Source: Mariprofundus sp.
Lineage (GTDB): Bacteria > Pseudomonadota > Zetaproteobacteria > Mariprofundales > Mariprofundaceae
NCBI GenBank assembly: GCA_021772775.1
Contig: JAJFLH010000038.1
Location: 1-64,000, forward strand
Reading direction: 5' to 3'
DNA: 64,000 bases
Shown: one piece after another, positions 1 to 64,000 of the stretch
How positions within the stretch are numbered: position 1 is the first letter of the stretch
Layout: each line of letters begins with the position of its first letter
The notes under the pieces: model-generated
Databases searched by the model: none
What the model was told of the DNA's origin: nothing
Seen by the model: the letters and a program-made list of their open reading frames with translations, nothing else
Made by a program: the position numbers and the translations under genes

Positions 1-140
1 AAATGGTCATGCCTGGCGATAACATCTCTATGGATGTTGAATTAATTACACCAATCGCAATGGATAAGGAACTTCGTTTCGCAATCCGCGAAGGTGGACG
101 TACGGTCGGCGCTGGCGTCGTTACCGACATCACTAAGTAA
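1..140 (+). CDS. tuf: Elongation factor Tu, C-terminal end (5' truncated)
   Basis: The window opens inside this gene, with the reading frame starting at base 3 and a TAA stop at 138-140. The visible 45 residues form the end of EF-Tu domain 3, including the stretch MPGDN, a GGRTVGAG motif and the terminal VVTDI. EF-Tu brings aminoacyl-tRNA to the ribosome as a GTP complex. It lies 11 bases upstream of rpsJ, the usual junction between the str operon and the S10 operon. The GTPase domain is outside the window. Confidence 0.96.
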
Positions 141-151
141 AGGGGACCTAC

Positions 152-460
152 GTGGCAACTCAAAGTATTCGTATTCGCCTGAAAGCTTTCGATCATCGTA
201 TTCTAGATAAGAGTGCAGCAGATATCGTAGCTACAGCAAAACGCACCGGTGCTGAAGTGCGCGGACCAATTCCGATTCCTACAAAGATTCGTAAGTTCTG
301 TGTTATTAAATCACCACATAAATATAAGGATTCTCGTGAGCAGTTTGAGATCCGTACCCATAAACGTCTGTTGGACATTGATAAACCAACGCCGCAGACA
401 GTCGACGCGCTAATGAAGCTTGATCTGCCATCCGGTGTGGATGTCGAGATCAAGCTATAA
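152..460 (+). CDS. rpsJ: 30S ribosomal protein S10
   Basis: The 102-residue product matches S10 in length and sequence, with the [10 protein letters not shown] start and the RTHKRLLDI segment. S10 sits in the 30S head and, as NusE, also joins transcription antitermination complexes. The start is GTG at 152, preceded by AGGGGA at 141-146. It is the first gene of the S10 operon, 11 bases after tuf and 13 before rplC. No promoter or S10 leader is visible in the short gap, so it is probably read through from tuf. Confidence 0.97.
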
Positions 461-473
461 ACGGGAGATAATC

Positions 474-1106
474 ATGAGTGTTGGATTAATCGCCCGTAAA
501 GCGGGCATGACTCAGATCTTTACAGAAGATGGCCAAGCTGTCGCTGTAACTGTTCTGAATGTTGAGCCGTGCACAGTTATTGCACGTCGCAGTGCTGACA
601 AGGATGGCTATAACGCTGTTCAGGTTGGTTTTGGTAAAGCTAAGCGTGTTACTTCACGTGCTCTGCAAGGTCATTTTGCTAAGCAAGGTCAGGAAGTAAC
701 TGGCGGATTGAAAGAGTTCCGCGTTGCTGCAGATGCCGATTATCAGTTGGGCCAAGAGCTTAAAGCTACAGTCTTTGAAGTTGGCCAGAAGCTTGACGTG
801 GCTGGCACGTCAAAAGGTCGTGGTTTTGCCGGTGTTATGAAGCGTTATGACTTCGCTGGTGGCCGTGCTACCCATGGTGCTGAGAAAGTACATCGTCAGA
901 TGGGTTCAACCGGTCAGTGCCAATGGCCTGGTCGTGTATTCCCAGGTAAGAAAATGCCAGGTCATTATGGTGATAAGCGCATCACTACTCAGAATATCGA
1001 AGTAGTACGTATTGATGAAGAACAGAATCGCATTCTTGTTCGTGGCGCTGTTCCAGGTTCACGTAATGGAATCGTTGAACTTCGTCCTGCTGTGAAGGGA
1101 GCGTAA
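474..1106 (+). CDS. rplC: 50S ribosomal protein L3
   Basis: The 210-residue L3 protein helps organise the 3' end of 23S rRNA near the peptidyl-transferase centre. The N-terminus MSVGLIARKAGMTQIF and the central GRGFAGVMKR and RATHGAEK segments are typical. The frame is open further upstream to 420, but that part overlaps rpsJ. ATG 474 follows a GGGAGA ribosome-binding site and gives the family length. rplD begins one base after the stop. Confidence 0.97.
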   Translation: MSVGLIARKAGMTQIFTEDGQAVAVTVLNVEPCTVIARRSADKDGYNAVQVGFGKAKRVTSRALQGHFAKQGQEVTGGLKEFRVAADADYQLGQELKATVFEVGQKLDVAGTSKGRGFAGVMKRYDFAGGRATHGAEKVHRQMGSTGQCQWPGRVFPGKKMPGHYGDKRITTQNIEVVRIDEEQNRILVRGAVPGSRNGIVELRPAVKGA

Positions 1107-1107
1107 T

Positions 1108-1731
1108 ATGTCGTCTATCTCTGTAGTAGATCAAAGCAACAAAGAAGTTGGCACACGTGATTTGAATCCTGCTGTTTTCGGTTTGGAATCAGATAATGGT
1201 TTTGTTCACCGTGTATATGCATCTCTGGCATCAGCCCAGCGTGCAGGTACATCTAAAGTGAAAGATTGTTCTGAAGTGTCCGGTGGCGGTAAGCGCCCAT
1301 TCAAGCAGAAAGGTACTGGTCGTGCTCGTCAGGGTACTAACCGTGCGGCTCAGATGCGTCATGGTGGTACTCATCATGGCCCACAGGCTAATACTGCTTT
1401 TGATTCGCGTGTTAATAAGAAAGAGCGTCGCCGCGCAATTTGTCTGGTGCTGTCCGATTGCCTTCGTGCAGGTAAAATTACTGTTGTGAATAAAATCGAA
1501 TTGGCAGAAGCAAAAACTAAAGGTTTCCTTGAAGTGATGAGTTCACTTGAAGCAAGCACTGGTTTGATTGTATTGGGTGAAGCGAATAATAATCTTGAGT
1601 TGTCCAGTCGCAATGTTCCTGGCGCCAAATTGGTGTTGGACGGTCAGCTTAACCTTCATGATCTGTTGAAGAGTAAGCGTGTTATTTTGACTGAGGCTGC
1701 AATTGATAAGCTCGAGGAGCGTCTATCATGA
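1108..1731 (+). CDS. rplD: 50S ribosomal protein L4
   Basis: The 207-residue L4 protein binds 23S rRNA and lines part of the exit tunnel. The conserved extended loop is visible as GGGKRPFKQKGTGRARQG near residues 55-72. In many bacteria L4 also represses the S10 operon through the leader mRNA. No such leader is in the window, so that control cannot be judged here. It overlaps rplW by four bases (ATGA), which implies coupled translation. Confidence 0.97.
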   Translation: MSSISVVDQSNKEVGTRDLNPAVFGLESDNGFVHRVYASLASAQRAGTSKVKDCSEVSGGGKRPFKQKGTGRARQGTNRAAQMRHGGTHHGPQANTAFDSRVNKKERRRAICLVLSDCLRAGKITVVNKIELAEAKTKGFLEVMSSLEASTGLIVLGEANNNLELSSRNVPGAKLVLDGQLNLHDLLKSKRVILTEAAIDKLEERLS

Positions 1732-2027
1732 GTGCAACTATTAATAATTTTGACATCCTGCGTCAGCCTGTTGTAACAGAAAAAAGTTATGCAGGTACAG
1801 GCGAAGCGAACCAGTACACTTTCCGTATTGCTCGCAACGCAACCAAAGTTGAGGTTAAGGCAGCAGTAGAGTCTATCTTTGAAGTAAAAGTGGATAAAGT
1901 TCAGGTAATCAATATGCCGAGCAAACCTAAACGTCGTGGACAGCATTCTGGCACCCGTTCTGGTTATCGTAAGGCTGTTGTTCGTTTGGCTGAAGGGCAT
2001 TCGCTCGAAATGGCAGATGAGGTATAA
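1728..2027 (+). CDS. rplW: 50S ribosomal protein L23
   Basis: The 99-residue L23 lies at the tunnel exit and docks trigger factor and SRP. The VVTEKSY start of the domain and the IFEVKVDKVQVINMPSK strand are recognisable, followed by the basic loop KRRGQHSGTRSGYRKA. The start ATG overlaps the stop of rplD. rplB follows after three bases. Confidence 0.96.
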   Translation: MSATINNFDILRQPVVTEKSYAGTGEANQYTFRIARNATKVEVKAAVESIFEVKVDKVQVINMPSKPKRRGQHSGTRSGYRKAVVRLAEGHSLEMADEV

Positions 2028-2030
2028 ACG

Positions 2031-2861
2031 ATGGCATTGAAGGCATTAAAACCAACAACAAACGGCAATCGTGGTCGTGTTTCTGTTGTAACTGAAGAGT
2101 TGCACAAGGGCGCGCCTGAAAAAAGCCTGACTAAAGGCCTGACTAATTCAGGTGGGCGTAACAATAATGGACGCATTACATCCTTCCATCGTGGTGGTGG
2201 TCACAAGCGTTCGTATCGCATGGTTGATTTCAAGCGTGACAATTTCGGTATTGAAGGTAAGGTGTCGCGCGTTGAGTATGATCCGAACCGCACAGCGCAT
2301 ATCGCATTGGTAGTTTATAACAATGGTGATAAGCGTTATATCCTGGCTCCACAGGGTTTACGTGCCGGTGATATCGTGAATAGTGGTCCAGATGCAGAAA
2401 TTCGTCCGGGCAATGCACTGCCATTGGCAAATATTCGTGTTGGTACACAAGTACACAATGTCGAAATGAAGCCTGAGAAAGGTGGCCAGATGGCTCGTAG
2501 TGCTGGTGCTTCTATTCAGTTAATGGGTAAAGAGAGTGGTAAGGCTATTTTGAAGATGCCTTCAGGCGAGTTTCGTCGTGTAGATCTTCGTTGTCTGGCT
2601 ACTATCGGCGTGATGGGTAATGGTGATCATTCTAACCGTAAGGTTGGTAAAGCAGGTCGCTCACGCTGGTTGGGTATTCGTCCGAACGTTCGTGGTGTTG
2701 CCATGAACCCAGTGGATCATCCACATGGTGGTGGTGAAGGCCGTACATCAGGTGGTCGTCATCCGGTTACACCTTGGGGTGTACCAACCAAGGGTCGCAA
2801 GACTCGTGCTAAGAACAAGGCGTCGAACCGTGACATTATTCGCCGCCGCAATCAGAAGTGA
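2031..2861 (+). CDS. rplB: 50S ribosomal protein L2
   Basis: The 276-residue L2 is essential for subunit association and peptidyl transfer. Diagnostic segments are [19 protein letters not shown] near the N-terminus and the C-terminal [17 protein letters not shown], which carries the conserved histidine motif. Length is typical of the family. It lies in the middle of the S10 operon, eight bases before rpsS. Confidence 0.98.
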
Positions 2862-2869
2862 GGTAGGGC

Positions 2870-3148
2870 ATGGCTCGTTCATTAAAAAAAGGTCCTTACA
2901 TTGAGGCGTCGTTACAGAAGAAAGTTGACGTAACGAAAGCAGCTGAAAAAAGAAGCGTGATCAAAACATGGTCTCGCCGCTCTACAATTTCACCTGAATT
3001 CGTTGGTTTGAACTTCGCGGTTCATAATGGTCACAAATTTATTCCTGTATTTGTTACTGAGAATATGGTGGGTCATAAGTTGGGTGAGTTTTCACCTACC
3101 CGTACCTATTATGGTCACGGTGCAGATAAAAAGGCTAGGAAGAGGTAA
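2870..3148 (+). CDS. rpsS: 30S ribosomal protein S19
   Basis: The 92-residue S19 is a 30S head protein that forms a complex with S13 and contacts A-site tRNA. The MARSLKKGP start and the [17 protein letters not shown] signature are present. It is five bases upstream of rplV in the conserved S19-L22-S3 order. Confidence 0.97.
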
Positions 3149-3153
3149 GAAGC

Positions 3154-3495
3154 ATGTCTGAACAAGTTCGTGCGCTGCATAAAAACAGCCGCATCAGCCC
3201 GCAAAAGGCTCGCTTGATGGCTACTGCCATTCGTGGCCTGAATGTTGATCGCGCTTTGGCCGTATTGGCATTGTCGCCAAATAAATCAGCACGTTTGTTT
3301 GAAAAAGTGTTGAAGTCAGCTATTGCCAATGCCGAGCAGAATCATGGTTTGGATGTAGATGCATTGTTTGTGTCTACTGCAACTGCTGATGCTGGTATGA
3401 CATTAAAGCGTTATCGTCCAAAAGGTATGGGACGTATGCGTCAACGGTTTCACCGTCACTCGCACCTGGCAGTTTCTGTCAGTGAACGCGCTTAA
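3154..3495 (+). CDS. rplV: 50S ribosomal protein L22
   Basis: The 113-residue L22 lines the exit tunnel, and its beta-hairpin tip is where macrolide-resistance changes arise in other species. The hairpin region, TLKRYRPKGMGRMRQRFHR near residues 88-106, is intact. The N-terminal part SRISPQKARLMA is also typical. It ends 12 bases before rpsC. Confidence 0.96.
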   Translation: MSEQVRALHKNSRISPQKARLMATAIRGLNVDRALAVLALSPNKSARLFEKVLKSAIANAEQNHGLDVDALFVSTATADAGMTLKRYRPKGMGRMRQRFHRHSHLAVSVSERA

Positions 3496-3507
3496 AGGGG
3501 TACTGAT

Positions 3508-4158
3508 ATGGGACAAAAAGTAAATCCAATTGGCTTTCGTGTCGGCATTACCCGTGGTTGGGAGTCGGTTTGGTATGCTAATGATAAGAGTTTTGGTAGC
3601 CAGCTGCGCGAAGACATTAAGTTACGTCGCCACGTTAAGGCTCGCCTAAAACATGCAGGTGTTTCACGCATTGTAATTGAGCGTCCTGCAGATAAGATCA
3701 AAGTTACTGTTCATACCTCACGCCCTGGTGTTGTGATTGGTAAGAAAGGTGCTGAGATTGATGCAGTACGCCGCGAATTGGTTCAGAAGTTTGGCCGTGA
3801 AGTGCAGGTGTTCATTGTTGAGGTTCGTCGCCCTGAGGCAGAAGCTCAATTGATAGCAGAGAATGTTGCCTTTCAACTGGAGCGCCGTGTGGCTTTCCGT
3901 CGCGCCATGAAGCGTGCTGTTCAGTCAGCTATGCGTATGGGTGTGAAAGGTGTTCGTATCAACTGTGCCGGTCGTTTGGGTGGTGCTGAAATCGCACGTA
4001 CTGAATGGTATCGTGAAGGTCGTGTGCCATTGCATACATTGCGTGCTGATGTTGATTATGGTACTGCTGAAGCCAATACCACCTATGGTATTATTGGTAT
4101 TAAAGTTTGGGTATTTAACGGCATTAAGCTGGGCAATACCGAAGCTGATAACGCATAA
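3508..4158 (+). CDS. rpsC: 30S ribosomal protein S3
   Basis: The 216-residue S3 forms part of the mRNA entry channel and helicase activity of the 30S subunit. [13 protein letters not shown] is the standard start. The KH domain carries [13 protein letters not shown], and the C-terminal domain carries [10 protein letters not shown]. The start ATG follows an AAAGGGG ribosome-binding site. There is no long acidic C-terminal tail, so it is at the short end for the family. Confidence 0.98.
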
Positions 4159-4173
4159 AGAGGATTAGTTACC

Positions 4174-4596
4174 ATGTTGCAACCTAAAAAAATCCGCTGG
4201 CGTAAACATCACAAAGAGCTTCAGCGCATTCGTGGCAAGAGCCCTCGTGGCGCTAGCTTGAACTTCGGCCAGTTTGGTCTGAAGGCTATGGAGCCAGGCC
4301 GTATTACTGCTCGCCAGATTGAAGCGGCTCGTATCACTATTAACCGCCATATGAAGCGTCAGGGTCGTGTGTGGATTCGTATTTTCCCGGATCTTCCAGT
4401 TTCAAAGAAACCTGCTGAAGTTCGTATGGGTAAAGGTAAAGGCTCTCCAGAATTCTGGGTTGCGGCTGTAAAAGCTGGCCGTATCCTGTATGAAATGGAT
4501 GGTGTGGATGAAGAGTTGGCACGTGGCGCATTAGAACGTGCAGCCTCTAAATTGCCGATCAGCACTAAAATTGTCGTGCGTGGAGTTGGACGATGA
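4174..4596 (+). CDS. rplP: 50S ribosomal protein L16
   Basis: The 140-residue L16 contacts A-site tRNA and is needed for late assembly of the 50S subunit. [11 protein letters not shown], the [19 protein letters not shown] segment and the [12 protein letters not shown] motif identify it. It overlaps rpmC by four bases (ATGA), suggesting coupled translation. Confidence 0.97.
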
Positions 4597-4790
4597 GCGA
4601 TACAAAAACAGCAAAAGACTTACGTTCGATGACTGAATCGGATTTGAATGAGCGTATGGATGAACTGGGTGCAGAGCACATGAAGCTGCGTTTTCAGAAG
4701 GCAACCATGCAATTGAATAATACGGCCCGTGTTGGCCAGGTACGTCGTGAAATCGCTCGTATCAAAACCATTCTGGCTCAGCGCAGCTAA
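4593..4790 (+). CDS. rpmC: 50S ribosomal protein L29
   Basis: The 65-residue two-helix protein L29 sits at the tunnel exit beside L23. The sequence keeps the [19 protein letters not shown] helix and the C-terminal [11 protein letters not shown] motif. Its ATG overlaps the rplP stop, and rpsQ follows after 14 bases with a GGAGATATAG ribosome-binding region. Confidence 0.95.
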
Positions 4791-4804
4791 GGAGATATAG
4801 AGCG

Positions 4805-5071
4805 ATGTCCGAAGCAACTAGTAACAAGCGCACCCTAGAAGGTGTAGTAGTAAGTAATAAAGCTGAGCAGACTGTGATTGTGCAGGTGGAGCGCAAGTTC
4901 TTACACCCTCGTTATCGTAAAACAGTTCGTTCGCATAAAAAATATATGGCGCATGATGCTGAAAATACATGCAATATCGGTGATAAAGTTCGTATTATCG
5001 AGTCTGCTCCTATTTCACGTCGCAAGCGTTGGGTGATGCAAGATGTATTAACTCGCGCTGAGCAGCTGTAA
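4805..5071 (+). CDS. rpsQ: 30S ribosomal protein S17
   Basis: The 88-residue S17 is a primary 16S rRNA binder. The motif [16 protein letters not shown] near the start and the [18 protein letters not shown] segment are characteristic. It closes the S10 operon part of the cluster, and the next gene, rplN, starts the spc part 12 bases later without a visible terminator. Confidence 0.96.
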
Positions 5072-5083
5072 GGAGGTTTTGAT

Positions 5084-5452
5084 ATGATTCAAACAGAAAC
5101 CGTACTGCAGGTTGCAGATAATTCAGGTGCTAAGCGTGTTAAGTGCATCAAGGTAATCGGTGGCTCCAAGCGTCGTTATGCCAGTGTTGGTGACGTGATC
5201 GTTGTAGCTGTCCAGGAAGCGATGCCTAACGGTAAAGTGAAAAAGGGTGAGGTTCAGCGTGCAGTTGTTGTACGTACTGCTAAAGAATTTCGTCGCACTG
5301 ATGGTTCATCCATCCGTTTTGACGAAAATGCAGCGGTATTGTTGTCCAAGCAGAATGAACCACTAGGGACCCGTATATTTGGGCCAGTGACTCGTGAACT
5401 TCGTGGTAAGGGATATATGAAAATTGTCTCTCTTGCACCTGAAGTATTGTAA
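5084..5452 (+). CDS. rplN: 50S ribosomal protein L14
   Basis: The 122-residue L14 forms an intersubunit bridge with 16S rRNA. The signature [18 protein letters not shown] is seen near residues 11-28, and [13 protein letters not shown] near the C-terminus. Length is exactly typical. A GGAGG ribosome-binding site precedes ATG 5084. Confidence 0.98.
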
Positions 5453-5476
5453 GCGGCTAAGTGAGGCGATAGAGAG

Positions 5477-5806
5477 ATGACTGATATGGTGAAAACCAGA
5501 ATTCGCAGAGATGATGAAGTGGTAGTGATTGCCGGACGTGACAAAGGTGCACGTGGTAAAGTGATTCGTGTGTTGAGTGATGATAACAGTGTACTGGTAT
5601 CTAAAGTTAACATGATTAAGCGTCATACACGCCAAACACAGAACAGCAGCGGTGGTATTGTTGAGAAGGAAGCAGCTTTGGATCTTTCCAATGTGCAGTA
5701 CTTTTGTTCTAAATGTAAAGCTGGTGTTCGTCTTGGCGTGAAAACGCTTGAAGATGGCCACAAAGTCCGCACCTGCCGCTCTTGCGGTGAAGTGCTGGAT
5801 AGCTAG
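5477..5806 (+). CDS. rplX: 50S ribosomal protein L24, cysteine-containing form
   Basis: The 109-residue L24 nucleates early 50S assembly. The KOW motif [18 protein letters not shown] lies near residues 12-29. The C-terminal part has two CxxC pairs (FCSKC and TCRSC), a zinc-ribbon-like arrangement found in some bacterial L24 proteins and absent from the Escherichia coli one. ATG 5477 follows a GATAGAGAG stretch; an ATG three codons later is also possible. Confidence 0.95.
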
Positions 5807-5817
5807 GAGATTCAACG

Positions 5818-6357
5818 ATGGCTCGTTTGAAAGAGATATATAAAAATACCATAGCACCAGCTTTGAAAGATGAGTTTGGCTATACCAATCCTATGCAGAT
5901 TCCAGCGGTTACTAAAATCGTTGTAAACATGGGTTGTGGTGAAGCTTCTCAGAACTCCAAGCTGATTGAAGGTGCATTGAGCGACATGACTGCCATTACC
6001 GGTCAAAAACCGGTTGTGACTCGGGCTCGCAAATCTATCGCAAACTTTAAGTTGCGTGATGATATGCCTGTCGGTTGTCGTGTGACACTGCGTGGTGATC
6101 AGATGTGGGAATTTCTTGATCGTTTGGTCAATGTTGCACTTCCACGTATCCGCGATTTTAAAGGTGTATCACCTAAATCATTTGATGGCCGTGGCAACTA
6201 CACTCTGGGAATCAAGGAACAGATCATCTTCCCGGAAATCGAATATGATAAAGTGGATAAAGTACGTGGTATGGATGTTACCATCTGCACCTCCGCTAAT
6301 ACCAATGATGAAGGACGCGCTTTGTTGAAACAGTTCAGCATGCCGTTCCGTAAATAA
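5818..6357 (+). CDS. rplE: 50S ribosomal protein L5
   Basis: The 179-residue L5 carries 5S rRNA into the central protuberance and contacts P-site tRNA. The segments [15 protein letters not shown] and [20 protein letters not shown] are typical, as is the C-terminal [24 protein letters not shown] ribosome-binding region precedes the ATG. Confidence 0.97.
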
Positions 6358-6369
6358 GAGGGCTGCAGC

Positions 6370-6555
6370 ATGGCTTCAACTAGAATGATTGTGAAATGCA
6401 ATCGTAAACCAAAATTCAAAGTTCGCGCTTATACGCGTTGTCAATTATGTGGTCGCCCACATTCAGTGTACCGTAAGCTTGGCATGTGCCGTATCTGCCT
6501 GCGTAAACACGCCCTTGCCGGAGAAATTCCTGGCATGGTCAAGTCGAGCTGGTGA
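6370..6555 (+). CDS. rpsN: 30S ribosomal protein S14, zinc-binding type
   Basis: This is the short 61-residue S14 form with two CxxC pairs (CQLC and CRIC) that bind zinc. The longer form without cysteines found in enterobacteria is about 100 residues. The [18 protein letters not shown] core is typical. It lies between rplE and rpsH in the spc operon. No zinc-independent paralogue is in the window. Confidence 0.96.
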
Positions 6556-6568
6556 GAGGGATTATATT

Positions 6569-6964
6569 ATGATGATGGATCGTATAGCCGATATGTTGAC
6601 GCGTATTCGTAACGCGCAACAAGCTGGGATTGAACGCATTGAAATGCCTGCCAGTAATATGCTTTTGTCTATGGCAGAAGTGTTCAAAGCTGAAGGTTAC
6701 ATTGGCGCAGTAAAAGCCTATAACCATAAAGGTCATCGCTTTTTACGCCTTACTCTTCGTTATGATGATGAAGGTAAAGCAGTGATTCAGGAGATTAAAC
6801 GCGTGTCCAAGTCAGGCCGCCGTGTTTATGCTGCTGCTGATGATGTGCCACGTGTAAAGAATGGTTATGGTGTTGCTTTGATTAGTACATCACAGGGAAT
6901 TATGACCGACAAGAGCGCTCGTGCTGCACATGTGGGCGGCGAAGTTCTTTGTACGGTCTTTTGA
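6569..6964 (+). CDS. rpsH: 30S ribosomal protein S8
   Basis: The 131-residue S8 binds 16S rRNA helix 21 and regulates the spc operon in enterobacteria. DRIADMLTRIRNAQ opens the protein, and the C-terminal QGIMTDKSAR and GGEVLCTVF are standard. The frame is open upstream to 6449, but that part runs inside rpsN. The start is one of three consecutive ATG codons at 6569-6577, and GAGAGGG at 6554-6560 fits the first. Confidence 0.96.
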   Translation: MMMDRIADMLTRIRNAQQAGIERIEMPASNMLLSMAEVFKAEGYIGAVKAYNHKGHRFLRLTLRYDDEGKAVIQEIKRVSKSGRRVYAAADDVPRVKNGYGVALISTSQGIMTDKSARAAHVGGEVLCTVF

Positions 6965-6972
6965 GGTAAGAT

Positions 6973-7506
6973 ATGTCACGTGTTGGTAAACAACCTATTA
7001 CGCTTCCTGCTGGCGTTGAAGTTAGCATTGATGCTAACTCAGTCACTGTCAAAGGTAGCAAAGGTGAATTAAAATCACCTCTATTTTCAGGTATCACTGT
7101 AGAGCAAGACGGTAATAATTTGAATGTGCTTTGTTCTGATCTGGGAACCAAGAAGACTAAATCATTTTACGGTTTGGTTCGTGCACTGATAGCTTCTAAT
7201 ATCACAGGCGTTACAAAAGGTTTTGAGAAGAAACTTGAATTACGCGGTGTTGGTTATCGTGCTCAGGTACAGGGTAAAGCGTTGAATCTTTCCCTAGGCT
7301 TCTCACACCCGGTTATCTACGATTTGCCAGACGGTGTTGCTGCAAACGTAGATAAAAGTTTCATAGTTGTCAGTGGTATTGATAAACAGAAAGTTGGCCA
7401 AGTAGCTGCAGAAATTCGTGCTTTCCGTCCACCAGAGCCTTATAAAGGTAAAGGTGTACGCTATGTTGACGAGTACGTAGCAATGAAGGAAGGCAAGAAA
7501 GCGTAA
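6973..7506 (+). CDS. rplF: 50S ribosomal protein L6
   Basis: The 177-residue L6 has two homologous RNA-binding folds near the GTPase centre. MSRVGKQPITLPAGVEV and the C-terminal signature PEPYKGKGVRYVDE are diagnostic. It begins eight bases after rpsH. The next gene is 26 bases downstream with no terminator. Confidence 0.97.
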   Translation: MSRVGKQPITLPAGVEVSIDANSVTVKGSKGELKSPLFSGITVEQDGNNLNVLCSDLGTKKTKSFYGLVRALIASNITGVTKGFEKKLELRGVGYRAQVQGKALNLSLGFSHPVIYDLPDGVAANVDKSFIVVSGIDKQKVGQVAAEIRAFRPPEPYKGKGVRYVDEYVAMKEGKKA

Positions 7507-7532
7507 GCTTTCTTGAGATAGGAGATAGATAA

Positions 7533-7886
7533 ATGGCCCTAAAACGTTATGAAAAAAATGGTGCTGTGCGCCGTGCCCGTAAGGTTCGCTCACGTGTTAA
7601 AGCAAGTGGACGTTTACGTCTTAGCATTTTCCGCTCAGCTCGCCACGTATATGCTCAAATCATTGATGATGCTAATGGCACAACATTGGTTGCAGCATCC
7701 AGTCAGGACGCATCTGTTCAGACCGGTGGCAACAAGTCCGGTGCTGAAGCTGTAGGAAAATTGATTGCTGAACGCGCTCTAGAAGCAGGTCTTGAAGTGG
7801 TTGCGTTTGATCGTGGTCGTTTCGCTTATCATGGCCGTGTACAGGCATTGGCTGAAGGCGCTCGCGCTGCCGGCTTGAAGTTCTAG
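7533..7886 (+). CDS. rplR: 50S ribosomal protein L18
   Basis: The 117-residue L18 binds 5S rRNA together with L5. The [18 protein letters not shown] strand-helix and the C-terminal [20 protein letters not shown] signature are clear. Length matches the family. It is followed by rpsE after 10 bases. Confidence 0.97.
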
Positions 7887-7896
7887 GAGATTATAG

Positions 7897-8376
7897 ATGA
7901 TCAACGCAGAAGATTTGGATCTGACAGAAAAACTGATCACCATTAACCGTATTGCTAAGACTACTTCTGGTGGTCGTCGCATGAGCTTTTCAGCTTTGAT
8001 GGTTGTTGGTGATGGCAATGGTCACGTTGGTTTTGGCCATGCTAAAGCTAAAGAAGTACCTGAAGCGATTCGTAAAGCATGTGATATTGCTAAGAAGTCA
8101 TTGATTCATGTGCCACGTAAAGGCGACACGATTCACTATCAGGTCACTGGTATTCAAGATGCAAGCCGCATCATGATTAAACCTGCATCAGAAGGTACTG
8201 GCGTTATTGCAAACTCTGCAGTACGTGCTGTTCTTGATGCTGTTGGTATTAAAGACATTTTGACTAAATCGCAGGGTTCTCGCAATGCAGTGAATACTGT
8301 ACGTGCTACCTTTAATGGTTTGAAATCGCTGCAGAGCCCGGAACAGATCGCTGATCGCCGTGGCAAGTCCGCGTAA
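7897..8376 (+). CDS. rpsE: 30S ribosomal protein S5
   Basis: The 159-residue S5 works in the mRNA entry region and in decoding fidelity. The double-stranded RNA-binding segment [20 protein letters not shown] and the [18 protein letters not shown] motif are present. It lies in the standard L18-S5-L30-L15 order. Confidence 0.97.
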
Positions 8377-8402
8377 TTCATACACTGAATCAGGAGTTAG
8401 AG

Positions 8403-8594
8403 ATGGCAAGCAAAGATACAATTCGTGTCCGTCAGATTAAAAGCGGCATCGGTTATGCCAAAGACCAGAGAGCAACATTGGTGGGCTTAGGCTTTCGTCG
8501 CATGCATCAGGTTGTTGAATTGGAAGATACACCTTCAGTGCGCGGTATGGTCCAAAAGATCAAACACCTTGTACGTATTGAGTCTGGAGAATAA
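8403..8594 (+). CDS. rpmD: 50S ribosomal protein L30
   Basis: The 63-residue L30 is a small non-essential 50S protein. The sequence [20 protein letters not shown] followed by [20 protein letters not shown] is typical of the bacterial short form. A CAGGAG ribosome-binding site precedes the ATG, and rplO begins two bases after the stop. Confidence 0.95.
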
Positions 8595-8596
8595 CA

Positions 8597-9049
8597 ATGA
8601 AGTTGAATGAATTGCAATCCGATGAAGGTTCACGTTTTACGCGCAAACGTAAAGGGCAGGGAATCGCATCCGGCAACGGTAAGACTGGTGGTCGTGGCCA
8701 TAAAGGTCAGAAATCACGCTCGGGCGGTAAAGTTGCACGTGGTTTTGAAGGCGGACAAATGCCTTTGATACGTCGTGTGCCAAAACGTGGTTTTACGCCT
8801 TTGAAAGATAATGACTTTCAAGTCGTAAATATGGATAAGCTTAATGGCTTTGATGATGGTGTAATAGTTGATCCGGCAGCATTGTTTGAAGCTGGTTTGG
8901 TACGTAATGCTACTGATCCAATTAAATTGCTGGGTAACGGTGATTTGACTGCGAATAAGCTAACTGTATCGGTTACAGCTGCATCAGCTTCTGCAGCTGC
9001 TAAGGTTGAAGCTGCTGGCGGAACTCTTAATCTGACGGCTAAGGCGTAA
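8597..9049 (+). CDS. rplO: 50S ribosomal protein L15
   Basis: The 150-residue L15 is a late-assembly 50S protein. The glycine-rich GKTGGRGHKGQKSRSGG stretch near residues 30-46 and FEGGQMPLIRRVPKRGF are diagnostic. The C-terminal part is rich in alanine. secY follows after three bases, the usual neighbour. Confidence 0.97.
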   Translation: MKLNELQSDEGSRFTRKRKGQGIASGNGKTGGRGHKGQKSRSGGKVARGFEGGQMPLIRRVPKRGFTPLKDNDFQVVNMDKLNGFDDGVIVDPAALFEAGLVRNATDPIKLLGNGDLTANKLTVSVTAASASAAAKVEAAGGTLNLTAKA

Positions 9050-9052
9050 TCA

Positions 9053-10390
9053 ATGGCCAACTCTGCAGCAGGCTCTATGGGCGGTTTTGGCAATATTGGT
9101 AAAATTCCTGAGCTAAAAACCCGTATCTTATTTACACTAGGGATGTTGATTGTGTTCCGTATTGGCGCACATATCCCGGTACCTGGTATTGATGCAGGGG
9201 TACTGGCTCAATTTTTTAGTCAGGCTCAAGGTTCATTGTTGGGTATGTTTGATATGTTTTCCGGTGGAGCGCTTTCACGGCTTACTATCTTTGCTTTAGG
9301 TATCATGCCATACATTTCAGCTGCAATTATTATTCAGTTGATGACCGTTGTGTCTCCGAAACTGGAACAGCTCAAGAAAGAGGGCGAATCTGGTCGACGT
9401 AAAATTACTGAGTATACACGTTACGGTACACTGTTTCTGGCGACATTCCAGGCCATAGGGATCTCTATTGGTTTGGAACAGTTTACTGTGGCAGGTCAAT
9501 CGGTGGTGATTGATCCTGGTTTGGCTTTTAGAGCAATGACTGTAGTAACACTTGTGACAGGAACTATGTTCCTAATGTGGGTGGGTGAACAGATCACTGA
9601 GCGTGGTATTGGTAACGGGATCTCTTTGATCATCTTTGCAGGTATTGCAGCAGGTCTACCTGCAGCTGTTGGTGGAACATTGGAGTTGGCACGTACTGGT
9701 GAGTATTCACCGTTCACAGTCTTGTTGCTTTTTGCTATGACACTGTTGGTGACAGCACTAGTTGTTTGGTTTGAGAGAGCGCAACGTCGCATTCCGATTC
9801 AGTATGCCAAACGTCAGGTGGGTAACCGTCTATATGGTGGTAAGTCCTCTTTCCTGCCGTTGAAAGTCAATACTGCTGGTGTGATTCCTCCAATCTTTGC
9901 ATCTTCTTTGATCTTGCTGCCAGCAACATTTGCGCAGTTCACCAAGAACACTGAAGGCTTTGCATGGTTGGGTGACATCTCGGCGATTCTTTCACCGGGG
10001 GCATGGTTATACATGCTTCTCTTCACTGCCTTGGTTGTTTTCTTCTGTTTCTTTTATACGGCTATCGTCTTTAATCCTAAAGATACAGCTGACAACCTGA
10101 AGAAGAATGGTGGTTTTATTCCGGGTATTCGTCCTGGTAAGAAGACCGCTGACTATGTTGATAGTGTTTTAACGCGTATTACAGTCGTTGGTGCAGCATA
10201 TGTGAGTCTGGTTTGTCTGTTGCCTGAATGGTTAATCTCCGAGTTGTCGGTGCCGTTCTATTTTGGTGGTACATCGTTATTGATCGTCGTGGTCGTAACT
10301 ATGGATACTATGGGACAGATTCAATCGCATTTGATGAGTCATCAATACGAAGGTTTGATGAAGAAAGCCCGTCTGAAGAAAGGTAAGTGA
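9053..10390 (+). CDS. secY: Preprotein translocase subunit SecY
   Basis: The 445-residue SecY is the channel of the Sec translocase in the inner membrane and works with SecE, SecG and SecA. About ten hydrophobic segments are spread along it. The plug region ([20 protein letters not shown]) and the cytosolic loop with [14 protein letters not shown] near residue 245 are conserved. The stop overlaps the adk start by one base. Confidence 0.98.
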
Positions 10391-11025
10391 TGAATCTTGT
10401 ATTATTTGGACCACCAGGTGTCGGTAAAGGCACGCAAGGCGAGAAGATAGCCTCAGAGAAGGGCATGGTGCATTTGGCCATGGGTGACATCTTGCGTGCA
10501 GCAGTACGTGATGGAACAGATGCAGGTATCAAAGCAAAAGGTTTCATGGATGCCGGGAAACTGGTTCCTGATGACGTTGTTGTAGCTATGATTGAAGATA
10601 AAATCGTTGCCGGTGTTGGCTCTGGTTTTTTGCTTGATGGCTTTCCACGTAACGTGCCACAGGCTGAAGCATTGGCTGCAATGCTCAATAAACATGGTTT
10701 GAAAATTGATCGTACCATCTTTATGGATGCACCTGAAGATAACTTGTTAAAACGTCTTTGTGGCCGATTAATTTGCAGGGCTTGCGGTTTTGGATTTCAT
10801 AGGCAGTATTCGCCGCCCCTAAAATCAGGGTGCTGTGATCGCTGCGATGGTGAGCTTTATCAACGTGAAGATGATCGCGAAGATGTGATTGCAAATCGTT
10901 TGCATGTGTATCGTGATCAAACTGCTCCGCTTTTGGATTACTATCAGCATCAGGAAGGCTTCTGTAAGCTTGATGCAGGTGGAGAAATGGATGTGGTTTA
11001 CGCTGCATTAAAAAAGTTAGTTTAA
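10390..11025 (+). CDS. adk: Adenylate kinase, zinc-type lid
   Basis: The 211-residue enzyme interconverts ATP + AMP and two ADP. The P-loop GPPGVGKGT is at residues 7-15, and LLDGFPRN near 81-88 belongs to the core. The lid domain has C129-x2-C132 and C149-x2-C152, the zinc-binding variant seen in many Gram-positive and some proteobacterial enzymes. The frame is open from GTG 10387, but ATG 10390, overlapping the secY stop as TGATG, is the natural start. Its place between secY and infA is not the gammaproteobacterial order. Confidence 0.97.
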   Translation: MNLVLFGPPGVGKGTQGEKIASEKGMVHLAMGDILRAAVRDGTDAGIKAKGFMDAGKLVPDDVVVAMIEDKIVAGVGSGFLLDGFPRNVPQAEALAAMLNKHGLKIDRTIFMDAPEDNLLKRLCGRLICRACGFGFHRQYSPPLKSGCCDRCDGELYQREDDREDVIANRLHVYRDQTAPLLDYYQHQEGFCKLDAGGEMDVVYAALKKLV

Positions 11026-11065
11026 AGTTTAATAAATAGTAAAGAACGGGTGGTAGAGACACAGC

Positions 11066-11284
11066 ATGGCTAAAGAAGATATTATTGAGATGTCCGGGGA
11101 AGTGGTTGAAAAGCTTCCAAATGCCATGTTCAAAGTGAAACTAGAAAACAAACATGAATTATTGTGTACGATTTCTGGAAAAATGCGTAAGTATTATATT
11201 CGCATTCTGCCTGGTGACAAGGTAACGGTGGAGATTTCACCTTACGATTTATCACGTGGCCGAATCAGCTACCGCGAGAAATAA
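11066..11284 (+). CDS. infA: Translation initiation factor IF-1
   Basis: The 72-residue OB-fold protein blocks the A site during initiation. [20 protein letters not shown] and the C-terminal [12 protein letters not shown] are standard. It lies 40 bases after adk and 53 before rpmJ, the widest gap in this part of the cluster. No clear promoter is visible in either gap. Confidence 0.97.
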
Positions 11285-11337
11285 GTTACCGCAAAAATAA
11301 TCGGTTTCCGATTTAGTAATTGTAGGAGGTGCCAGAC

Positions 11338-11451
11338 GTGAAAGTCCGAGCATCAGTTAAGAAAATGTGTAATAAGTGTCGTGTGATTCGTCGTAAAGGC
11401 GTAGTTCGTATTATTTGCGAAAATGCGCGTCACAAACAGCGTCAAGGTTAA
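11338..11451 (+). CDS. rpmJ: 50S ribosomal protein L36, zinc-binding type
   Basis: A 37-codon gene with a GTG start at 11338, preceded by AGGAGG at 11325-11330. The product begins [20 protein letters not shown] and ends RHKQRQG. C11, C14, C27 and H32 form the zinc site of the cysteine-containing L36. It is the smallest ribosomal protein and lies 11 bases before rpsM, as in many bacteria. Confidence 0.96.
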
Positions 11452-11462
11452 GGAGGCTACAA

Positions 11463-11831
11463 GTGGCTCGTATCGCCGGTGTAAATATTCCGACTCAAAA
11501 ACGCGTTGAAATTGCGTTGACCTATATCTATGGTATTGGTTTAACCAGTTCAAAGCAGATTTTGACCAAAGCAGGTATCAGCGCAGAAATGCGTGTGAAA
11601 GACCTGACTGATGGTGATGTCGATAAAATTCGTAATGTCATTGATGCAGACTTTAATGTTGAAGGTGATCTTCGTCGTGAAGTTACAATGAATATCAAAC
11701 GTTTGACCGATCTGGGTTGTTACCGTGGCTTGCGCCATCGTAAAGGACTTCCTGTTCGTGGTCAGCGCAGTAAAACAAATGCTCGCACTGTTAAAGGCCC
11801 TCGCCGTACAGTTGCTGGCAAGAAGAAGTAG
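11463..11831 (+). CDS. rpsM: 30S ribosomal protein S13
   Basis: The 122-residue S13 bridges the subunits and contacts P-site t[22 protein letters not shown] and the C-terminal [20 protein letters not shown] are diagnostic. The frame is open upstream to 11415 inside rpmJ. GTG 11463 fits the family start and follows AAGGAGG at 11450-11456. Confidence 0.97.
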
Positions 11832-11841
11832 GGGATAAAGC

Positions 11842-12246
11842 ATGGCTGCACCTAAAAGAGCTGCTAAAGCTGCTGTGACCAAGAAACGCGTACGCAAGAA
11901 TATTGCAAACGCTGTTGTTCACATTAAAGCAAGCTTTAACAATACAATTATTACATTTACCGATGATGCAGGAAACGCAATCTGCTGGGCAACCAGTGGC
12001 GCTTCCGGCTTCAAAGGATCTCGCAAAAGCACACCATTTGCTGCACAGGTAGCTGCTGAAGAAGCTGCACGTAAAGCAATGGATCACGGTGTTAAGAACT
12101 GTTCCGTATTGGTTCGTGGCCCAGGTAGTGGACGTGAGTCTGCGTTGCGTGCGATTGCTGCTGTTGGCATCAATGTTACGACCATCCGTGATGTTACCCC
12201 TATCCCACATAATGGATGCCGGCCGCCTAAGCGCCGCCGCGTTTAG
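11842..12246 (+). CDS. rpsK: 30S ribosomal protein S11
   Basis: The 134-residue S11 lies on the 30S platform near the mRNA exit. The [16 protein letters not shown] core and the C-terminal signature [20 protein letters not shown] with RRRV are present. A slightly extended lysine/alanine-rich N-terminus precedes the core. rpsD follows after 11 bases. Confidence 0.97.
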
Positions 12247-12257
12247 GAGTTTATTAA

Positions 12258-12887
12258 ATGGCACGTTATTTGGAAGCTAAATGTCGCTTATGTCGACGTG
12301 AAGGCGAAAAACTTTATATCAAGGGCAGCAAATGCTATTCGGACAAATGTCCAATCGAGCGTCGTCCTTATGCGCCTGGTATGCACGGTCAGAATCGTCG
12401 TACCAAAGTCTCTGACTATGGTTTGCAGCTGCGTGAAAAGCAGAAAGTTAAGCGTATTTATGGTTTGCAGGAAAAGCAGTTCTTGGCTTATTTCCAGGAC
12501 GCTGACCGTATGCCTGGCATCACCGGCTTGAACCTGTTGCAGCTGATTGAATCTCGCCTGGACAATGTGATCTATCGCATGGGTCTGGCTAGTTCTCGTA
12601 CTGAAGCACGTCAGATTGTACGCCATAAATTGGTTAAGGTAGATGGTCGGATTGCAAACATCCCATCTCTACGTGTTGGTACTGGTTCTCGTTTGGAACT
12701 AGTTGATGCAGCCAAAGAGCATCTGCGTATCAATGCTGCTGCTGAATCTGCGGGTAACCGTGGAACTGCTGAGTGGATGGATGTTGATTTGCCAACCCGT
12801 CAGGGTACATATCGTGAGCTTCCAGCTCGTGATCAGTTGGATCAGGGTATCCGTGAACAACTGATTGTCGAACTTTATTCCAAGTAA
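12258..12887 (+). CDS. rpsD: 30S ribosomal protein S4, cysteine-containing form
   Basis: The 209-residue S4 is a primary 16S rRNA binder and, in enterobacteria, the translational repressor of the alpha operon. The N-terminal CRLCRREG and CYSDKC cysteines (residues 9, 12, 26, 31) form a zinc site. The S4 domain (ESRLDNVIYRMGLASSRTEA) follows near residue 95-120. It sits between rpsK and rpoA, 17 bases before the latter. Confidence 0.97.
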   Translation: MARYLEAKCRLCRREGEKLYIKGSKCYSDKCPIERRPYAPGMHGQNRRTKVSDYGLQLREKQKVKRIYGLQEKQFLAYFQDADRMPGITGLNLLQLIESRLDNVIYRMGLASSRTEARQIVRHKLVKVDGRIANIPSLRVGTGSRLELVDAAKEHLRINAAAESAGNRGTAEWMDVDLPTRQGTYRELPARDQLDQGIREQLIVELYSK

Positions 12888-12904
12888 TCATTGAGGATCA
12901 TTTC

Positions 12905-13882
12905 ATGCAATTGATTAATCCGCGCAATATCAGCGTTGAAGAGAAAATACCCGGACGTTCTGCCAAGCTCGTATTCGAACCATTAGAACGCGGCTATGGT
13001 ACAACCATCGGTAACGGCTTGCGTCGTATGCTGCTGTCATCCCTACCTGGTGCAGCTGTTACATCTGTAACATTTGATGGTGTAGCGCATGAATATGATA
13101 CCATTAAAGGTGTTCGTGAAGATGTCATGGATATTATCCTGACTCTGAAAGAGCTCGATATTCGTATGGAAGGTGATGATGCTTCTGTCATTACTCTGGA
13201 TGTTAAAGGCTCATCAATTGTAACTGCTGGTGACATTCAGTGTCCTGGTGGATTGATGGTACTTAATCCTGAGTTGGTTTTAGCTCATCTGAATGATGAT
13301 GGTCACCTTAAGATTGAAGCTGTTGTAGAAAAAGGACGTGGATACGATGCTGCGAGTGAACGTCAAATTGAAGAGCGCGCTGTTGGCTCGCTGTTAGTTG
13401 ATGCTTCTTTCTCTCCAATCCGTCGTGTAGCGAACCGTGTTGAATCAGCACGTGTTGGCCAACGTACGAACTATGATAAGCTAATCATGGAAATCGAAAC
13501 CAATGGTTCGTTAACACCACAGGAAGCGATCAATGAAGCTGCTGCTATTCTTGAGCAACAGCTGGCTGTATTCGTTGATTTCTCTGCTGTAAATGAAGCT
13601 GTTGTAGAAGAAGAAACGGATGACAGTCTTGATAATCTATTGGCCCAGCCAATTGAGCATCTCGACCTTTCTGTTCGTTCTATGAACTGCTTGAAATCTG
13701 ATGATGTATTCCGCGTCGGTGATCTGGTGCAGCGTAATGAGCAAGAAATGCTTCGTACGCCAAACTTTGGTCGCAAGTCCTTGAATGAAATCAAAGAAGT
13801 ACTGGAAAACATGGGCCTTGAACTGGGCATGGAATTGACCAACTGGCCACCGCAAGAAGAAGCGGAAGCGCTGGAAGACTGA
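12905..13882 (+). CDS. rpoA: RNA polymerase alpha subunit
   Basis: The 325-residue alpha subunit nucleates RNA polymerase assembly and contacts upstream promoter DNA and activators. The N-terminal domain (about 1-230) has GYGTTIGNGLRRMLLSSLPGAA. A short acidic linker follows, then the C-terminal domain (about 245-325) with LDLSVRSMNCLK and LGRKSLNEIK-like helices (seen as FGRKSLNEIKEVL). It is the next-to-last gene of the alpha operon. Confidence 0.98.
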   Translation: MQLINPRNISVEEKIPGRSAKLVFEPLERGYGTTIGNGLRRMLLSSLPGAAVTSVTFDGVAHEYDTIKGVREDVMDIILTLKELDIRMEGDDASVITLDVKGSSIVTAGDIQCPGGLMVLNPELVLAHLNDDGHLKIEAVVEKGRGYDAASERQIEERAVGSLLVDASFSPIRRVANRVESARVGQRTNYDKLIMEIETNGSLTPQEAINEAAAILEQQLAVFVDFSAVNEAVVEEETDDSLDNLLAQPIEHLDLSVRSMNCLKSDDVFRVGDLVQRNEQEMLRTPNFGRKSLNEIKEVLENMGLELGMELTNWPPQEEAEALED

Positions 13883-13905
13883 TTTAGGATAAAGAGGATA
13901 AATAG

Positions 13906-14298
13906 ATGAGACATCGTAAACATCGTGGTTCCCTGGGGCTGGTCTCTGGCCATCGCCGTGCACTATTGGCTAACCTTGCTACAGCATTGTTGACCCATGG
14001 TCGCATTGAAACAACAGAAGCAAAAGCACGCGTATTGCGTCCATATGCTGAAAAGCTGATCTCCTTGGGTAAACGTGGTGATTTACATGCCCGTCGTCAG
14101 GCGCTGGCAAAATTGCGTTATCGCCCGATTGTAGATCATCTGTTCGGTGATGTTGCAACAGCATGCTCTGATCGTGTTGGTGGTTACACTCGCATTATCA
14201 AGACTGGTTACCGTGCTGGTGATGCTGCTCCAATGGCTGTCATTGAACTGGTTGATCAAGTCACAGTAGCTGAAATTGTAGAAGCAGAAGAAGTATAA
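13906..14298 (+). CDS. rplQ: 50S ribosomal protein L17
   Basis: The 130-residue L17 lies at the tunnel exit region. The start [20 protein letters not shown] and the repeated glycine/arginine segment [20 protein letters not shown] are diagnostic. It is the last gene of the translation cluster and is followed within 25 bases by a strong intrinsic terminator. Confidence 0.97.
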
Positions 14299-14321
14299 AG
14301 CTCCTTCACAACTGATTATTC

Positions 14322-14353
14322 AAAAGGCTCCGCATTGCGGGGCCTTTTTTTTG
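14322..14353 (+). terminator. Intrinsic terminator of the ribosomal cluster
   Basis: A GC-rich hairpin, AAAGGCTCCGC then ATT then GCGGGGCCTTT, is followed by a run of eight T. It starts 24 bases after the rplQ stop. It is the first convincing terminator after tuf, so the whole cluster from the window start may be one long read-through unit, perhaps with internal promoters that I cannot see. Confidence 0.92.
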
Positions 14354-14913
14354 TTGATTTTAAAAGGAAATTATAAGAATTGTTTAGAGTTTGTTGTAAG
14401 ATAAACTGTCATGCAGGTTCCTATCAAAAAGCGATATTGAGCGTTAAATAGATAGTTTTTGACATAAATGATAGATATATAAATATGTCGCCGATGTCTA
14501 ATCTGATGCATTTCACTCGTGGGTAATAAAGATAGATAGTGCGAGTCTGCTATATAAACTATAGATCGTTGCAGTTGAGTTTATGATCGTGCATTAGAAG
14601 AATTGAATGGTTGAGTGTAGTGCTAGAAGGAAAAGCTGATACAGCGGAATATGGCTCTGTTCACATTCGCTCAAAGCTATGCCATCCCCGTTGTTGTTTA
14701 GTTCATAGTGTTGATAGACTAGGCAAGAGTTCGTTTCAACGTCTCGATAAAAGAAACGAGTCAAAGCACTCTTACCCTTATGTTGGAAGAAAACATGGAA
14801 GGAATCGCTTATACCGTTAACGTTTCATCAGATGAGAAGTCGTCGAGGCATGGCTTTTTCGTAGGCTACTGATGAATAGCTTAAGCGGCTATTCAGAGAG
14901 CTTTCAGTTCAGA
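14354..14913. other. Gene-free interval between rplQ and the yciB-like gene
   Basis: About 560 AT-rich bases with no convincing gene. One frame is open on the plus strand (14611-14820), but it lacks a ribosome-binding site and its translation has the character of random sequence. A short inverted repeat, TGAATAGC / GCTATTCA, lies at 14873-14895 just past the end of the minus-strand gene. It has no T-run, so it is only a weak candidate for a transcript end. I see no tRNA or known regulatory RNA here. Confidence 0.5.
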
Positions 14914-15468
14914 TTATGATTCAGGTTTGGAGTCGTTCTGAGCTTCTTTGAGATAAGGCATGAGATAAATACTTTGCAGGATGATGAATGCGAATGTCAA
15001 ACCCATCAGACCGAATAGTTTAAAGTTGACCCAGGTGTCGGTGTCGAATGAAAAAGCAACGTAGATATTTAGAGCTCCGAGAGCGATAAAGAACAGTGCC
15101 CAGGCGATGTTTAACTTTGTCCATACGAGTGAGGGCAGGTTGATGGTGGAACCCATCATGCGTTCAACGATGGTTTTCTTACCGATAAATTGGGAGCCGA
15201 TGAATATGACCGCAAACAGCCAGTTGATGGCGGTTGGTTTCCACTTGATAAAGTTCTCATCCTGTAGGTAGAGGGTTAGTCCACCGAAGATAGCGACCAG
15301 TACCAGTGTAATAACATGTGACTTTTCAAAATGTCCATTCATTAATCGGTGGGCAATAGTCTGCACCGCGCAGGCTGCAATCAATACAGCTGTAGCAGCA
15401 TAAATATCTACCATCTTATAAACTACAAAAAATAGTATAACGGGGAGGAAATCAAACATCATTTTCAT
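14914..15468 (-). CDS. yciB: YciB-family inner-membrane septation protein
   Basis: The product has about 184 residues and five or six hydrophobic segments, the size and pattern of YciB (also called septation protein A or IspZ). MFDFLPVILFF near the start and the NWLFAVIFIGSQFIGKK region are typical of the family. YciB is an inner-membrane protein linked to envelope synthesis and division in enterobacteria. The frame runs 17 codons further upstream, but ATG 15468 starts the recognised family sequence. It stands alone, head-to-head with the lipase-like gene. Confidence 0.85.
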   Translation of the reverse strand: MKMMFDFLPVILFFVVYKMVDIYAATAVLIAACAVQTIAHRLMNGHFEKSHVITLVLVAIFGGLTLYLQDENFIKWKPTAINWLFAVIFIGSQFIGKKTIVERMMGSTINLPSLVWTKLNIAWALFFIALGALNIYVAFSFDTDTWVNFKLFGLMGLTFAFIILQSIYLMPYLKEAQNDSKPES

Positions 15469-15554
15469 GCGTCTCATACGACCACATGTATCACCAATTG
15501 CCAAGTCTGTTGATTTCACTGTTTGGCATAGCTGGAGGAATCGGTAATGATTCG

Positions 15555-16706
15555 ATGATGATGCGCTTGTTTCTCCTTATTCCAACGATTACTACGCTGT
15601 TGATAACATCCTCCTGTACAATGAAGACAAGTGAAGAGGTAACGGCTAATCTGTGGTCCAACTGGGTTAAGGCTGAAGAACAGATGCAGCAAGACTTTCC
15701 TGATGCCCCCCCTTTGATTCTAGTGCATGGCTGGAATGGTGACGAAGGTACATGGCCAGCACCGGATCGCTTGATAGCTCTTGAGATGATGCTTCAGCGG
15801 GATATTTTTCTATTTACCTATCGCACCGCGATTTACCCCAATCGCTTCCCGCCGTTGGAGGTGATCGAAGAGCAGTTCGATCAATACCTCGCACCATTTA
15901 CGCAAGTCGACGTCATTGCGCATAGCATGGGTGGATTAATGGTGCGCCACTATCTTTCTCAACATAGTGATTCCCCTGTTCGGCGGCTGGTTTTTTTGGC
16001 AACGCCACATTTTGGTAGCAATGCGGCGTTGTGGCTGCTTGGCATTGGCAGCACGATGGCAAAAGGAAACATTCAGGCCAATGAAATCCAACCCGGCAGT
16101 GATTTTCTTTGGTTATTAAATTCTGTAGATGGCAGTGAACTTGAGCATGTTGAGGTGCTCAACGCCTATATTCGCAAAGAGTCATTAATTAAAAGTGACT
16201 TGGTGGTACCACAATCGTCATCATATCTGCCATGGGCTGATAATATTACAGTTGCAGGGCCGCACCATACTTTGGGTGAGCGACTTGAGTCGTTCCCTAG
16301 GATATTGGACTTTATCAGCTCTGGTACATTACCTGTTGAGTTTTCGAGTATGCCTGAGCGTAAAGATGCCTGGTTACGTTTCCGTGTTAATCATGCCGGT
16401 AGTAAAGTCAGTGAGAATAATTTTAAAGCTTATGATGCTAGGGGGATTCCTTCACATGCTTATAAGGTGTGCTGCACTATGCGTTCAGGCTTATATGATG
16501 ATGCTGCTTCTCAGACTGTCATCATCGAAAATCTTGAAGCAGGTTTTTCATATTCATTTAGAACTTCAACGGGTAGTAAAACATTGATAATTAAGGCCGA
16601 TGAATTAATGAATGTAGAGCAGCCTGTAAATTTGAAAGAGTTTAGTGTGGATAATGCTGCTGTGGTTGAATCCGTTGACCAGTCTGAGGGTGAGAGAGGG
16701 CAGTAA
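15555..16706 (+). CDS. Lipase-like alpha/beta hydrolase, probable lipoprotein
   Basis: The product has about 383 residues from the first of three ATG codons at 15555. A GGAGGAA site lies 13 bases upstream, which is rather far, so the start is uncertain. A hydrophobic leader ends at C21 (LLITSSC), an imperfect lipobox, so the protein is probably exported and lipid-anchored. The hydrolase fold shows HG at 58-59 (LVHGWNGDEG) and the nucleophile elbow AHSMGG with S124. A possible catalytic histidine lies in AGPHHTLGE. The closest idea is a triacylglycerol lipase or PGAP1-like esterase. The C-terminal 130 residues beyond the fold are unassigned. Confidence 0.75.
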   Translation: MMMRLFLLIPTITTLLITSSCTMKTSEEVTANLWSNWVKAEEQMQQDFPDAPPLILVHGWNGDEGTWPAPDRLIALEMMLQRDIFLFTYRTAIYPNRFPPLEVIEEQFDQYLAPFTQVDVIAHSMGGLMVRHYLSQHSDSPVRRLVFLATPHFGSNAALWLLGIGSTMAKGNIQANEIQPGSDFLWLLNSVDGSELEHVEVLNAYIRKESLIKSDLVVPQSSSYLPWADNITVAGPHHTLGERLESFPRILDFISSGTLPVEFSSMPERKDAWLRFRVNHAGSKVSENNFKAYDARGIPSHAYKVCCTMRSGLYDDAASQTVIIENLEAGFSYSFRTSTGSKTLIIKADELMNVEQPVNLKEFSVDNAAVVESVDQSEGERGQ

Positions 16707-16833
16707 GTTGTCTAGCTTAATTGCTCGTATGCCGACCTTGTCAGCTCGTTCATAAGAATAAAATTGAGTGTGAATTTTATGCCTCCCCCAAGTGAATCTG
16801 TCATAGCGACTAACGGCAGCCTGGTATGTGCGT

Positions 16834-17940
16834 TTAGCTGTCGGCTTGCTTATGCAGGTAAACTGTCTGACTTGGGAAAGCGAATTCCAGTTCCATGTTT
16901 TCAAGTAGCTTCATGATTTCCATGTTCACCTCCTGACGCACTTGTAAGTACTCATCCCAAACCTTGCTGGCCGAGAAATAGTAGAGGAAGATGGATAGAG
17001 AAGAGTCAGCAAACTCATCAAATTTTACCAGTTTATAGTTTTGATCTACCCCTGGATGATTGAGAAGTATGCTCTCAATGCCAGTGATAGCAGCCGCCAT
17101 CTGGGCTGAAGATGTATCGTAAGTCAGGCCGATGCGCATTTTGATGCGGCGTACGTTGCGTGCATCAATATTATCTATCACCATATTAGCTAATGATGAG
17201 TTGGGTACATTGACCAGTGTTTTGGCAAAGGTACGAATGCGGGTGGAGCGGAAGCCGACCTCTTCAACCACACCTTCAAACTCGGATGTTTTGATCCAGT
17301 CGCCGACACGGAATGGGCGGTCTACCAGAATCATGATGGAGCCAAATATATTGGCGATGGTGTCTTTGGCTGCCATGGCTATGGCGATGCCGCCAATACC
17401 TAATGATGCAATCAAGCCAGAGATGGAATAGCCCATGTTTTGTGCAACAACCAATACGGCAGTTAATACCAGGAATATTTTTAGCGTTTTTGCGATAAAT
17501 GGAACCAGTTGATCATCCAGTGATGAATCCGTCTCTCTGGCGCGTGCTGTAAAATAGACAGACAAACCTTGAATCAAACGCCATAAAAACCATACACCAA
17601 TAACGATGGAAATAATGCGTCCGGCATGATCGACAAGAGCGATGATTGGAAAGCTATCTGTGGGAGGATTAAGCAGGTGAACAGAGATCAGTAGACCAAT
17701 CACAAAAATTAACATACTGCCCGGACGTTCGGCAGCTTCAAGTAAGACATTGTCCAGCTGAGTTTCTGTTCGAGAGGTTATTTTTTGCGCAATATTATGG
17801 AAGATGCGGACGATATAGCGCTGCGCAACAACAGTTACAAATAACGCCAATATGGCTAGTAACCAGTGCGCAACAGTGATATCAAGCCAGCTTGTTTCGA
17901 ACCATGCCGTTTCGGTCAGATTAGTCCATAAAGGTTCCAT
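16834..17940 (-). CDS. MscS-family mechanosensitive ion channel
   Basis: The 368-residue protein has an N-terminal membrane region of four or five hydrophobic segments to about residue 190. The MscS beta domain follows, with GIGGIAIAMAAKDTIANIFG as the pore-lining helix and RPFRVGDWIKTSEFEGVVEEV as the signature. The C-terminal alpha/beta part ends near 360. Such channels open under membrane tension and release solutes on osmotic downshock. A good AGGAGG site precedes the ATG. It is convergent with the lipase-like gene, with no clear terminator between them. Confidence 0.9.
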   Translation of the reverse strand: MEPLWTNLTETAWFETSWLDITVAHWLLAILALFVTVVAQRYIVRIFHNIAQKITSRTETQLDNVLLEAAERPGSMLIFVIGLLISVHLLNPPTDSFPIIALVDHAGRIISIVIGVWFLWRLIQGLSVYFTARARETDSSLDDQLVPFIAKTLKIFLVLTAVLVVAQNMGYSISGLIASLGIGGIAIAMAAKDTIANIFGSIMILVDRPFRVGDWIKTSEFEGVVEEVGFRSTRIRTFAKTLVNVPNSSLANMVIDNIDARNVRRIKMRIGLTYDTSSAQMAAAITGIESILLNHPGVDQNYKLVKFDEFADSSLSIFLYYFSASKVWDEYLQVRQEVNMEIMKLLENMELEFAFPSQTVYLHKQADS

Positions 17941-18086
17941 GTTGCCTCCTGTTGCAGGTCAGATCATAGCTGTTGCATCAGAGTGTGCCAGTGCGTTGAA
18001 TGATGTTAGCCAGCATTGACGCCTGTAGGATCTTTTTCTATGCTGTAGATGGTCCAAGGCAATCGGGCAGAGACAGGAGGCGTGTT

Positions 18087-18377
18087 ATGGTTGAATCTGC
18101 AATGCAGGCAATGATTGAAGACTATGATGCCTTAGCTCGATTGATTGGGCAGCGGGTACGCTATTTGAATGAGGAGTACGAAGTCACTGATTTGTTGCCG
18201 GAAGAGGGGTTGTTGATTCTCTCCTCTGATCAAGGCTGCGACGTGCAGGAAGATAGTTATGGCCGAGCCCATCGCCTAGTTCCTAAGCGCCAAAACTTGA
18301 AATTCCGCGATGCGGAAGGCAATCCATCCAGTATTTGGAATGAACTGGCTTTTCTCGATGGGCCACTGCTGCGCTAA
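18087..18377 (+). CDS. Small protein of unknown function (96 aa)
   Basis: I do not recognise this family. The start at 18087 is chosen because AGGAGG lies six bases upstream; the frame is open to 18000 without another site. The product is acidic and soluble, with segments YLNEEYEVTDLLPEEGLLIL and AHRLVPKRQNLKFRDAEGNP that look like small beta strands. No signal peptide or cysteine motif is seen. It is convergent with rodA and 146 bases downstream of the divergent mscS start. Confidence 0.7.
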   Translation: MVESAMQAMIEDYDALARLIGQRVRYLNEEYEVTDLLPEEGLLILSSDQGCDVQEDSYGRAHRLVPKRQNLKFRDAEGNPSSIWNELAFLDGPLLR

Positions 18378-18531
18378 CTGCCTGGAGTCATTTACCGCAG
18401 AGGAAGCAGAGTAGAGACAAGCCAGCATCTGACTGTTTCCCATTGTGGCTATGCGAAAAGTGATGTTGTTCCTGGGAGCCAATGGGTTGAGCTGAACCGT
18501 TACAAGCGAACCCGATGTTTCACTCTTTGAG

Positions 18532-19638
18532 CTATGCCAGTGGGCTGCCGGGTCGCTGCCAGGGTATTTTTTCATTGGATTCGATGGCTACACGCATGAC
18601 CAGACCGAGTGCTGCTAGCATGGTCACCAAAGCTGAACCACCATAACTGATAAAGGGTAAAGGAAGCCCAACCACGGGAAAGATTCCGGATACCATGCCT
18701 ATGTTTACTGTAATATAGAGGGTGAATATGGACGCGATGCCGATGCATAACATCGATGCAAATCGATTGTGTGCCCGCTGAGCAATCAACAGGATACGTG
18801 AGATCAATACTGCATACAGACCCAATAGCAGGATAACGGCGATGAGGCCGCCTTCTTCAGCCAATACCGAGAAAATGAAATCAGTATGCTGCTCGGGTAA
18901 AAAGTGCAAACGTGCCTGTGTTCCTTGCAGAAAACCTTTGCCTAACAGACCGCCTGATCCAATCGCAATGCTGGACTGAATTACATGATAGCCGGCACCG
19001 AGTGGGTCAGATTGTGGGTCGAGCAGGGTGAGCACACGCTGTTTCTGATAATCATGCATGAAATGCCATAGTACAGGTAGAGAGGCAAGACCAGCAGAGA
19101 CAGCCAGCCCAAACAGACGCCATGGCAAACCGGCAGCGATCATTAATGCTGCCATGGCGAACAGCAGTACCAGTGTAGTACCCAGATCAGGCTGATTGAT
19201 AATCAGGGCAGCAGGGATAGCGACCAGCATAAGTGGAACGGTGATATTGACCATGCCTCTGGCTTCACGTGTGGCAAACCAACTGGCGAGTACAAACATG
19301 AGAGCCCATTTCATGATCTCAGAAGGTTGTATGTTGGCAATCCCGAGATCCAGCCATCGGCGTGCGCCCATGTGAATATCGCCAATTAAAGGAACCAGCA
19401 TGAGCATAAACAAGGCGAGCGCATATATTGGCCAGCACACTAAGCCCAATAGGCGTAATGGAATGAAGCAGAGCACTGTGAAGCTGATCATGCCTGCAGC
19501 CCAGAACATGCTCTGTTTATGCCATAATCCCATATCGCCCTGATATACCGCTGCATAAAGTATGCACATGCCCAAAGCAGCCAAACTCAATAGACTGGCA
19601 AGCAGTACCCAATCGAGCGAAACCACTACCCGTTTCAT
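18532..19638 (-). CDS. rodA: Peptidoglycan glycosyltransferase RodA
   Basis: The 368-residue SEDS-family protein has about ten membrane segments and polymerises glycan strands of the lateral wall together with PBP2. Family motifs are visible: GARRWLDLGIANIQPSE near residue 90, NQPDLGTTLVLL near 148, and GLPLPFISYGGSALV near the C-terminus. The start overlaps the end of mrdA by four bases. It is the last gene of the rod-shape operon. No clear terminator follows in the 150-base convergent gap. Confidence 0.96.
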   Translation of the reverse strand: MKRVVVSLDWVLLASLLSLAALGMCILYAAVYQGDMGLWHKQSMFWAAGMISFTVLCFIPLRLLGLVCWPIYALALFMLMLVPLIGDIHMGARRWLDLGIANIQPSEIMKWALMFVLASWFATREARGMVNITVPLMLVAIPAALIINQPDLGTTLVLLFAMAALMIAAGLPWRLFGLAVSAGLASLPVLWHFMHDYQKQRVLTLLDPQSDPLGAGYHVIQSSIAIGSGGLLGKGFLQGTQARLHFLPEQHTDFIFSVLAEEGGLIAVILLLGLYAVLISRILLIAQRAHNRFASMLCIGIASIFTLYITVNIGMVSGIFPVVGLPLPFISYGGSALVTMLAALGLVMRVAIESNEKIPWQRPGSPLA

Positions 19639-21479
19639 TCATCACCTACCGTTGTCATGCTATTGTTCTGAGGATGGAGCTGTTTTTCAGCCATCACTTG
19701 AATCACTGCAGCAGCAACAGGAGCAGCATCACTACCGCCATGGCCACCATGCTCCACAAAAACGGCAATGGCTATTTGAGGATTTTCAAACGGAGCATAC
19801 CCCATAAACCAGGCATGATCCTTGTGATGGCGTTTGACCTCTTCATCACTTAATTTGTTAATTTTGTTGCTCGATAGCTTAATTACCTGAGCCGTTCCTG
19901 TTTTGCCCGCTGCTGTCCATGAGGCTTTGCCAAGTGCGCGATGCGCAGTTCCTGCTGGTGTGCGGACTACATCGCGCATGGCTGATTGAATGCGTTTTAA
20001 GTGCTCTGCTTTGACATCAACGTGGCGCAATATTTCGGGTGGTTGATTGACCAAAAGCTGTGGTTTTAGAATGTCACCGCCATTGGCAATGGCGGCAGCC
20101 AGCCGTGCAATCTGCAATGGCGTGGTTGTTAATGCGCCTTGTCCGATACCGGTAATCATGGTTTCACCGCGAAACCATTTTTTGCGTCTACTCTGAGTGC
20201 TTTTAATGGCGGCCATCATATATGGGCTTTGGGCTGGAATAATGCCTCGTGATTCTGGTGATAAATCGATTTGGGTTTTTTCACCGAGCCCCCATGCAAG
20301 GGCCGCATCACTAATCTCAGCCATACCAAGTTGATCAGCCAGTTGATAAAAATAAACATCGCATGATTGGACGATAGCGTCGTGCATTGAAACGGTGTCA
20401 TGGCCAATGCGTTTCCAACAATGCAGTTTGCGGTCAGAAAACTCCACATAACCAGGACAGAAGGTAGAGCCTTCGGCCAAATGAGAGCCTTGATCTAGGC
20501 CTGCCAGGCCGGTGACTAATTTGAATGTGGAAGCAGGGGGATAGGCTGCCTGAGTGGCGCGATTTAGCAGCGGTTTTTCAGGGTTGTTAAGCCATTCTTG
20601 CCACTGCTTGGATTCAAGACCGGTGATGAATTGGTTGGTGTCATAGCCTGGTTTGCTTAACATCGCTATGACGCCACCTGTTTTGATATCCATGACCACT
20701 ACGGCACCAGTGCGCTCACCCAGAGCATCTGACGCGGCCTGTTGAACATCGGTATCCAAAGCCAATTGAATGGTTTTCCCCATCGTTGGAGGGGTTCGAT
20801 TGATCACTGCAATGCGGCGACCATGCGCATCAACCTCTTCGCGTTGATGTCCTAAGTGGCCATGCAGAGAAGCTTCAAAAGACTTTTCAATGCCGGTTCG
20901 ACCAATAAACTCAGAGGGTAAGAAACCCTCATCGACATCCTCCTTGTTGGCTAATGAGAGGTAGCCAATCATATGCGAGGTGAGTTCGGAAAAGGGGTAA
21001 CGGCGGTAACTTCCTGCCTGTACATCGATGCCAGGGTAGTGGTGTAATCTAGCCGCAAGCGGTGAAACATCAGACCATTGTAACTTGTCGTCCAATAAAA
21101 CGGATCGATCAGGGCGGGTGTGTTTGATGCGCTTTTGTATCAATACAACTTTGTCGTTCGACCAATGCAGCATTTGAGCAATAGTCGATAGTGTAGCATC
21201 CAAATCCTCGACCCTCTCCGGAATCAACGAGACTCTGTAATCAATGTGATTCATCGCCAGTCCACGGCCCTGCACATCAATAATTTCACCTCTGACAGGT
21301 AGTATGGGGATGATGTTCAGTCGGTTCTGGTCAGCCTGTAAGCGATATTTTTCATGCTCAAACCACTGTAGTTGCAGGATCTGAAACAGTAGCAGGCCCA
21401 AAAACATGGGGGTCGCGGCAAAGAAATATAACATGCGCACATCAAAGCGCTGACGAATTTCAAGCTGCTTGTTGCGCAT
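19635..21479 (-). CDS. mrdA: Penicillin-binding protein 2, transpeptidase
   Basis: The 614-residue protein crosslinks peptidoglycan during rod elongation as partner of RodA. It has one N-terminal membrane segment (about 16-37), a PBP dimerisation domain with RGEIIDVQGRGLA at 63-75, and a C-terminal transpeptidase domain. The active-site serine is S317 in STFK, SCD follows near 370, and the KTGTA motif lies near residue 530. It overlaps mreD by 20 bases and rodA by four, so translation is probably coupled. Confidence 0.96.
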   Translation of the reverse strand: MRNKQLEIRQRFDVRMLYFFAATPMFLGLLLFQILQLQWFEHEKYRLQADQNRLNIIPILPVRGEIIDVQGRGLAMNHIDYRVSLIPERVEDLDATLSTIAQMLHWSNDKVVLIQKRIKHTRPDRSVLLDDKLQWSDVSPLAARLHHYPGIDVQAGSYRRYPFSELTSHMIGYLSLANKEDVDEGFLPSEFIGRTGIEKSFEASLHGHLGHQREEVDAHGRRIAVINRTPPTMGKTIQLALDTDVQQAASDALGERTGAVVVMDIKTGGVIAMLSKPGYDTNQFITGLESKQWQEWLNNPEKPLLNRATQAAYPPASTFKLVTGLAGLDQGSHLAEGSTFCPGYVEFSDRKLHCWKRIGHDTVSMHDAIVQSCDVYFYQLADQLGMAEISDAALAWGLGEKTQIDLSPESRGIIPAQSPYMMAAIKSTQSRRKKWFRGETMITGIGQGALTTTPLQIARLAAAIANGGDILKPQLLVNQPPEILRHVDVKAEHLKRIQSAMRDVVRTPAGTAHRALGKASWTAAGKTGTAQVIKLSSNKINKLSDEEVKRHHKDHAWFMGYAPFENPQIAIAVFVEHGGHGGSDAAPVAAAVIQVMAEKQLHPQNNSMTTVGDE

Positions 21480-21870
21480 ATTGCCTCGTCAAAAGGTGCC
21501 ACACGGGAATACAGAGGCATAATGTTAGCAGGCTAGCCTGTAGGTCCCATCCCATTAAGGGAAGTGTTAATATCGCAGTGCACATCAATACAATGCGTTG
21601 CGGAAGTCCGGCGCCAAGATGGTGGTCCAGATAGATCATGAGCAATGGGATGCAGGTCATAATGATAACGATGATGCCAAATGACCAATACAGCACCAAA
21701 TCATGAATCAAGGCGCAGGGTAATACCCAAAGCCAGTTGTTGCGGTGTGCCAATAGACTGGCCAGAAGTAGTGCCAGCGCCCAGTCCGGCTGGCTCATAG
21801 CATTGGCAAAAGCTAGATTTAGGCTGATGCCGAGCAGGGCAAGCAGAGGAATGACCGTGGCAATGATCAT
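21460..21870 (-). CDS. mreD: Rod-shape-determining protein MreD
   Basis: The 136-residue, strongly hydrophobic protein has four or five membrane segments. It is short and little conserved, as MreD proteins are. Its identity rests mainly on position between mreC and mrdA and on the SQPDWALALLLASLLAHRN segment, which resembles the P-x-W motif region of the family. It is part of the MreBCD scaffold that guides wall synthesis. It overlaps mreC by four bases. Confidence 0.85.
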   Translation of the reverse strand: MIIATVIPLLALLGISLNLAFANAMSQPDWALALLLASLLAHRNNWLWVLPCALIHDLVLYWSFGIIVIIMTCIPLLMIYLDHHLGAGLPQRIVLMCTAILTLPLMGWDLQASLLTLCLCIPVWHLLTRQYAQQAA

Positions 21871-22667
21871 GGTATTGGAAAGGATTGAATGGAATGCAAC
21901 TGGGATGCAACTGCCAACCAGCTATCGCGCTGCCAATGTGCTATCGGGGTGGCTAATACTTTTGCGAAGAGTTGGCCAGGAATGGGTTGTACATCTGTAA
22001 TGATCGCAACTGCGATGCCGGCTGGGAACAAGCCACCGGCACCGCTGGTGTAAAAAACCTGTCCTTTACGCGGCGCGACATCTAAGGGTATGAAATCAAT
22101 GGATAGACTATCACCCTGACCGCGCGATAGTGCTGCCAGTTTGGTATTTGGGATGGTGACGGGGACGGCCAGTGAAGCATCGAAAATAGTTCTGATAGTG
22201 GCATGATTGTGAGAAATTGCATCGACCACGCCAACTAAACCTTCGCTGGATACAATGACATCGTCTTTTGATACGTCGGCTACTTGTAAGATCAAACGTT
22301 GGCTCATGGGTTCGGGACTGCGACCACGCACTTTGGCGGCGTGCCAGCGGTACCCAATGATATTTGAAATCTCTAGAATATTTCTAAGCTGTCTGTTCTC
22401 TTCACGCAGGCTGTTTACTTCCTGAATCACTGCGGCCTGATTTTGAACTGTTTTCTCTAAATTCAGGTGCTGCTGCTGTAATTTTTGTCGCTCAATAAAC
22501 CAGAGATCAACGGACTGCCACCACTGCACAGGCGCATTCAGTACTTCTAAAGCAGGCCACATGGTTAGCATGGCGCTTGAACCAACAATAAGTCGGGAAA
22601 TGGTAAAAAGGGCAAGCAGCAAGGCGGCAATGCCCCACACCTTGCGACGGCGATCATTAAAAATCAT
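21867..22667 (-). CDS. mreC: Rod-shape-determining protein MreC
   Basis: The 266-residue protein has one membrane segment (about 12-33), a coiled coil (about 60-98, ending EVNSLREENRQLRNIL) and a C-terminal beta-barrel part with the family motifs VVDAISHNHATIRTI and ALSRGQG. MreC links cytoplasmic MreB to periplasmic PBP2. It lies 53 bases after mreB and overlaps mreD by four bases. Confidence 0.94.
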   Translation of the reverse strand: MIFNDRRRKVWGIAALLLALFTISRLIVGSSAMLTMWPALEVLNAPVQWWQSVDLWFIERQKLQQQHLNLEKTVQNQAAVIQEVNSLREENRQLRNILEISNIIGYRWHAAKVRGRSPEPMSQRLILQVADVSKDDVIVSSEGLVGVVDAISHNHATIRTIFDASLAVPVTIPNTKLAALSRGQGDSLSIDFIPLDVAPRKGQVFYTSGAGGLFPAGIAVAIITDVQPIPGQLFAKVLATPIAHWQRDSWLAVASQLHSIQSFPIP

Positions 22668-22720
22668 GGGTGATGGCTAGGGGCACCATGGATGATATGT
22701 AATAGCTCCATCCATGAAGT

Positions 22721-23779
<1,059 letters not shown>

Positions 23780-23853
23780 CTAGGCGGCAAGGATAGTGTT
23801 AGAACAGGGGTAGGTAAAGGAACGTCCAAGTCAGGCAATAAAAAACAGCTCTG

Positions 23854-24621
23854 TTAATCCGTTTGAGCAAACTCAACCCAAACGGGAGCATGATCGCTGG
23901 GTCTCTCCAGAGCTCTATAGTTTGATGCGACTCCAGCTTGCAGTGGGGACATTGAATTTGTCGCGAGCAGATGATCGATACGAATGCCCCAGTGGCGGCG
24001 AAATGCATTCATGCGATAATCCCACCAGCTATGCATGGCATGGTTGGGGTGCAGATCTCTGACTGTATCGGTCAGGCCGAGCTCGAGCAGTGATTGAAAC
24101 CATTCGCGCTCAGCATTTGAGCACATGATTTTGCCAGACCAGCGCTCAGGGTCGTGGATATCCTGATCTGTAGGCGCAATATTGTAATCGCCCAAAACAA
24201 CCACATGCTGATGCGCTTCCAGTTCTGTTTTGAGGTAGTCCCGAAAGGCGGTAAGCCAGCGGAATTTATAATTGTATTTATCTGAGCCAACTTCCTGCCC
24301 ATTAGGAATATATATATTGATAATACGTGTGCCATCAATGGTTGCAGCCAGTAAACGCCGCTGGGGGTCAACGATATTGGGTATATCCATCACCAGGTTA
24401 GTCGCAGTTGATTTGCTTAATAGAGCTACGCCGTTATATGTCTTTTGGCCGGAGAAGACGACCTGATAAGCTGCGTCATTAATCGCTTCGATAGGAAAGT
24501 TCGCATCCTGTAGTTTGGTTTCTTGCAAGGCCAGTATGTCCGGCTTCTCCTGCTCAAGAAAGTCCAGCACATGCGGCAAACGGACATTTAACGAATTTAC
24601 ATTCCAGCTTACAATTTTCAT
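23854..24621 (-). CDS. xthA: Exodeoxyribonuclease III
   Basis: The 255-residue enzyme acts in base-excision repair as an AP endonuclease and 3'-5' exonuclease. Signature motifs are SWNVNSL at the start, LQETKL near residue 36, GDYNIAP near 145, and the catalytic SDHAPVWVEF at the C-terminus. Length is typical of the ExoA/XthA group. It lies upstream of mreB on the same strand but 95 bases away, and probably forms its own unit. Confidence 0.95.
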   Translation of the reverse strand: MKIVSWNVNSLNVRLPHVLDFLEQEKPDILALQETKLQDANFPIEAINDAAYQVVFSGQKTYNGVALLSKSTATNLVMDIPNIVDPQRRLLAATIDGTRIINIYIPNGQEVGSDKYNYKFRWLTAFRDYLKTELEAHQHVVVLGDYNIAPTDQDIHDPERWSGKIMCSNAEREWFQSLLELGLTDTVRDLHPNHAMHSWWDYRMNAFRRHWGIRIDHLLATNSMSPLQAGVASNYRALERPSDHAPVWVEFAQTD

Positions 24622-24670
24622 ATCGCGATCATGACTTCGGAAGGGCTTGCTCTCAAGTCTTGATTGTCGT

Positions 24671-24916
24671 TTATGTTGATGGGATTGGGATGACTGTTTT
24701 GCATGTAGGGTAAGTAGAGCAGCCCCAAAACTGGTTGTTTTGTCCTGAAGCTTTTTTTGCAGTGCGCCGAAGCATGGCTTTACCGCATATTGGGCAGAGC
24801 TGTTGTTTAGGTTTTAGCGGAACTGACTGTTGCTCCATCGTGCCATGTGAATGTATCGATTGTAATAACCTTTCCGCTTCAGCCTTCTGGACAGCTCGAT
24901 CTACTATTTCTCGCAT
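24671..24916 (-). CDS. Stand-alone topoisomerase-type zinc-ribbon protein (81 aa)
   Basis: The start at 24916 is chosen because AGGAG lies seven bases upstream. The N-terminal half is a charged helix (REIVDRAVQKAEAERLLQSI). The C-terminal half has CPICGKAMLRRTAKKASGQ, then FWGCSTYPTCKTV, a four-cysteine zinc finger like those repeated at the C-terminus of topoisomerase I. No topoisomerase gene is adjacent. It could help nucleic-acid binding or be a free-standing domain of unknown role. It lies 49 bases downstream of xthA's divergent-side flank and is read towards xthA on the same strand. Confidence 0.75.
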   Translation of the reverse strand: MREIVDRAVQKAEAERLLQSIHSHGTMEQQSVPLKPKQQLCPICGKAMLRRTAKKASGQNNQFWGCSTYPTCKTVIPIPST

Positions 24917-24984
24917 TCTGTGACTCCTGTTCGATGATTGATCAAAAATAGGGGGCAATGCTGAGCGTAAAAAAATATGTTTTC

Positions 24985-25002
24985 ATCATCAATATTGATG
25001 AT
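24985..25002. promoter_or_regulatory. 18-bp perfect palindrome, copy 1
   Basis: ATCATCAATATTGATGAT reads the same on both strands. The identical 18 bases occur again at 37862-37879. This copy lies between a minus-strand zinc-ribbon gene (start 24916) and a plus-strand small gene (start 25197). A shared, exact palindrome in two intergenic regions is what a dimeric regulator's operator would look like, but no regulator is identified. Confidence 0.5.
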
Positions 25003-25196
25003 AAATCGAAGAAATCTGGCGGTATTCTCATTAAATATGACTCTAGATGTATGAAATGTGGGTGGTTTGTGAAGGTGGTCTGAATAATCACGGCATATTT
25101 CTTGCTCTACTCTTTTATGAAGGAAGTGTTGGAGCGATGCCTGAGTGGCACAAAGTAAGAGTGTGGATTATAGATTGCAGTTTCAGGAGGCAGGTT

Positions 25197-25412
25197 ATGG
25201 ATGCAAAAAGAGCGCGTGAAATTTCAAATGCATTTTCCCGTATCAGTATATTCGCTGTAGAGCACACACCTCGTGGTGTTTGTGTGCATTATTTGGGTAA
25301 TCATGCTTATTTTGTGAGGGAGGCCTGTTTCTGGTCTTTCGCCTTTAATTTAGGTCGAGTGAATCAGGAAGAGAGGCTGGTTGCAGAGATAGAAGCAGAA
25401 TTAACTGCTTAG
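25197..25412 (+). CDS. Small protein of unknown function (71 aa)
   Basis: The start at 25197 follows AGGAGG at 25185-25190; the frame is open further upstream to 25047 without a comparable site. The product starts MDAKRAREISNAFSRISIF and contains a beta-like HTPRGVCVHYLGNH segment and an acidic tail. I do not recognise the family. The RNA over 25262-25287 (GCACACACC ... GGTGT ... GTGTGC) could fold into a hairpin inside the gene. An 18-bp palindrome lies about 195 bases upstream. It is convergent with the cold-shock gene. Confidence 0.6.
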   Translation: MDAKRAREISNAFSRISIFAVEHTPRGVCVHYLGNHAYFVREACFWSFAFNLGRVNQEERLVAEIEAELTA

Positions 25413-25443
25413 TTGGATCGTTTTTTTGCATCAAATTCAAAGC

Positions 25444-25472
25444 AAAAAAACCCCGTCTGTTTTCAGACGGGG
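25444..25472 (-). terminator. Intrinsic terminator of the cold-shock gene
   Basis: On the minus strand a perfect 9-bp stem CCCCGTCTG / CAGACGGGG with a four-base loop is followed by seven T. It starts 23 bases after the stop of the cold-shock gene. It lacks a T-run on the plus strand, so it should not stop the convergent small gene efficiently. Confidence 0.9.
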
Positions 25473-25494
25473 CCAGGAAAAGGTTCCTGTTTTT

Positions 25495-25698
25495 TTACAT
25501 TCCGATTACGTTGCGAGCCTGTGGGCCTTTCTGACCGTCTTCGATTTCAAATTCAACTTTCTGGCCTTCAGCCAAAGATTTGAAGCCTTCGTTCTGGATA
25601 GCTGAGAAATGTACGAATACATCGTCTCCGCCATTGTCTTGAGCGATAAAGCCAAAACCTTTTGTATCGTTAAACCATTTCACTGTTCCTGTAGCCAT
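25495..25698 (-). CDS. Cold-shock protein, CspA family
   Basis: The 67-residue single cold-shock domain binds single-stranded nucleic acid and acts as an RNA chaperone. Both RNA-binding motifs are intact: KGFGFI (RNP1) near residues 13-18 and VFVHF (RNP2) near 27-31. Length is exactly that of CspA-type proteins. The 280-base divergent gap to purL could hold a long 5' leader as cold-shock genes often have, but I cannot point to a promoter. It has its own strong terminator. Confidence 0.96.
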
Positions 25699-25980
25699 TA
25701 TTCTTGTACCTCGATTTTTGTTTTAGCGGCATGTTTAGTTAAGATTGTTACTGAGAAAATCGAGAAGAATCTTCAGGATTGGTCAAAAAACACCTTCAAC
25801 AACCATGTCGTGCAGGCCGTACCTTAGGGAAGCGATTGCCATCTGGCTAGTAAAAACAATTTACTATTCGGGGCTTTTGCATCTCGGGTTCGATGTTGCT
25901 TCAACGTCGGGCTTGTTTGCCGGGCATACATCTTTACTTTTAGTGCTTGGTTTCCGGCGTCTATTTCTTAGGGTACGGCT

Positions 25981-28900
25981 ATGACTATAGCGATCTCCTC
26001 AACCCACATCATGACTTTAAAGGGACAACATGCCTTGTCTGACTTTCGCCGCGAGAAATTACTCACAGCTTTTGCAGAGCAGGGGATTGTAGTCAGTGAT
26101 CTGCAAGGGCATTTCATCCATATGGCTGAAATAACAGAGCACTGGCAAGTTGAGCATACCGAGCAGCTCGGTTCATTGCTTGGTCACGCTGCTGATCTGT
26201 TTGTGAATCATGCCTCTGATGATCTGGTTCTTGTGGTGCCGCGCATTGGCACGATCAGTCCATGGTCATCCAAGGCAACCGATATTGCCGGCTTGTGCGG
26301 CCTGTCCGAGTTGATTCGACTTGAACGCGGTATTGCTTATCGTATTTCAGGCATTAATCATGATCAACATGTGCTAGCTGCGGCTCTTTTGCATGACCGC
26401 ATGACTGAATCGGTACTGTCCGATGTGGATGATCTGGCCCAGCTATTTGTCCATCATGAAGCCGCACCGCTTGAGACGGTAGATATCATTACTGGCGGTC
26501 GAGGCGCTCTAGTTGCTGCCAATCGTGATCTGGGTTTGGCGTTGGCTGACGATGAAATCGACTATCTGCTGGAAAATTTTACAGCACTCAAGCGTAATCC
26601 ATCGGATGCTGAATTGATGATGTTTGCGCAGGCCAATTCTGAACATTGCAGACACAAGATTTTTAATGCCGACTGGGTGATTGATGGAAAGCAACAGGAT
26701 CGCTCTCTGTTTGCAATGATACGCAATACGCATCAATTGAATCCTGAAGGTACGCTGGTGGCTTATAGTGATAATTCATCGGTGATTGAAGGGGGCGCAG
26801 CGAAGCGTTTTTATCCGGATGCTGACGCCCATTATCGGGGCCATGATGATCAGACACATATCTTGATGAAAGTTGAAACACATAACCATCCGACTGCGAT
26901 TTCCCCTTTTGCAGGAGCCGCAACCGGTTCGGGTGGTGAAATTCGTGATGAGGGTGCTACCGGTATTGGCTCCAAACCCAAAGCCGGTTTGTGTGGTTTT
27001 TCGGTCTCTAATTTGCGTATCCCAGGTTTTGAGCAGCCTTGGGAAGTGGATTACGGTAAACCCGATCGTATTGTTTCAGCTCTCGATATTATGATTGATG
27101 GCCCCATAGGTGCAGCAGCATTCAATAATGAATTTGGACGCCCGAACCTGAGTGGTTATTTCCGCACCTATGAGCAGGATCTATCCAGTAGTGCCGATGC
27201 ATCCGAGCTGCGTGGTTATCACAAACCGATCATGATCGCCGGTGGTGTGGGTAATATTGATGCGCGTCATGTGCATAAAGATGAAGTGCCGGAAGGTAGC
27301 TTGATTATTCAGCTTGGTGGTCCTGCGATGTTGATCGGTCTTGGTGGAGGGGCCGCATCAAGTATGGATACCGGAGCCAATGCGGCGTCGCTTGATTTTG
27401 ATTCGGTGCAGCGCGGTAATCCTGAAATGGAACGTCGTTGTCAGGAGGTGTTGGATCGCTGCTGGCAGATGGGTGATGCAAACCCGATTCTGTTTATTCA
27501 TGATATTGGTGCAGGTGGTTTGTCCAATGCGGTACCTGAACTGGTTGATGATGCTGGTCGTGGTGGCTGGATTGATTTGCGTGCGGTGCACAATATGGAA
27601 CCGGGTATGAGCCCGATGCAGGTCTGGTGCAATGAATCACAAGAGCGTTATATGCTGGCGATTGGGCCTGAATCACGTGAGTTGTTTACAGCACTGTGTG
27701 AGCGTGAGCGTTGCCTGTTTGCTGTGTTAGGCCATGCCACAGAAAAACGTGATCTGGTTGTGAATGACCCACAGTTTGATAATCAGCCAGCTAATTTGTC
27801 ACTGGATATATTACTCGGTAAAGCGCCGAAACTGACTCGTGATGTGAGTCATAAAGCAGCTATGTCTGTCGCTCTCGATGTGAGTAGTATCAATATTAAA
27901 GAGGCTGTTGAGCGTGTGTTGCGCTTGCCTGCTGTAGCCAGTAAAGAGTTCTTGATCACCATCGGAGATCGTTCGATCACAGGTATGGTGGCGCGTGATC
28001 AGATGGTTGGCCCTTGGCAGGTTCCTGTTGCAGATGTGGCTGTTACAACACGTGATTATACGGGTTATGCAGGCGAAGCGATGAGCATGGGTGAGCGTAC
28101 GCCGATTGCGGTGCTGAATGCAGCGGCATCCGGGCGCATGGCCGTGGGTGAAGCGCTGACCAATGTTGCTGCAGCGGCCATAGAAAAGATAGGCGATATC
28201 AAGCTCTCCGCCAACTGGATGGCTGCTTGTGGTCATGATGGTGAAGATGCTCGTCTTTATGATACTGTAAAAGCTGTAGGCATGGAGTTGTGTCCTGCAT
28301 TGGGGATTTCGATTCCGGTCGGTAAAGATTCGTTGTCGATGAAGTCGGTTTGGCAGACTCAGGATAAGAATGGTGACAATCAATCGCGTGAAATGATCTC
28401 ACCTCTGTCATTGATTGTGTCGGCTTTTGCGCCGGTGACTGATGTGCGTAAAACCCTGACGCCTGAATTGCAGTTGAAGCAGGGTGACAGTGATCTACTG
28501 CTGCTAGATTTGGGTGGTGGTAAAAATCGTTTGGGTGGTTCTGCGCTTGCACAAGTGTATGGTAAGACCGCGCAAGAAGTGCCTGATGTGGATGATGCCG
28601 CTCTGTTGAAAGCGTTTTTCTCAACGGTTCAGCAGTTGAACTACGCAGGACTGCTTTTAGCCTACCATGATCGTTCCGATGGTGGGTTATTAGCCACACT
28701 GGTTGAAATGGCTTTTACTGCACGCAGTGGATTGAAGATTCACTTGGAAGCATTGGGAGATGATGCCGTTTCAGCACTGTTTAACGAAGAGCTGGGTGCT
28801 GTGGTTCAAATTAAGAGAGCAGATCGTGAAACGGTATTATCTATGCTGAGCAATGCCGGTTTGGCACATGTTGCACATATCATCGGCCATCCGGTAGAGC

Positions 28901-29907
28901 ATGGTTCACTGATCCTGAGTCATGAAAACAGCACGTTGTTCGAGGCTGAAGTACAATCATTGCAACAGATCTGGGCCGAAACCAGTTTCAGAATGCAGTC
29001 GCTGCGTGATAATCCTGACTGTGCTCAAGAAGCTTTTGATACGATTGTCGATGAGCAGAATGGTGGTTTGTTTGCTGATCTCTCGTTTGATCCTTCCGAC
29101 GATATTTGCGCCGAGTTTATTGATGCAGCTCGTCCTAAAGTGGCCGTGTTGCGTGAGCAGGGGGTAAATGGTCAAGTAGAGATGGCTGCTGCATTTGATC
29201 GCGCCGGTTTTGATTGTACCGATGTGCATATGTCAGATGTGATAGCAGGACGCGTGAACCTTGCCGATTTCCGGGGGTTGGTTGCCTGTGGTGGTTTCTC
29301 TTTTGGTGATGTTCTGGGGGCAGGTCGCGGCTGGGCTAACTCTGTATTATATAATGAGCGCGCGCGTGATCAGTTCAATAGCTTCTTCCATCGCCCTGAC
29401 ACTTTTGCATTAGGCGTGTGTAATGGGTGTCAGATGATGTCCGGATTAAAATCAATGATTCCGGGGGCTGAGCACTGGCCGAGTTTTGAGCGCAATCGTT
29501 CCGAACAGTTCGAGGCGCGCCTATTGCAGGTCGAAGTGCTTGAATCACCTTCGATTTTCTTGTCTGGTATGGCCGGTTCCAAGTTGCCGCTGGTGGTGGC
29601 GCATGGTGAAGGTCGTGTGGTCTTTGAGTCCGATGAACAACGTGATCAATCGCTGTCTACGTTGCAGTTTCTGGGTGCCAATGGGCTGGCTGCCAATAGC
29701 TACCCTTATAACCCCAATGGTTCACCAGAAGGGTTGACCGGATTTACAACTGCCGATGGGCGTTTCACTATCATGATGCCACACCCAGAGCGCCTGTTCC
29801 GTAGCTCTCAATACTCCTGGTCTCCAGAAGAGTGGGGCGAAGATGGGCCATGGCTGCGCATGTTCCGCAATGCACGTCGCTGGGTGGCTGATGGTAGTGG
29901 CGAGTGA
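25981..29907 (+). CDS. purL: Phosphoribosylformylglycinamidine synthase, large single-chain form
   Basis: The 1308-residue enzyme converts FGAR, glutamine and ATP to FGAM in purine synthesis. It is the long proteobacterial form. An N-terminal PurS-like part comes first, then two tandem synthetase halves with [16 protein letters not shown] and [14 protein letters not shown] in the first. The C-terminal glutaminase has its nucleophile in [12 protein letters not shown] and the catalytic histidine/glutamate in MPHPERLFR. Upstream is only a weak AGGG site. I saw no purine riboswitch or PurR box in the gap before it. Confidence 0.97.
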
Positions 29908-29910
29908 TGA

Positions 29911-32411
<2,501 letters not shown>

Positions 32412-32545
32412 GTCACTGTTCAGCCTCGGTGGGAGCTGAATAACTGAGTTTAGCTACTAAAATCTGTAACACTTTCACACATTTAATAGACGGCTAATGT
32501 ACATTTGTCTACATTTCGCACCGTTTGTGAAAATTTGAAAGATAA

Positions 32546-33871
<1,326 letters not shown>

Positions 33872-33894
33872 TTGTTTCAACTGCGAGTAAATAA

Positions 33895-34209
33895 GTGGGG
33901 CGACGTATAGGTCAATGGCTGTTCTGGATCGTAGGCGTATCAGGACTCGCTTACATGGTCTGGAATCTGACATTGTCCGATTACGGCTATGCTGTGTATC
34001 AGAAGGAAGCCGATCAGTTAGAGCAATTAAAGTATGAAGTTGAAGAGTTGAAACTGGAACGCGAGCGATTGGCTAAAGAGGTGCTCCGTTTCAGGGACGA
34101 CCCGCATGCACTCGAAGAGCTGGTGCACCGGGAGCTGGGTTATGTTCACCCGGACGAATACATGGTCATTATGCCGGAGCAGTCGGCTGGCAAAGGAAAG
34201 GTTAAATAG
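33895..34209 (+). CDS. ftsB: Cell-division protein FtsB-like (septum formation initiator family)
   Basis: The 104-residue protein has one membrane segment (about 7-24, WLFWIVGVSGLAYMVW) and then a coiled coil rich in leucine and glutamate (about 38-72). It ends with the conserved RDDPHALEELVHRELGYVHPDE. FtsB forms a complex with FtsL and FtsQ that activates septal wall synthesis. The start is GTG 33895 and the upstream site is weak. Position directly after eno is the standard one. Confidence 0.9.
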   Translation: MGRRIGQWLFWIVGVSGLAYMVWNLTLSDYGYAVYQKEADQLEQLKYEVEELKLERERLAKEVLRFRDDPHALEELVHRELGYVHPDEYMVIMPEQSAGKGKVK

Positions 34210-34212
34210 CTT

Positions 34213-35625
34213 ATGAGTCAGGTAGTTACCCGTTTTGCCCCATCACCAACAGGCTTGTTGCACTTGGGCAATGTGCGTACTGCATTGCTTAACTGGTTAT
34301 ATGCCCGAAAACATGGTGGTCGTTTTTTACTGCGTTTCGAAGATACCGATCAGGACCGCTCTCAGCAGCAATTTATTGAAGCCATTGAAACGGACTTGAA
34401 GTGGTTGGGTCTGGATTGGGATGGCGCTGCACTGTTTCAGTCCAAGCATGCTGAAAGTCATACTCAGGCGTTAGAAAAACTGGCTGAAAATGGCTACGCC
34501 TATCGCTGTTTTTGCAGTGAAACCCAAATTTCACTGGACCGTAAACTGGCCACTTCGCGTGGTCTGCCACCACGTTATGTGGGGCGTTGCCGTCATTTAA
34601 GCCGTGATGAGTCAGTCCTCAAGGCTGAATCGGAGTCGTTTGTGTGGCGTTTGTCGGCCCATAACGATGAAGGTGAAGTGGTGGTTGTCGATGCATTGCG
34701 TGGAGATGTGACCTTTGCTCTGCGTGATCTGGATGATCCTGTTGTAGTGCGTTCTGATGGTACATTTACCTTTCTGTTACCCAATGCCGTAGATGATGCA
34801 ATCGATGGTATTACCCACGCTTTGCGTGGCGATGATCATCTAAGCAATTCAGCTTATCAGGTGTGGTTATTGCAGCGTCTGGATCATCAACCACCGGTCT
34901 ATCTGCATCACGGACTTCTGCTCGGTCAGGATGGAGCCAAGCTCTCCAAACGAACAGGTAGTCATAGCGTAGCTGAATTGCGTGAAGCTGGCCTTCTACC
35001 TAGTGCCTTGATTGAAGCGATGAGCCGTTTGGGTCACCCGAATATGCCGGAAGAAGCACATTGTATTGAGCAGCTGTTAAGCCACTTTGTCGCGGAATCT
35101 GTATCGACCAGTTCAGTACGCTGGTCCGATGATGAGATGTGGCGTTGGCATACACGTCTACTGCATGAAGTAGACAGTGCGACACTCGTTCCGATGATTC
35201 AGCCATATGTGATGGAAGCAATTGAACATGCAGATCAGATTGAGAGTGAACAATTCACTGCATTTGCCGCTTTGGTAGGGCAGAATATTGAACGCGCCGG
35301 TGACGTGAAGCATTTTCTGCACCTCTTGCATGCCTATGCACCGATGGATGCAGATGCATTAGAAATTCTACAGAGCGCCGGTGAAGACTTTTATCAGCAA
35401 GCTCTTGATGCCTGGTTAGCTTTAGAAGAGCGGGATTGGAAAAGCTGGATGGGCGATGTCAAAGCGAAGACCGGCTGCAAAGGCAAAGCGCTGTTTATGC
35501 CCTTGCGTGTGGCTCTGAGTGGGGCAACACATGGGCCTGATATGTCCTCTATCGTATCGTTCCTTGGTCGTGATGGTATCACTGACAGAATAGAATCCGC
35601 CCGGAAATTAGCAGCAGGTATTTAA
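34213..35625 (+). CDS. gltX: Glutamyl-tRNA synthetase
   Basis: The 470-residue class I synthetase charges tRNA-Glu. RFAPSPTGLLHLGNVRTAL carries the HIGH-type motif at residues 7-25, and the KLSKR motif lies near residue 245 (GAKLSKRTGSHSV). Cysteines in CFCSE and GRCRHL, about 25 residues apart, may bind zinc. Many Proteobacteria have a second paralogue with altered specificity; none is in the window. It is one base from cysS. Confidence 0.94.
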   Translation: MSQVVTRFAPSPTGLLHLGNVRTALLNWLYARKHGGRFLLRFEDTDQDRSQQQFIEAIETDLKWLGLDWDGAALFQSKHAESHTQALEKLAENGYAYRCFCSETQISLDRKLATSRGLPPRYVGRCRHLSRDESVLKAESESFVWRLSAHNDEGEVVVVDALRGDVTFALRDLDDPVVVRSDGTFTFLLPNAVDDAIDGITHALRGDDHLSNSAYQVWLLQRLDHQPPVYLHHGLLLGQDGAKLSKRTGSHSVAELREAGLLPSALIEAMSRLGHPNMPEEAHCIEQLLSHFVAESVSTSSVRWSDDEMWRWHTRLLHEVDSATLVPMIQPYVMEAIEHADQIESEQFTAFAALVGQNIERAGDVKHFLHLLHAYAPMDADALEILQSAGEDFYQQALDAWLALEERDWKSWMGDVKAKTGCKGKALFMPLRVALSGATHGPDMSSIVSFLGRDGITDRIESARKLAAGI

Positions 35626-35626
35626 A

Positions 35627-37012
35627 ATGAGTTTGCACGTTTATAACACCTTAAATCGGCGCAAAGAAATGTTTGAACCACTACAGCCTAACAAGGTTGG
35701 TATGTATGTATGTGGTGTAACCGTGTATGACTATTGCCATATTGGCCATGGCCGTGTGATGGTGGTGTTTGATGTCATCAATCGCTGGCTGGTGCAGCTT
35801 GGTTATGATGTGAACTATGTGCGCAATTTCACCGATGTGGATGATAAAATTATCAAACGCGCGCTTGAACGAGGGATTGAGATCAATCAGCTCACCGATG
35901 AGATGATAGCCGCCTTTCACGAAGATATTGGCTCTTTGGGCTGTGCCATTCCCAACTATGAACCACGTGCAACGGCACATATGCCGGACATGGTTGAGAT
36001 GATTGCTGAGCTTGTGAAAAAAGAACATGCCTATGTTGCACCATCCGGTGATGTGCTCTATGCCGTTCGTAGTTTTGATGGTTATGGAAAACTCTCGGGC
36101 AAAAATATTGATGATCTGGAATCCGGTTCCCGTGTTGATGTTGATGATAGCAAACGTGATCCACTTGATTTTGTATTGTGGAAAATGGCCAAGCCGGGTG
36201 AACCTGCATGGGATTCACCGTGGGGAGAGGGCAGACCTGGTTGGCATATCGAATGTTCAGCCATGAGCTGTTCACATCTGGGTGCTAGTTTCGACATTCA
36301 TGGTGGCGGTATGGATTTGAAATTCCCGCATCATGAGAATGAGATTGCTCAGGCTTGTGCTGCCAATGGTGGTGATTTTGCCCGCTACTGGCTGCACAAC
36401 GGTTTTGTAAATATCAATGCGGAGAAAATGTCTAAGTCATTGGATAACTTTTTCACCATCCGTGAAGTGACCAAAAACTATCATCCTGAAATCCTGCGAA
36501 TGTTTATTCTGGGTACGCATTATCGCTCTGCTCTCGATTTTTCTGATAGCGCGTTGGATGTGGCAAAAGCGGGCCTGGATCGTCTCTATGAAACCAAGAA
36601 ACGTATCACTCATCTGGGTATCAAGGCTCAGGGTTCAGTCCCCACGGCAGAATTATCCGCAGAGTTCTGTGCCGCTATGAATGATGATTTCAATACCCCC
36701 GAAGCATTGGCCGCACTATTTGATGTGAATAGGGCTTTGAATAAAGCCTTGAATGAAGATGCTGATATCACAGAACTGTTGGCTCAGTTCGATGCGATGC
36801 TCAGTTCATTGGGGCTTGTTCAGCATGATGCTGATAGCTGGTTCCAGAGTGGTGATGTTGATGTGAGCCGCATTGAGGCCTTGATTACTGAGCGCAATGA
36901 AGCAAAAAAAGCACGTGACTTTGCCCGCGCCGATGGCATTCGTAATGAGTTGATCGCCGACGGTATTCTGCTTGAAGATAGCCCTAGCGGCACAACATGG
37001 AAAAAGGTCTGA
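35627..37012 (+). CDS. cysS: Cysteinyl-tRNA synthetase
   Basis: The 461-residue class I synthetase charges tRNA-Cys. MYVCGVTVYDYCHIGHGR near residues 27-44 holds the zinc cysteine and the HIGH motif. GWHIECSAMS and HHENEIAQ give further zinc ligands, and EKMSKSLDNF near 266 is the KMSKS loop. It begins one base after gltX and ends nine bases before cysH, so all three are probably cotranscribed. That groups cysteine charging with sulfate assimilation. Confidence 0.97.
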   Translation: MSLHVYNTLNRRKEMFEPLQPNKVGMYVCGVTVYDYCHIGHGRVMVVFDVINRWLVQLGYDVNYVRNFTDVDDKIIKRALERGIEINQLTDEMIAAFHEDIGSLGCAIPNYEPRATAHMPDMVEMIAELVKKEHAYVAPSGDVLYAVRSFDGYGKLSGKNIDDLESGSRVDVDDSKRDPLDFVLWKMAKPGEPAWDSPWGEGRPGWHIECSAMSCSHLGASFDIHGGGMDLKFPHHENEIAQACAANGGDFARYWLHNGFVNINAEKMSKSLDNFFTIREVTKNYHPEILRMFILGTHYRSALDFSDSALDVAKAGLDRLYETKKRITHLGIKAQGSVPTAELSAEFCAAMNDDFNTPEALAALFDVNRALNKALNEDADITELLAQFDAMLSSLGLVQHDADSWFQSGDVDVSRIEALITERNEAKKARDFARADGIRNELIADGILLEDSPSGTTWKKV

Positions 37013-37021
37013 GGTTCTAAA

Positions 37022-37729
37022 ATGACGATTGATCAAAGCAAAATTGATGCATCAGCCGCACTTCTGCAACAGGCATCAGATACATATGGTGCTGAGTTAG
37101 TTTTTGCATGCAGCTTTGGTGCTGAAGATGTAGCGATGATTGATCTGATCAGCAAACATGCCCCATCCATTCAGATCGTTACACTCGATACCGGTCGTCT
37201 GCCACAGGCCACTTACGATGTGATGGATGCCTGCCGTGAAAAATATGCTTTGGATATCAAAGTCTATTTCCCCGATGCAAGCGAAGTGGAAGAGATGGTT
37301 CGTGAATCTGGCCTCAATCTGTTTTATAAATCGGTAGAGAGTCGCAAGCAGTGCTGTGCTGTGCGTAAAATCAAACCTTTGAAACGCGCCTTGGCCGGTC
37401 AGAAAGCATGGATCACAGGTGTACGCCGTGAACAGGCTGATTCGCGTCAGGATATGGCTGCGATTGAAGATGATGCATTTTTTGGTCTGAAGAAATTCAA
37501 TCCCCTGATTGAGTGGACAGAAGCTGAAACCTGGGATTATATCCGCAGCAACGATGTGCCATACAATGCTCTACACGATCAGCATTATCCATCCATTGGC
37601 TGTGAGCCATGTTCCCGTTCGATTACTGTAGGCGAAGATCCACGCTCTGGTCGTTGGTGGTGGGAACGTGAAGATGGTGTGGCCGAATGTGGCCTGCATG
37701 CCAGCCCGTTAAAACAACCAAAAAGCTAA
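37022..37729 (+). CDS. cysH: Adenylylsulfate (APS) reductase, assimilatory
   Basis: The 235-residue enzyme reduces activated sulfate to sulfite. It carries C111-C112 and C194-x2-C197, the four ligands of the [4Fe-4S] cluster typical of APS-using enzymes; PAPS-only enzymes lack them. The catalytic ECGLH is at 222-226. The nucleotide-binding SFGAEDVAMI and the LDTGRLPQ segment are present near the N-terminus. It is the last gene of the gltX-cysS-cysH run and a weak hairpin follows. Confidence 0.94.
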   Translation: MTIDQSKIDASAALLQQASDTYGAELVFACSFGAEDVAMIDLISKHAPSIQIVTLDTGRLPQATYDVMDACREKYALDIKVYFPDASEVEEMVRESGLNLFYKSVESRKQCCAVRKIKPLKRALAGQKAWITGVRREQADSRQDMAAIEDDAFFGLKKFNPLIEWTEAETWDYIRSNDVPYNALHDQHYPSIGCEPCSRSITVGEDPRSGRWWWEREDGVAECGLHASPLKQPKS

Positions 37730-37745
37730 ATTTTGAATCATTAAT

Positions 37746-37770
37746 TAGTGGGTTTTCTCCCGCTATTTAT
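37746..37770 (+). terminator. Possible terminator after cysH
   Basis: A 7-bp stem, TAGTGGG / CCCGCTA with one G-T pair and a six-base loop, starts 16 bases after the cysH stop. It is followed by TTTAT and then more T-rich sequence. The T-run is weak, so termination is plausible but not certain. Confidence 0.5.
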
Positions 37771-38050
37771 TCCTCTTAGCAATAAGTTTATCCAATAAGG
37801 GCTATGAAATGAGTGATGATCACTGATTCAAGTCACATTTTTTTCAAATTAAATGCAATTTATCATCAATATTGATGATGCGCGGCTATTTATAGGCTCT
37901 AGAATATCGCTCTTATAGAGTAGATGTCTGCTTTAACGTGAGCTGTTTGAAATCTGAAGAGGACATTCAGTAAACCACTAAGCTTTCAATATTTTATAGT
38001 CTAAAACAATGATGAACATAATATGGATGTATGGATGTATGGAGTGAATA
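37771..38050. other. Intergenic region upstream of the PEGA-type lipoprotein
   Basis: This AT-rich gap holds no gene that I can support. It contains the second copy of the 18-bp palindrome (37862-37879). Close to the lipoprotein start it has a tandem 8-bp repeat ATGGATGT at 38023-38038, with a third, changed copy reading into the GGAG ribosome-binding site. One of the repeat ATG codons (38031) opens a six-codon frame whose TAG overlaps the GTG start of the next gene. Confidence 0.45.
37862..37879. promoter_or_regulatory. 18-bp perfect palindrome, copy 2
   Basis: The same ATCATCAATATTGATGAT as at 24985-25002, here 171 bases upstream of the lipoprotein start. The bases on either side differ between the two copies beyond a few A/T positions, so the conservation is limited to the palindrome. 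That favours a protein-binding site over a longer duplicated segment. Confidence 0.5.
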
Positions 38051-38554
38051 GTGAAAGTTAAATTAGTATTATTGATAGGGGGGCTTTTATTTATGAGCTC
38101 CTGCGCAACAATTGTTGGAGACAAGACCCAGCTCATTGGGGTTAAAAGTGCTCCGGATAATGTGGTCGTCAGTGTTGTTGATGAAAAAGGAAGTGAGGTT
38201 TTTAAAGGTAATACCCCAACCAGTGTTACGCTACAAAAAGCTGATGGAAGTTACTTTGGTGGGAAAACATATAACTTAACCTTAAGTAAAGATGGCTATA
38301 AGCCAGTCACGATCTTGTTGGATACTAAAGTAAATGGTTGGTATATCGGAGGAAACCTTGTTTTTGGTGGTTTAATTGGTTGGTTAATTGTCGATCCGTT
38401 TACAGGAGCAATGTATACAATAAAGCCTGAATCCATTGATGCGCAGTTGAAAAAAAATGATGTGACTGGAAGCTGGTCAGAAAATGGCCTTCATATTGTA
38501 TTGTTAGAAGCGGTTCCAAGTCCTATGCGGAGCAATCTGATTCATTTGAATTGA
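38051..38554 (+). CDS. Lipoprotein with PEGA-like domain
   Basis: The 167-residue product has a signal peptide ending in the lipobox FMSSC, with C18 as the lipid-modified residue. The mature part has a PEGA-like strand pattern: VVVSVVDEKGSEVFKGNTP followed by YNLTLSKDGYKPVTILL. A hydrophobic glycine-rich hairpin (IGGNLVFGGLIGWLIVDPF) comes next and could enter the membrane. The start is GTG 38051 with GGAG seven bases before. The function is unknown; similar small lipoproteins are common at cell surfaces. Confidence 0.75.
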   Translation: MKVKLVLLIGGLLFMSSCATIVGDKTQLIGVKSAPDNVVVSVVDEKGSEVFKGNTPTSVTLQKADGSYFGGKTYNLTLSKDGYKPVTILLDTKVNGWYIGGNLVFGGLIGWLIVDPFTGAMYTIKPESIDAQLKKNDVTGSWSENGLHIVLLEAVPSPMRSNLIHLN

Positions 38555-38573
38555 TTGAAAGTGTAACTATCTT

Positions 38574-38602
38574 AAAGCGGTCACAATTGTGGCCGCTTTT
38601 TT
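38574..38602 (+). terminator. Intrinsic terminator after the lipoprotein gene
   Basis: A stem AAAGCGGTCAC / GTGGCCGCTTT with one G-T pair and an AATT loop is followed by six T. It begins 20 bases after the stop codon of the lipoprotein gene. Confidence 0.9.
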
Positions 38603-39335
38603 AGGTCTTAGTGCAGTAGAGCGCGCCGCCTTAAATGTGTGGAATCGAAAGTCAAAGAAGACGCGACCCTTTATAGGGATCAATCGTGAATTCGTTGAAT
38701 CACTTAGCAACGATTCAGCTAAGTGGGACAGCGCCATGCCGCGACGGTTTAGATTAACCTGAAACGTTCATGGTGTAGGCAAGTTCGTTCATTTGTTTGC
38801 TTGCCCAAACTAACGAACCAAAAAAAGGGCCCCCCGCCATCTCTGCCCTTCGGGTACCCTCAGCCATCATATTAAAGCGGCCACGGCTCCGCCGCTCTAC
38901 TCCGTTTAAATACGATTACTGAGGCAGATCTGAAAGGGAATGGAATCAAAATAAAGCCTTTATATCCCTCGCTAGCGGTCTGCCAGTTTTCGTTGTTTAT
39001 GGACGGATGAGAGCAGCGGAGCGCGACCGGCTATAAATGACAGAGATTAGGTACCCGAATGGGAGCAAGCGGCGCTACCTCGCCGCGCGATAAGGACTCT
39101 AATCAACATAAATGGGTTCCCTTGATTAGGGCTGTCCGAGACCTCAGGGCTAAGCCCCGCCTTTTCAGCTATCCTGATGAATTATCTTTGCAACTTTCTA
39201 GGGAACGCAAGAAAGTAGGAACTTACAATCACTAACATAGCGACTCACGGTAACAGTTCAGCCAAGCAGAGCTATTAATTGAAGCACGAGGTGTTTGTTT
39301 TGAGTTATCTTAAAGTGGACTTTGTTATCTCAGGG
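38603..39335. other. Gene-free, inverted-repeat-rich segment
   Basis: About 730 bases with stops in all frames at short intervals and no gene. It contains several inverted repeats: 38701-38725 (CACTTAGC / GCTAAGTG), 38783-38818 (GTTCGTT / AACGAAC with inner pairs), 38876-38896 (AGCGGC / GCCGCT) and 39099-39129 (CTAATCAA / TTGATTAG). AGTAGAGCG at 38615 pairs with CGCTCTACT at 38893. A C-rich run (GGGCCCCCCGCC, 38827-38838) stands out. CTCAGGGCTAAGCC occurs at 39143 and again at 39329. It looks like a degraded repeat element or a structured RNA; I cannot name it. Confidence 0.5.
38783..38818. other. Long hairpin with a competing alternative stem
   Basis: GTTCGTT (38783-38789) pairs with AACGAAC (38812-38818), and TTTG pairs with CAAA inside after a two-base mismatch. 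GGCAAG at 38778-38783 is complementary to CTTGCC at 38800-38805, which is in the loop of the first hairpin, so the two pairings conflict. This is inspection by eye, not a computed fold. Confidence 0.5.
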
Positions 39336-40640
39336 CTAAGCCTTAGCGCAGACCTGGGTTATGGCTGATGTGATACGGCTCAGCTGATGACCGGATATGA
39401 TAAAGGGGGGCATGGTGTAGAGCAGTTTTCCAAACGGGCGTAGCCAGACCCCGAGGTTGATCAGTTCTTTTTGTACTTGTTCGACATCGATGGCCTCGTG
39501 CATTTCGATGACACCGATTGCGCCTTTGATGCGCACATCGGCAACGCGATCCAGTTGACGGCAGATGTCTAATTCGGCGTTTAGTTGGCCTTCGATCTTT
39601 GCTACATCCATCTGCCAGTCCGAGCTGAGCAGTAACTCAATGCTGGCAAGAGCCACCGCACAGGCCAGTGGGTTGGCCATGAATGTGGGGCCGTGCATCA
39701 GCACACCTGAACTATCGGCATGGATGCCGTCACAGACATGTGTAGAGCAGAGAGTGGCAGCTAGGCTCATATAACCGCCGGTCAGTGCTTTGCCGATGCA
39801 CATGATGTCCGGCTCGATGCCCGCATGCTCACAGGCAAATAGCGTGCCTGTGCGGCCAAAACCGGTGGCGATTTCATCGACGATCAGCAATACATTGTGT
39901 TCATCACAAAGCCTGCGTACCTGACGTAAGAACTCAGGTGCATAAAAGCACATGCCACCGGCACCCTGTACGATGGGTTCGAGAATTACGGCAGCTAACT
40001 CGTGGTGGTGTACTTTGATGGCCGATGCAAAGGCATCAATATCTGAAGAGTCCCACTCCTCATCGCATGTTGCCCTTGGTGCATCAACGAAGATCTGTTG
40101 TGCCAAGATACTTGAGAAGAGGTGATGCATGCCTGTATCAGGGTCACATACGCTCATCGCACCAAAGGTATCACCATGATAACCCGAACGAATGGTTAAC
40201 AGTCTGTTTTTCTCTGGCTTACCGGTAGCCTGCCAGAATTGCAGTGCCATCTTCATCGCGACTTCCACCGATACGGAACCAGAGTCGGAAAAGAAGATAT
40301 GGTTCATATTGTGTGGTACGACCTCAAGCAGTTTCTCAGCCAACTTGGCTGCGGGCTTGTGTGTCAAACCACCAAACATCACATGCGACATATCTTTGAG
40401 CTGTGCTTCTACCGCTGCGTTGAGTTCAGGCACATTATAGCCGTGAATAGCACTCCACCATGATGACATGCCATCAATCACCATTCGCCCATCTTCAAAT
40501 TCCAGATAAACACCCGCCGCCCGTTTGACCGGATAGACTGGAATAGGGGATTTCATGCTGGCGTAAGGGTGCCAAACATGGGCACGCTCAAAATCAATCC
40601 AGTTTACTTGTTCAGCGTTTGAACTATGTTGGGAACTCAT
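39336..40640 (-). CDS. bioA: Adenosylmethionine-8-amino-7-oxononanoate aminotransferase
   Basis: The 434-residue PLP enzyme makes 7,8-diaminopelargonate in biotin synthesis. HVWHPYASMK near the start and DGMSSWWSAIHGYN are BioA-specific segments. The PLP lysine lies in GKALTGGYMSLAA near residue 278, and DEIATGFGRTG precedes it. It overlaps holA by four bases and is the last gene of the leuS-lptE-holA-bioA run. The stop codon lies inside a 14-base direct repeat shared with the downstream gap. No other bio gene is in the window. Confidence 0.95.
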   Translation of the reverse strand: MSSQHSSNAEQVNWIDFERAHVWHPYASMKSPIPVYPVKRAAGVYLEFEDGRMVIDGMSSWWSAIHGYNVPELNAAVEAQLKDMSHVMFGGLTHKPAAKLAEKLLEVVPHNMNHIFFSDSGSVSVEVAMKMALQFWQATGKPEKNRLLTIRSGYHGDTFGAMSVCDPDTGMHHLFSSILAQQIFVDAPRATCDEEWDSSDIDAFASAIKVHHHELAAVILEPIVQGAGGMCFYAPEFLRQVRRLCDEHNVLLIVDEIATGFGRTGTLFACEHAGIEPDIMCIGKALTGGYMSLAATLCSTHVCDGIHADSSGVLMHGPTFMANPLACAVALASIELLLSSDWQMDVAKIEGQLNAELDICRQLDRVADVRIKGAIGVIEMHEAIDVEQVQKELINLGVWLRPFGKLLYTMPPFIISGHQLSRITSAITQVCAKA

Positions 40641-41626
40641 GATGGTAGTAGGGACTCTTTATTGATCAAATCCAGCGTAAGCCGCTCAATGACGATAGTT
40701 TTATCTTCAACCGATGCACCTTTCACCAGCTTCTCTGCTTGTACAATTAAGGAGATCGCAGCAGTCAGTTCAGGGCCTCGCCAGTAGGCCGCTTCTTTGG
40801 GCACTTTTTGGCGGGCATCACCAAATACTTTGGCGGCTTGTATGGGATTGCGATCACGTTGGGCCTGAAACCAGGCATACATCAATATCTGCTGCATGCG
40901 TGTACCGAGCCATGAAACCATCATTACTTCAGCGACTTGCTGGTCACGTAACAGGCGGCTGGCGATCTGTATGGCTTCGGGCTGGCGCATGGCAACGGCA
41001 TGGCACCAATCTTCCAGTGCGCCGGGAGCGCGTTCACCGAGAAGTTCACCAATCACATCAAGGTCAAGCTCTTTGCCTTCACCAGCGTCATACCAGCGTA
41101 GGCGCTCAATCATCTGGCGAGCAGCCAGACGCATGCCATTAAGGCGCTCAGCCATCCATAATAGAGCTTCGGGGGTGATCTGTAATTCGGACTTTTTCAG
41201 CTCATGATCCAGCCAGTGTTTGAAACCGGCCTCATCGGGCAATTTGAATTCACATTGCGGCAGTGATGAGACTGCCTGCATCTTTTTATGCAGCGCTTTT
41301 TTCCAATCCATACCGGGGGCACAGATAATTAGACGGTGATCGCTGGAGAGGCTTCCCAATAATTTCAGAAGATGGGCCGATTGTTTCGGGTTGGCCGACT
41401 GGGCATTGCGCACCAGAGCATAACAGCGTGATGGTCCGAACAGTCCCATATTTTTGGACTCTTCTTCGATTCGGGCGAGTTCACTCACATCCACACGCAT
41501 GCGCAGTGCTTCATCGCCTGCAGTAAGCAGTGCTTCAGCTGCTTCGTACATAGCATCATGATCTGCACCGAAGAGGTAATAAATATGATGCTTTGGTGGC
41601 AGCAGTCGATCAGGATTCAGACGCAT
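40637..41626 (-). CDS. holA: DNA polymerase III delta subunit
   Basis: The 329-residue clamp-loader subunit opens the beta clamp. YYLFGADHDAMYEAAEALL at the N-terminus is the typical start of the delta domain, and the LAARQMIERLRWYDAG segment near 180 and the C-terminal helical collar fit the family. Sequence conservation in HolA is low, and position after lptE supports it. It lies 17 bases after lptE and overlaps bioA by four bases. Confidence 0.9.
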   Translation of the reverse strand: MRLNPDRLLPPKHHIYYLFGADHDAMYEAAEALLTAGDEALRMRVDVSELARIEEESKNMGLFGPSRCYALVRNAQSANPKQSAHLLKLLGSLSSDHRLIICAPGMDWKKALHKKMQAVSSLPQCEFKLPDEAGFKHWLDHELKKSELQITPEALLWMAERLNGMRLAARQMIERLRWYDAGEGKELDLDVIGELLGERAPGALEDWCHAVAMRQPEAIQIASRLLRDQQVAEVMMVSWLGTRMQQILMYAWFQAQRDRNPIQAAKVFGDARQKVPKEAAYWRGPELTAAISLIVQAEKLVKGASVEDKTIVIERLTLDLINKESLLPS

Positions 41627-41643
41627 CTGTTTTGCCTACAACA

Positions 41644-42150
41644 TCAAAAGCCGGAACGAATGCGGCCCACTGCATCCGATAACCACTGCTTTTTCAGGTC
41701 AGTTAACAGACGCTCACGTGAGGCCTCGATGCTGGTCGGGCCGCCAGCCACATACACATCACCGCGTCTTTGCACCGGGCCACTTTGCCAAATTGTTTTG
41801 CCTTGCCGCTCAAGCATGAGGGAGCCACTGAATATCATGACATACTGTGTTGCTACGCCTGTCGCATCGTAGGCGGAAGGTACAAATGTTAGTGGTGAAA
41901 TGCTGATATGCAGCATGGCGTGGTGGCTATCATCATCGATCTCTTCGGCATCAATAATGCTATAGCGATCCGATTGTAAACGTTGCTCTAGCTGAGATGA
42001 CAGTGCTGTTTCGGCATTGCCGACCAGGCTGATTGCATTGACGTCAGTCGGAATTGCGCCACCGGTATCACCATGCCCCACCAGATGATAACCACAGCCT
42101 GCCAAAGCAAGGGTAGCGATCATCAAGGTTGCCCTTAGAAGTTTTTTCAC
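41644..42150 (-). CDS. lptE: LPS-assembly lipoprotein LptE
   Basis: The product has 168 residues from GTG 42150, which overlaps the leuS stop as GTGA. The leader ends in the lipobox LALAGC with C19, followed by GYHLVG, the hallmark of LptE. LptE plugs LptD in the outer membrane during LPS export. The frame is open upstream inside leuS, but the signal peptide fixes the start. The leuS-lptE-holA order is common in Proteobacteria. Confidence 0.93.
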   Translation of the reverse strand: MKKLLRATLMIATLALAGCGYHLVGHGDTGGAIPTDVNAISLVGNAETALSSQLEQRLQSDRYSIIDAEEIDDDSHHAMLHISISPLTFVPSAYDATGVATQYVMIFSGSLMLERQGKTIWQSGPVQRRGDVYVAGGPTSIEASRERLLTDLKKQWLSDAVGRIRSGF

Positions 42151-44603
42151 TCTGGTTTTACCACAATGTTGAACAGGCGACCGGGAACCAGAATCACTTT
42201 CACCACCTGCATGCCATCCAGCCATTTGGCGATGGAAGGTTCAGCTTGCGCGGCCACCATGGCTTCATCCTGAGTGGCATCTTTGGAGATGGTGATTTCG
42301 CCGCGTCGTTTACCCTGCACCTGTACACCGATGGTGATTTCATCCTGCACGAGGGCTGCTTCATCAATCTCCGGCCATGCGCTGATGACGGCCATTTGCT
42401 GCATGCCAAGTCGTTCACCTAGTTCACATGCAAAGTGTGGTACAAACGGCGCTAACATTGTCGCCAGCACCTGTAGACCTTCGCGATAGGCTGCAACACC
42501 CGTTGTGCCTTTCGGCGCATAAGCTTGCAGGCTGTTGGATAGCTCCATCAATGCGGCAATGGCCACATTAAAGGCAAATCCATGTTCAAAAGCGTAACTG
42601 ACTTTTTTGATGGTGGCATGAATGGATAGTCGGATAGCTTTAACAGCAGCGGCATCATCGGCTTCATCACTGGCTGTGTCCAAACGTTCCAGCAGACGCC
42701 ATACACGTTTCAGGAAGCGGTATGAGCCTTCCACTGCAGCATCATTCCACTCCAGCTCTTTCTCTGGAGGAGCTGCAAAGAGAGTGAACAGGCGCGCGGT
42801 ATCGGCACCAAAACGTTCCACAATTGCTTTAGGGTCAACCGTGTTGCCTTTGGATTTGGACATCTTGGTACCATCTTTAAGTACCATGCCCTGTGTCAGC
42901 AAATTCTTGAATGGCTCATCACCACCCTGTTCGGATGTGAAGAGGCCAGCATCACGCATCAGTTTATGATAAAAACGCGCGTAGAGCAGATGTAGAACGG
43001 CATGTTCCACTCCACCAATATATTGATCTACGGGTGCCCAGCGCGCTATCTGATCAGCATTAACCATTGCTTCGCTATCACGCGGACTGGTGTAGCGGTT
43101 CATGTACCAGGATGATTCCATGAAGGTGTCAAAGGTATCGAGCTCGCGCTCGCCTGCTTTACCACACTGTGGACAATCTGCGTGTTTAAAGGCTTCGCAA
43201 TCGGTGAGTGGAGATGCTCCACCAGTTGGTTGTAGATGCGTTGGCAGTTCAACCGGAAGCTGATCATCAGGTACAGCGACTGCACCGCAATCATCACAGT
43301 GGATAACAGGGATGGGGGCCCCCCAATAACGCTGGCGTGATACCAGCCAGTCACGCAGACGATATTGGGTGCGTTCTTCACCTTTTTCATGTTCTGCTAG
43401 CCAGGCGGTGATGCTCTGCTTGGCTTCAATGGATGCTGTGCCATCAAATTCACCGGAATTGATCAATACGCCGCTTTCAGTAAATGCAGCAGCCTCAATA
43501 TCCCATACAGCATCAGTTTGTTGAATCACCTGCTTAATCGGCAGATTATATTTTTTTGCAAAATCGAAATCACGTGCATCGTGTGCCGGAACGCTCATGA
43601 CTGCACCCGTGCCATATCCCATCAAAACGAAGTTAGCGACCCAAACTGGTACAAGCTCACCGGAGATCGGGTGAACGGCATTAAAGCCTGTTGGCATGCC
43701 TTTCTTTTCCATCGTTTCAACATCGGCTTCTTTGGTGGAGATTTTGCTGCACTCATCCAGGAATGCTGCAAGTTCAGCATTGGAGGCTGCTGCTTTCTGA
43801 GCTAACGGATGCGCTGCTGCGACGGCCATATAGGTCACACCCATCAGGGTATCGGGACGGGTCGTAAAAATATCCAGTGTCTCATCGCTATCTTGCAGGC
43901 CAAATGAGACTTCCGCACCGCTGGATTTACCAATCCAGTTGCGCTGCATGCCTACAACTTTTTCAGGCCACCCAGATAGTTTATCGAGGTCTGTAAGCAA
44001 CTCTTCAGCATAATCAGTAATGCGTATGAACCACTGTTTCAAATTCTTGCGTTCAACGTTGGTATCACAGCGCCAGCATACGCCATCAACCACCTGCTCA
44101 TTGGCCAAAACAGTATGACAAGGGTCACACCAGTTTACTTCGGCATTGGCTTGATAGGCCAGACCCTTTTCCATCAACTTGGTAAACAGCCACTGCTCCC
44201 AGCGATAATAATCGGGGTGACAGGTGGCAATTTCACGACTCCAGTCATAGGAGAGGCCTAAACCTTTAAGCTGCACACGCATCTGGTCGATATTGGCATA
44301 GGTCCACTCTGCTGGCGGACGGTTATGTTTAATGGCGGCATTCTCAGCCGGTAGACCGAAGGCATCCCAACCAATCGGGTGCAATACATTAAAGCCCTGC
44401 ATACGTTTGTAGCGTGCAACCGCATCACCCAGGCAATAGTTGCGCACATGGCCCATATGTAGATTGCCGGATGGGTAGGGGAACATGACCAGACAGTAAT
44501 AGGATTCACGCTTATCATCTTCCGCAACAGCATCAATACCTGCTGCTTCCCACTTCTGCTGCCATTTGGCTTCAATTTCTTGTGCTAAATAATGCTCTGA
44601 CAC
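42147..44603 (-). CDS. leuS: Leucyl-tRNA synthetase
   Basis: The 818-residue class I synthetase charges tRNA-Leu. PYPSGNLHMGHVRNY near residue 43 is the HIGH motif, and GTKMSKSKGNTVDP near 575 is the KMSKS loop. The editing domain between them carries TTRPDTLMGVTY. The frame runs 33 codons upstream, but GTG 44603 has GAGGT eight bases before it and gives the standard SEHYLAQEIEAKWQQ start. The stop overlaps lptE. Confidence 0.96.
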   Translation of the reverse strand: MSEHYLAQEIEAKWQQKWEAAGIDAVAEDDKRESYYCLVMFPYPSGNLHMGHVRNYCLGDAVARYKRMQGFNVLHPIGWDAFGLPAENAAIKHNRPPAEWTYANIDQMRVQLKGLGLSYDWSREIATCHPDYYRWEQWLFTKLMEKGLAYQANAEVNWCDPCHTVLANEQVVDGVCWRCDTNVERKNLKQWFIRITDYAEELLTDLDKLSGWPEKVVGMQRNWIGKSSGAEVSFGLQDSDETLDIFTTRPDTLMGVTYMAVAAAHPLAQKAAASNAELAAFLDECSKISTKEADVETMEKKGMPTGFNAVHPISGELVPVWVANFVLMGYGTGAVMSVPAHDARDFDFAKKYNLPIKQVIQQTDAVWDIEAAAFTESGVLINSGEFDGTASIEAKQSITAWLAEHEKGEERTQYRLRDWLVSRQRYWGAPIPVIHCDDCGAVAVPDDQLPVELPTHLQPTGGASPLTDCEAFKHADCPQCGKAGERELDTFDTFMESSWYMNRYTSPRDSEAMVNADQIARWAPVDQYIGGVEHAVLHLLYARFYHKLMRDAGLFTSEQGGDEPFKNLLTQGMVLKDGTKMSKSKGNTVDPKAIVERFGADTARLFTLFAAPPEKELEWNDAAVEGSYRFLKRVWRLLERLDTASDEADDAAAVKAIRLSIHATIKKVSYAFEHGFAFNVAIAALMELSNSLQAYAPKGTTGVAAYREGLQVLATMLAPFVPHFACELGERLGMQQMAVISAWPEIDEAALVQDEITIGVQVQGKRRGEITISKDATQDEAMVAAQAEPSIAKWLDGMQVVKVILVPGRLFNIVVKPE

Positions 44604-44876
44604 CGATAGTACCTCTAATATAAATATGTGGCGGATGATGATGATATAAGCTCTGAATGAAAAGGGCGGTTTTAGAAAGTGAGTAATAAGCAGAATATCC
44701 ATGTTTTTATTTGCTGGTGAGAAGTAAGAAAAGTTTGCCTTTGATAGGCAGATCTGACCCTGTTGATGGAAGGTATAGGTTTGCTATCTGTTATTCTGTC
44801 TCGCTTTAACTGTTATAAGAAGATTGGCCTGATCATTGCTCTGTCACATAGGATATCTTTGATTGGAGTAATAAAT

Positions 44877-45608
44877 ATGAAACATTTGAGCCTGTTCTAT
44901 TTTAAATATATGGCGGCCTTATTATTGGCTGTGGGCTTAGCCGGTTGTGGAGCTATAAAAAATATATCTGATGGCAAACCACTGCTTTTCAACTCTTCGG
45001 GAGCAAAAGAACAGAGTGACTTGCAGGCTAGAATAAGAGTCATTGAGGAAGCCAATGACAGAGAAGTTGCGCGCAATAAATGGATTGAGGAGAAGATGAA
45101 CCATTCCGATCAGTTATGCGGTACTTATATCAACAGTATGTTGAAAAATAGTGAAGCATGGCAGTTAAATGACAAGGATAACGATGAGCTCGACAAAAAG
45201 CTGCAGTTAGCAATCAGTTTGCGGAAATTTGATCGTGCCGACCCAGATGCATTATTGTTTGCGAGAGGGGATGAGAAAAAACTTGAGAACCCCATTGCTC
45301 TGAGTCTGATTAAAACTATCGAGCGAAGCCGAAGAATGGCTCGCATTCAGATGAAAGCCCGTTTTGAGGGTAGCTTCGCACAATATTCAGTGAAACAGGC
45401 TTTGATGGATGTGGCAGCTTATCATCGTAGCTGCTCGACGAAGTTTGCGGCCGAGAAGCTGGCTCGATCTACAACTATGCTCATGAGTCCTGAGCAGAGA
45501 GAGGAGTCGATTCAGACTCTTATGCAGTTGCGTCAAAAACTTATGGATGAGGGAATGAGTACCCGTTCCGTACAGCAAAAAATTAATGCTATTATTCTCG
45601 ATCATTAA
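44877..45608 (+). CDS. Predicted lipoprotein of unknown function (243 aa)
   Basis: ATG 44877 follows TTGGAG and starts a signal peptide ending in LAVGLAGC, with C24 as the lipidated cysteine. The mature protein is largely helical and charged, with no domain I recognise. Two further cysteines (in QLCGTY and RSCSTK) could form a disulfide in the periplasm. It stands alone, divergent from leuS across 270 bases with no obvious regulatory element. The frame is open for 38 codons upstream, but that part is not family-like. Confidence 0.75.
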   Translation: MKHLSLFYFKYMAALLLAVGLAGCGAIKNISDGKPLLFNSSGAKEQSDLQARIRVIEEANDREVARNKWIEEKMNHSDQLCGTYINSMLKNSEAWQLNDKDNDELDKKLQLAISLRKFDRADPDALLFARGDEKKLENPIALSLIKTIERSRRMARIQMKARFEGSFAQYSVKQALMDVAAYHRSCSTKFAAEKLARSTTMLMSPEQREESIQTLMQLRQKLMDEGMSTRSVQQKINAIILDH

Positions 45609-45656
45609 GCGCATCTCATTTACAGAGAGACGGGTTTGTTTAAGTTTAAGCTGTGC

Positions 45657-45724
45657 TAGGAGTCTGTCGGATTTAAGGTGTTCGTTGCGAGCCGTAGAAT
45701 TCTCATAAGTCCGACAGACTCCTA
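45657..45724. repeat. Compact inverted repeat, MITE-like
   Basis: TAGGAGTCTGTCGGA at 45657-45671 is repeated inverted and exactly at 45710-45724 (TCCGACAGACTCCTA). A G-T and two A-T pairs extend the stem inwards, leaving a loop of about 32 bases. Dinucleotide TA lies at each outer end, as a target duplication would. The size (about 68 bases), perfect arms and lack of a gene suggest a miniature transposable element or the fused ends of a lost insertion sequence. A long stem-loop attenuator is the alternative. No T-run follows. Confidence 0.65.
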
Positions 45725-45762
45725 ACCATTAAAATAAAAAACAGCAGGAAGTTGGTTGGCCT

Positions 45763-46290
45763 ATGTTTGAAATCACAGTGCTGGGACTCATATGCTTCTG
45801 TATCCTTTCGATTGTATGGTTTACGCTTAAAACGGGTATTTCACCGATGCCAAGTTCAGCAAAAATGTGTCGGGCGATGTTAGAGGCCAGTGAGCAGGCT
45901 GCAGAAGGTTGTATCATTGATCTCGGTTCTGGTTGGGGAACATTGCTTTTTAGCTTGGCGCGAAAATATCCCGAACGTCAGATCATTGGATATGAGCAGT
46001 CATGGTTACCCTGGCTTTATGCTCAGCTCTATAAATCGATCTTCCGTCTGCATCATGTCAAAATTTACAGAGCCAACTTTTTAACTGCCGATTTTCCTTC
46101 ATATACTCTGCTTGTCTGTTATTTGTATCCACAAGGGATGCAGCTTTTACAGCAAAAGTTGTTGAGCGATCAATACTCCAAAGCTTTGCTGATTAGCAAT
46201 ACTTTCGCATTGCCTGAAACAAAGCCAATAGAAACCATTCGGCTGGACGACCTTTATCAAACGCCGATTTATCTGTATCAGCTAAAATGA
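45763..46290 (+). CDS. Membrane-anchored class I SAM-dependent methyltransferase-like protein
   Basis: The 175-residue product has one N-terminal hydrophobic segment (about 2-21). A Rossmann-like methyltransferase core follows, with the SAM-binding motif IIDLGSGWGTLLFSLA at 51-66 and an acidic residue at the end of strand 2 (GYEQSWLPWL). It is short for a complete methyltransferase, and the substrate cannot be read from sequence. AGGAAG precedes the start. The MITE-like repeat ends 38 bases upstream, so it may affect expression. Confidence 0.75.
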   Translation: MFEITVLGLICFCILSIVWFTLKTGISPMPSSAKMCRAMLEASEQAAEGCIIDLGSGWGTLLFSLARKYPERQIIGYEQSWLPWLYAQLYKSIFRLHHVKIYRANFLTADFPSYTLLVCYLYPQGMQLLQQKLLSDQYSKALLISNTFALPETKPIETIRLDDLYQTPIYLYQLK

Positions 46291-46317
46291 AAAGAGGCCA
46301 TCCAATGGACAGCCTCT
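46284..46317 (-). terminator. Intrinsic terminator of rpoH
   Basis: On the minus strand an 11-bp stem (AGAGGCTGTCC / GGATGGCCTCT, with two G-T pairs) and a three-base loop is followed by TTTTCATTTT. It starts 22 bases after the rpoH stop. The T-rich part overlaps the end of the convergent methyltransferase gene. Confidence 0.85.
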
Positions 46318-46338
46318 GATGCGTGTTTGTGTATGTTT

Positions 46339-47160
46339 TTAGTGAGCGACTGCAGCTTTTAATTTTTTCATGGCGCGAGCCTCTAGTTGGCGTACGCGTT
46401 CGATAGATATACCGAACTCTTCAGATAACTCTTTCAATGTAGCAGGGTCTTCAGCTAGATGACGGCGTTCAACGATCAATCGATCACGATGAGCAAGAGT
46501 GCTCATAGCCGTGTATAAAATCGATTTCTGGTGATTATCCCAGTTGGACTCTATAGCTATCTGTTCAGGTGTGGCATCGGATGTGGGCATGCCGTGCACC
46601 ATCGCATCGCCTTCATCACTCTCTGCATCGAGAGAGACATCGCGCTGCAAAAATGCGTTGGCGGTCTCCTGATATTCACTGCCATTGATACCAAATTCAG
46701 CAGCCACTTCGTCAGCTTTACTACCATCAATAGCGGCAATCGCATTTTTAGCTTTTTGCAGGCCGGCAAAAATACGACGTTGTAATTTATTGGTTCCAAG
46801 TTTGACGATACTCCACGAACGCAGAATAAAATCGTGAATGGAGGCGCGAACCCACCATGATGCATAAGTCATCAAACGGAAACCGCGTTCAGGGTCGAAG
46901 CGTTTTACCGCGTGCATTAGCCCCATGGTACCTTCTTGAATCAGATCCATTTCAGCCAGACCGAAATGACGATATTCACGGGCAATTGCAGATACACCAC
47001 TCAAATTAGCCACAACCAACTGACGCGCAGCATCACGATCGTCATGATCGCGCCATAAGCGAGCCAGACGTGTCTCTTCTTCACGATCAAAGCGTGGAGC
47101 TTTACGTACATCGCGTGAAAATAGTGCCATACTGTTCAATTCAAGTGTTGCTGTAGCCAA
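46339..47160 (-). CDS. rpoH: RNA polymerase sigma-32 factor (heat-shock sigma)
   Basis: The 273-residue sigma factor directs transcription of heat-shock genes. Region 2 has DLIQEGTMGLMHAVKRFDPE and TYASWWVRASIHDFILRSW. The RpoH-box position reads QRRIFAGLQKAK, and region 4 ends with ISIERVRQLEARAMKKLKAA. The first codon is TTG 47160 with GAGG nine bases upstream; an ATG at 47130 lacks a ribosome-binding site. The stem structures that control rpoH translation in enterobacteria were not sought in detail. Confidence 0.93.
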   Translation of the reverse strand: MATATLELNSMALFSRDVRKAPRFDREEETRLARLWRDHDDRDAARQLVVANLSGVSAIAREYRHFGLAEMDLIQEGTMGLMHAVKRFDPERGFRLMTYASWWVRASIHDFILRSWSIVKLGTNKLQRRIFAGLQKAKNAIAAIDGSKADEVAAEFGINGSEYQETANAFLQRDVSLDAESDEGDAMVHGMPTSDATPEQIAIESNWDNHQKSILYTAMSTLAHRDRLIVERRHLAEDPATLKELSEEFGISIERVRQLEARAMKKLKAAVAH

Positions 47161-47309
47161 TCTCTAATACCTCTTCATCTATCAGTTTTGGTGTCAGTCC
47201 ATTTGAAGGGAAGGCATTTTACGGCTTTCATATCTTATAGCAAGCACTATGCGAGTTGTGTGATTGCAATAGTTAGACTGAATCGTTCTCTTTAGGCTAC
47301 TATTCTCAC

Positions 47310-47831
47310 ATGAATGAAGATCAAATGAGCATGCATGAACAATCCTCCAGATGGATCAAACAACTTAAGCTGGAAAAACATCCGGAAGGTGGATGGTACA
47401 GAGAGATCTACCGTTCATCCGAAAATATTTTATCGGCCGGTTTGCCGGCTCGTTTTGAAGGTGAACGTTCATTTTGCACCAGTATCTACTTTCTTTTAAG
47501 CGGCGATGAATTTTCAGCTCTTCACCGCATTAAACAGGATGAACTGTGGCACTTCTATGCCGGTGATGGATTAAGCGTGCATGTGATTGACAGAGCGGGT
47601 TTATATCGCGAAAAAAAGCTGGGTCAAAATCTTGAGAAAGGTGACTCATTTCAACATGTGGTGAGAGCCGGTGACTGGTTTGGAGCCAGTGTATCATCGG
47701 GGGCTTCTGCGCTGGTTGGATGTACTGTTGCTCCCGGTTTTGATTTCGCAGATTTTGAGATGCCGGGCCGGGATCATCTGTTGGCCCTCTATCCTCAACA
47801 CAGCGATATCATCAAACGATTGACCCGTTAA
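47310..47831 (+). CDS. Cupin-fold protein, DUF985 family
   Basis: The 173-residue product shows the DUF985 pattern: LEKHPEGGWYREIYRS near the start, TSIYFLLSGDEFSALHRIKQDELWHFYAGD in the middle, and VAPGFDFADFE towards the end. These proteins adopt a cupin barrel; the substrate is mostly unknown. ATG 47310 is used, with a second ATG seven codons on. The stop overlaps the next start by one base (TAATG), so the two products are made together. Confidence 0.88.
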   Translation: MNEDQMSMHEQSSRWIKQLKLEKHPEGGWYREIYRSSENILSAGLPARFEGERSFCTSIYFLLSGDEFSALHRIKQDELWHFYAGDGLSVHVIDRAGLYREKKLGQNLEKGDSFQHVVRAGDWFGASVSSGASALVGCTVAPGFDFADFEMPGRDHLLALYPQHSDIIKRLTR

Positions 47832-48736
47832 TGGGGGATCTCTTGATCAGCCAGCCCATCTCCAAAGTTGATCGCTTGCTGTTGCGAGAAAAAACATTTT
47901 TTGTCAAACGTGATGATCTGATTGATACACTTTTGAGCGGCAATAAATTTCGCAAGCTCTACAGCCTGATTCAAACTCCGGCAGAACAATACAAACGACT
48001 CATCTCCTATGGTGGTACGCAATCAAATGCTATGCTCTCGATTGCAGCCCTATGCCATCAAAAGGGGTGGTTGTTCGACTACACTTCAAAACCTGTTCCA
48101 GAACAGCTCAAAAATAGGCCAACAGGTAATCTGAATAAATCCTTAGAGCTGGGTATGCGGCAGCATGAAGTGAGCCATGAAGATTATGAGGCTGCAATTG
48201 TTACTTTGAAATTAGAGGCTGATGATTCCACGTTGTTTGTACCACAAGGTGGAGCTGACCCGTTAGCGCAGGCCGGCATTGAAAAGCTGGCGGATGAGAT
48301 TAAAGAATGGCAACAAGAGAGCGGGATTAAACAACTCAATGTTGTGACGCCATCAGGTACCGGAACAACAGCCTATTATCTTGCAACAGCTCTGTCCGAT
48401 GTGACTGTGTTGACCACACCTTCGGTGGGCGATGAAGCTTATCTCATTGCTCAAATGAATATTTTGGGGCCACTACCTGAAAACTTACGCATCCTTGTGA
48501 ACAGCAAAAAACATCATTTCGGTAAACCCTATGCTGAGTTTTTAGCTATGTATAACGAGTTGAACAATGCGGGCATAGAGTTCGATCTGATTTATGCCAG
48601 CTTGATGTGGCACACCCTGTTTCAACATATTGATAGCATAGAAGGCACCATTCTCTACGTTCACAGCGGTGGTTTGATCGGCAATGCAACCATGTTGGAG
48701 CGTTATAAGCATAAAGGTTTTATGACGCGCAAATAG
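47831..48736 (+). CDS. PLP-dependent ACC deaminase / D-cysteine desulfhydrase family protein
   Basis: The 301-residue product belongs to the tryptophan-synthase-beta fold group. The PLP lysine is in DTLLSGNKFRKLY near residue 39, and the phosphate-binding loop region SYGGTQSNAML near 58-68 follows. TPSGTGTTAYYL is the second phosphate loop, and VHSGGLIGN lies near the C-terminus. The nominal reactions are 1-aminocyclopropane-1-carboxylate deamination or D-cysteine desulfhydration; sequence alone does not decide. It overlaps the DUF985 cupin gene by one base. Confidence 0.85.
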   Translation: MGDLLISQPISKVDRLLLREKTFFVKRDDLIDTLLSGNKFRKLYSLIQTPAEQYKRLISYGGTQSNAMLSIAALCHQKGWLFDYTSKPVPEQLKNRPTGNLNKSLELGMRQHEVSHEDYEAAIVTLKLEADDSTLFVPQGGADPLAQAGIEKLADEIKEWQQESGIKQLNVVTPSGTGTTAYYLATALSDVTVLTTPSVGDEAYLIAQMNILGPLPENLRILVNSKKHHFGKPYAEFLAMYNELNNAGIEFDLIYASLMWHTLFQHIDSIEGTILYVHSGGLIGNATMLERYKHKGFMTRK

Positions 48737-48791
48737 ATATGCCTTTTATATGTTGCTCTGAAGCAGGGATCAACGTTAGCTTAATCTATGT

Positions 48792-49583
48792 ATGAATAGA
48801 TATATCCAATCTGCTGTTTTATTAATTGTTTGTGTCTACCTTGGATGCGCTCTGTTGCTGTATATGGGGCAGCGGGAGTTGTTGTATTTCCCTACGGCGA
48901 TAGTGGAGCACCCCTATGAGGAAATTCTCTTTGCACGTGATGAGGAGTCAATCCGCATTATTTTGCTCAATAGAGGCAATGAAAGCGCGATCCTCTATTT
49001 TGGAGGTAATGCTGAGGCGGTTGCTTATTCGGCAGCAGAACTGGCTGCGAGCTTTCCAAAGCAGGCTGTTTATTTAGTGAACTACCGAGGGTTTGGTGGC
49101 AGTAGTGGCAGCCCGACTGAACAGAATATGTTTTCAGATGCACGTTCTGTTTTTGATGCAGTGGTCTTAAAGCATAACTCTGTCTCTGTTGTGGGGCGTA
49201 GCATTGGCAGTGGCGTGGCTGCTCAGTTGGCCTCAGAGAGAGATGTGGATAAATTAGTTTTAGTTACCCCTTTCGACAGCATTCAGAGCATTGCTCAGGA
49301 CTCATTCCCCATATTTCCGATCTCTTTAATACTCAAAGATAAATTTGACTCTTTAAGCCGTGTTGGGGCGATAAAAGCTGAAACCCTAGTGTTGATTGCT
49401 GAGCATGATGAGGTGATTGCCAGAGAGTATACAGATAGGCTGGTTGCTGCATTTCCATCATCCCAAATCAGTGTGGAGCTCATTCAACAATCAGGTCACA
49501 ACAATGTTTCTCAATTTAAACGCTATTACCAATCGATGAGAGAGTTTTTGATGAAAGATAAAAGCAGGTATTCAATGCCGTAA
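48792..49583 (+). CDS. Alpha/beta hydrolase with N-terminal membrane anchor
   Basis: The 263-residue product has one hydrophobic segment (about 7-25), then an alpha/beta hydrolase core. The glycine motif NYRGFGGSSGSP lies near residue 98, the nucleophile serine in VVGRSIGSGVA near 137, the acid in AEHDEVI and the catalytic histidine in QQSGHNNV. This is the BEM46-like or dienelactone-hydrolase-like branch, often membrane-attached with unknown substrate. It is 55 bases after the PLP enzyme and may be read with it. Confidence 0.8.
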   Translation: MNRYIQSAVLLIVCVYLGCALLLYMGQRELLYFPTAIVEHPYEEILFARDEESIRIILLNRGNESAILYFGGNAEAVAYSAAELAASFPKQAVYLVNYRGFGGSSGSPTEQNMFSDARSVFDAVVLKHNSVSVVGRSIGSGVAAQLASERDVDKLVLVTPFDSIQSIAQDSFPIFPISLILKDKFDSLSRVGAIKAETLVLIAEHDEVIAREYTDRLVAAFPSSQISVELIQQSGHNNVSQFKRYYQSMREFLMKDKSRYSMP

Positions 49584-49611
49584 CAAACTTTAGCTCGGAT
49601 AGTTCTCTGCA

Positions 49612-50247
49612 TCATCTATTCATCAGTTCAACAAATACCTCAACACGACGATTATTTGCTTTCTTGCTCTTGGTTGCGTTGATTGGATCATAAAAGGAGC
49701 GACCCTCAACATATATTTTATTGGCATTGATCTTTTTACCCCACACCAATATGCGGGCAACAGCGGCAGCTCGGGCACTGGAGAGCCCCCAGTTATCAAG
49801 ATGGTTTGTTTTTAGTGAGCCCCTTAACGGTAGCTGATCAGAGTGACCGATAACACGGATAATCGCTTCATCTGGCGCTTTTTTTAATGCTACTGCCAAT
49901 CGGGTGAGTAGAGCACGGCCACTGTTAGTGAGCTCTGTTGAACCGCTGGAGAATAGTAATGGCCCGTGCATGGCCATGCCAACGGTGGAAGCAGATGGAT
50001 GCTGAATGCTTGCTGAATGTTGTCGTAACTCTGGAGCAAATTCTGCTTTAAGAGCCTGTTCGAAAGGTTGAAGTATCGCAATACGCTGAGCCAGTTTCTC
50101 ATCGGCGGCCTTCAAACGGGCGAAGTTGGCCTCAATGTTGATGATATCATTATAGTGTTTTTCATTGATGGCATAACAACCGGAGAATCCGACGGCGGAA
50201 ACAAGTAACACTATAGAGAGCCTTATTGCTGTATATTTCGTGTTCAT
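49612..50247 (-). CDS. OmpA-family peptidoglycan-binding lipoprotein
   Basis: The 211-residue protein has a lipobox ending at C24 (GFSGC). A helical region (about 30-70) follows, then an OmpA/MotB-type domain with PLLFSSGSTELTNSG and IRVIGHSDQLPLRG and the peptidoglycan-contact motif LSSARAAAVARIL. It probably links the outer membrane to peptidoglycan. The start of its mature part (CYAINEKHYNDIINIEANF) resembles that of the small lipoprotein gene just upstream on the same strand. Confidence 0.9.
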   Translation of the reverse strand: MNTKYTAIRLSIVLLVSAVGFSGCYAINEKHYNDIINIEANFARLKAADEKLAQRIAILQPFEQALKAEFAPELRQHSASIQHPSASTVGMAMHGPLLFSSGSTELTNSGRALLTRLAVALKKAPDEAIIRVIGHSDQLPLRGSLKTNHLDNWGLSSARAAAVARILVWGKKINANKIYVEGRSFYDPINATKSKKANNRRVEVFVELMNR

Positions 50248-50248
50248 A

Positions 50249-50446
50249 TTAATGCTCCCTAATCTGGTCGGTAGTTTGATGCTCTTCGCCTTGAGCTGCT
50301 TTCAGTGCATCAGAAAGCTGATGATCCTTTTGTTCGTATAGTTTGAAGTTTCCATTAAAATTATTGATTGCATCATACTCTGCTTTTTTTAGGGCAACAC
50401 AGCTGGAAAAGAGAAGTAATATAAATATTATCAGGATGAAACGCAT
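50249..50446 (-). CDS. Small lipoprotein (65 aa), paralogue of its neighbour's N-terminus
   Basis: The start ATG 50446 follows GGAGGT six bases upstream. A signal peptide ends in LFSSC with C16. The mature peptide CVALKKAEYDAINNFNGNF lines up with the OmpA-family protein encoded one base downstream (C, A, K, Y, I, N and NF in the same positions). The rest is hydrophilic with no domain. The pair may form a two-part envelope complex; this is inference from similarity and the one-base gap. Confidence 0.8.
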   Translation of the reverse strand: MRFILIIFILLLFSSCVALKKAEYDAINNFNGNFKLYEQKDHQLSDALKAAQGEEHQTTDQIREH

Positions 50447-50466
50447 ATTGACCTCCATAGCTTTAT

Positions 50467-51192
50467 TTAGCGATCAAGGCGCGACTGAATGGCGGCTAAC
50501 AGGGCTGGAGCAGCAGTTTCGGTACGCATAATGCGTGGGCCGAAGGTGAGGCAGGTAAATCCGCTTGTATTGAGTGTTTCTATATCGCGATCGCTCCAGC
50601 CGCCTTCGGGACCTATGGCCAGGGTGATGTCGTCACTGTTAAACATCGCTTCATTCTGCTCTTTCCAGCTGCTTGCATTGGGTTCCGGGTGTAGGATGAA
50701 GTTCAGTCCCTGAGTAGGTGTATCTTTTAATGCATTGGCCCAGGACACTTTGGGAATCATGGTGCGGCCACTCTGTTCAGCAGCTTCGATGATAATGTTT
50801 TGCCAGCGTTCTAAGCGTTTCTTTAATTTTGCACCATCGAGTTTCAATGAGCTGCGTTCACTGCGTACAATTGTAAAGCTGGCAGCTCCCAGTTCGGTGG
50901 CTTTTTGTAATACCGTTTCAATCTTTTCGCTGCGGCAGGCGGCCTGAACAATATGCACCCGGCTTGGCATCTCCCGGTCGACATCTGAGAAGGAATCAAC
51001 CCGACAACTGGGGTCTTCACGTGTAAGCTGTTCAACTGTACAGAGGTATTCTCCTCCCGATCCATTAAACAACACAATCTCATCACCGGCAGATAGACGC
51101 ATCACACTGCGCAGATAATGGGCGTGATTCGATGGTAAGTTGATCGAAATTGCGATGTGTAATTCCTGATTCAAATAAAGGCGGCATGTCAT
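50467..51192 (-). CDS. rsmE: 16S rRNA (uracil-1498-N3)-methyltransferase
   Basis: The 241-residue SPOUT methyltransferase modifies U1498 of 16S rRNA. The N-terminal PUA-like part starts CRLYLNQ, and the C-terminal knot has LAIGPEGGWSDRDIETL and LTFGPRIMRTETAAPALLAAIQ, the family signatures. The frame is open to TTG 51234, but ATG 51192 gives the usual length; neither has a strong ribosome-binding site. It lies 21 bases upstream of the small lipoprotein gene. Confidence 0.92.
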   Translation of the reverse strand: MTCRLYLNQELHIAISINLPSNHAHYLRSVMRLSAGDEIVLFNGSGGEYLCTVEQLTREDPSCRVDSFSDVDREMPSRVHIVQAACRSEKIETVLQKATELGAASFTIVRSERSSLKLDGAKLKKRLERWQNIIIEAAEQSGRTMIPKVSWANALKDTPTQGLNFILHPEPNASSWKEQNEAMFNSDDITLAIGPEGGWSDRDIETLNTSGFTCLTFGPRIMRTETAAPALLAAIQSRLDR

Positions 51193-51292
51193 AGGCAGAA
51201 TTGGGCCTGATTTGAGCCTGAGATGCAACAGCAATTAGAGGGAAAGCAATGCAGGCTCTTGACCGATAGACGCGTTAGCTCATGATGCGCGC

Positions 51293-51856
51293 ATGTTTTT
51301 TGGCGACCTTGAATCACAAGATTGGCACTCAGTGCGCTTCTGGAAGCCCGATGATGCGGGTTTTAGCAGGGATGCTGCTGCGGTTTTAACAACAGCAGGC
51401 TCTTTGACCCGTTTTCTGGAGCGCCATTATGGTATCCGTTTGGACGTGGAGCTGCACGATCAGTTTGTTGATCAAGTTCAGCCTGGCGAAGCTCCTTTAC
51501 TGAACTGTCCGGTGTCTGAGCCTGCTTTGAGAAGGCAGGTGTCGTTGATGCATCGTGGTTCGGTTTTGTTTGATGCTGAATCTGTACTGCCATTGGAAAC
51601 CTTGCCCGCTGACTTGATTGATGATCTGCAGGCCGGGCTCCGGCCGCTGGGTAATTTACTGCTGGATCGCGGTCTCTCTCTGGCTCGTTCAGACCTCAGT
51701 GTGACACAGATGCAATGTGAAGGCGTGCAACAAGGGCGTTGGGCCAGGCGTTCAGTACTGCGCTCACAATCTGGTACACAAGCGCTGGTGGTAGAAGTGT
51801 TTCATCCGATTATGTGGGAACGCATAGAAACAACCAGTCGTCGCTACAGCCGTTAA
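51293..51856 (+). CDS. ubiC: Chorismate lyase
   Basis: The 187-residue product resembles UbiC, which cleaves chorismate to 4-hydroxybenzoate and pyruvate, the first step of ubiquinone synthesis. Segments RRQVSLMHRGSVLFDAESVLPLE and RWARRSVLRSQSGTQALVVEVF fit the family pattern. The protein family is divergent, and the identification is strengthened by ubiA six bases downstream. The next enzyme in the pathway acts on its product. Confidence 0.88.
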   Translation: MFFGDLESQDWHSVRFWKPDDAGFSRDAAAVLTTAGSLTRFLERHYGIRLDVELHDQFVDQVQPGEAPLLNCPVSEPALRRQVSLMHRGSVLFDAESVLPLETLPADLIDDLQAGLRPLGNLLLDRGLSLARSDLSVTQMQCEGVQQGRWARRSVLRSQSGTQALVVEVFHPIMWERIETTSRRYSR

Positions 51857-51861
51857 TCAGC

Positions 51862-52740
51862 ATGGCTTATTCACCTGTCGGCAGCTTCTCTGATTGGGTT
51901 AAACTCTTACGCATTGATCGTCCCGTTGGTTATTGGCTGCTATTGTGGCCAACCCTGTGGGGATTGCTGGCTGCATCAGGTGGTTTACCGACTCTGAAAA
52001 ATGTTATCATTTTTGTTGGTGGAGTAGTGCTGATGCGCTCGGCCGGTTGCGTGATCAACGATTTCGCTGATCGGGATTTTGATCCCCATGTTGAACGTAC
52101 TAAAACACGCCCAATTGCGGCAGGGAACATCGCGCCAGGAGCTGCTTTAGTCGGTTTTATCATCATGTTATTGATTGCCCTGCTGCTGGTGTCGCAAACT
52201 TCATTTTATGTGATGGGGCTAGCCGTAGTCGGTGCTGTGCTGGCCAGTTTATATCCATTTTTGAAGCGTTATACACATTTTCCGCAGGCCTGGCTGGGTA
52301 TGGCTTTTGGCTGGGGGGCGATCATGGCCTGGGCGGCAGAAACGGGCGATATATTCAATTCACCAATTCCCTGGTTACTGTTTTTGGCGAACGTCTGCTG
52401 GTCTCTCTCTTACGATACTGCTTATGCCTTGGGTGACCGTGAAGATGATAAAAAAATTGGTGTGAAATCAACCGCAATCTGGTTTGGGGATCGGGCTATT
52501 GCCGCTATCCTTATACTTGGATTTATGAATATTATACTGCTCGGTATTGCAGCGCTCATGCTTGGCGGTTTCTGGGTTGGGCTGGCCTGGTGGGCAGCCA
52601 TGATCCTGCAGTTGATGCTGGGTGGTAGATTAATGCGCTGTGGTGAACGTTGGGGCTTTGAGTTTTTTATTCAATCCCACTACGTCGGAGCCGTGTTTGC
52701 CCTGGGCCTCGTTGTACAGGGATTATCTGCCTCTTTTTGA
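51862..52740 (+). CDS. ubiA: 4-hydroxybenzoate polyprenyltransferase
   Basis: The 292-residue inner-membrane enzyme attaches a polyprenyl chain to 4-hydroxybenzoate. The two aspartate motifs are visible: NDFADRDFDPHVERTKTRP near residue 66-84 and YALGDREDDKKIGVKSTA near 190. About eight membrane segments surround them. The frame is open upstream inside ubiC, but ATG 51862 gives the family N-terminus MAYSPVGSFSDWVKLLRIDR. It is convergent with batD. Confidence 0.95.
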   Translation: MAYSPVGSFSDWVKLLRIDRPVGYWLLLWPTLWGLLAASGGLPTLKNVIIFVGGVVLMRSAGCVINDFADRDFDPHVERTKTRPIAAGNIAPGAALVGFIIMLLIALLLVSQTSFYVMGLAVVGAVLASLYPFLKRYTHFPQAWLGMAFGWGAIMAWAAETGDIFNSPIPWLLFLANVCWSLSYDTAYALGDREDDKKIGVKSTAIWFGDRAIAAILILGFMNIILLGIAALMLGGFWVGLAWWAAMILQLMLGGRLMRCGERWGFEFFIQSHYVGAVFALGLVVQGLSASF

Positions 52741-52832
52741 TGGGTTACAAAATTGTTCTGAGCCGATCAGCGTAAGCTCAACTATTCATGCTCGTTGCCT
52801 GCTATGGCACTGCTTGTTTAGAGTAGAGAGAC

Positions 52833-54545
52833 TTATTTTGGATAGAGTGCTGGTAGCACCTGCTTATCCGGTTTGCCTTGATCATCACCAGAACTGAAGA
52901 TGGCCTGTTCAAAGGCTGTTTGCAACGGACCTGCTTGCCAGCCTTGTTTCGTTTGATTTCCTTCACCTGCATACAGATGAAGCTCGAGCATATTCAGTTG
53001 TTCTTTCAAATCAGGCTCAGAGCGCTTTGCCAGAGCAGCCAGGTTATTGACCTGCTCATTGGGCCATTGTGCTTTGGAAAAATTGAGTAGTGCTTGCTCG
53101 CACGCTTTGCCATGATTCTGTTTGCAGGTCTTCAGTACTGATTTTTTGAGAGAGGATAGGTCAACATTGGCATTGTTGTGGCTGCTGTTCGACTGAGGAG
53201 ACGCTGTCGATTTACGAAAAATCCAAGCCAGGGTCAAGAACCAGCCGAGGGTTGAGAGCAGTGCTATCCATTTCCACCATGCTCCAGCACTCTGCTGGGG
53301 CGATGGATCTTTTTGTAGTGCGGTCTGCTCTGTTTCTGCGACACTATTTTTATCTATGCCTGGGCTGCTTTGAGTTGCATCGACTGGAGCCGGGAGAACT
53401 TTAAATGTGCGTGGTGGCAGGTTGGCGATCTGTCTGCTTTGCGTCTCGCTGTCCCACCATGCAATTTCCATGGCAGGAAGAATAAAGGTGCCTGGTTTGG
53501 TGGCTAGAATCGCCAATTTCTCCTGACGGGTACCCACGACACCATCAAACTGTTTGGCATCGTTGAGCACAGGCTTATCGGCATAAGCTTTCAGATGATC
53601 AGGTAGTCGGGTGGTTAATTCAGGTAGTTGACTGGAGTTCAAACCATGGGCCTGCAGCGTTACTGTGCGGGTAATGGAGTCACCAACTCTGAATTCACCC
53701 GTTGGCCAGTTCTCCATCAACTGTAGCTGTTTGGCAGGCAGCCACGCTTTGCCCTTCCAGTTGGCTGGTATGGTTTCAACATTGAGTTCAGCAGGATTGG
53801 AACGCACACGTATCGGGCGGGTAGATTGAAACGCTGAATAGCTGGATCGGCCGGCCAGCACAATGCCATCGAGTTGCACCGGTTCAATCTGCAGTGGGCC
53901 GTGTTGTTGTGGGAATATGCCATAGCGTCGTTCGGTGACAGCCCATGTTCGACCACTGCGATTGACCTGATAGTTTTTATCTTCGCCGAGTCGAACCAGC
54001 ATACCATGATCGGATTTGGGTTCGCTCAATTGAGCCTGATTCAGAGCGACAGCCTGATAAATAAGCAGTGTGATGATCGCCTGCTGCTGAACGCGTACCG
54101 TTTTCGGGTTCACACTCATATCGATCCAGAGCTCACCCTGCGGTGTGGATGAAGGCTGCTGCACGACCGCTTTACTGACTTGAATGGTGATCGGTGCTGT
54201 TTTTTTACTGCCGATGTTAAAGGCGGGAATGATCAGAGCTCCGGCATGGCGTGGGCGCAATGTTAAAAACCAGGTCGATTTGCTGCTCATGGCACCATTG
54301 ATGAGGCTGTAGGAGCTGCTCTGATTGCGCGATAAAACTTCAAAATTCTGTTGCAGAGCTGATGTGTCCGGCTCCCCTTTATCCTCGCCGGTGACTTCGA
54401 CGCTTAAATTAATGGTCTCATCAACGCTGATATTGTAACGATCCACTGTTGCGGTGACCGCAGCTGTCGCTTCAAGGCTGAATAAGAGGGTGGTGATCGT
54501 GAGAAACAGAGCGATCCAGTTGTTTGCCTGTATCTGTTTTACCAT
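52833..54545 (-). CDS. BatD-like protein (aerotolerance cluster)
   Basis: The 570-residue product has a signal peptide (about 1-28), a large periplasmic part of repeated beta domains (YNISVDETINLSVEVTGEDKG near residue 37-57) and one membrane segment near residue 420 (WIALLSTLGWFLTLAWIF). A short cytoplasmic tail follows. The layout is that of BatD proteins, which sit with BatA, BatB and a MoxR ATPase in the inner membrane. Its start lies seven bases inside the end of the upstream VWA-TPR gene. Confidence 0.88.
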   Translation of the reverse strand: MVKQIQANNWIALFLTITTLLFSLEATAAVTATVDRYNISVDETINLSVEVTGEDKGEPDTSALQQNFEVLSRNQSSSYSLINGAMSSKSTWFLTLRPRHAGALIIPAFNIGSKKTAPITIQVSKAVVQQPSSTPQGELWIDMSVNPKTVRVQQQAIITLLIYQAVALNQAQLSEPKSDHGMLVRLGEDKNYQVNRSGRTWAVTERRYGIFPQQHGPLQIEPVQLDGIVLAGRSSYSAFQSTRPIRVRSNPAELNVETIPANWKGKAWLPAKQLQLMENWPTGEFRVGDSITRTVTLQAHGLNSSQLPELTTRLPDHLKAYADKPVLNDAKQFDGVVGTRQEKLAILATKPGTFILPAMEIAWWDSETQSRQIANLPPRTFKVLPAPVDATQSSPGIDKNSVAETEQTALQKDPSPQQSAGAWWKWIALLSTLGWFLTLAWIFRKSTASPQSNSSHNNANVDLSSLKKSVLKTCKQNHGKACEQALLNFSKAQWPNEQVNNLAALAKRSEPDLKEQLNMLELHLYAGEGNQTKQGWQAGPLQTAFEQAIFSSGDDQGKPDKQVLPALYPK

Positions 54546-56536
54546 TGCTGTCTGCCCCCTGACTCTCGTTGTGCTCCCTGCTGGTTTTGATACTGGTATT
54601 GAAACTTCCGCCGTAATAGTCCGCCCGGATCATCAGGAATACGCCGTAAGAGTTGCTGCTGTTCGTACTGTTTCTCCAAGGCCTCTTGATCTAGCTGCTC
54701 GGTGGCTTTGCTCGATCTGGTTTGCTGTTCAGCCTCGCTCTCTTCCTTCTGCTGCTTATCACTCTGCTTGTTCATGCTCTGCTTATTCTCTTGCTCTTCG
54801 TTTTCAGCGTCCTGATCTTCGGCCTCTTTTGATGCGGTAGGCTGTTGTTCCTGCTCTTCATCAGAGTGCTGACCGGATTGAGAAGCATCTTGCTCTTGAG
54901 CGGATTGCTCACTTGATTCAGATGATTGGCTTTGGGATTGTTCGCCCTGTTCGCCCTGTTCGCCCTGTTCGCCCTGTTCGCCCTGTTCGCCCTGTTCGCC
55001 CTGTTCGCCCTGTTCGCCCTGTTCGCCCTGTTCGCCCTGTTCGCCGGAGGAGTCTTCTCCACTCTCCTGTTGATCGTTTTGATCAGACTCTTCGCTTTTA
55101 TCCCCTTCGCCACCCTGCTGTTCTTGCTGTTGCAAGGCTTTCTCAACCAGTTCGCGATTGAAGTGGGCATCTTCATGGGATGGGTCGCGTGCTAAGGCCG
55201 CATCATAGGATTCGAGTGCAGCTTGTAGATCTCCTGAGCGTGCCAACGCATTAGCCCGATTATAGAGCGCTTCTGTATCATCAATATGCTCCAGACTTTG
55301 AGCCGCCTGTTCAAATTGGCCGGCCCGATAATGGGCTGTGGCTCGCCATTTCGGATCTTCAAAGCGGGCGGCTGCATCCTCAGTTTTCTCTTCAGATAGT
55401 AGCTTTTGGGCTTGCTGATCAGGCGTTTGCCATAAATCATTCCATGCAATGGCATAGGCAGATGTAGGCATCATGAATGGGGCTATCAACAGCGGAATAA
55501 GTATGAACTGTAGTAAGAGGCCGCGTCGAAAAGCCAGCAGAGATAGCGGCAACAACAGCAGCAACAGCCATGGCCCCTCCTCATGCCATTGGTCGCTATA
55601 GATGGTGTCAGAGGCTCTCTCTTCGCCCTGTTCAGATCCGTTGCCGCTGAAGTGGGAAGGTATTAAACCGGGTAGTCGCATGACATCTTTGTCATCCAGA
55701 CGAATGTGTTGAAAAAGACCATCGCCTGCAGCCGCTACTGCCGATAGATGAGCTTCATTGATGCGGGGAAGAATGATATTGCCCGAGCTGTCTTTCATAA
55801 AACCACCAGCCCCCTCATTGGCACGTAGCGGAATCGGGGCTCCATCAGCAGAGCCGACAGCCAGCACGCTGACGATATGACCTCTATCAGCCAGTTTCTG
55901 AGCCGCTGAACTGGCGGCTTGATCAACACCATCGCATAAGATCACCACGGAACCTGCATGGATTGCACCACGCTGAAACATCGCCAGCACATGATTTAAG
56001 CCTTCAGAGGCTCTGCTGCCCTGCATGGGCATCATGCTTGTGTCGAGTGATGAGAGCAGTGACAGGATAGCCTGATTATCAGTTGTTAACGGCACCACAT
56101 CAAAGGCTGAGCCGGCAAATACAATCAGTCCTGTCTGCCCCTCTTTACGGGCGGCAAGGATATCCTGCACCTTCTGTTTTGCACGAATAAGGCGACTGGG
56201 CTTAGCATCTTCGGCATCCATGGAACGGGAGAGATCGAGCACAATAATCATGGCAGATTGCGTTTGAAACACAGGCTGTGGCATCTGTTTCCAGGCCGGA
56301 CCAGCCAGCGCCAGCGTTGCAATGACTCCACCAGTCATCATGGTCGCCAGCCAGAGTCTGGAGGCTTGCTTATGCTGGCTGGAGTCGCCCACCAGATAGC
56401 TAAGAAGCGCCGGGTCACAGAGGGCCGACCAGCCATTACTTTGCCGACGAGTAGTCCAGGCAGAGTAGCAGAGCCATAACCATAGCGGCAGCAAGAGTAA
56501 GCACCATGGGCGCAGGAAATGAAACAGTCCAATCAT
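54539..56536 (-). CDS. VWA-TPR protein, BatB-BatC-like fusion
   Basis: The 665-residue product has two N-terminal membrane segments and then a von Willebrand A domain with the metal-site motif DLSRSM at 101-106. Two further hydrophobic segments lie near 330-370, followed by tetratricopeptide repeats (about 400-480, [20 protein letters not shown]). The tail is very hydrophilic, rich in glutamine, glutamate and serine, with eleven exact Gly-Glu-Gln units near residues 500-532. BatB and BatC are often separate genes; here they appear fused. The start ATG 56536 is two bases after the batA stop; the frame is open further upstream. Confidence 0.85.
54941..55048. repeat. Eleven exact 9-bp tandem repeats inside the VWA-TPR gene
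   Basis: TTCGCCCTG is repeated exactly eleven times (54941-55039), followed by one changed unit (TTCGCCGGA). On the coding (minus) strand each unit adds Gly-Glu-Gln. Since nine is a multiple of three, gain or loss of units keeps the frame and changes only the length of the tail. The identical codons in all units point to recent slippage-type expansion. Confidence 0.95.
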
Positions 56537-56538
56537 AC

Positions 56539-57609
56539 TCAATGTTTCCACATGGCCCTCCATTGAATAGTGCCGGCCAGTAAGAGTGTGGCCAATAGCA
56601 GTGCTATAGCCAGAGGCCACATGAATAGTGCATGCAGGGGACGAAACATCTCGTGTTCACGCTCAACCGGCTCCAGTTGATCAATCTGTTGATAGATGCC
56701 ATTGAGTTCACGTGTGTCTTTAGCGCGGAAATATTGTCCGCCTGTCTGTTCGGCAATGCTGGTTAGCCCTTTTTCATCCAGATCGGCAGAGGGGTTAATC
56801 TGTCGGGAACCGAAAAATGATCCGACACTCATTGAATCCGCACCAATACCGATGGTATAGATCTTCAGGCCTGCTTTGATAGCCAGATCGGTGGCTTGTT
56901 GCGGTGTAATATCACCGGCGGTATTTACGCCATCAGTGAGCAGTACCAGCACGCGGTCAACTGCTTTGGCATTGGCCGCCGAAGCTGCTTTTTTATCGCT
57001 ACTGGGAGCTTCTTCACTGCTGCTCTGCTGCAGCCGTTTCACAGCTAAACCAATGGTGTCGCCAATCGCTGTCGATTTACCAGCTAGTCCGATGACCGAC
57101 TCATTGAGTAAAATACGCACCGTTTGACGGTCAAAGGTGAGTGGTGTCTGCACATAGGCATTGGTGCCAAATAGAATTAGACCGATGCGATCACCTTCGC
57201 GGCGTTGGATAAAGGCATCAGCAACTGCTTTGGTCGCCGTTAATCGATCTACCTGTTGACCCTTGAGTGAAAAATCTTTGACGCGCATAGAGCCTGAAAT
57301 ATCCACCGCCAGTACCAGGTCGCGACCACTGATGGGAATCTCTACCGGATCACCATGCCATTCGGGTCTTGCAGCAGCCAGCAATAGCAGAATCCATATC
57401 AGCGATAGTGTGATCAGACGCGGCTTGGCCATGTCAAAGCGGGAGCTGCTCAGATCACTATTTTCCCAATCCGCTGCGAAGGGGATGTGTGCAACAGCTT
57501 GTGGTTGATGCAGTGGAGGCAGCAAACGCCTGACGAACCAGGGCATGGGGAGTAACAGTAGTAGCCATGGGTATACCCATGACAGAGCAGAGAGGGTGTT
57601 GATATCCAT
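56539..57609 (-). CDS. BatA-like VWA-domain membrane protein
   Basis: The 356-residue product has two N-terminal membrane segments (about 10-30 and 65-80), a von Willebrand A domain with the MIDAS motif DISGSM at 103-108, and LLTDGVNTAGDI as the later metal-site segment. One C-terminal membrane segment is near 325-348. This is the BatA arrangement. Start ATG 57609 has GGAGAG six bases upstream; a TTG one codon earlier also exists. It overlaps no gene but lies within four bases of both neighbours. Confidence 0.9.
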   Translation of the reverse strand: MDINTLSALSWVYPWLLLLLPMPWFVRRLLPPLHQPQAVAHIPFAADWENSDLSSSRFDMAKPRLITLSLIWILLLLAAARPEWHGDPVEIPISGRDLVLAVDISGSMRVKDFSLKGQQVDRLTATKAVADAFIQRREGDRIGLILFGTNAYVQTPLTFDRQTVRILLNESVIGLAGKSTAIGDTIGLAVKRLQQSSSEEAPSSDKKAASAANAKAVDRVLVLLTDGVNTAGDITPQQATDLAIKAGLKIYTIGIGADSMSVGSFFGSRQINPSADLDEKGLTSIAEQTGGQYFRAKDTRELNGIYQQIDQLEPVEREHEMFRPLHALFMWPLAIALLLATLLLAGTIQWRAMWKH

Positions 57610-57612
57610 CAA

Positions 57613-58164
57613 TTACTCTCCATGAGGCTGCTCTAACCAACTGCGGCAGAGGGATAAGAGTTCATCGAGCTCATTGTTTTTGGAAAAAACCTTGCGATAA
57701 GGGGCATCGATCAACATGCGACCAGCACCTTGAGTGAAATCATTGCGAATCCAACCCTGATCTAGGCAACTCAGCCATGCATCACCGGTCAGGCCGGCGA
57801 TAGCATCGGATTGACTGCTGAGCTGAACCGCACAGCGACGTAAAAGTTGAGAGATCTCAGATACAGTCTGGCGGGCCTCTTCATCAGAAACAGTTGCACT
57901 CTCTCTGTGCCGTTGTTCAATCGTATTAAACTCAAGCAAGGCTGCTTTGATCACCTGCTGCTTTGAAAAGGTGACAGGTTTACTCTTCTGAACCTTGCGC
58001 CAGCGTAGGTAGTAATAGAGCGAAGCGATCAGGATCAATAGCAGTAGAAGCAGCATCCACCAGCCCGGAGCCAGTGGCCACCAGCCGATAGCTTCCGGCA
58101 GATGAATGTCCCGGAATCCAGCTAGAGGATCACTGTTTGCGTTATTTGCAGAGACCGGGTTCAT
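57613..58164 (-). CDS. DUF4381 family membrane protein
   Basis: The 183-residue product shows the DUF4381 start: LAGFRDIHLPEAIGWWPLAP, immediately followed by one membrane segment (about 34-54). The cytoplasmic remainder is helical. Such proteins occur between DUF58 and BatA genes in MoxR clusters of Proteobacteria. Its own role is unknown. It overlaps the DUF58 gene by four bases (ATGA), so the two are coupled. Confidence 0.88.
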   Translation of the reverse strand: MNPVSANNANSDPLAGFRDIHLPEAIGWWPLAPGWWMLLLLLLILIASLYYYLRWRKVQKSKPVTFSKQQVIKAALLEFNTIEQRHRESATVSDEEARQTVSEISQLLRRCAVQLSSQSDAIAGLTGDAWLSCLDQGWIRNDFTQGAGRMLIDAPYRKVFSKNNELDELLSLCRSWLEQPHGE

Positions 58165-59057
58165 CGACCAAGACGCACTTGTAACACGGTGAATGGGTCT
58201 TCATCCGTTGCGCACTCCAAAAGTACAAAGCCGGGTAGGCGAGCTAACCCCTGCAACTGTACACGGCGTCTGGAAAAGTTCTCTTGATGCAGCTGACGCA
58301 GTTTTTTGTTGGAGCTATCCAGATTACGTTGTTGTTGGCCATCACTGGCCTGCAGTTGTCCTACATCCGGCATATCTGCTTCGAAGGGATCATAAACCAG
58401 TACAAAAACCAGCGTGTGATGTGGAAGTAAGCGTTTCAGTAGTGAGAGGCTGTTCTCATCCATGCCACGGCCATCACTGACGAGCATGATTAAGCTGCCT
58501 GTACGCGCAGCATGCGAGGCGCGCTGCAGTGTTGTTCGCAGTGTTTCGTTTTCGTTCATGGCAGCTGTATTATTGCGCTGCTGCCAATGCGGATGATTCA
58601 TGACATTGCCCAACATTCGCAAGACACCACGGCGGCCCCGTACAGGTTTGGAGAGTTGAATATTGGTAGAACTCTCGCCACCAAAAATTAGGCTGCCGAT
58701 GCGATCTCCCTGCTGCATCACACTCCAGGCCAACAGGCTGGCACACTCTGCAGCAATGACCGATTTCAGAGCTCCACGGGTGGCGAAAAACATTGAGGGG
58801 CGCATATCCACCAACATGAGAGCTGGCCGTTCACGCTCCTCGCGAAATAGCTTGGTATGCGGTTTGCCGGTGCGTGCAGTCACCCGCCAGTCCATGCTGC
58901 GGATGTCATCACCGGGCTGATATGTACGCACCTCATCGAATTCAATGCCACGCCCCTGAAATCGAGACAGATGTGCTCCTGCCATCAATGCACGCGGATA
59001 GCCGGCCTTTAAATGCAAGGCCGTCGCGGGTCGCTGAAGATGAATCAGATAAGCCAA
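58161..59057 (-). CDS. DUF58 domain protein of the MoxR cluster
   Basis: The 298-residue product has the DUF58 core: GRGIEFDEVRTYQPGDDIRSMDWRVTARTGKPHTK near residue 36-70 (motif spans given by ends), followed by a VWA-like fold with ALMLVDMRPSM. It lacks the N-terminal membrane segments of longer DUF58 proteins, so it is probably cytoplasmic. The start is uncertain: TTG 59057 has no ribosome-binding site, while CTG 59087 has AGGAG seven bases upstream and stays in frame. Confidence 0.88.
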   Translation of the reverse strand: MAYLIHLQRPATALHLKAGYPRALMAGAHLSRFQGRGIEFDEVRTYQPGDDIRSMDWRVTARTGKPHTKLFREERERPALMLVDMRPSMFFATRGALKSVIAAECASLLAWSVMQQGDRIGSLIFGGESSTNIQLSKPVRGRRGVLRMLGNVMNHPHWQQRNNTAAMNENETLRTTLQRASHAARTGSLIMLVSDGRGMDENSLSLLKRLLPHHTLVFVLVYDPFEADMPDVGQLQASDGQQQRNLDSSNKKLRQLHQENFSRRRVQLQGLARLPGFVLLECATDEDPFTVLQVRLGR

Positions 59058-59418
59058 ATCAGGTTTGATAGGATTAGGGCGCTGCAGTGTGTTCTCCTGT
59101 TCGTTGTGGTAAGTGATCCCTTATTAAAGCTTTTATAGGGACTGTTCTCGTCACTTTGTAGTGCAACTCATGCGTTTTGAGCAGGAAGTCTGGATTGCTG
59201 TGTTCGCTTTATCAAACATCTCTCATCAAAATCGCATGGTTGAATGGTACCTTGTCTTTGAGGAACATTGATCGAAATTTACGCATGAAGAAGGTGGGGG
59301 ACAAGTACTCTTATAAGATGGAGAAGAGAGAGCGCCAACGCCTCATCTATTGAGTCAGCTTTAGAGTGGAATTTATAAATACTGCTAACTCAATCTGTTT
59401 TCAGACAAATAGAGTGGC
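59058..59418. other. Gap between the DUF58 gene and the HD-GYP gene
   Basis: About 330-360 bases without a gene. The promoter of the DUF58-to-batD run probably lies here, but I cannot point to a convincing -35/-10 pair. A weak palindromic stretch centred on AAAGCTTT lies at about 59120-59142. No terminator for the HD-GYP gene is obvious, so read-through from it into the DUF58 gene is possible. Confidence 0.35.
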
Positions 59419-60657
59419 TTAATTGGTCTCCGATTTTAACAGAGCAGTTTGCCAGCAGCTTGTGAGATTGTTTTTTACCATGGTGACAACGTGTTGATCC
59501 AGTTTTCCTTCATCGGCTTCTCTGCTGAGAATAGAGATAATCTCTTCAGGAGAGAGTGCGCCTCGATATGGCCTATCCTGTGCGAGTGCCTGAAAAACAT
59601 CGGATACTGCCAGGATCCGAGCCTCCAGAGAGAGACTGCTCTCTTTCTCATGGTAGGGGTAGCCATCACCACTAACACGTTCATGATGCTGAGCTGCCCA
59701 CTTGGCAATGAGTTCGAAACCTTTGATGCGTTTGAGAATGTCAAAGGTGTCAAAGCTGTGCCGTTGAATGGTTTTGAATTCAGGTAGTGTTAATTTTCCC
59801 GGCTTGTCCAGTACATCATCAGGTACACGCAGCTTACCAATGTCATGCAATAGTCCTGCAAGTTCCAATGTTTCACAGCTGGCTTCGGGTAGCTCAAACA
59901 GATGTCCCAGGTAACATGCTAAATTGGCTACACCGTCTGAATGTTCACGTGTGAATTTACTTTTAGCATCGACAATGTATGAAAAAATTTTGACGACGCT
60001 TCGAAGATCATGGAAATTAATAGGGCGGGTAATTTCATGCTCGATCCATTCGAAGACATAGCCGTTGACGTGCTCCCGCTCCAGCGATAACCAGAATGCT
60101 TCGGACTCGGAAACTCGCATGAACGCATCAACCAGCTCCTCTTTGAACCAGTCGCCTCGTTTCGCCATGATCTGTTCTCTTATGTCATCAATGGCCAATA
60201 AAACATTAGAATCTTGTACCTGAGCTTTGAGCGATAAAACATCGACGCGATCCACCATAAAGATGCAATTGGCCAGTATGGCGACATCCTCATCTACATC
60301 CATCGTGGCGTAAGCAGACCAGTGGGTATGATGGTATTGTACAATTTCGGAAAGGTGAGCCAATGGAGGAGCACTTTTTAATATCTGGGCACCGATATCA
60401 CAATGACCATGTGCTTCTTCCCAGTCGAATTGGGCCAGTCGTGCATGAACGGCGGTATTGGAGACGCCGCAATCATGCAGTATCGCAGCTTGAAACAGCG
60501 CATCGAGTTTATGACTCTTCAAGTTTAGCTGTTTACCGCATTCTGCCGCCATATAGCCGACGCGTTTACCATGATGAACCTGAACTACACCAACCAGATC
60601 AAGTGCATCGGATAGTGAATAAATCGTTTCATGAAGGTTGATGTTGTAAAATGTCAT
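59419..60657 (-). CDS. Tandem HD / HD-GYP domain protein, probable cyclic-di-GMP phosphodiesterase
   Basis: The 412-residue product has two HD-type halves. The first has HD at 61-62 (AAILHDCGVSN) and HH at 109-110 but no GYP motif. The second is a full HD-GYP domain with HD at 271-272 (LLHDIGKLRVP), HHE at 324-326 and GDGYP at 330-334, the motif of enzymes that hydrolyse cyclic-di-GMP. No receiver or membrane segment is seen. It lies between the MoxR gene and the rest of the Bat cluster on the same strand, an unusual place. Confidence 0.92.
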   Translation of the reverse strand: MTFYNINLHETIYSLSDALDLVGVVQVHHGKRVGYMAAECGKQLNLKSHKLDALFQAAILHDCGVSNTAVHARLAQFDWEEAHGHCDIGAQILKSAPPLAHLSEIVQYHHTHWSAYATMDVDEDVAILANCIFMVDRVDVLSLKAQVQDSNVLLAIDDIREQIMAKRGDWFKEELVDAFMRVSESEAFWLSLEREHVNGYVFEWIEHEITRPINFHDLRSVVKIFSYIVDAKSKFTREHSDGVANLACYLGHLFELPEASCETLELAGLLHDIGKLRVPDDVLDKPGKLTLPEFKTIQRHSFDTFDILKRIKGFELIAKWAAQHHERVSGDGYPYHEKESSLSLEARILAVSDVFQALAQDRPYRGALSPEEIISILSREADEGKLDQHVVTMVKNNLTSCWQTALLKSETN

Positions 60658-60763
60658 TGATCCTAGCTCCGTTCCAATTCAGAGAGGAGCAAGAATAAGG
60701 CCAATAATTATAAGCGTTATGTAAGATTTCAGCTGGGGAAGAGAGTCCGCTGCGGTTCTCTAC

Positions 60764-61726
60764 TTATGGCACAGCTACACGTTTCAGTAGTTCTGCAATG
60801 ACATCATCCGAGCTAATGCCTGCAGCTTCAGCTTCGAAGCTTAGTAACACACGATGACGCAACACGTCAGGTGCAATGGCCTGAATATCTTCAGGGCTGA
60901 CAAAGTCGCGCCCGGCCAACCATGCATGGGCGCGGGCACAGCGATCAAGTGCAATACTCGCACGAGGGCTGGCAGCAAACTGAATCCAGCGCGCCAGATC
61001 ATCGCAATACAACTCTGGCTGGCGTGTCGCCATAACCAGATGGACAATATAATCTTCAAGTTCATCACTCATATAGAGTTGCATCGCCTGTTTGCGTGCA
61101 GTAAACAGATCGGTTTGTGATATTGTTGTTTGTTCCGATGGCTCGCAATGAGACGGTTGCAGCATCTCATTGCGGGTCAGGCGAAGAATTGCTTTTTCAG
61201 TTGCTGCATCGGGGTAATCAATACGCACATGCATCAAAAAACGATCCAGTTGGGCTTCGGGGAGGGGATAAGTGCCTTCCTGTTCAATGGGGTTTTGCGT
61301 TGCCATGACTAAAAACAGTTCAGGCAACGGATGGGTGACGTTACCAACGGTAATTTGGCGTTCCGCCATCGCTTCCAACAGAGCCGATTGTACTTTAGCT
61401 GGAGCGCGATTGATCTCATCAGCAAGTATAAGATTGTGAAACAGTGGGCCTCTCTGAAACTGGAATGAGGCATCTTGAGGTCGATAGATCTCAGTGCCGG
61501 TCAAATCAGAGGGTAATAGATCTGGCGTGAACTGAACACGATGAAAGTCACCCTCTAAGCCATCGGAGAGTACCTTGATGGCACGTGTTTTAGCTAGGCC
61601 AGGAGCTCCTTCAACGAGCAGATGCCCGTCGGCTAACAGGGCAATTAACATGCGGTTTATCAACTCATCTTGTCCAAGAATTTGCTGTTTTACGCGTTCA
61701 ATCAACTGATGGACAGTTTTTTTCAT
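60764..61726 (-). CDS. MoxR-family AAA+ ATPase
   Basis: The 320-residue ATPase has the Walker A motif GAPGLAKT at 40-47, Walker B LILADEINRAP around 99-109 with D103 and E104, and sensor-1 ATQNPIEQEGTYPLPEAQLD. MoxR ATPases act as chaperone-like partners of VWA-domain proteins, in metal-cofactor insertion or envelope stress. It is the first gene of the minus-strand cluster and is divergent from a PilZ-domain gene. Confidence 0.94.
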   Translation of the reverse strand: MKKTVHQLIERVKQQILGQDELINRMLIALLADGHLLVEGAPGLAKTRAIKVLSDGLEGDFHRVQFTPDLLPSDLTGTEIYRPQDASFQFQRGPLFHNLILADEINRAPAKVQSALLEAMAERQITVGNVTHPLPELFLVMATQNPIEQEGTYPLPEAQLDRFLMHVRIDYPDAATEKAILRLTRNEMLQPSHCEPSEQTTISQTDLFTARKQAMQLYMSDELEDYIVHLVMATRQPELYCDDLARWIQFAASPRASIALDRCARAHAWLAGRDFVSPEDIQAIAPDVLRHRVLLSFEAEAAGISSDDVIAELLKRVAVP

Positions 61727-61939
61727 GTCTCTCTCCGGTGTTTTCTTTTCTATGCATAGTGTTCAATGGTTGTTGATCTCAACCAATAGCACGCCACTTT
61801 AATCAAGTCTGCAGCGAGGTAAATATTTTGATTGAAATGATGCTAGAAACTGTTCGCTGGCTTTAAACTTGCTTATAGATGCTCAGGTATGCGGGTGATG
61901 ACTCTGGTGTACTTGCTTGGAGAAAGGAGGTGCCAGCAT

Positions 61940-62953
61940 ATGGAGAAAACGCTGATAGAGTATCTGAACTCGGCGCTACCTTCTATGAGTACCTTAGACC
62001 GTGACGATATGATTCGCGTGATTTTGGAGCGGCCATTAGATCGCTCTATGCGAGATGTGGCCACCTCACTGGCCTATTCAGATGTGGGTATAGGTGAATT
62101 GCTCTCAGTGCTATTGCAGTGTGAATTGCTCTGCATTCAGGATTTGAACGAGCAGTCACAGGCTGAGGATGTGAATGCAATGCTGACCAGTTATTCTCTC
62201 TGTCTTGAGCATTTTAAAGAGCTACAAGCATCCACTGTTTTTGCATATGATCAAAAACTTAATGCGGTTCTTGATGAGGATATGCATAAGGATGTCCTCA
62301 GCCTGTGCAAAACAGACTGGGCCAAACAGGGCGTTGTGCCTTTGCATAATTATTTTTATGAAATACCGGTGACAGCCAAAGCGGAATATCAGGGTAGCGG
62401 TAGTGTAAATGTGAAAGTTTTGCTGTCACCAGAACTGAGTCGAGTCTTTGCTGTCTCTAATAATATGAGGGAAGCGTTTGTAAGAAGCCCTGACGAAAAA
62501 TATATCATTCGACTTGGGGCGCTTGATTGCTCCGGCGAGAGATTGAACCTGGTGATGCGTTCGATTGAGCCTGCCAAACGCGAGCTGCGCAATCATGTCA
62601 GAATTCAGCCGCTGGAAGAGCAAACTGAGGTTCGTTTAGGGCGTCATGGGGCAGCTGTTCAGGCTAGGATGCATGATATATCAATAGCTGGTTTGGGGGT
62701 GGATATACCTTTAGATGCTGAGCTGCAACCAGGAGAACTGGTTAGTTGCCTGTGGCAAATCGGTGAGAGTAAGCTGTTTATGGAGGCGCTCGTACGCTGG
62801 GTAGTTCGAGGGGATGCAAATGGGCATGCAGGGCTCAAATTTATCACATCTGGCCCTTTTGATGAAATCATTCGCAAGTTTATGCTCAGCGAACAGCAGA
62901 AGCTGATTGGGCGCATTCGGAAATTGGCGACACCAAGCTGGATGGGGGGGTAA
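61940..62953 (+). CDS. PilZ-domain protein, probable cyclic-di-GMP receptor
   Basis: The 337-residue product starts at ATG 61940, with AAAGGAGG nine bases upstream; the frame is open 17 codons further but without such a site. The N-terminal 200 residues are of unknown fold. The C-terminal PilZ domain has RNHVR at 217-221 and DISIAG at 246-251, the two cyclic-di-GMP contact motifs, then GHAGLKF. It is divergent from the MoxR gene, 213 bases apart. It probably reads out the second messenger that the nearby HD-GYP protein degrades. Confidence 0.88.
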   Translation: MEKTLIEYLNSALPSMSTLDRDDMIRVILERPLDRSMRDVATSLAYSDVGIGELLSVLLQCELLCIQDLNEQSQAEDVNAMLTSYSLCLEHFKELQASTVFAYDQKLNAVLDEDMHKDVLSLCKTDWAKQGVVPLHNYFYEIPVTAKAEYQGSGSVNVKVLLSPELSRVFAVSNNMREAFVRSPDEKYIIRLGALDCSGERLNLVMRSIEPAKRELRNHVRIQPLEEQTEVRLGRHGAAVQARMHDISIAGLGVDIPLDAELQPGELVSCLWQIGESKLFMEALVRWVVRGDANGHAGLKFITSGPFDEIIRKFMLSEQQKLIGRIRKLATPSWMGG

Positions 62954-62979
62954 ATAAAGCTCAATGCATAAAGTAAGAG

Positions 62980-63044
62980 GGCGCTGTCTACAATAAGCTG
63001 TTGTAGTGGGCAGATCCCGGTCTGACTGTTGCCGCATTTTGCGG
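62980..63044 (+). other. Two small hairpins after the PilZ gene
   Basis: CTACAA / TTGTAG around 62988-63006 and CCGCA / TGCGG at 63032-63044 are short inverted repeats. Neither has a proper T-run, so terminator function is doubtful. The rest of the 214-base gap to the convergent kinase gene holds nothing that I can support. Confidence 0.3.
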
Positions 63045-63167
63045 AACTGTTTCTGTAAGCTTCAATTTAAGGGAGCTATGCAAATTATTTTACCACTCTA
63101 TAGCGGTTCTAAAGTTTGCAAGGATATGGATGATAAAACAATCAAGAGTTATTCAGAGTCTTATTCA

Positions 63168-64000
63168 TTATCCCTTGGGACTCAAGGCTTTCCGAATACG
63201 CTGACTTAGCAGTACGGCATGAGCTGGTTTGGTAATAATTTGATCTTTATCGATATCGGCGTGATTTACAAAGACATTGGCTTCGGCATAACCTGTAGTG
63301 AACAGCACAGGAAGCGTTGTTTTCAAAGCTCTTATCTCCCTTGCCGCTTCAATTCCACCGAGTACAGGCATCACAACATCAGTGATAAATAGATCAATCG
63401 CGTCTCTATTGTTTTCAAAAATAGCTACAGCTTCTTTTCCATTTTTTGCCGACATCACCTGATAACCGATACTTTCCAGTACTTCACGTGTGATAGAGAG
63501 TGCCTGTTCATCATCATCGGCGAGTAGGATGAGCTCCCCCTGGCCTTCGATAAGTCCTGTTTTACCATTTGCAGATGTTTTTGCAGCAGAGTCATCCAGC
63601 AAAGGCAAGTACACATGGAATGATGTGCCATGCGCTGGTGTACTATCGACATCAATAATTCCGCCGTGTGATTGTACGCCTCCATACACCATGGCTAATC
63701 CGAGTCCGGTTCCTTTACCCTCGGCCTTGGTGGTAAAGAAAGGTTCAAATACTTTATCAATATCTCGCGAGGAGATGCCGGAACCATTATCTGCAATGGT
63801 TAAACATGCATAACCATCTGCCAGCGTTTCTCCTGTATGTTTTTGTTTGAATTTGTTGTCGGGTTTCGATTCATGCAGGTAGACCTTGATATAGGGATCA
63901 ATCACGCCTGTTAAAGAGTCGCGGGCATTGTTAAGTAGGTTGATAATGATCTGATTCAGCTGAGTGGCGTCGCCAAGTACCATCAATGGTTTTGATGTAA
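63168..64000 (-). CDS. Hybrid histidine kinase with C-terminal receiver domain (5' truncated by window end)
   Basis: The frame is open to the window edge, so the sensor part and phospho-acceptor histidine are outside. The visible part has the ATPase domain with the N box LNQIIINLLNNARDSL, the G1 box IADNGSGIS, the F box VFEPFFTTKAEGKGTGLGLA, and then a receiver domain with ADDDEQ and the phospho-acceptor aspartate in DLFITDVVMPVLGG. A conserved lysine sits in IITKPAHAVLL. It ends at TAA 63168. The signal sensed cannot be judged. Confidence 0.92.
   Translation of the reverse strand, partial: TSKPLMVLGDATQLNQIIINLLNNARDSLTGVIDPYIKVYLHESKPDNKFKQKHTGETLADGYACLTIADNGSGISSRDIDKVFEPFFTTKAEGKGTGLGLAMVYGGVQSHGGIIDVDSTPAHGTSFHVYLPLLDDSAAKTSANGKTGLIEGQGELILLADDDEQALSITREVLESIGYQVMSAKNGKEAVAIFENNRDAIDLFITDVVMPVLGGIEAAREIRALKTTLPVLFTTGYAEANVFVNHADIDKDQIITKPAHAVLLSQRIRKALSPKG

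Follow-up and report, generated by a model that had tools for sequence, protein, structure and literature searches.

A decayed mosaic hairpin repeat beside a terminator in Mariprofundus, probably related to ISL3-linked MITEs of terminator T-tracts

Here, we report that segment 38603-39335 of a 64,000-nucleotide stretch of Mariprofundus sp. DNA (the window) is probably a degraded copy from a family of mosaic MITEs that sit in terminators and are linked to ISL3. The carrier of this family has inverted ends of about 25 bp matching the ends of an ISL3-family insertion sequence (IS), whose transposase would move it in trans. It inserts in the T-tract of an intrinsic terminator and duplicates 8 bp of the tract, so that the original hairpin keeps a T-run, and the host probably loses little by the insertion. 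Smaller hairpin modules (C, G and H) have been inserted, inverted and deleted inside the carrier, giving rise to the mosaic.

The segment had been described by a sequence-only reading as gene-free, rich in inverted repeats and placed between a strong terminator and the end of bioA, and each part of this description held. No ORF overlapping 38603-39335 exceeds 58 codons (the longest have 57-58 codons), and the inverted repeats named were all present (5 pairs; Table 1). Counting perfect arms with loops of up to about 40 nt, we obtained 11, 4 and 2 arms of at least 6, 7 and 8 nt, compared to means of 5.6, 1.4 and 0.4 in 500 dinucleotide shuffles, of which 11/500, 35/500 and 23/500 reached the counts of the segment; this excess over chance is modest, and recurrence is the stronger evidence. 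The upstream terminator consists of the hairpin GCGGTCAC-AATT-GTGGCCGC (38577-38596, -13.3 kcal/mol) followed by TTTTTTA; a simple consensus terminator scan did not list it. Downstream lies the minus-strand gene bioA, with its end at 39336. A small lipoprotein-like gene with a weak PEGA match below the cut-off lies upstream of the repeat (38051-38554); neither this gene nor such a repeat is present in the cysH-bioA interval of the relatives G011 and G006, and both are extra here. A different shared stretch around CATCAATATTGATGA (37850-37930) also occurs in the right flank of L038 and the left flank of L053; adjoining modules in several copies, it is possibly another small repeat.

Table 1. 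Features of the segment and of a second copy in the window (window positions).
Feature	Position	Strand	Remarks
Intrinsic terminator adjoining the element, proposed insertion target	38574..38603	+	T-tract 38597-38602 after the hairpin; complete relatives lie in such tracts
Left part without a second copy	38604..38732	.	starts GGTCTTAGTGC directly after the T-tract; any inverted end here would be badly decayed and cannot be recognised
Inverted pair, 9-mer	38615-38623 / 38893-38901		exact
Inverted repeat	38701-38725		CACTTAGC/GCTAAGTG
Module A, on the left of the mosaic as seen in the own genome	38733..38832	+	contains the hairpin 38783-38818; 14 nonredundant own-genome profile matches
Inverted repeat	38783-38818		13-nt arms, 85%
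Module C, first copy, covarying long hairpin	38850..38928	-	model R1, 76.8 bits
Inverted repeat	about 38877-38896		AGCGGC/GCCGCT
Linker E, between both C copies	38925..38975	+	aligned copies
Module C, second copy, opposite orientation	38979..39058	+	model R1, 62.1 bits
Module G, short palindrome	39054..39092	+	GCGGCG...CGCCGC; 23 nonredundant matches in fetched loci, 4 in own genome
Inverted repeat	39099-39129		CTAATCAA/TTGATTAG
Module H, small element in a diverged form	39102..39182	+	about 70 nt
Module I, on the right of the mosaic as seen in the own genome	39201..39282	+	10 own-genome matches
Right remainder to the bioA stop	39283..39335	.	weakly resembles the tails of other copies; inverted end absent
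Degenerate second copy in the window, facing module A pair	14678..14854	.	14854-14778 by profile, 14678-14760 by eye

The suspicion of a repeat element in place of a gene was borne out by own-genome copies, genus-wide matches and module profiles. In a blastn search of the genome from which it comes (3.12 Mb in 40 contigs), the segment gave 36 matches including itself, and at E<1e-4 second copies were found at 19 loci besides the window. The repeated part spans about 38733-39297; for 38604-38732, blastn-short found no second copy among the own-genome loci compared. Several contigs of this genome end within the repeat. Chance, or merely decayed intergenic DNA without relatives, would agree with the lack of an ORF and with the modest hairpin excess over shuffles, but the 19 other loci (up to 89% identity over about 200 nt) and the covariation described below make this explanation hardly credible, and lone decayed DNA was rejected on account of those copies. 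Among 40 relatives, 17 matched the segment, all of them Mariprofundus (17/22 other genus genomes), while none of the 18 relatives outside the genus matched by blastn. The earlier expectation of a repeat widespread in proteobacteria is thus not supported for the internal sequence, nor is it supported by the hairpin model of module C, which matched 18/23 genus genomes and, with stricter filters, 24/398 genomes of a phylum sample, belonging to six genera of one bacterial family. The inverted end sequence and the ISL3 insertion sequence that goes with it are the widespread part. Neither phages nor plasmids gave a blastn match to the segment, and an origin from either was rejected for this reason.

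Side-by-side reading and profile mapping showed that the copies are mosaics of common modules whose order and orientation vary. The window copy reads A(+) C(-) E C(+) G H I, while L038 and L039 carry module A at each end, facing inward. A peptide pointed out in the sequence-only reading, GGPFFGSLVWASKQ, maps to the module A hairpin region. The window copy and L037 have common modules (89% over about 200 nt); in L037, module A lies downstream of an intact inverted end, and in both L037 and L049 module I lies upstream of the right inverted end. Part of linker E (38932-38965) recurs in some other copies, and linker E used as a profile seed matched only itself. By eye, a serine recombinase-like frame starts directly after a module C copy in L044 (about 2050-2200, G000:C2).

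Complete relatives revealed the carrier. They have the inverted ends GGTTCATCGCG...CGCGATGAACC, 8-bp A/T-rich target duplications and no transposase. The end sequence occurred 111 times in 18/23 genus genomes, compared to 2 occurrences of a reversed control; at least one own-genome match (L239) sits in a protein-coding stretch and is likely due to chance. Pairing the ends yielded 25 elements of 159-958 nt with terminal inverted repeats in the genus genomes. The duplications, for example TTTTAAAA, ATAAAAAA and ATTTTTTT, were exact over 8 bp in 12/25 elements, 7/8 in 9/25 and 5-6/8 in 4/25, counts favoured by the way in which the elements were chosen, which required matching flanks such as T-rich sites easily give. 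With the setting applied, 6/25 elements showed no module C motif. Among the own-genome copies, L238 is a complete element; the left end of L037 is intact and its right end damaged, and a single intact end is present in each of L049, L050 and L052. Modules A and I are associated with inverted ends in this genome only in L037, L049, L050 and L052. In G002, the element forms tandem arrays of up to 5 copies (L175, L176, L177 and L178) with a period of about 324 nt and junctions such as CGCGATGAACC-AAAAAA-GGTTCATCGCG.

The carrier inserts preferentially beside terminator hairpins. A hairpin of -6 kcal/mol or better adjoined the duplicated tract in 21/25 elements (all except L206, L236, L264 and L279), compared to 17/91 control T-tracts taken from the same genus loci, and the hairpins beside the duplicated tract had a median of -13.5 kcal/mol. 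In a wider collection, from which three rows repeating genus elements had been dropped beforehand, the hairpin was found in 12/14 rows, or 11/13 sites as two rows are one site, and was missed in L307 and L319. Furthermore, the site of the KV element in L232 is empty in the relatives G001 and G020, where its flanks show overlaps of 8 and 9 bp and the terminator predicted there is whole. The terminators would presumably still work after insertion.

We next turn to the partner of these elements. ISL3 elements usually make 8-bp A/T-rich duplications, and the ISL3 domain PF01610 matched 4/23 genus genomes; the own genome had no PF01610 match. In two contigs of Mariprofundus sp. KV, the final 40 codons of an ISL3 gene lead directly into the same inverted end; these gene ends adjoin T- or A/T-tracts and are 93% identical to an Alloalcanivorax transposase. 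Complete ISs with these ends occur in Vibrio crassostreae and Alloalcanivorax profundimaris; their ORFs, counted from ATG, have 397-401 aa, and the ISs lie in terminators, flanked by 8-bp duplications. In addition, the end pattern was found in at least 120 contig stretches of Alcanivorax, Vibrio, Duganella and others. Among the end-pattern matches listed, module C was absent from 73/80 loci (best match E 0.91), the other 7/80 being Mariprofundus or related records left out of this count. Judged from the shared ends, an ISL3 transposase presumably moves the elements.

Covarying stems, which had been named beforehand as a test, were found in module C. Across 36 aligned copies, pairing was seen in 82.0% of cells, compared to 30-44% with the partner slid. 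In 92 distinct copies aligned by the covariance model, 84.8% of cells were paired, compared to 34-41% when slid, and 24/28 pairs had changed on both sides (584 such cells, compared to 185 in shuffles). This alignment had been fitted to the structure and is biased in its favour, and related copies are not independent. Module C, perhaps together with the whole array, might be a selected functional structured RNA or a terminator-type regulator in which the mobile ends are incidental. The strong covariation speaks for this, as do C cores without the ends in other genera, often directly after genes, but copies vary in order, orientation and presence, no Rfam match was obtained, and selection on the fold could be mimicked by the correction or inversion of palindrome arms, as one H loop that reads inverted in L237 relative to L236 illustrates. 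In the outer stem, G-T cells exceeded A-C cells only weakly (48 to 32 in 36 clusters), so that these counts, taken to tell RNA from DNA, do not show folding of one strand as RNA. We therefore regard the structured-RNA explanation as unlikely. Rfam gave no match up to E 1 in window positions 38300-39600 and none at gathering scores in 8 loci, and a known structured RNA was rejected for lack of such a match. In other genera of the family, module C lies within a core of about 155 nt without ISL3-type ends, often directly after a gene (L180-L185 and L187-L189), while L186 has weak ends beside a terminator-like hairpin; as these copies lack the ends, module C need not belong to the carrier.

Module H is nested inside other modules in several copies. 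It is about 70 nt long, begins GATTC and ends TTTGT or similar, and it follows a T-rich tetranucleotide resembling its own 3' end. Insertions of H break up the C arm of L226, L236 and L237, the hairpin of module A in L237 and, in L159, L233 and L234, an inner hairpin; in other copies the hairpins at these sites are uninterrupted, so that both filled and unfilled sites are seen. Hairpins lie near both ends of module H, and no inverted ends or duplication were seen. A three-copy query found it in 17/23 genus genomes and gave no match in the own genome, although the window has a diverged copy. Copies lie head to tail in L061, L065 and L066 of G003 (for example L066 2365-2589), in arrays of about 72-76 nt each in which a copy follows the preceding TTGT end. 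L236 and L237 share the last hairpin of H, with the loop in opposite orientations (TCAGCTATCCTGCTGA and TCAGCAGGATAGCTGA), which looks like a flip via the arms. The insertion of module H resembles that of IS200/IS605-type elements. Of 8 Y1 loci inspected for H-like ends, the flanks were read in 6, where the ends differ, and 2 had no readable ORF; going by the ends that were read, the IS200 genes of the genus are unlikely to be the movers of module H.

Y1 enzymes could also have shaped the whole array, as a REP/BIME-like mosaic moved by RAYT (Y1) transposases with C and G as REP palindromes. RAYT-like Y1 genes are indeed common (21/23 genus genomes, 7 in the own genome), and modules lie within about 1.4 kb of 2/20 fetched Y1 loci (L104 and L105). 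However, these 2/20 were the only loci with modules nearby when a RAYT gene flanked by palindromes was sought, the modules of L105 belong to a complete inverted-end element directly after the Y1 gene, and just one of the 7 own-genome Y1 loci (L097) has a module match, a marginal one. The outer element moreover carries 8-bp duplications, which Y1 enzymes are not known to make. This origin is very unlikely.

For the window copy itself, an ISL3-linked MITE remains the preferred reading. Several observations count against it: the window copy lacks recognisable ends and a duplication, 38604-38732 is unique, no ISL3 match exists in the own genome, few own-genome copies connect A and I with inverted ends, some paired-end elements show no C motif, and module C occurs in other genera without these ends. 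The copy starts directly after the terminator T-tract, and no recognisable inverted ends or duplication were found at 38604 or near 39335; since the ends are not recognisable, we infer its route, namely that it came by the terminator and MITE route and later lost its ends. Its filing as a relic is based on the common modules alone. An exact 14-base direct repeat links 39143-39156, in module H, with 39329-39342, across the bioA stop codon, and as a guess it may mark a deletion that took the right end. As a relic the locus is ordinary, and the family is more interesting than the locus. We tentatively propose, while considering it rather doubtful as a whole, that an ISL3 branch in several genera uses the terminator T-tract as a safe harbour, where the 8-bp duplication would rebuild a T-run on each side and thus leave the host terminator working; that its MITEs in Mariprofundaceae have turned into platforms where the self-spreading hairpins C, G and H insert into each other; and that C represents a new class of structured mobile repeat selected for its fold. 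If the ISL3-linked MITE reading is right, it shows a way for an IS family to expand in densely packed bacterial genomes at little cost, by inserting at the ends of genes and copying the landing signal, and the terminator T-tract becomes an ISL3 target that can be tested. The nested, covarying hairpins from the poorly studied Zetaproteobacteria would also be useful for asking whether small palindromes spread themselves.

In the accessible part of a largely open-access literature, we found no report that describes these repeats from Mariprofundus or a choice of terminator T-tracts by ISL3 elements. The nearest relatives are ISL3-family ISs (PF01610) and their derived MITEs, which share the inverted ends, the 8-bp A/T-rich duplications and the target; the elements here differ in lacking a transposase and in their internal hairpin mosaic, which was not found in the ISs outside the bacterial family. 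For module H, in contrast to IS200/IS605-type elements, no Y1 gene with matching ends was found. An ISL3-family element at an rRNA terminator of Enterococcus faecium is, as far as the available text tells, a single plasmid-derived event that reportedly disrupted the terminator (PMC11702846). IS1272 and TnSha1 of staphylococci also insert in transcription terminators, but according to the sections at hand IS1272 cuts the hairpin stem and deletes part of it without a duplication, whereas the elements here duplicate the T-tract and keep the hairpin (PMC4923244). The BOX, RUP and SPRITE repeats of pneumococcus, as presented in the portion consulted, have other sequences, another host and other ends, and a matching IS was not found for them; they are likewise modular hairpin repeats with inverted ends, duplications and mutual insertion, and like the repeats here they are frequent between convergent genes (PMC3049150).
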